Shown piece after piece: positions 1-21,579 of a stretch of DNA of 21,579 bases. Within the stretch, counting starts at the first letter, position 1, and each line of letters opens with the position of its first letter. The DNA comes from a virus. The DNA lies in the IMG/VR virus record IMGVR_UViG_3300047318_000102, positions 1 through 21,579 of that record, one strand, 5' to 3'. The notes under the pieces were generated by a model. That model saw only the letters and a program-made list of their open reading frames with translations, was not told the DNA's origin and ran no database searches. The position numbers were made by a program, and so were the translations under genes.

Positions 1-2
1 TG

Positions 3-257
3 AGCAAGCGGGGCCTAATCAAAGGCCAGCGGGTTAGGCCGACGGGCAGGGGCGGCAGTCAGGTTGTATGGACGTGCGTGGATCCGGCTGGCATGGCGGC
101 TTACGTGCCGAAGGCTGCCTGCGCTACAGCGAAGCCGCGGCCAAAGGCAATTACCCAGGTTGCGCCGCTGATGGAAGTGTGGGGCATGCGTGTAGTGGAC
201 ATCCCGCTGCCGACGTTCCGGCACGAGATCTGGGCACGAGACGAGGTGACGGCATGA
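3..257 (+). CDS. C-terminal part of an unknown phage protein, possible winged-helix DNA-binding protein (5' truncated)
   Basis: An open frame runs from the left edge to a TGA at 255-257 that overlaps the next start (ATGA), giving 84 visible residues. The first visible residues (SKRGLIKGQRVRPTGRGG, then SQVVWTC) look like the end of a recognition helix followed by the wing of a winged helix-turn-helix domain: basic, Gly-rich turn, then a hydrophobic strand. The rest (to IPLPTFRHEIWARDEVTA) has no motif I recognise. The only in-frame ATG (93) would remove the wing, so the true start most likely lies left of the window. Position at the head of small early/middle genes would suit a regulator or replication accessory protein, but that is inference. 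Confidence 0.6.
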   Translation, partial: SKRGLIKGQRVRPTGRGGSQVVWTCVDPAGMAAYVPKAACATAKPRPKAITQVAPLMEVWGMRVVDIPLPTFRHEIWARDEVTA

Positions 258-523
258 ACTGCAAACCTGGGGATCTGGCGTACATCGTTCGGGCGGATGG
301 CGTTCCGCAAGCGATCGGCGCCGTGGTTGAGGTAGTCCAAAAGGGGCGAGACGTTGAATCGATGCCGGCTTGGCATGTGCAGGTTTCAGAGCGTTACACG
401 GTTTCGGACAAGCGCACCGGTAAAGCGGCGTATCGCAACCGCGTGAACATCCCGGACGCATGGCTGCGCCCCATCAGCGGCGTGCCGGTCGAGGATGAGC
501 GGTGCGACGAGGTGACGAAATGA
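254..523 (+). CDS. Hypothetical phage protein, 89 aa
   Basis: The protein starts MNCKPGDLAYIVRADG and ends in a segment reading NIPDAWLRPISGVPVEDE. The 'kpGDLAyIv' opening and 'PDaWLRPIsG' near the C terminus are a pattern I recall from a widespread small phage family without assigned function, probably a small beta-barrel. ATG 254 is chosen over an upstream in-frame ATG at 68 because GAGG (243-246) lies at the right distance, it overlaps the preceding TGA, and the upstream extension is antagonistic to the open frame of the previous gene. It overlaps the next gene by an ATGA junction. No membrane segment or catalytic motif is visible. Confidence 0.75.
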   Translation: MNCKPGDLAYIVRADGVPQAIGAVVEVVQKGRDVESMPAWHVQVSERYTVSDKRTGKAAYRNRVNIPDAWLRPISGVPVEDERCDEVTK

Positions 524-963
524 CCTGGCAGCCAGTAACCCAGCCGCCGCAGTCCGTGGGCCCGTGCGAGATCAACGACGTATTCGGCCACACGCACAAG
601 GTGCAATGGGATGGGCGGAACTTCCGGTGGGCCGAGGGGCAATTCGCCGGCAACGTGATGACGCACTACAACGGTGATCAATGGCGGTCGCTGGATGGCA
701 ACGAAACGAAGGAGACCGAAATGCTGAACGAACACGACCTGGAAGATATGCGCCCCGAGCCGGCAGCAGTGCCGGCGCCGTATGCAGAAGGCTATACCGA
801 CGCCATAGAAATCGCTGCCTTCTATGTCGCTGATCACTGCGAGAGCGGCGAGCACCATGCCGATGTGATCCGGCGCATGAGGCGTCCTGACGCTGCCGCT
901 CCCCAGCCATCCCCCGAGCCGGAGAGCCCGCTGGCAAAGACGTACCCAAGAAGCGAGGACTGA
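520..963 (+). CDS. Hypothetical phage protein, 147 aa
   Basis: Begins MTWQPVTQPPQSVGPCEIND; the first half has Trp/Gly-rich turns (VQWDGRNFRW, NGDQWRSLDG), the second half a helical stretch (YAEGYTDAIEIAAFYVADHC), then a Pro-rich tail. ATG 520 follows a GAGGTG Shine-Dalgarno at 509-514 and overlaps the upstream TGA; an in-frame GTG/ATG-type start at 502 lies inside the previous gene and is less likely. An in-frame ATG at 721 has its own strong AAGGAG (709-714), so an internal 80-aa product is possible. No known domain recognised. Confidence 0.7.
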   Translation: MTWQPVTQPPQSVGPCEINDVFGHTHKVQWDGRNFRWAEGQFAGNVMTHYNGDQWRSLDGNETKETEMLNEHDLEDMRPEPAAVPAPYAEGYTDAIEIAAFYVADHCESGEHHADVIRRMRRPDAAAPQPSPEPESPLAKTYPRSED

Positions 964-966
964 GCC

Positions 967-1200
967 ATGGCTGAAGTCAGAGTTGTCAACTTTGGGCCGA
1001 AGCCGCGCCTGGATCTCGCCGAGCATCTGGAGCGGTTGGCCGAGCGGGTACGCGCTGGAGGCGTTGAGGACATCGTGCTGTTCTATGACGGCAAGGACTC
1101 CGGCCTGTACCACTACGAGGCTACCTGCACGCTGGAACGAGCTGTGGCGCTCACGGCGTTAGCACACAACGAGGCGCTTGGGCGCATGAGAGGGGGCTGA
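967..1200 (+). CDS. Hypothetical phage protein, 77 aa
   Basis: A small alpha/beta protein: MAEVRVVNFGPKPRLDLAEH, a helix (EHLERLAERVRAGGVE), a hydrophobic strand (DIVLFYDG), then a C-terminal helix. It begins three bases after the preceding stop with AGCGAGG upstream and is followed three bases later by the next start; both junctions read TGAGCCATG. It belongs to the string of co-transcribed small genes. I do not recognise the family. Confidence 0.7.
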   Translation: MAEVRVVNFGPKPRLDLAEHLERLAERVRAGGVEDIVLFYDGKDSGLYHYEATCTLERAVALTALAHNEALGRMRGG

Positions 1201-1203
1201 GCC

Positions 1204-1356
1204 ATGAACAACATCCTAGTTCTGATGACCGCCATCGGCTTGCTTCTGTGCTGGGCGCTGGCCGGCCTGATGCTCCTGCCGCTGGCAGTGATCGGATGGG
1301 CGGTGCGGTCCATGCAGCGCGGGCTGCGGTGGGTGATGAATGGAGGCGCGGCGTGA
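1204..1356 (+). CDS. Small single-span membrane protein, 50 aa
   Basis: ATG 1204 follows GAGAGGGGG and reads MNNILVLMTAIGLLLCWALA, continuing as a hydrophobic helix of roughly residues 4-30, then a short basic tail (SMQRGLRWV). It ends at a TGA that overlaps the GTG of the nuclease gene (GTGA). The single membrane span with a positively charged C-terminal side predicts an inner-membrane protein with the N terminus outside. Function unknown: small membrane proteins in this operon position are often of unknown or superinfection-related role, but nothing in the sequence shows that. Confidence 0.6.
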   Translation: MNNILVLMTAIGLLLCWALAGLMLLPLAVIGWAVRSMQRGLRWVMNGGAA

Positions 1357-1658
1357 GCAAATCGCAACGCGACAAGGGCGCGCAATTCGAGCGCGACATT
1401 GCCCGCACCCTCACCGACGAGCTGGGCATGGCCGTCAAGCGCAACCTGGGCCAGGCGCGCGATAGCGGCGACGACATTACGGTCGGCCCGTTTCGCATCG
1501 AGTGCAAGCGCCGCGCCTCGCTATCGGTCTACGCCTTCATCGAGCAGGCCGAGCGGTGCGACGGGACGCCGGTGGTGGTGATGCGGGGCGACGGCAAGCG
1601 CCCGCTGGTGATGATGTACTTGGACGATGCAATTCCACTGATTCGGGAGGGGCTGTGA
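1353..1658 (+). CDS. PD-(D/E)XK nuclease, Holliday-junction-resolvase type, 101 aa
   Basis: The ordered motifs of the PD-(D/E)XK fold are visible: helix with Glu13 (GAQFERDIA), acidic pair Asp40/Asp41 (DSGDDI), strand with Glu50-x-Lys52 (FRIECKRR), and a following helix (SVYAFIEQAE). Archaeal Hjc-like resolvases and short phage nucleases share this layout and size; they cut branched DNA during recombination and before packaging. GTG 1353 is preferred to an in-frame ATG at 1248 because GGAGG (1342-1346) lies six bases upstream, the start overlaps the previous TGA, and the extension would read through the membrane protein gene. Its location just before ninB and an HNH gene supports a recombination role. 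The exact substrate is inferred. Confidence 0.75.
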   Translation: MSKSQRDKGAQFERDIARTLTDELGMAVKRNLGQARDSGDDITVGPFRIECKRRASLSVYAFIEQAERCDGTPVVVMRGDGKRPLVMMYLDDAIPLIREGL

Positions 1659-2302
1659 TGGATTACGTTTTGATCGGGCTGGCAATGTTCTTTGTGGCAA
1701 TGGCCGTCATTCTTTTGAGGAATTGGCGCGTGTACGCGGTCGGCATTGACATCCTGTGGGATGACACACTCGGCCTCGTACCGTACAAGGCGCTGCCGTC
1801 ATACGAGGCAATGCTGTTCCACCCCAGGCACTGGCATCGCTGGACGAAAGCGCAATGGGTGGCTTACGTCGAGCGCAAGGGCGCCTTGAGGAAGCCGGAG
1901 CCCACGCTGGCGGAAAAGATGGTGGCAGCGAAGACGGTCAGCCGTCCCGCTCCGCGAGCTACGGCGGCCGCCTCGGTGCCGCGCTATCCACGCAATGACC
2001 TGTATGTAGCGCCGGCGCCAACCAGTGCGAGGCCCAGCGAAACCAGCGGCGGACCTGGCTTTCTGGAGGCGTCCCTGCTCATGAGCGCACTGAATAGCAA
2101 CTCGTCGCATGCATCCACGCCGTCGCGGGCGTATGACTCGCCTCCGAGTGGCGGCGGCACGTTCGACGGCGGCGGCGCCTCTGGCAATTGGGACAGCGAT
2201 TCGTGTAGCCGGTCGTCGTCGACCAGCGACAGTGGCTCTAGCTGGTCGTCCGACGGCGGTTCCTCGTCGGATAGCTGCTCGTCGTCGAGTAGCTCGGATT
2301 GA
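1658..2302 (+). CDS. Membrane-anchored protein with low-complexity Ser/Gly/Asp tail, 214 aa
   Basis: Starts MDYVLIGLAMFFVAMAVILL, a clear membrane helix at residues 3-20, then a Trp/Tyr-rich cytoplasmic-type segment (LPSYEAMLFHPRHWHRW) to about residue 75, a basic/Pro-Ala linker, and a final 50 residues of Ser, Gly, Asp and a few Cys (for example SCSRSSSTSDSGSS). ATG 1658 overlaps the upstream TGA and follows GGGAGGGG. The part before the tail resembles small phage membrane proteins of unknown function. The tail is encoded by TCG/AGC/GAC-rich repeats and is probably disordered and quickly evolving. No enzymatic motif is seen. Confidence 0.7.
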   Translation: MDYVLIGLAMFFVAMAVILLRNWRVYAVGIDILWDDTLGLVPYKALPSYEAMLFHPRHWHRWTKAQWVAYVERKGALRKPEPTLAEKMVAAKTVSRPAPRATAAASVPRYPRNDLYVAPAPTSARPSETSGGPGFLEASLLMSALNSNSSHASTPSRAYDSPPSGGGTFDGGGASGNWDSDSCSRSSSTSDSGSSWSSDGGSSSDSCSSSSSSD

Positions 2303-2311
2303 GGGGCGGCC

Positions 2312-2752
2312 ATGAGCAAACAGATCTACCGCCTCGTTCACCGGCAAGCCCGGGCCGGCGCTCAACTGGCTATCCAGAACGCGCCGGATGGGTGGATGTG
2401 CGAGGTCTTCCCGCCGACCAAGAGCCGCGATCAGGAGGCGAAGTATCACGCCATGATTTCCGACATCGCCAAGCAGGTTGATCTGCTCGGGCAGAAGTGG
2501 GGCACCGACGACATGAAGCGCCTGCTGGTCGACCAGTTCGCCCGCGACATGGCTTCAGCCGGCACGCCACTTCGGAATACCGGCAAGGTGGTGCCTAGCA
2601 TCGACGGGAGCGGCATCGTGCAGCTCGGGGTGCAGACGCGCAAGTTCCTGAAGGCCGAGGCGATCGCGTTCATCGAATGGCTGTACGCCTTCGGGGCTGA
2701 ATCGTGCGTGCACTGGTCGGAGCCGGTGCCGGCGTGGGGGCAGGCGGCATGA
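2312..2752 (+). CDS. ninB: NinB/Orf-type recombination mediator, 146 aa
   Basis: Length matches lambda NinB (Orf, about 146 aa), a protein that binds single-stranded DNA and replaces RecFOR in loading recombinase in the phage Red pathway. Family hallmarks visible are the KSRDQEAKYHAMISDIAKQV stretch (the family's 'R.rs.dQNrk.wa.l.diskqv'), the DMKRLLVDQFARD helix, GSGIVQLGVQTRKF, and the C-terminal 'WLYAFGAESCVHWSEP' (family 'E.i.afG.e.gV.Wsd'). ATG 2312 follows GAGGGG at 2301-2306. Its stop overlaps the HNH gene. The neighbouring nucleases suggest a compact recombination module. Confidence 0.85.
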   Translation: MSKQIYRLVHRQARAGAQLAIQNAPDGWMCEVFPPTKSRDQEAKYHAMISDIAKQVDLLGQKWGTDDMKRLLVDQFARDMASAGTPLRNTGKVVPSIDGSGIVQLGVQTRKFLKAEAIAFIEWLYAFGAESCVHWSEPVPAWGQAA

Positions 2753-3024
2753 ACAGCAAGAACAAGAAGGCGCCAACCGTGGCAGAGCGCCAACACATCG
2801 AGCGCATCAAGTCGATGGACTGCGGGTGCTGCGGAGATCGCGGGCCCAGCGACGCGCACGAGATGGTTCAGGGTCAATGGTTCACGTCGATGCCGCTCTG
2901 CCGCGATTGCCATATGGGTGCCCACAACGGAGTCCATGGCGAGCAGCGCATCTGGAGGGTGCTCAAGAAGGATGAGCTTTCGGTGCTCAACGACACGATT
3001 CGACTTTTGATGGAGGTGGCTTGA
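2749..3024 (+). CDS. Ref-like HNH nuclease, 91 aa
   Basis: The Cys/His pattern is that of the short HNH nucleases related to P1 Ref (RecA-dependent nuclease): CGCCG (Cys25, Cys27, Cys28), GPSDAHE with His37, then LCRDCHMG (Cys51, Cys54, His55) and NGVHG (His63), followed by a helical end. The Cys residues probably hold zinc, and the His residues form the beta-beta-alpha-metal active site. ATG 2749 overlaps the NinB stop (ATGA); a longer in-frame start at 2704 lies within ninB and is rejected. Such genes commonly follow ninB in phages. RecA dependence is inferred from family, not seen. Confidence 0.75.
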   Translation: MNSKNKKAPTVAERQHIERIKSMDCGCCGDRGPSDAHEMVQGQWFTSMPLCRDCHMGAHNGVHGEQRIWRVLKKDELSVLNDTIRLLMEVA

Positions 3025-3212
3025 TGAATGCAGTAGCACTGGTGTTGATCTACGTGGGAATGCTGGCCTTCGATGCTGCGGTGCTGGGCGGGACCGCCTA
3101 TCTGGTCGTGAAGCATGGCTGGTCGGCATGGTGGATGGCGCTCGCGGTGCTGATGGCTATGGGATCGAATCCGCGCACTGTGGTCGTAGCGCTGAAGTGC
3201 GGAGGTGCGTGA
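3024..3212 (+). CDS. Small two-span membrane protein, 62 aa
   Basis: Reads MNAVALVLIYVGMLAFDAAV, then a second hydrophobic stretch after HGWSAW (roughly residues 33-49), predicting two inner-membrane helices with a short basic C terminus. ATG 3024 overlaps the HNH gene's TGA and follows GGAGGTGG at 3012-3019. An upstream TTG at 3021 is in frame, but ATG is the simpler start. Function unknown; two-span small proteins can be holin-like, but this is not a lysis context. Confidence 0.6.
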   Translation: MNAVALVLIYVGMLAFDAAVLGGTAYLVVKHGWSAWWMALAVLMAMGSNPRTVVVALKCGGA

Positions 3213-3298
3213 TGCCGTGGTACTACTGGTGGGACATTGCGCTGCGCATCATGTTGGGCACGGGGAAGACGAAACGGGAACGGGAGAAAGAGGAATGA
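3212..3298 (+). CDS. Micro-ORF, 28 aa, aromatic N terminus and charged C terminus
   Basis: ATG 3212 overlaps the previous TGA and its own TGA (3296-3298) overlaps the next ATG (3295), with GGAGGTG at 3201-3207 as ribosome binding site. The peptide is MPWYYWWDIALRIML followed by a Lys/Arg/Glu tail. Perfect fit between two coupled genes and a good Shine-Dalgarno argue that it is translated. The first half is a short amphipathic, Trp/Tyr-rich helix that could lie on the membrane. It may mainly serve to couple translation. Confidence 0.5.
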   Translation: MPWYYWWDIALRIMLGTGKTKREREKEE

Positions 3299-3564
3299 GC
3301 GATCTTGAGCGAGAGGTTGAGTACTGGAAGCGGGTGGCGGCATATCTGGCGAGCTGCCATGCGGCGACCATGCAGCACGAAGCATTGCTCAGCCGGACCA
3401 GCAAGGCCAGCAGGGAGCGATTCCGGGGCATTTGCAAGACCGCGGCATCGATGCTGCGCGGCAATGACGCAGGCATGCCATACGGCGCCGTCCGCCAAGG
3501 GGGAGACGCTTCCTTGAGGTCGGCGGCCGAGCGCTGCGAGCAGGCCATCAAGGAGGGAGCATGA
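3295..3564 (+). CDS. Hypothetical phage protein, 89 aa
   Basis: Starts MSDLEREVEYWKRVAAYLAS, a helical region, with further helices around SKASRERFRGICKTAASMLR and a C-terminal AAERCEQAIKEGA. Strong ribosome binding site AAAGAGGA directly before ATG 3295. Mostly alpha-helical and soluble; no known domain recognised. Its stop overlaps the next start, so it is co-translated with the candidate late regulator. Confidence 0.65.
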   Translation: MSDLEREVEYWKRVAAYLASCHAATMQHEALLSRTSKASRERFRGICKTAASMLRGNDAGMPYGAVRQGGDASLRSAAERCEQAIKEGA

Positions 3565-3965
3565 CGCAAGACGAATCAGCGCAAATCGAGGAACTGCTTC
3601 TGGCCTGGTACGCCTGGCAGCAGCGGGAATCCTTCCGGGAAGTCCGGGGCATGTGGTACCCGGCGCAGGACCAGACGTGCAAGCAATACCGGTCGGGCGA
3701 TGCCTGGGCCGCTGAGAACGACCAGTACGAGGCCGACGAGACAAAGCTGGAAGACCTCCAATCCGAGATCATCCAGCTTTGCATTGACGGCCTGACGGTC
3801 GAGCAGCGATCCGCTATCCAGATCAGCATGCGCAACAAGACGGGCCCGGCTGTCTGGCGGTCCAACCGGGTCGAGGATCAGCACCGGACGTATCAGGCGG
3901 CCAAGCTGGAATTGCTGCCGATGCTGCGCAGCCGGGGGCTGATCAAGGCGGAACTGGCGGCGTGA
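3561..3965 (+). CDS. Candidate late-gene regulator (Q-position protein), 134 aa
   Basis: N-terminal half is Trp/Gln-rich (ELLLAWYAWQQRESF, GMWYPAQDQ); C-terminal half from residue 68 is helical: SEIIQLCIDGLTVEQRSAIQ, then RNKTGPAVWRSNR (residues 91-103) and a last helix (AAKLELLPMLRSRGLI). The second half resembles sigma region-4-like folds of phage late regulators of the RinA/ArpU/antiterminator type, but I cannot assign it to one family. Position is the stronger argument: last gene of the early/middle operon, after ninB and an HNH gene, and directly upstream of a promoter followed at once by a terminator, as lambda Q lies before pR'. ATG 3561 follows AAGGAGGG and overlaps the upstream stop. 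Role is inferred. Confidence 0.5.
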   Translation: MTQDESAQIEELLLAWYAWQQRESFREVRGMWYPAQDQTCKQYRSGDAWAAENDQYEADETKLEDLQSEIIQLCIDGLTVEQRSAIQISMRNKTGPAVWRSNRVEDQHRTYQAAKLELLPMLRSRGLIKAELAA

Positions 3966-3972
3966 AAAGGGC

Positions 3973-4001
3973 TTGTAAACCGCAAAAAGATGTCCTATGA
4001 T
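3973..4001 (+). promoter_or_regulatory. Predicted sigma70-type late promoter
   Basis: TTGTAA (3973-3978) and TATGAT (3996-4001) are separated by exactly 17 bases, close to the TTGACA-17-TATAAT consensus. Transcription would begin near 4008-4009, about five bases before the left arm of a terminator hairpin. It is the only strong promoter-like signal I see in the window. Confidence 0.6.
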
Positions 4002-4012
4002 TAGCCGCAGAG

Positions 4013-4047
4013 AGCCCGCGTGCTGAGAAATCAGGCGCGGGCTTTTT
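4013..4047 (+). terminator. Rho-independent terminator immediately after the late promoter
   Basis: AGCCCGCG (4013-4020) pairs with CGCGGGCT (4036-4043); inside it CTGA (4023-4026) can pair with TCAG (4031-4034). A run of five T follows (4043-4047). A transcript from the promoter at 3973-4001 would be only about 40 nt if it stopped here. It may also end transcription from the upstream operon. Confidence 0.75.
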
Positions 4048-4060
4048 GCATTCCCGCATG

Positions 4061-4134
4061 GCTTAGGCGTGTCGCCTAGCGGACCGTCTTCCCGACAATC
4101 CCTATCCCCCAGCCGCATCAGGCGACACACCTAA
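4061..4134 (+). promoter_or_regulatory. Leader region with alternative RNA pairings upstream of the first late gene
   Basis: A local hairpin TAGGCG-TGT-CGCCTA (4064-4078), extended by GC/GC at 4061-4062 and 4079-4080, competes with a long-range pairing of TTAGGCGTGTCGCCT (4063-4077) with AGGCGACACACCTAA (4120-4134), 15 positions with one G-U pair. The 3' arm ends three bases before ATG 4138, where no Shine-Dalgarno is seen. Alternatively this repeat pair is a DNA element such as a cos or terminase-binding site. Confidence 0.45.
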
Positions 4135-4137
4135 ACC

Positions 4138-4353
4138 ATGGCCACTCGCAAGAAGAAGGCGGAAGAACCCGCCGAGACGATTGTCGCCTGCGAGAACTGC
4201 CGCTATTTCAAGCCGCTGGCGTCGCACAACGAATGCCGGCGTAACCCGCCCGCTGTCGTGCCGGATCTGTCCGATGGCGGGATGATGAGTGTTTTCCCGA
4301 TGGTCGGCCCGGGCGAGTGGTGCGGCGCGTGGGCGCCTAAGCTGAATAGCTGA
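4138..4353 (+). CDS. Small four-cysteine protein, probable zinc knuckle, 71 aa
   Basis: After a basic start (MATRKKKAEE) the protein has Cys18-x2-Cys21 (ACENCRYF), Cys33 (NECRRNPP) and Cys62 (GEWCGAWAP), a spacing that suits one zinc site. Short proteins with 'CxxCRyF...CRrnPP...WCG.w' are common in phages and prophages, without known function. It is the first gene of the predicted late transcript and lacks an obvious Shine-Dalgarno; the sequence just before its ATG can be buried in RNA structure. The TGA overlaps the ATG of the phosphoesterase gene (TGATG), so the two are translationally coupled. Confidence 0.7.
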   Translation: MATRKKKAEEPAETIVACENCRYFKPLASHNECRRNPPAVVPDLSDGGMMSVFPMVGPGEWCGAWAPKLNS

Positions 4354-5510
4354 TGGCAGACCTCCGCGACTACGCCACGCCGCGTCAGGCTGAGATCCTG
4401 GCGGCCATCGAGCAGCACGGCTCTGAGCGCAAGGCCGCTGCGGCGCTTGGACTGAGCCACGGCACGATCAGCGGCATGGTCGCCAGAGTAAAGCAGCGCG
4501 CCGCGCGTTCTGGCTACTCGCCCGAGCACGAGATGACGCACGTCGTCCCGGACGGCTATCTGGTCAAGGGCGTCTCGACGTACTTCGACGCAAACGGCAA
4601 TCCGCGCGCGCAGTGGGTGAAATCGAGCCTGGATGTGGAGCGCCAAGCCGAGATCATGCGTGAGGCATGTGCGGCCATGGCGGAGAGCCTGCCAAGGGTC
4701 AAGCCAGCCCAGCGCGCCGGCGACACAATCGCCGCGTTGTGCAATCTTGTGGTGTTCACCGACTACCACATGGGCATGCTGGCTTGGCACAAGGAGGGCG
4801 GCGATGACTGGGATCTGAAGATCGCTGAAAGCCTGCTGCTGACGAGCTTTGTGCACATGGTGGAGTCGGCGCCCAAGGCAGCAAGCTGCGTGGTGTCGAT
4901 TCAGGGCGATTTCCTGCATTCGGACGGCCTGCTGCCGGTGACGCCGGCCCACAAGCACGTGCTGGACACCGATGGGCGATTCTCGAAGATCGTCGCCTCG
5001 GCCATCCGCGTGCTGCGCCGGCTGATCGACCATGCGCTGGTCAAGCACGAGCGGGTGCACCTGGTGATCTGCGAGGGCAATCACGACGAGTCCAGCTCGG
5101 TATGGCTGCGCCAGATGTTCGCCGCGCTGTATGAGGCCGAGCCGCGGATGACGGTGAATGACTCGGAATTGCCGTTCTACGTGCACCAGCACGGCGAGAC
5201 CATGCTGGCGTTCCACCATGGGCACAAGGTCAGCAACGAGCAGCTTCCCATGCTGTTCGCCGCGCAGTACCCCAAGCTGTGGGGTGCGACGACCAAGCGG
5301 TATTGCCACACCGGGCACCGGCACCACGTGGATGAGAAGGAGTATGCCGGCATGATTGTCACGCAGCATCCCACGCTGACAGCCAGGGATGCACACTCTG
5401 CTCGCGGCGGCTGGATCTCGGGCCGGGCGGCAACGGCGATCACGTACCACGAACGATTCGGGCAGGTTGGGCGGACGATTGTCACGCCTGAGATGTTCGA
5501 GGCGGCTTGA
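4353..5510 (+). CDS. HTH domain fused to calcineurin-like metallophosphoesterase, 385 aa
   Basis: Residues about 9-50 form a helix-turn-helix (PRQAEILAAIEQHGSERKAA, then GLSHGTISGMVARV). From residue 130 the five metallophosphoesterase motifs appear in order: Asp137-x-His139 (FTDYHMG), Gly185-Asp186 (GDFLHSD), Gly242-Asn-His-Asp245 (GNHDE), His288/His291 (HHGHK) and Gly321-His-Arg-His324 (GHRHH). All residues for a two-metal centre are present, so it should be an active phosphoesterase or nuclease; Mre11/SbcD-like DNA processing or nucleotide hydrolysis are both possible. The DNA-binding N terminus favours a nucleic-acid substrate. It lies between the regulator region and the terminase genes, starts at a TGATG overlap, and may act in packaging, DNA end handling or counter-defence; these roles are inference. 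Confidence 0.85.
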   Translation: MADLRDYATPRQAEILAAIEQHGSERKAAAALGLSHGTISGMVARVKQRAARSGYSPEHEMTHVVPDGYLVKGVSTYFDANGNPRAQWVKSSLDVERQAEIMREACAAMAESLPRVKPAQRAGDTIAALCNLVVFTDYHMGMLAWHKEGGDDWDLKIAESLLLTSFVHMVESAPKAASCVVSIQGDFLHSDGLLPVTPAHKHVLDTDGRFSKIVASAIRVLRRLIDHALVKHERVHLVICEGNHDESSSVWLRQMFAALYEAEPRMTVNDSELPFYVHQHGETMLAFHHGHKVSNEQLPMLFAAQYPKLWGATTKRYCHTGHRHHVDEKEYAGMIVTQHPTLTARDAHSARGGWISGRAATAITYHERFGQVGRTIVTPEMFEAA

Positions 5511-5550
5511 CGATTGACTCACGCACGAGCCCCTTCAGCGAAGCAAAATT

Positions 5551-5566
5551 AGATCTGGGGAGATCT
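5551..5566 (+). promoter_or_regulatory. Hairpin holding the Shine-Dalgarno of the HNH gene
   Basis: AGATCT (5551-5556) and AGATCT (5561-5566) flank GGGG (5557-5560). Because AGATCT is self-complementary, the two copies pair and put the GGGG half of GGGGAG, the ribosome binding site of ATG 5568, in the loop and its AG in the stem. This could restrain translation of the endonuclease. Confidence 0.45.
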
Positions 5567-5567
5567 G

Positions 5568-6044
5568 ATGGCAGAAATCAAGACAAAGAGCGGGCACGTC
5601 ATCCTAGTGGACGACGAAGACTTTGAGCGATTTGGGCAGCACGGCTGGTATTTGGATAGCCACGGCTACCCAACCAGAAACGTTCCCCACCCTTCGCGGC
5701 CGGGCAAGAGAACGACTGAGAAGTTGCACCGGGCAATCATGGGATTGACCGTTGGCGGTGGCGGTGAAGTGGACCATGCGAATAGGGATCCGCTGGACAA
5801 CCGCCGCAGCAACCTTCGGCTTTGCACGAAGTCGCAGAATCAATGGAACAAGGGGGCCTACTCGAACAATTCGAGCGGCTTCAAGGGTGTCACCTTTGAT
5901 CGCAGCCAAGGAAAGTGGGAGGCGCGCATTCGCGTAGATGGACGAATGCGTCGTCTCGGTCGGTATAACGCGCCGGAGGCGGCTCACGCTGCTTATTGCG
6001 CTGCCGTGCATGAACTGCGTGGGCAGTTCGCCTGCACAAACTAA
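5568..6044 (+). CDS. Free-standing HNH homing-type endonuclease with AP2 DNA-binding domain, 158 aa
   Basis: HNH_3-type nuclease: LHRAIMG with His54, EVDHANRDPLDN with Asp69-His70, and NRRSNLRLCTKSQNQ with Asn82, followed by SNNSSGFKGVTFDRSQGKW through RLGRYNAPEAAHAAYCAAV (about residues 99-147), an AP2/integrase-type DNA-binding domain. This two-domain layout is typical of mobile endonucleases that insert next to their cleavage site. It is not inside an intron: the neighbouring phosphoesterase and terminase genes are intact. Hand count over about 118 codons gives roughly 70% GC at third positions, a little below the structural genes, which fits later acquisition. It has its own strong Shine-Dalgarno in a hairpin and a terminator behind it. 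Confidence 0.85.
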   Translation: MAEIKTKSGHVILVDDEDFERFGQHGWYLDSHGYPTRNVPHPSRPGKRTTEKLHRAIMGLTVGGGGEVDHANRDPLDNRRSNLRLCTKSQNQWNKGAYSNNSSGFKGVTFDRSQGKWEARIRVDGRMRRLGRYNAPEAAHAAYCAAVHELRGQFACTN

Positions 6045-6083
6045 GTTTCATCTGTCTCCCTCGGTCCTCCCGGACCCTTTGGC

Positions 6084-6119
6084 GCCTCGCTGGCTTCGGT
6101 CGGCGGGGCTTTTCTCTTT
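6084..6119 (+). terminator. UUCG-loop terminator behind the HNH gene
   Basis: GCCTCGCTGGC (6084-6094) pairs with GTCGGCGGGGC (6099-6109) over 11 positions including three G-U pairs, closed by a C(UUCG)G tetraloop (6095-6098) and followed by TTTTCTCTTT (6110-6119). It stands between the predicted late promoter and the terminase genes, so late transcription has to pass it. A smaller hairpin GGTCC-TCCC-GGACC lies just before (6063-6076). Confidence 0.75.
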
Positions 6120-6140
6120 GGGGCGTAGACGGATTGGTAA

Positions 6141-6177
6141 CTCGGTGGCGCAGGAGTAGAGCGCCAGGTAAGCCGAG
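6141..6177 (+). other. Structured element with tRNA D-arm-like sequence
   Basis: CTCGG (6141-6145) can pair with CCGAG (6173-6177), enclosing GGCGC (6147-6151) paired with GCGCC (6161-6165) around the loop AGGAGTAGA. The inner part looks like a tRNA D arm (GCGC-AGGAGTAGA-GCGC), but no anticodon stem-loop or T arm follows. It may be a tRNA remnant or an unrelated RNA/DNA signal in front of the terminase genes. Confidence 0.35.
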
Positions 6178-6187
6178 TAGAGACTCT

Positions 6188-6218
6188 GGAAATCAATTAA
6201 ATATCGAAGGAAATCAAT
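6188..6218 (+). repeat. Ten-base direct repeat at the small-terminase start
   Basis: GGAAATCAAT occurs at 6188-6197 and 6209-6218, 21 bases apart start to start, which is two helical turns. The second copy contains the GGA of the ribosome binding site and the first two bases of the terminase start codon. The stretch between is AT-rich (TTAAATATCGAA). Candidate protein-binding site. Confidence 0.5.
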
Positions 6219-6495
6219 GGCAAAGGGTGGCAAACGGCCTGGCGCCGGGCGGCCTCCCGGTGCCTTGAACAAGGCCACGGCTGACGTGAAGGCTATGGCT
6301 CAGGAGTACGGGCTAGACGCGATCCGGGAACTGGCGACGATCCTGACGACCAGCGAGAGCCATCAGGCGCGTATTGCGGCGGCGAAGGAATTGCTCGACC
6401 GTGGGTACGGCAGGGCGACGCAGGCCGTGGAGATGAGCGGCCCAGGCGGTCAGCCGGTGGACATGAACCATACGATTGAATTCGTGAAGCCGTGA
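6217..6495 (+). CDS. terS: Terminase small subunit, 92 aa
   Basis: Starts MAKGGKRPGAGRPPGALNKA, an AT-hook-like GRP segment typical of small DNA-recognition subunits and related packaging proteins, then a helical core (DVKAMAQEYGLDAIRELATI; ESHQARIAAAKELLDRGYG). The role is to recognise the phage DNA and pass it to the large subunit. It is short for the family, but it directly precedes and overlaps the large-terminase GTG (GTGA at 6492-6495), the standard order. ATG 6217 follows AAGGA at 6207-6211. Assignment rests on the N-terminal motif and position. Confidence 0.75.
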   Translation: MAKGGKRPGAGRPPGALNKATADVKAMAQEYGLDAIRELATILTTSESHQARIAAAKELLDRGYGRATQAVEMSGPGGQPVDMNHTIEFVKP

Positions 6496-7757
6496 CGATC
6501 AAGTTCCCGGAGAAGCTGGCGTTTCTGTTCGAGCCGGCCCGGTACAAGGTTGCGTATGGCGGGCGGGGTAGCGCCAAGAGTTGGTCTGTCGCTCGTGCAT
6601 TGCTGCTGCAGGCGACGACGAAGCCGCTACGGGTGCTGTGCACTCGGGAAGTGCAGAAGTCCATCAAGCAGTCTGTGCACAAGCTGCTGAGCGACCAGAT
6701 ACAGGCGCTCGGGCTGGGCCACTTCTTCGAGATCCTTGAGACGGAGATTCGCGGCGTCAACGGGAGCGAGTTCTCATTCGCCGGCCTTGCGTCGCACACG
6801 ATTGATTCGATCAAGTCGTTTGAGGGCTGCGATCGCGTCTGGGTGGAGGAAGGCCAGGCGGTCAGTAAGCGGTCATGGGACGTACTGATCCCGACGATTC
6901 GTAAGCCAGGGTCCGAGATTTGGGTGACGTACAACCCCGAGTTAGAGACGGACGAGACGCACCAGCGTTTCGCGGTCAACCCGCCGCCCGGTGCTGTCGT
7001 CGCGCAGGTGAACTACTCGGACAACCCTTGGTTCCCGGCAGAGTTGGAGGCCGAGCGGCTGCACTGCAAGCTGACCGCGCCGAAGGACTACGACAACATT
7101 TGGGAAGGTAAGTGCAAGCCCGCTGTTGCCGGCGCGATCTACTACGACGAGGTTGCATCGGCCGAGGCTGGCGGGCGCATCTGCAACGTGCCATACGACC
7201 CGCTGCTGAAGGTGCATGTGGTGTTCGACCTGGGCTGGAACGACGCCATGGCGATCAGCCTGGTGCAGCGCGGGTTGTCGGACGTGCGGGTGATCGAGTA
7301 CATCGAGGATTCGCACAAGACGCTTGACCACTACTCGGCGCTGCTGAAGGAAAAGCGGCTCAATTGGGGCAAGGTCTATCTGCCGCACGATGGTCGCAAC
7401 AAGGACTTCAAGACCGGCAAGAGCGCCGAGGAAATCATGCGCGCGCTCGGCTGGGACGTGGCGATCACGCCGAACATGAGCATTGAGGATGGGATCCGGC
7501 TGACCCGGATGACCTTCCCGCGCATGTACTTCGACAAGACGAAGTGCGAGCGGCTGATTCAGTGCGCCAAGCGGTATCGCCGCAGCATCAACCAACAGAC
7601 GCAGGAGCCAGGGCCGCCGCTTCACGATGAGTGGAGCCACGGCGCTGACGACCTGCGTTACATCGCAGTCAATGCTGAGCATTTCAGCAATGAAGACTGG
7701 ACGAGCATCGCCCCGATTACCGGGAACCAATCTGACCAGGACGGCCTTTACTTCTGA
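6492..7757 (+). CDS. terL: Terminase large subunit, 421 aa
   Basis: DNA-packaging ATPase/nuclease of the PBSX-like (Terminase_3) type. Walker A GGRGSAKS at residues 23-30, Walker B RVWVEE at 115-120 with catalytic Glu119/120, coupling motif VTYNP at 145-149. The RNase H-like nuclease domain begins near residue 241: VVFDLGWND with Asp246, YLPHDG around Asp300, and GADDLRY with Asp386/387. Length is normal for the group. Start is GTG 6492 overlapping the small subunit; no strong Shine-Dalgarno, so coupled translation is likely. The stop overlaps the portal ATG. No intron or interruption despite the nearby homing-type endonuclease. Confidence 0.93.
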   Translation: MTIKFPEKLAFLFEPARYKVAYGGRGSAKSWSVARALLLQATTKPLRVLCTREVQKSIKQSVHKLLSDQIQALGLGHFFEILETEIRGVNGSEFSFAGLASHTIDSIKSFEGCDRVWVEEGQAVSKRSWDVLIPTIRKPGSEIWVTYNPELETDETHQRFAVNPPPGAVVAQVNYSDNPWFPAELEAERLHCKLTAPKDYDNIWEGKCKPAVAGAIYYDEVASAEAGGRICNVPYDPLLKVHVVFDLGWNDAMAISLVQRGLSDVRVIEYIEDSHKTLDHYSALLKEKRLNWGKVYLPHDGRNKDFKTGKSAEEIMRALGWDVAITPNMSIEDGIRLTRMTFPRMYFDKTKCERLIQCAKRYRRSINQQTQEPGPPLHDEWSHGADDLRYIAVNAEHFSNEDWTSIAPITGNQSDQDGLYF

Positions 7758-9856
7758 TGGAAGACTCCACCGCATCACTCGCAGCCTATAGCGATCCGCT
7801 CGCCATCTGGCTGTCGGGCCGCCTGCAGGACTGGGAACACGCTCGCCAGCCGCAAGAGGTCAAGCTGCTGGAGTGCTATCAGGACGTCATGCGTATCCCG
7901 CGCGACGGCGATACGGCCGGTACTGGCGCTGCCAAGGCCCGCAAGGCCAAGTCGCTGTTCATCGGCTCGACCCGCAACAAGGTCCGCTCGGCGCGCGCCA
8001 AGATCAACGATGCGCTGTTCGGCAATGGGCAGATGCCGATCGATACTGAGCCGACCAACGAGGCCCTGGCGCCGTACGCTGACGCGCTGGAGACGATCAT
8101 CATCGACCAGTTGGAGCGCGGCGGGTTCAAGGACGCGATCCGGGCCGGCGTCAACATGCTGGCGATGTACGGGACAGGGTTCCTGTTCGGCCCGTTCGTC
8201 AAGCAGGACGCGCACACCGAGACCATGGCTGACCAGGCGCAAGGTTTGGTGGAGAAGTCCACGCCGTTCGACCTGCCTTACTTCGAGATCGGCAACACGC
8301 TGGACATCTACCCGGACCCTGACGCGAAGGATGCGCAGGACGGCGCCGGCCTGTTCTGGGCGTCGCACCTGTCGCCGCATACGGTGGCGGACTGGAAGAA
8401 CGACCCGAGCTATGAGAACGTTGATGTGGCGCTGACGTGCACGACCACGGCGCGCGACGAGACCGGATCTGACCAGGCGCAGAGCCTGCGCGGCAACATC
8501 AGCTACTGGACGAAGGGTGGCCGCATCAAGGTTGCGCGCTACTTTGGCAAGGTGCCCAAGCAGCATATGAGCACCGAGCCGGTCGAGGATACTGGCGTCA
8601 CTGAGTACGTCGACGCTGTGGTCATCATGGCGGGCGGCGTCGTCGTCAAGAAGTCGCTCAGCCCGTATAAGAAGCGCCCTGCCTATCGTGCGGTCTATGA
8701 GTCCGTCGAGCACGAAATGTGGGGCGTGGGCGTGGCCGAGAACAATGCGCCGCACCAGAAGACGGTCAATGCCGCCTTCCGCCTGTTCATGGACGGCAAG
8801 GGCATGGCGCTGCTGGGCACCAAGTCTGTCGACCGCTCCAAGTTCCTTCCGACCGAGGACTTCGTCAAGTACCCGGGCAAGGTCTACCAGTTCAAGCCTG
8901 GACTGTCGCCGGATGAGCGCAATTCCGCCATCATCGAGCACGTCGAGCCGGACATCACCAACGGCTGGCTGGACGTCATCAAGGTGTCCGAGGACTTCAG
9001 CGACAACGACACCGGCATCACCAAGTACACGCAGGGCAATGACTCGCAGAACCTGAACAAGACCGCGACCGGCATCTCGATGATCATGAATGCGTCGAGC
9101 CTGCCGGTCAAAGAGGTGCTGCAGCACATCGATTCGCAATGGATCGTGTGCGCGATCGAATCCGTCATCGAGTGGGATCTGAAGTATCTGGACGTCGAAA
9201 CCGTCCGGATGCTGCACGGCGACAAGATCGCGCAAGCCTGGGCGCAGATCAAGCAATTCGGCAAGACCAGTTTCATGAACTGGAAGGCGACCGGCGCGCA
9301 GACCTTCGTGCAGAAGGAGGTTCTCACGCAGAAGTTGCAGAACTTCATGGCTGTGGCGATGGGCAATCCTGTGATGGCTCAACTTGTCGATCCGCGCGAA
9401 CTTCTGTCGCAGGTGTGGGACGCCATGGAGATCGGCAAGGAAAGCCCGATCCGCCAGGAAGACGGCGATCCGAAGGCCCAAGCTGCTCAGATGCAGCAGC
9501 ACATCCAGCAACTGGAGTCGATGCTCAAAGAACTGGGCGAGAAGTACAACGAAGCGCATGACGACGCTGAAGGCAAGCGCGAGGAACGGCTGATCAAGCG
9601 TTACCAAGCCGAGACCGACCGCCTGCAGATCCTGGTGCCGGCACTTGGCCCGCAGATCACGGTACCGCTCGCCAACGAATTCGGCATCCAAGTCATGAAT
9701 TCGCCTGACATCTACCCAGGCGACGAACCCGAGCCAGCAGGCCAGCCGCCCGAGATGCCCGCAGAGCCGCCGCCGCAAATGCCGCAACCCGAGATGCAAC
9801 AGCCCGAGACCCCGCCCGAAGCGGGGTTTCCTGCTTCTGGGGACATGAATGGATGA
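7757..9856 (+). CDS. Portal protein (head-tail connector), 699 aa
   Basis: Position directly after large terminase and size fit the portal of P22- or N4-like podoviruses, a dodecameric ring at the capsid vertex through which DNA enters and leaves. Visible features: N-terminal helical region (LQDWEHARQPQEVKLLECYQ), a conserved-looking core (GVNMLAMYGTGFLFGPF; SPYKKRPAYRAVYESVEHEM; GVGVAENNAPHQKTVNAAFR), a long coiled coil in roughly residues 570-640 (IQQLESMLKELGEKYNEAHD), and a Pro/Met/Gln-rich tail in the last 45 residues, likely flexible. The tail's coding sequence contains a terminator-like hairpin at 9809-9829. Starts at a TGATG overlap. The family assignment comes from context and overall pattern. 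Confidence 0.82.
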   Translation: MEDSTASLAAYSDPLAIWLSGRLQDWEHARQPQEVKLLECYQDVMRIPRDGDTAGTGAAKARKAKSLFIGSTRNKVRSARAKINDALFGNGQMPIDTEPTNEALAPYADALETIIIDQLERGGFKDAIRAGVNMLAMYGTGFLFGPFVKQDAHTETMADQAQGLVEKSTPFDLPYFEIGNTLDIYPDPDAKDAQDGAGLFWASHLSPHTVADWKNDPSYENVDVALTCTTTARDETGSDQAQSLRGNISYWTKGGRIKVARYFGKVPKQHMSTEPVEDTGVTEYVDAVVIMAGGVVVKKSLSPYKKRPAYRAVYESVEHEMWGVGVAENNAPHQKTVNAAFRLFMDGKGMALLGTKSVDRSKFLPTEDFVKYPGKVYQFKPGLSPDERNSAIIEHVEPDITNGWLDVIKVSEDFSDNDTGITKYTQGNDSQNLNKTATGISMIMNASSLPVKEVLQHIDSQWIVCAIESVIEWDLKYLDVETVRMLHGDKIAQAWAQIKQFGKTSFMNWKATGAQTFVQKEVLTQKLQNFMAVAMGNPVMAQLVDPRELLSQVWDAMEIGKESPIRQEDGDPKAQAAQMQQHIQQLESMLKELGEKYNEAHDDAEGKREERLIKRYQAETDRLQILVPALGPQITVPLANEFGIQVMNSPDIYPGDEPEPAGQPPEMPAEPPPQMPQPEMQQPETPPEAGFPASGDMNG
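9809..9829 (+). terminator. Terminator-like hairpin inside the end of the portal gene
   Basis: ACCCCGC (9809-9815), loop CCGAA, GCGGGGT (9821-9827), followed only by TTTCC, so probably weak. It is translated as part of the portal's Pro-rich tail and resembles the intergenic hairpin at 11989-12010, including the downstream CTGCTTCTGG. Confidence 0.45.
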
Positions 9857-10085
9857 GGTCAAGGCGCGCATCGAGCAAATCTCGGCGCTGATCGACGCCA
9901 TGCGCACCTGCTGGCCGGCTGTCGTGGCTGAGCTTCGGGCGCGCGAATCCGACCTGATCACGCAACTGATCGCACAAGACAACCCCGAGACGCGCGGACG
10001 TATCAAGCAACTGCGCGATGTCATCGATCTGCCCTCCCTGCTGCGCTCTGAGCAGGATGGGCTAACCGCCGCACTATCCGAGTAA
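9849..10085 (+). CDS. Small helical protein between portal and scaffold, 78 aa
   Basis: MDEVKARIEQISALIDAMRT, then VVAELRARESDLITQLIAQD and IKQLRDVIDLPSLLRSE: two or three amphipathic helices, probably coiled coil, no known domain. ATG 9849 lies inside the last codons of the portal gene (8-base overlap), a tight coupling. Unknown small genes between portal and scaffold occur in many podoviruses; a head-assembly role is a guess from place. Confidence 0.65.
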   Translation: MDEVKARIEQISALIDAMRTCWPAVVAELRARESDLITQLIAQDNPETRGRIKQLRDVIDLPSLLRSEQDGLTAALSE

Positions 10086-10143
10086 TCGGACGCGGCATTT
10101 CACTTTTGGACTATCGGCGTTCAGCCGACCCATGGAGCGTTGA

Positions 10144-10962
10144 ATGTCTGAAGCTACGCAAGAAAAGAGTTACGACGAGTTGTACCAGGAAGCCGCCGCG
10201 GCACTAGAGGCCGGCGATCCGATTCCCGCGGAGACGCCCAAGGAGCCGGAGCCGACTACCCCTGTCGAGCCGCAGCAAGCGCGCGATGAGTCTGGCCGTT
10301 TCGCCCCTGCGGCGCCGGCCGACGACAAGCCCGCTGAGCCTGACCCGCTGGATGAGATGCGCAAGCGCCTCGAAGCGACCGAGAAGGCGTTGAAAGACAC
10401 GCAACGATGGGCGCACGAGAGCAATGCGAAGCTCAAAAAGCAGGAGGAAGAGCGCCGCCGCGCTGAGTTTGAGGCTGCCAAGCCCCAGGCTCTGCGCGAG
10501 AACCCCGAACTCGAACAAGCGATTAGGTACGCAGTCGCGGCCCCGCAAGTCGAGCAGGAAGCGCAGCGCCAACAGGAAGGCCAAGCCTGGAATTCCATCG
10601 TGCTCGGAGCACACCCGGACCTCGCGACGCTGCAAGCCAGCGACAAGGAGCTATGGGATGCGGCCTATCAAGCGTTCGAAGAACTGCCATCCAAGGGGAA
10701 CGATCCCGTTGAGGCGGTCCGCGCGCTGACCGAGGTAAAGCTCCAATTTGCGCAATCCCGCGCCGCTGCAGCAGCCGAGAAGGCCGCCCAGGCGCTTGCC
10801 AAGCAACAGAACGAGAAGCGCGCCATGTCCGTGCCGGGTTCAGGTGGGTCGGTTCAGCCGACCAACACCGACCCGCAGAAGGATCTGGCTCGCAAAGTCT
10901 GGAACATGTCCGACGAGGAGTTCCAGAAGGAAACCAACCGAGTAATGGGTTTATCCCGATAG
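10144..10962 (+). CDS. Scaffolding protein, 272 aa
   Basis: Acidic, Pro/Ala-rich N-terminal 65 residues (EAGDPIPAETPKEPEPTTP), a long charged coiled coil (MRKRLEATEKALKDTQRWAH; KKQEEERRRAEFEAAK), further Ala-rich helices and a Gly/Ser linker before a short C-terminal helix (DEEFQKETNRVMG). Low complexity, high helix and location directly before the coat gene are the usual marks of an internal scaffold that guides capsid assembly and is then removed. The C-terminal helix would be the coat-binding part by analogy with P22. ATG 10144 follows GGAG at 10133-10136. The 58-base gap before it holds a small hairpin TCGGC-GTTCA-GCCGA (10114-10128). Confidence 0.8.
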   Translation: MSEATQEKSYDELYQEAAAALEAGDPIPAETPKEPEPTTPVEPQQARDESGRFAPAAPADDKPAEPDPLDEMRKRLEATEKALKDTQRWAHESNAKLKKQEEERRRAEFEAAKPQALRENPELEQAIRYAVAAPQVEQEAQRQQEGQAWNSIVLGAHPDLATLQASDKELWDAAYQAFEELPSKGNDPVEAVRALTEVKLQFAQSRAAAAAEKAAQALAKQQNEKRAMSVPGSGGSVQPTNTDPQKDLARKVWNMSDEEFQKETNRVMGLSR

Positions 10963-10973
10963 GAAACTGAACC

Positions 10974-11969
10974 ATGGCTACGACCACGATCACCCAAGTC
11001 CCACCCGGAGTACAGGCGTACTACGACCGCAACCTGCTGACCCGCGCTGTCCCGGCTGACATCCATGGCCGCTACGGCCAGACGCGCACCATCCCGAAGA
11101 ACGGCGGCAACCAGATCAAGTTCCGTCGCTATTCGGCGCTGACCCCGGCGACCACGCCGCTGACCGAAGGCGTCACCCCCGGTGGCTCCAGCCTGGCTGT
11201 GACCGACCTGACCGCGACGCTCGCGCAATACGGTGACTTCGTCACGCTGTCGGACCTGGTCGACATGGTCAACCAAGACCCGGTGCTGACCGAGGCCGGC
11301 AAGGTGCTGGGCGAGCAGGGCGGCATCACCATCGACCAAGTACGCCGCGACGTGATGGTGGCTGGCACCAACGTGTTCTACTCGAACGGCGCCGCACGCG
11401 CCTCGGTGAACACCGCGCTGTCGGCTGGTCAACTGAAGACCGCCATCCGCTTCCTCAAGAAGCAGAACGCCAAGTTCATCCGCGAGATGATCAAGGGTTC
11501 GACCGGTATCGCCACCCAGCCGATCCGCCCCGCCTACATCGGCCTGATCCACCCGGACACCGAAGCTGTGCTGGAAGGCATCACTGGCTACACCCCGGTG
11601 ACGAACTACTCGGCGCAGATGGACGTGATGGAAAACGAGTGCGGCGCGTTCCAGAACATCCGCTTCGTGGTGTCGACCAACGGCAAGGTGTTCGCTGACG
11701 GCGGCGCCGCCAAGGGCACGATGATCTCGACCACCGGCACCTCGGCGGACGTGTACGCGACCCTGATCATCGCGGCTGACGCTTACGGCGTGTGCCCGCT
11801 GTCGGGCGAGGCGATGAAGAACATCATCAAGCCGCTCGGCTCGGCGGGCTCGGCTGACCCGCTGGATCAACGTGCAACCTCGGGCTGGAAGGCCACGACC
11901 ACCACCAAGATCCTGAACGATGCCTGGATGTGTCGTCTCGAACATGCCAACACGGACATCCTGAGCTAA
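10974..11969 (+). CDS. Major capsid protein, N4-gp56 family, 331 aa
   Basis: Matches the pattern I know for the N4-gp56 coat family: LLTRAVPADIHGRYGQTRTI near the N terminus, QIKFRRYSALTPATTPLTEG, LAQYGDFVTLSDLVD, GITIDQVRRDVMVAGTNVFY, and AYIGLIHPDTEAVLEGI. It builds the HK97-fold shell. ATG 10974 has AGGAAA about ten bases upstream. Third codon positions are almost all G or C, as expected for the most highly expressed gene. It is followed by a strong hairpin terminator. Confidence 0.9.
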   Translation: MATTTITQVPPGVQAYYDRNLLTRAVPADIHGRYGQTRTIPKNGGNQIKFRRYSALTPATTPLTEGVTPGGSSLAVTDLTATLAQYGDFVTLSDLVDMVNQDPVLTEAGKVLGEQGGITIDQVRRDVMVAGTNVFYSNGAARASVNTALSAGQLKTAIRFLKKQNAKFIREMIKGSTGIATQPIRPAYIGLIHPDTEAVLEGITGYTPVTNYSAQMDVMENECGAFQNIRFVVSTNGKVFADGGAAKGTMISTTGTSADVYATLIIAADAYGVCPLSGEAMKNIIKPLGSAGSADPLDQRATSGWKATTTTKILNDAWMCRLEHANTDILS

Positions 11970-11988
11970 TCACTCGCAACCCCATGAG

Positions 11989-12010
11989 AACCCCGCTTCG
12001 GCGGGGTTTT
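11989..12010 (+). terminator. UUCG-loop terminator behind the coat gene
   Basis: AACCCCGC (11989-11996), TTCG loop (11997-12000), GCGGGGTT (12001-12008) and TTTT (12007-12010). A perfect 8-bp stem with a stable loop but a short T-run. Probably trims or partly ends the coat transcript so that downstream tail genes are expressed less. Confidence 0.75.
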
Positions 12011-12031
12011 CTGCTTTCTGGAGCCTGACAA

Positions 12032-12286
12032 ATGGCACGTGAAACCGCAGCAGCCAAGAAATTCCGCGTCACCATCCACTCGACCGAAGGCGATGACAGC
12101 GATGTCGTGCTCGGCGTCAACGGCGAGCTGATGCAGATCAAGCGCGGCGCCGAGGTCGTGATCAGCGAGGAATACGTCGAAGTCCTGAAGAACGCAAAGA
12201 TCGAGACCTTCACCAAAGACCCCGACACCGGCACGGAACGCCCGATCACCATCATGCGCTTCCCGTTCACCGCGGTTGAGGCGTAA
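12032..12286 (+). CDS. Small head-associated hypothetical protein, 84 aa
   Basis: After a short basic start (MARETAAAKKF) the protein is beta-rich: FRVTIHSTEGDDSDVVLGVN, LMQIKRGAEVVISEEYVEVL, TFTKDPDTGTERPITIM. Similar small proteins often follow N4-gp56-type coat genes; I recall the pattern but not a function. It may decorate or stabilise the head. ATG 12032 follows TGGAG; the gene lies just behind the coat terminator. Confidence 0.65.
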   Translation: MARETAAAKKFRVTIHSTEGDDSDVVLGVNGELMQIKRGAEVVISEEYVEVLKNAKIETFTKDPDTGTERPITIMRFPFTAVEA

Positions 12287-12289
12287 TCC

Positions 12290-12949
12290 ATGTCCACGAC
12301 CTGGACGCTGACCGCCACGGACATCTACCGTGGCGCTCTGGAGATTTGCGGGGCAGTTGGATCCGGTCAGACGGCGAGCGCTGAGGACACCGACATCTGT
12401 GCACGCGCGCTGGATGGCGTCCTCAAGGAACTGCCGCTGCACGGGCTGTCGTGGCCCAAGATCTCTAGTGCGGCAACGTCTGTCGCATGGTCGTCCGGCG
12501 CGCCTAGCAAGGTCACGCCGCCAGCCGATTACTTCGGCGTCCCCGTCCTGAAGTACGCGGACGCCAATGGCGTGCTGCGCCAACTGGTGCAGATCGCAAA
12601 GCCGGCCTATGAGGCGCTGAATGCGACTCAAACAGCGCAGTTCCCGAGCCGGTTCTATGTTGCGCCGGACAACTCGTTCTATCTGTGGCCGGTTCCGACG
12701 CAGGAACCTTCACTCAAGCTGACCTACCAGGCCATCGAGAGCGACGCGGTTATCAATCAACGGCCGGACATCCAACAGGCGTGGCTGAATGGCTTCCAGT
12801 ATTGGGTCGCCAATGAGGTGTCGCAAAAGATGGGGGTTCCTCCGTCTGAACGGCAGGAAATCGCCGCGCGCTTCCAGGAAAAGAAGTTCCTGATGCTGCA
12901 GTGGTCGACTGACCTGGCGCCCATTTCCTTCACGGTTGACAACAACTGA
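12290..12949 (+). CDS. P22 gp4-like head-to-tail adaptor, 219 aa
   Basis: N-terminal helical opening (TATDIYRGALEICGAVGSGQ; DTDICARALDGVLKELPLHG) is the pattern of P22 gp4-type adaptors that bind the portal after packaging, close the channel and prepare tail attachment. Later parts: ADYFGVPVLKYADANGVLRQ, FYLWPVPTQEPSLKLTYQAI, and a helix in which VANEVSQKMGVPPSERQEI is recognisable. It is somewhat longer than P22 gp4 (166 aa). ATG 12290 has GAGGCG upstream; the stop overlaps the gp10-like gene's ATG. The neighbour below supports the call. Confidence 0.75.
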   Translation: MSTTWTLTATDIYRGALEICGAVGSGQTASAEDTDICARALDGVLKELPLHGLSWPKISSAATSVAWSSGAPSKVTPPADYFGVPVLKYADANGVLRQLVQIAKPAYEALNATQTAQFPSRFYVAPDNSFYLWPVPTQEPSLKLTYQAIESDAVINQRPDIQQAWLNGFQYWVANEVSQKMGVPPSERQEIAARFQEKKFLMLQWSTDLAPISFTVDNN

Positions 12950-14367
12950 TGCCTCGCTTCGCCCTGACTACCGCATCTTACGCGGCGCGCGGCCTCATTG
13001 CTGGGGCACAGCGCCAGGTGAACCTCTACGCCGAGCAGAATCCGCCAGACTCGCCGGTGCCGTTCACCTACTACGGCACGCCCGGCAAGACGGTATGGTC
13101 CACGATCCCCGGCGTTGGCCCGGTGCGCTGCCTGCACACGGCGATGACGGGCGTGTTCTTTGGCGTGCGGGGCAACAAGCTGTACCGCTACGGCACAGAT
13201 TGGATCGAACTGGCGACGCTGGCGACCTCTGCTGGCCCGGTGGTGCCGGCTGACAACGGGATTCACGCCGTTTTCGTGGATGGCACGACCACGGCGCCCA
13301 CAGTCAAGCTGTCTGACTTCACTGTCGGCGTGATGGCCGGGGATGGCTGGTATGGCGCGGAGTTTGTGTCGTTCATTGACGGCCGATTCGTCTTCAACAA
13401 GCCCGGCACGCAGATTTTCTACTGGACTGGCGCCTATGCGCTGACGCTGGACGCGCTGGACTTCGCCTCGGCGGAAGGCGCGCCGGACAAGCTGGTGACG
13501 CTGCTAGTCGACCACCGCGAAATCTGGCTGATGGGCGAGCGCACGACCGAGAAGTTCTATTCGTCGGGCGCGTCTGACAGCCCGTTTGCCCGCCTCAACG
13601 GTGTTTTCATCGAGCAGGGCATCATGGCCCGGTACTCCGCAGCCAGCATCAACAATGCGATTGCTTGGCTCGGCGCGAACGAGCAGGGCGGCGGCATCGT
13701 GTGGCTGTCTGGCGGCGGTGACCCGCAGCGGATCAGCACGCATGCGATGGAGGAAGAGTTCCGCACCTATGGGGCGCTGGAAGATGCCTTTGCCTTCGTC
13801 TGCCAGCAGGGCGGGCACACGTTCTATTGGCTGACCTTCCCGAGCGCCGGCAAGACGTGGGTGTATGACGCAGCCACGAATCAATGGCATGAGCGCGCCT
13901 ATCGTGACTCGCTGAACCACCTGACGCGAGACCGCGCCAACTGTCACGCCTACTACAAGGGCATGAATCTGGTTGGCGACTGGCAGGACGGGCGCGTCTA
14001 CAAGCTGGATCTGGACGCCACGACCGACGATGGCGCCGAGATCGTACGCATCAAGGATTTCCCGCACTCGGTTCACGCCGATGGATTCCGTATGTTCTAC
14101 CAGCGCTTCCGCCTGGATTGCGAAGTTGCCGTTGGCAATGCAACGGAGGCTGACCCGCAAGTCTGGCTGTCGTGGTCGGACGATGGCGGCCATACCTGGT
14201 CGTCCACCCTGACGCGCAGCCTTGGCAAGACTGGTGACTACCGCCATCGGGTGGAGTGGCGCCGGCTCGGCTCGGGCTATGACCGGATCTGGCGCTTCTC
14301 TACCACCGCGAAGGCCAAAATCGCCATGCAGGGCGCATGGGTTGACGCGCAGCCGGGGGCGGTATGA
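12949..14367 (+). CDS. P22 gp10-like packaged-DNA stabilisation protein, 472 aa
   Basis: A beta-propeller-like tail-machine protein. Visible markers: AGAQRQVNLYAEQNPPDSP and a YGTPGKTVWSTIPG segment near the N terminus, repeated WLxxNEQGGGIVW-type blades, VYDAATNQWHERAY, and WLSWSDDGGHTWS near the end. These, and a length equal to that of P22 gp10 as I remember it, support membership in the gp10 stabilisation family, which sits below gp4 and holds tailspikes and needle. Starts at a TGATG overlap without a good Shine-Dalgarno, so coupled translation is likely. Confidence 0.85.
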   Translation: MPRFALTTASYAARGLIAGAQRQVNLYAEQNPPDSPVPFTYYGTPGKTVWSTIPGVGPVRCLHTAMTGVFFGVRGNKLYRYGTDWIELATLATSAGPVVPADNGIHAVFVDGTTTAPTVKLSDFTVGVMAGDGWYGAEFVSFIDGRFVFNKPGTQIFYWTGAYALTLDALDFASAEGAPDKLVTLLVDHREIWLMGERTTEKFYSSGASDSPFARLNGVFIEQGIMARYSAASINNAIAWLGANEQGGGIVWLSGGGDPQRISTHAMEEEFRTYGALEDAFAFVCQQGGHTFYWLTFPSAGKTWVYDAATNQWHERAYRDSLNHLTRDRANCHAYYKGMNLVGDWQDGRVYKLDLDATTDDGAEIVRIKDFPHSVHADGFRMFYQRFRLDCEVAVGNATEADPQVWLSWSDDGGHTWSSTLTRSLGKTGDYRHRVEWRRLGSGYDRIWRFSTTAKAKIAMQGAWVDAQPGAV

Positions 14368-14756
14368 GCAACCTGACTGTTCCGTGGCGCGAGCCGATGC
14401 TAGACCGGGCGGGCAACATTGCGCCGCCTTGGATCATCTTCTGGAATGAGTTGATCACGCGCGTCGGCGGCGTTGGCAATGTGACCGACCTTGCTGGCGT
14501 GATCGCACTTATCAACGCGCTCACCGCCAATCTCGATGTGCTGACGGTCATCGTCAATGACCAGGGCGTCGCCAAGCCGCCGATTGACCACGGCATCGAG
14601 GCCGCCATCGGCGAACTGCTCCAGGAATCGCAGCGGCTGCAAGCATCCAATCAGGCCCTGCAAAGCCAGATAGAAGAACTGCGCTCGCAACTCGATGCGA
14701 GCCGCGGCGATGACCTGCGCTCGCGCATTGAAATCATTGAAGGAGTGATCGGCTGA
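14364..14756 (+). CDS. Small coiled-coil structural protein, 130 aa
   Basis: N terminus 'LTVPWREPMLDRAGNIAPPW' followed by IIFWNELITRVGG resembles the start of small phage virion proteins; the middle is hydrophobic and beta/helix mixed (VIALINALTANLDVLTVIV), and residues 80-125 form a coiled coil (ESQRLQASNQALQSQIEELR). Gene place between gp10-like and ejection genes is where P22 has its needle gene 26, and a trimeric coiled coil would suit a short tail needle or fibre, but the protein is much shorter than gp26. ATG 14364 overlaps the upstream TGA. Confidence 0.6.
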   Translation: MSNLTVPWREPMLDRAGNIAPPWIIFWNELITRVGGVGNVTDLAGVIALINALTANLDVLTVIVNDQGVAKPPIDHGIEAAIGELLQESQRLQASNQALQSQIEELRSQLDASRGDDLRSRIEIIEGVIG

Positions 14757-15097
14757 TGGCAATCACCTACTCGAAGCTCTTTGAGCCCACCGTCCTGACG
14801 ACGAGCGCGGCGACGCTCTTTACCGTTGGCGCGACGCCGACGACGAACCTGCTGCGCGGCGGACGTGTGCGCTTCACGAACACCACGGCGGGCGCCGTCA
14901 CAGTCACGGCGCATGCGGTCCCGTTGGCTGGTTCGGCGGCGGATGGCAATGCGATCCTGAAGGCTAAGAGCATCGCGGCCAATGACTATCTGGATGTCGA
15001 TCTGCCGATGATGAAGGCGGGCGATTTCTTCCAAGCGCTGGCCGGTGCCGGGGCGTCGATCACGGCGCATCTGATTGCGGGGAGTGTGTTCTCGTGA
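14756..15097 (+). CDS. Small beta-rich structural protein, 113 aa
   Basis: Reads as an Ig-like or jelly-roll beta sandwich: FEPTVLTTSAATLFTVGATP, GGRVRFTNTTAGAVTVTAHA, SIAANDYLDVDLPMMKAGDF, and a final strand SITAHLIAGSVFS. Such proteins in late operons usually decorate the capsid or tail. AAGGAG precedes ATG 14756, which overlaps the upstream stop; its own stop overlaps the next GTG. Confidence 0.65.
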   Translation: MAITYSKLFEPTVLTTSAATLFTVGATPTTNLLRGGRVRFTNTTAGAVTVTAHAVPLAGSAADGNAILKAKSIAANDYLDVDLPMMKAGDFFQALAGAGASITAHLIAGSVFS

Positions 15098-15540
15098 ATC
15101 TGGATGTCACATTCGGCCGCCCGATGCGCGAGCGGGTTGTGCGGCTGGAGAAGGGGTTGGAGTCGCAGCCGCAAGTCGATTGCCCCGTGCGGCACTACTT
15201 CGCCCCTGGCATGTATGCGCGAGAGATCCGCATCCCGAAGGGCACTGTGCTGGTAGGCGCTGTCCACAAGACCGAGAACCTCGCTGTGCTGTCGGCTGGC
15301 CGGCTCCAGCTTGTGACCGACAGCGGCACGGTGGAGATTTCCGCCCCCCACACGCTGACCGTGAAGCCAGGCCAGAAGAACGCCGCACTGGCGCTGGAAG
15401 ACGCCGTATGGACGAACTTCTTCCCGACTGACGAGACCGACCCCGACAAGCTGGTCGAGATCCTGACGGAATCGAAGGCCTGCGAACTACTGGGCGGACC
15501 TGAAAACAAGCAACTGATCGCCAACCGGCTGAAGGGGTAA
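15094..15540 (+). CDS. Cupin-like phage protein, 148 aa
   Basis: A double-psi/cupin-type beta barrel is suggested by PVRHYFAPGMYAREIRIPKG, VLVGAVHKTENLAVLSAGRL and ISAPHTLTVKPGQKNAAL, ending with WTNFFPTDETDPDKLVEIL, a pattern typical of cupins where a His-x-x-x-Glu pair (HKTEN) and a late segment could bind metal. The second cupin motif's His is not obvious, so it may be non-enzymatic. It probably is a virion or assembly protein. Start GTG 15094 follows GGGGAG and overlaps the previous TGA. Confidence 0.65.
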   Translation: MNLDVTFGRPMRERVVRLEKGLESQPQVDCPVRHYFAPGMYAREIRIPKGTVLVGAVHKTENLAVLSAGRLQLVTDSGTVEISAPHTLTVKPGQKNAALALEDAVWTNFFPTDETDPDKLVEILTESKACELLGGPENKQLIANRLKG

Positions 15541-15544
15541 AAAC

Positions 15545-16600
15545 ATGGCTTTTGGAATCTCCGCAGGGGCGCTCGTTGCTGGCGGGATTGCGGCTGCGGG
15601 CGCGGTTGGGGGCGCGATGATCAGCGCGAATGGGGCCAAGAGCGCAGCCAACGCGCAACGGCAATCTGCCGCTGATGCGAATGCTCTTCAGCAGTACCAA
15701 TACGACACCACGCGCCAAGACCAGGTGCCGTGGCGTACGGTCGGCAACAACGCGCTGAATCAGCTTGCCTTGCGTATGGGGGTCGGCGGCTACCGCGGCG
15801 AAGCGCCGGCCGTGCAGAGCATGGACGAGATCCGCGCGAACATGCAGAAGCAGTATGGCGGCCCTGCGCAGACTGGTCAGAATGGCCTGTACGGCGTGCA
15901 GATGCAGTGGAATGGCGCGGACAGCGGCAACTCGATCAACTACGTTCCTCTGGATCTGCAAGGCGCCGACCCCGGGACCATTGAGGCGGCCGCACAGGCC
16001 GAGTACCAGCGCCAACAGCAGGCGCTGAGCGCATGGAATGCGCAGGGCAATGCCGACCAGAGCAACCCGCTCTATGGCTCCCTGCTGAAGAACTTCACCG
16101 CGCAGGACTTCCAGACTGACCCCGGCTATGAGTTCCGCAAGGCCGAGGGCATGAAGGGCATCGAGAACTCGGCGGCAGCGCGCGGCGGGCTGCTATCTGG
16201 CGCTGCGCTCAAGGCTGCGGGCCAGTACAACCAGAACTTTGCGTCGAACGAGTACGGCAACGCCTTCAATCGGTTCAACACAAACCAGACGAACCAGTAC
16301 AACCGGCTCGCGTCTCTGGCCGGTGTCGGGCAGACGGCGAACAATGCCGTGCAGACGGCTGGCCAGAACTACGCCAACCAAGCTGGGGCGAACCTGATGG
16401 CAGCGGGCAATGCCACGGCTGCAGGCGCGCAGCGTGCGTCCGGATATATCGGGCAAGGTCTCGGCTTCGCTGCCAACCAGCTTTCGAACAACTGGGGCAA
16501 TTTCGGCGGCGTAAGCAACAACCCGTATGGCAACTATCAGGCCCAGACCGCCCCGGTGACTGACTATTACGCTGGCGTCAACGGCACGCCGCTCCCTTGA
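15545..16600 (+). CDS. DNA ejection (internal virion) protein 1, 351 aa
   Basis: N terminus AFGISAGALVAGGIAAAGAV followed by GGAMISANGAKSAANAQ is a Gly/Ala-rich hydrophobic helix like those of P22 gp7-type and other DNA-transfer proteins that insert into the host envelope. The remainder is Asn/Gln/Ala/Gly-rich (NRFNTNQTNQYNRLASLAGV, GFAANQLSNNWGNFGG). The fixed features 'DTTRQDQVPWRTVGNNALNQ' and 'DPGYEFRKAEGMKGIENSAA' are a pattern I associate with DNA transfer proteins. AAGGGG precedes ATG 15545. First of three consecutive ejection-type genes. Confidence 0.65.
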   Translation: MAFGISAGALVAGGIAAAGAVGGAMISANGAKSAANAQRQSAADANALQQYQYDTTRQDQVPWRTVGNNALNQLALRMGVGGYRGEAPAVQSMDEIRANMQKQYGGPAQTGQNGLYGVQMQWNGADSGNSINYVPLDLQGADPGTIEAAAQAEYQRQQQALSAWNAQGNADQSNPLYGSLLKNFTAQDFQTDPGYEFRKAEGMKGIENSAAARGGLLSGAALKAAGQYNQNFASNEYGNAFNRFNTNQTNQYNRLASLAGVGQTANNAVQTAGQNYANQAGANLMAAGNATAAGAQRASGYIGQGLGFAANQLSNNWGNFGGVSNNPYGNYQAQTAPVTDYYAGVNGTPLP

Positions 16601-16608
16601 GGCAAGAC

Positions 16609-17775
16609 ATGGCAGATACCCTCCCGTTCCTCCAAGGCTGGCAGTCCTCGCAGCAGATGCAGGACTCCGCGCAGGAGAACAAGCTGCGCAAGCTGCTGCT
16701 CGACCAGAAAACGCAGGAGATCGGCCAGCAGAACGCGCTCTCCGGCATCATCGGAAACACGGCGAACTACGATCAGAACGGCTATCTGAAGCGCGACGCA
16801 CTGCCGCAGATCGCTGCTGCGGCGCCGGGCCAGCTTCCCGCCTACCAGAAGATGTACGCCGAGCAGGATGCCCACCAGGCGACGGCGCTGAAGCAGAAGC
16901 GCGCTGATTTGATCGCCCAGTTCGATTGGGGCGACAAGGAGTTGGCGAACGTGCGCGATCAGGCCGGCTATGACCAGTTCCGCCAGCGCGCGGCCTCGGT
17001 CTATCCCGATTTGGCGGCCAAATTGCCTCAGCAGTTCGACCCGGCGAGCATTGCGGCGAACCGCGCCAAGGTGATCCCGATGATCGAGCAGCTAAAACTG
17101 CAGCAGAAGCAGGACGAGTTCACCGAGACGCAGCGCCACAACCAGGCGACGGAGGCAACTGCCGCGGCGAACGTTGGCAAGCCGCAAGTGCTGCAGACGG
17201 AAAACGGGCCGGTCATTGTTGACGCGAAAACAGGCCTCGCGCGCCCGGCTGTTGGCCTAGATGGCAAGCCGCTGCCGAACCCGAAAGAGGCACAAGCTGA
17301 AACCGGCCGGAAGAAGGACGCCAACGACGCTCTGTCGCTGCTCGATCAGGCCGAAAAGCTGGTTCCGGATTCGACTGGCAGCTATATCGGCGCCGGGGTC
17401 GACACAGCGGCGGCTGCCTTCGGCAAGTCCACGGGCGGCGCCAAGGCGGCTGCGCAGCTCAAGGCGATCGAGGGCATGCTCGTCTCCAAGATGCCCAGGA
17501 TGAGCGGCCCGCAGTCCGACAAGGACGTTGCGATGTACCGTCAGATGGCCGGCACGATCGGCGATCCGACCATCCCGGGCGATACCAAGCTGGCCGCGAT
17601 CAAGACCATCCGCGAGATCCAGAACAAGTATGCCGGCAATGATTCAGCGGGAGCGCCGGCAGCACCTGCGACACCGAAGCCCCCCGCACCGCAGATCGAC
17701 GCGCTGGCAGAGTTGCGTCGCCGCGCGACCTCCGACCCGGCCCTGGCCGCCAAACTCAAGACAATGGGGTACTAA
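16609..17775 (+). CDS. DNA ejection (internal virion) protein 2, 388 aa
   Basis: Helical, Gln/Ala-rich: DSAQENKLRKLLLDQKTQEI, YEQDAHQATALKQKRA-type segments, and a Gly/Pro linker region in the second half (PAVGLDGKPLPNPKEAQAET), ending in a Pro-rich hinge (PATPKPPAP) and a short helix. No known enzyme motif. Place between two other ejection-type genes suggests the P22 gp20 position. ATG 16609 has GAGG (16599-16602) six bases upstream; an in-frame TTG at 16597 overlaps the preceding stop but lacks its own site. The next ATG follows the TAA directly. Confidence 0.6.
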   Translation: MADTLPFLQGWQSSQQMQDSAQENKLRKLLLDQKTQEIGQQNALSGIIGNTANYDQNGYLKRDALPQIAAAAPGQLPAYQKMYAEQDAHQATALKQKRADLIAQFDWGDKELANVRDQAGYDQFRQRAASVYPDLAAKLPQQFDPASIAANRAKVIPMIEQLKLQQKQDEFTETQRHNQATEATAAANVGKPQVLQTENGPVIVDAKTGLARPAVGLDGKPLPNPKEAQAETGRKKDANDALSLLDQAEKLVPDSTGSYIGAGVDTAAAAFGKSTGGAKAAAQLKAIEGMLVSKMPRMSGPQSDKDVAMYRQMAGTIGDPTIPGDTKLAAIKTIREIQNKYAGNDSAGAPAAPATPKPPAPQIDALAELRRRATSDPALAAKLKTMGY

Positions 17776-20403
17776 ATGGCAGACCTGTCTAGCGCTTCGA
17801 CAGAATCGCTGCTGGCGTCCGTCAAGGCCAAGGCAAGCACTCCGGAGTCGTTCTCGGCGCAGTATGGCGGCGTCGCGGAGGCGACCGGAAAGCAACTCGG
17901 CGTCGATCCGAAGCTGCTGCTCGCCCAATGGGGGCTAGAAACGGGCTGGGGTAAGTCGGTGGTTCCTGGCACGTTCAATCTTGGCAACATCAAGGACTTC
18001 GCTGGCGGCGGCGTGGCGGCCACGGACAACATGACCGGCTCGCGCGACAAGTACCGCGCCTATGAGTCGCCGGATGCGTTCGCCTCGGACTTCGCCGGCC
18101 TGATCGGGCGCAAGTACAAGGGGGCGACGGGCGCAGGTTCGGATGCCGCCAAGTACCTCGCCGGCCTGCAGGGTTACGCCGAAGACCCGAATTATGCCGC
18201 CAAAGTGACTGCGGCCTACAAGAGACTGAGCCCGGGCCCGGTTGCCGCTGTCGCGGACAAGGTGCTTTCTACCGTCTCTGGCGCGGCGCAGGCCGCGACG
18301 CCTGCCGATCTGTCGGGCGCGAGCACCGACGACCTGCTGGCGGCGCTGGGTGCTCGCGCGAAGCCGAAGGAAGCGCCTCCCGCTGGCGCATCGAGGGCAA
18401 AGGGCAGCGCGCTGGGCGGCGCCTGGATGGGCTTGCGTGATGCGGTGGATGCCGGCGCCCAGCTTGCGCGCCGCGTCGTGCCGGAAGGTGTCGGCCAGGC
18501 AATGGATGAGTTCGGCAACAAGCTGGCCGATCTTGGCCTGCCGGTGGCCCGCTCCAATGGCGTCGCAGGCGTCGACCAGATCGTCAAGGGCGCCAACGCC
18601 GAATACGACGCCTCGCGCAAGCTGGCCGGCCGCGATGGCATGGACCTCGCCCGCGTGGCCGGCAACATCGCCAACCCGGTGAACCGCCTGATTCCCATGG
18701 GCGGCGCCTCGACCGCGCTGCAGGTTGCTGGCCGCGCCGGCGCGCAAGGGGCGCTGTCCGGGCTCGCGTCGCCGGTGCTCGACACCGACAACTTCGGCGC
18801 CTCTAAGGCGGTGCAGACCCTCCTCGGTGGCGCTGCTGGTGCGGCCGGTGGCGTGGTGGCTGACAAGCTGATCAAGGGCGCCTCCAGCATGGTCGACCGG
18901 CTCAAGGCGACGATGCGCAGCCCGGAACTGTCCCGCCTCGACGCCGATACGCTGATCCAGCGCGCGGCGCAAGAGCAGGGCGTCGACCTGACAGCGATCC
19001 CGGACTCGATCAAGTCGCAGTTGCGCGAGCAGGTTGGCAAGTCGCTCCGGGGCAACCAAGCCCCGGACACGCGGGCCATGATTCGTCAGGCCGAGGGGCG
19101 CGCCATCCTTGGGGACGAGGGGGCCTTGACACTCGGCCAAGCGACCAGAGACCCGATCCAGTTCGCCCGCGAGAGGGACTTGCGCGGCGTGAACCTTGGC
19201 AGCCAGGGGACGCCAAAGAACGCGCTGGCCGACAAGTTTGCAGCGCAAAACAACCGGCTGATCCAGGCGCTGAACGAACGCGGCGCCGCGACGGCTCCGG
19301 GTGAGTTCCAGACCGGCAACAAGCTGGTTGAGGCGCTGCGCCAGTACGACGATGCAGCAAAGGCCAAGATCGGCGGCCTGTACGACAAGGCCGAGTCGCT
19401 CAATGGCGGCCAGATCCCGCTAGACCATCGGGCATTTGCTGACAGTGCGCTGGCGAACCTTGAGCAAGGGATGAAGACGGGGTTCCTGCCGGCCGAGATC
19501 AAGAACATCGTCAACGGCGTCAGCAAGGGCGAAATCCCGCTGACCATCAGCACGTCGGAACAGATCAAGTCCACAGTGGCCGCGGCAATTCGCAAGGCAC
19601 AACGGGCCGGCGACGGCAACGAAGCCTACGCGCTCGGGATCGTGCGGGATGCGCTGGAGAACGCCAAGCCGATGGGGGATGTGTCGTTTGGCGGCAATCA
19701 ACTGGCGCGAGCTGGCACGCCGTTGCCGCCGTCTTCGCTGGGGGCTGACGCTCAGGGCGCGTTCAACCAAGCGCGCGCTGCGGCCCGCGAGCGCTTCGGC
19801 CGACTGGAGTCGAATCCCGCTCTGAAGGCCGCAGTTGATGGCGCCGAGCCTGACAAATTCTTCCAGTCCCGTGTGCTGAACGCGCCGGTTCGGGAGGTGC
19901 GCGCCCTGATCGACGCGGTTCCTGAGCAGGCTGGAAACGTTCGGCAGCAGATGGTGGACTTCCTCAAGTCCAAGGCGGTAAGCGGCGCCAAGGATGAGGT
20001 GGCCCTGTTCTCGCAGTCTGGCTACAACAAGGCGCTGCGGGAGATTGGTGACGAGAAGCTGGCGACGATCTTCAGCCCGCAAGAGCTGGCGCAACTGAAG
20101 TCTATCGGCAACGTGGCGGCCTACATCCAGGCGCAGCCGGCCGGATCTGCGGTGAACAACTCGAACACCGCATCAGCTGTGATGAACCTACTTTCGCAGA
20201 TGAGCGGGAAGATCGGAGGGGCGCCGTTCATCAACATCGCCCGGAACAGCATCAACCAGTTCCGCGACGAGAACGCGGTTTCCAACGCGCTTGCGGCGAA
20301 GGTGCCAAGCCAGGCGAAAGAAGCGCCAGTAAATGCGCTCCGAGCGCTCCTGCCGCCGTTTGCGGGCGGCCTCGGCCTTCTTGGCGGTGATGCGGGCAGA
20401 TAG
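17776..20403 (+). CDS. Large ejection protein with N-terminal glucosaminidase-like muramidase domain, 875 aa
   Basis: Residues about 28-152 form a glucosaminidase/FlgJ-type peptidoglycan hydrolase: LLLAQWGLETGWGKS with catalytic Glu55, GTFNLGNIK (66-73), RAYESPDAFASDF, and GYAEDPNYAAKVTAAY. A virion enzyme of this kind opens the cell wall for DNA entry. The short motif DLSxAST..LLA occurs at residues 3-14 and again at 178-189, before a long Ala-rich helical body (P22 gp16-like in place) with a hydrophobic stretch near MGGASTALQVAGRAGAQGAL. Downstream parts include KALREIGDEKLATIFSPQEL. The last 33 codons have unusual codon use (see findings). Starts immediately after the upstream TAA. Confidence 0.75.
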   Translation: MADLSSASTESLLASVKAKASTPESFSAQYGGVAEATGKQLGVDPKLLLAQWGLETGWGKSVVPGTFNLGNIKDFAGGGVAATDNMTGSRDKYRAYESPDAFASDFAGLIGRKYKGATGAGSDAAKYLAGLQGYAEDPNYAAKVTAAYKRLSPGPVAAVADKVLSTVSGAAQAATPADLSGASTDDLLAALGARAKPKEAPPAGASRAKGSALGGAWMGLRDAVDAGAQLARRVVPEGVGQAMDEFGNKLADLGLPVARSNGVAGVDQIVKGANAEYDASRKLAGRDGMDLARVAGNIANPVNRLIPMGGASTALQVAGRAGAQGALSGLASPVLDTDNFGASKAVQTLLGGAAGAAGGVVADKLIKGASSMVDRLKATMRSPELSRLDADTLIQRAAQEQGVDLTAIPDSIKSQLREQVGKSLRGNQAPDTRAMIRQAEGRAILGDEGALTLGQATRDPIQFARERDLRGVNLGSQGTPKNALADKFAAQNNRLIQALNERGAATAPGEFQTGNKLVEALRQYDDAAKAKIGGLYDKAESLNGGQIPLDHRAFADSALANLEQGMKTGFLPAEIKNIVNGVSKGEIPLTISTSEQIKSTVAAAIRKAQRAGDGNEAYALGIVRDALENAKPMGDVSFGGNQLARAGTPLPPSSLGADAQGAFNQARAAARERFGRLESNPALKAAVDGAEPDKFFQSRVLNAPVREVRALIDAVPEQAGNVRQQMVDFLKSKAVSGAKDEVALFSQSGYNKALREIGDEKLATIFSPQELAQLKSIGNVAAYIQAQPAGSAVNNSNTASAVMNLLSQMSGKIGGAPFINIARNSINQFRDENAVSNALAAKVPSQAKEAPVNALRALLPPFAGGLGLLGGDAGR

Positions 20404-20463
20404 CACTTGCCATAGCCCCGCGCCAATGCCGACCAAGGCTGCATGAGTTAGGTCGAAGTCCAT
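20188..20463 (-). CDS. Possible antisense small protein, 91 aa
   Basis: On the minus strand, MDFDLTHAALVGIGAGLWQV gives one short hydrophobic helix, then a strongly basic helix (SARITAKKAEAARKRRQERS). Hand count over 20305-20400 shows 27 of 32 minus-strand codons with G/C in third position, against 19 of 32 in the plus frame; over 20221-20304 the plus frame has 26 of 28. That suggests coding on the minus strand for about 100 bases. Against it: no good Shine-Dalgarno before ATG 20463, no promoter seen, and full overlap with the ejection gene. A holin-like or small membrane protein is one guess. Low confidence. Confidence 0.25.
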   Translation of the reverse strand: MDFDLTHAALVGIGAGLWQVLSARITAKKAEAARKRRQERSERIYWRFFRLAWHLRRKRVGNRVLVAELVDAVPGDVDERRPSDLPAHLRK

Positions 20464-20479
20464 TCAAAAAGCATAGCAC

Positions 20480-20502
20480 AGCCACCTTCGGGTGGCTTTT
20501 TT
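20480..20502 (+). terminator. UUCG-loop terminator before the tailspike gene
   Basis: AGCCACC (20480-20486), TTCG (20487-20490), GGTGGCT (20491-20497) and six T (20497-20502). The plus-strand T-run fits termination of the structural operon behind the ejection genes. The tailspike would then need read-through, antitermination or an unseen promoter. The remaining gap 20404-20521 shows no plus-strand gene. Confidence 0.8.
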
Positions 20503-20521
20503 CATTTCTGACGGAGCCAAG

Positions 20522-21579
20522 ATGGCACAAGGCAGCCTCCTCCCGCTCGCCAAGCAGTTGATTCCCACGAATAGCTGGGCGCCTGGCGTTGGGTACAAGT
20601 TCTACACCTACGCGGCCGGCACCCTCACACCCAAGGCGACCTATCAGGATTCAGCGCTGTCCGTTGCCAACGCCAACCCGGTGATTGCTGACGCCCGCGG
20701 CGAAGTGGTGATGTACGGCTCAGGCGTCTACCGGATCATCGCCAAGGACGCCAGCGACGTCACGATTTGGGACCGGGACAACGTCGACACCGGGGGTTAC
20801 GCCGGCACCGACACTGGGACGATCTTCGCCAGTCAGGTCAACCGGGTGGTGGACTCCATCTCGACCCTGCGCGCGCTGAGCAAGACCGCGTACACCCGCG
20901 CCTTCGTGACAGGCTACTACTCTGCAGGCGACGGCGGCGGCGGGTCGTATCAGGTAGATCCTGCGGATGTCACAACCCCGGATAACGGCGGCACAGTTAT
21001 CGTCGCTGCGGACGGTGGCCGCTGGAAGCTTCAGGTCACGCTCGCTGTGTCGGTCAAGCAGTTCGGCGCACGCTGCGATGGATCTTCCGTGGACACGGCC
21101 GCGTTCGAATCGATGGTGACGTATTGCGCCGCGACTGGAGTGGGAGGCTTCATTCCCGGTACGTGCCTGATCGATCCTTCGGCCCGGACGTTCGTCGGCA
21201 ATCTGCCCTTCACGATCCGCGGCGATGGAGTGTCAGCCTCGACTCTTCGATGCACCAGCCCGAATTCCGGTACTGGCTTCATCTACTGGGCCGGCGCGAA
21301 CGGTGCCGCCTTCGAAGATATGACCATCGACGGTAGCTACACCGGCAGCCCTAGCACGCCAACGTCTGGGGGTACGGTCGTCTTCCAAAACTCCAGCAAC
21401 AATGTGCTGCGTCGGGTGGATATTCAGAACATCTACCGTGTGGCGTACCTGATCTACAACGATCATCAGACCACCACGACCAACGTGTATGGCGGGCACG
21501 TGCTGGACTACGTGCGCGCGCTTGGGCCGTCCAACTGGGTTGCTAATGTTGGGCCAGACGCCTTTATCCTGGCAGATGT
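20522..21579 (+). CDS. Tailspike with N-terminal virion-binding domain and beta-helix (3' truncated by window end)
   Basis: Open from ATG 20522 (GGAG upstream, after ACGGAGCCAAG) through the last base, 352 codons visible. Residues 1-95 (GSLLPLAKQLIPTNSWAPGV ... GEVVMYGSGVYRIIAKD) form an N-terminal domain commonly seen on phage spikes that binds the tail machine. Residues about 112-172 (STLRALSKTAYTRAFVTGYY, AGDGGGGSYQVDPAD, DGGRWKLQV) are a recurring connector. From 177 a pectate-lyase-like right-handed beta-helix begins (SVKQFGARCDGSSVDTAAF, then repeated short strands such as FEDMTIDGSY and LRRVDIQNIYRVAYL). Such spikes bind and often cut surface polysaccharide, so the missing C terminus sets host specificity. 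No catalytic residues can be named from this part. Confidence 0.85.
   Translation, partial: MAQGSLLPLAKQLIPTNSWAPGVGYKFYTYAAGTLTPKATYQDSALSVANANPVIADARGEVVMYGSGVYRIIAKDASDVTIWDRDNVDTGGYAGTDTGTIFASQVNRVVDSISTLRALSKTAYTRAFVTGYYSAGDGGGGSYQVDPADVTTPDNGGTVIVAADGGRWKLQVTLAVSVKQFGARCDGSSVDTAAFESMVTYCAATGVGGFIPGTCLIDPSARTFVGNLPFTIRGDGVSASTLRCTSPNSGTGFIYWAGANGAAFEDMTIDGSYTGSPSTPTSGGTVVFQNSSNNVLRRVDIQNIYRVAYLIYNDHQTTTTNVYGGHVLDYVRALGPSNWVANVGPDAFILAD

Follow-up and report, generated by a model that had tools for sequence, protein, structure and literature searches.

Between the early and the late genes of a 21.6-kb virus record (hereafter the window, i.e., the whole stretch of DNA analyzed here), a gene for a 134-aa protein is followed by a promoter and then by a terminator. 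Is this a late antitermination switch, and is the 134-aa protein its antiterminator? A sequence-only reading of the window had likened the arrangement to the Q, pR′ and tR′ order of lambdoid phages. The positions it gave for the gene at 3561-3965, for TTGTAA at 3973, for the 17-nt spacer and for TATGAT ending at 4001 were all exact. The genes and signals of the window are as follows.

2312-2752, + strand: NinB/Orf recombination mediator (PF05772, phrog_72), end of the early/middle block
2749, + strand: HNH-like gene, followed by small ORFs and then by the 134-aa gene
3561-3965, + strand: gene of the 134-aa protein, ATG start, proposed late antiterminator
3973-3978, + strand: -35 element TTGTAA of the late promoter
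3996-4001, + strand: -10 element TATGAT, spacer 17
4008, + strand: predicted transcription start, 7th base past the -10 hexamer, placed by spacing only
4013-4047, + strand: intrinsic terminator, tR′-like, with hairpin AGCCCGCG-TGCTGAGAAATCAGG-CGCGGGCT and 5 T
4138-4353, + strand: small 4-cysteine protein (phrog_15838), first gene past the switch
4353-5510, + strand: DNA repair exonuclease/metallophosphoesterase (phrog_704, 3.4e-126), second gene past the switch
5568-6044, + strand: HNH ORF in the late operon
6084-6113 (hairpin 6084-6109), + strand: second terminator-like hairpin, 3′ of the HNH ORF and 5′ of the small-terminase-like gene
6217, + strand: small-terminase-like gene
6492, + strand: large terminase
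7757, + strand: portal
10974, + strand: major head protein
11989-12012 (hairpin 11989-12008), + strand: third terminator-like hairpin, directly 3′ of the major head protein gene

The 134-aa gene, the promoter and the terminator, in this order, are thus placed between the NinB/HNH genes and the terminase-capsid operon. Reading this order as a late switch held up: the unit is conserved, protein and module are associated in both directions of search, and the predicted fold resembles 21Q and AlpA. We conclude that the region is very probably a late antitermination switch of the Q type, belonging to a temperate phage and built on an antiterminator family unrelated in sequence to the known ones.

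The terminator had been described as clean and as lying about 5 nt past the predicted start, and its fold is indeed stable. The hairpin at 4013-4047 reached -22.3 kcal/mol (z -4.9), and the segment 4007-4050 folded at -33.7 with z -7.9, which none of 200 shuffles equaled. The RNA up to the terminator would measure about 40 nt, and its predicted shape is a single long hairpin with a bulge and a loop of 4 nt. The four further terminator-like hairpins counted earlier in the late operon were an overstatement, i.e., on the + strand we found two convincing intergenic ones, at 6084-6109 and at 11989-12008, and a weak third that is intragenic (4251-4291). Rfam matched nothing in the window.

The 134-aa protein had no meaningful match in Pfam, PHROGs or NCBIfam, and a profile search of PDB sequences with it gave no match; this agrees with its earlier description as a protein not recognizable as a Q. 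No match was obtained either when the window protein and four relatives were compared directly, by tblastn, with 50,697 phage records, and no Pfam family, PF06530 and PF03589 included, was found in the window protein or in 48 family members. Neighbor searches yielded the close viral contig L002 (93%), the relative in L013 (50%) and, in L008, a fragment only, and a genome scan added further family loci in Cupriavidus and Paraburkholderia. By profile search, the family was present in 46 of 398 Burkholderiaceae genomes (about 12%); among 369 genomes of the class outside Burkholderiaceae, with few candidates scored per genome, it was found only in the query genome. Alignment of 48 members showed L13, W16 and W19 in helix 1, and N92, R103, Y111, A114 and K115 in the HTH half, to be invariant. 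The curated Q families PF06530 and PF03589 were absent from the 120 Burkholderiaceae genomes sampled, and the 134-aa family may therefore fill the Q role in Burkholderiaceae prophages.

A neighbor search based on the exonuclease returned 61 loci, and the family was present in just three of them, L008, L013 and, by protein search, L002. We hence conclude that late control is exchanged among these phages. Locus L003 (1-760) encodes a 95% identical exonuclease and has neither the 134-aa gene nor the module, with a small HTH-like ORF instead, which suggests that late control was swapped as a unit.

Is the promoter-terminator pair a constant companion of the family? The strict unit of promoter, 17-bp spacer and terminator was found downstream of the gene at 33 of 51 loci, and none occurred in 645 kb of background taken from those loci at other positions and on other strands. 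It is this comparison that makes the late promoter significant. Taken alone, the promoter does not rise above chance, since a single-sequence scan of the window gave 3 promoter-like sites at 3.6 expected. In the late region, 3973 is the sole + strand site with both hexamers near consensus; this absence of another good promoter, together with the two later terminators, fits a Q-type switch. The strict test was failed by 18 of the 51 loci, in some cases owing to a divergent motif, a terminator beyond the scanned stretch or a degraded prophage.

The family module consists of TTG at -35, a 17-bp spacer, a TA...T -10 element and then a GC-rich hairpin with a T-run. The distance of the hairpin from the predicted start is usually 20-35 nt; for L002 and the window it is 4-5 nt, and L066, from a Cupriavidus necator SHC 2-3 prophage, has, by eye, a short leader like that of the window. 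The -35 element lies at most 31 bp from the gene end at about half of the aligned loci, and at the remaining ones 0.2-2.9 kb of other genes stand between gene and module, with the promoter-terminator pair intact. The pair of L002 is 87% identical to that of the window despite an extra ORF in between. Promoter conservation peaks at the -35 hexamer together with the four bases 3′ of it (TTGTAAACC; AACC after TTGTAA) and not in the mid-spacer, and judged by this pattern the -35 element with the following AACC is a candidate protein-binding site. A family member in L127 (G328:C67:48806-49198) carries an in-frame TGA, and the module downstream of it is intact.

We also searched from the module back to the protein. 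The pattern TTGTAAAC-N15-TANNNT-N18..48-GCCCGC gave 9 matches over 398 Burkholderiaceae genomes; seven were real modules with a leader hairpin, and 7/7 lay downstream of a family gene. The matches in G378 and G204 have neither leader hairpin nor A-rich linker and look like chance, and the reversed control gave one match in each of two genomes. A second pattern, in which the -35 element was free after TTG and a leader CGCCC..AGAAA was required, gave 6 matches in the same 398 genomes, 6/6 beside a family gene, and none in the reversed control. Pooled, both patterns identified 11 distinct modules, none of them without the family, though just 46 of the 398 genomes have it. As the patterns were built from family-linked modules, the association speaks for this module class only.

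The AlphaFold2 models of the window protein and of its relative L135 had pLDDT values of 79.8 and 82.6, respectively. They predict a long first helix, a flexible part that contains a conserved Cys and spans about 20-25 residues, and then three helices, the last two of which form an HTH with a 12-residue inter-helix loop. Nearest structural neighbors of the models were sigma region 4 domains. The L135 model also matched 21Q on RNA polymerase (6jnx_P, Z 6.0, 103 residues, rmsd 6.9) and AlpA (7xyb_G, Z 5.7, 99 residues; 7xya_G, Z 4.9), all at Z <8, a Z of about 6 being below the level for safe matching of helical folds. 7xya_G and 7xyb_G were also present in the Foldseek list, but at E values of about 8-10. 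21Q and AlpA, for both of which antitermination is proven, aligned along the whole chain of the L135 model, most sigma factors along its C-terminal half only. In the structural comparison with Q21 that had been proposed for this protein, 6jnx_P was listed for the L135 model, and neither 21Q nor AlpA was in the structural match list of the window protein's own model. Taken together, the models are suggestive of a 21Q/AlpA-like fold in the 134-aa family.

21Q combines sigmaR4 with an anti-sigma-like first helix and a ring-forming second segment; its long H5-H6 loop reaches into the minor groove, and its W26 is reported to contact the beta′ dock (PMC6606751). The predicted layout of the 134-aa family is alike, with a sigmaR4-like HTH, a long loop and a comparable helix 1, and the L-x2-W-x2-W of helix 1 is common to the family and the 21Q relatives. 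Overall sequence similarity to 21Q was not detectable. With hhalign, the comparison with 21Q/PF06530 aligned a helix-1 stretch only (probability 1.7%, E 0.03) and was otherwise empty, and by the tests run the 134-aa protein hence does not belong to the 21Q sequence family. The PF06530 relatives among the viral contigs were all identical and of no use for a profile.

For comparison of the switch itself, we used the phage-21-type phages SfI (NC_027339), ST64T (NC_004348) and Salmonella phage SE10. In SfI and SE10, the -35 element begins 6 bp past the Q stop codon, a gap of 6-7 bp being common to this type and the window, and in the phage-21 type the hairpin begins at about +3 of a leader of about 46 nt, compared with about 40 nt in the window; both leaders are one bulged hairpin with a 4-nt loop. 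The start spacing of phage 21 pR′ equals that of the predicted start at 4008. The leader is thus very short, as had been stressed, and with a nearly equal geometry in phage-21-type leaders the "instant terminator" is known anatomy. The short leader is no novelty; the protein family is new.

Three other systems bear likeness to the window. AlpA of Pseudomonas aeruginosa is a sequence-unrelated antiterminator at a promoter followed by an intrinsic terminator, as here (PMC7969949, PMC9371919), and has the 21Q fold without sequence similarity (PMC9371919). Its GGGACG (ABE) between -35 and -10 is absent from the window spacer at 3979-3995 (ACCGCAAAAAGATGTCC), and its CACGAT pause element is absent from the window; AlpA is also, unlike the 134-aa protein, a regulator of the host/pyocin type and has two additional helices. 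In the Caulobacter gene transfer agent, GafZ acts at the promoter of a phage-like cluster; it is an antiterminator that falls outside the classical Q families, has a sigma-like HTH by prediction and is in these respects similar to the window switch, from which it differs in working together with GafY and IHF and in having a long leader (PMC11150451). Lambda Q with pR′-tR′ has the same logic and gene order. It is a PF03589 protein, to which the 134-aa family has no match, and the lambda leader, unlike that of the window, is much longer and includes a -10-like pause element.

Lambda Q, 21Q and AlpA need a sigma-dependent -10-like pause, and 21Q has a TGAGCA direct-repeat QBE. The -10-like pause sequence has been described as a requirement of all Q proteins (PMC9371919). 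Neither pause sequence nor QBE was found in the window, i.e., the leader contains no -10-like pause element (NANNNT, with A at 2 and T at 6), and the promoter contains no 6-bp direct repeat of the QBE type (TGAGCA twice, 8 bp apart). Just 14 of 47 family leaders have a -10-like pause at 3/6 or better. A QBE-like direct repeat seen by eye in L013 and L008 failed across the family. The locus would work like a Q switch, yet it departs from the known families in sequence, pause element and binding motif, and we therefore regard it as a variant of the Q switch.

Most relatives have a longer leader with an extra small hairpin, which has a CG step around +11 to +18, and an A-rich linker. The small hairpin is missing in the window, L002 and L066. 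Its covariation is modest (13 of 26 fully paired compared with 11.7 expected after arm shuffling; mean pairs, P 0.002), and we hence gave it no weight. In the leaders of L106, L140 and L139, the 8-mer TTCGCTCG stands at about +10 to +17, similar to its position in the initial transcript of lambda pR′, where lambda polymerase presumably pauses. Directly past the terminator of L067 (about 5508-5620) there is a tRNA-like sequence; the phage-21-type SfI has tRNA-Asn and tRNA-Thr there.

We propose the following course of events. Host sigma-70 polymerase would start at about 4008, just downstream of the 134-aa gene, and stop about 40 nt later. With this stop at the 4013-4047 terminator, the late operon (exonuclease, terminase, portal, head, tail) would be silent. 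The early operon directly upstream would supply the 134-aa protein, whose sigma-region-4-like HTH may bind the promoter on the TTGTAAAC -35 segment or beside it. From there, in the manner of 21Q and AlpA, the protein would pass to polymerase at the RNA exit channel. The polymerase so modified would read through the 4013 terminator and those at 6084 and 11989, and packaging and head genes would be turned on. As to how the antiterminator loads, one possible, tentatively held scheme dispenses with the sigma-dependent -10-like pause: it would take the -35 segment TTGTAAAC after sigma region 4 has left, with polymerase meanwhile detained by a consensus-type pause, by the small leader hairpin around +16, or by both.

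Could the 134-aa protein instead be an ordinary activator that sits at the -35 element and recruits sigma-70 polymerase, with the hairpin just ending early transcription from upstream? A predicted sigma-region-4-like HTH is the fold of many activators, the -35 element is conserved yet non-consensus, and the terminator would also halt read-through from the early operon. However, dozens of loci have the terminator at most 60 nt past the promoter, where it would block a promoter that depends on an activator alone, and the unit is kept when other genes split the module from the regulator. The predicted match to 21Q and AlpA along the full length also argues for an antiterminator, and we consider the activator unlikely. 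Antitermination might also be brought about by another phage or host factor, e.g., the product of a neighboring small ORF, with the 134-aa protein in an assisting role. At about half of the loci, genes of unknown function do separate the gene from the module, but these intervening genes vary by locus, the 134-aa family is the common partner, and about half of the aligned loci have nothing between gene and promoter, so that we regard such a factor as very improbable. Least credible, by a little, is a small-RNA gene made up of promoter and terminator, with a hairpin RNA of about 40 nt here and 55-75 nt in relatives as its product and the 134-aa gene as a neighbor of different function: the leaders of most relatives do share the conserved small hairpin and A-rich linker, but each of the 11 distinct modules from the two reverse searches has a family gene beside it, the small hairpin is gone from the window leader, the location between early and late genes is constant, and the Q leaders of known PF06530/21Q phages have similar hairpins.

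The probable Q-type late switch is of wider use. For annotators, the family is a marker of the early/late boundary and of the late promoter in Burkholderiaceae prophages. It would add one more sequence-unrelated protein to the small set of 21Q, lambda Q, AlpA and GafZ, for which action at the RNA exit channel is either proven or supposed. Finally, the missing usual pause element lets one ask what a Q-type factor truly needs in order to load.

The genes past the switch showed some features of their own. The exonuclease/metallophosphoesterase at 4353-5510 carries a helix-turn-helix at its N terminus (Pfam HTH_50, 8.8e-07), which is unusual as a fusion partner of a DNA repair exonuclease, and many phage relatives can be aligned along nearly the whole protein. 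The ORF at 5568-6044, by its reading a homing endonuclease of the HNH/AP2 type, is an insertion that separates the small-terminase-like gene from the exonuclease, with a terminator hairpin of its own behind it at 6084. Right past the terminator, at 4055-4138, we found a long imperfect inverted repeat (CATGGCTTAGGCGTGTCGCCTAGCGG ... CCGC..AGGCGACACACCTAAACCATG; z -6.7 against shuffles) that spans the start codon of the 4138 gene. Its central motif GCGG.CCG..CCCCG.CA is kept in L002 and L066, and in L066 the stem sequence differs with complementarity still present. The repeat is possibly a packaging site or a structured leader.
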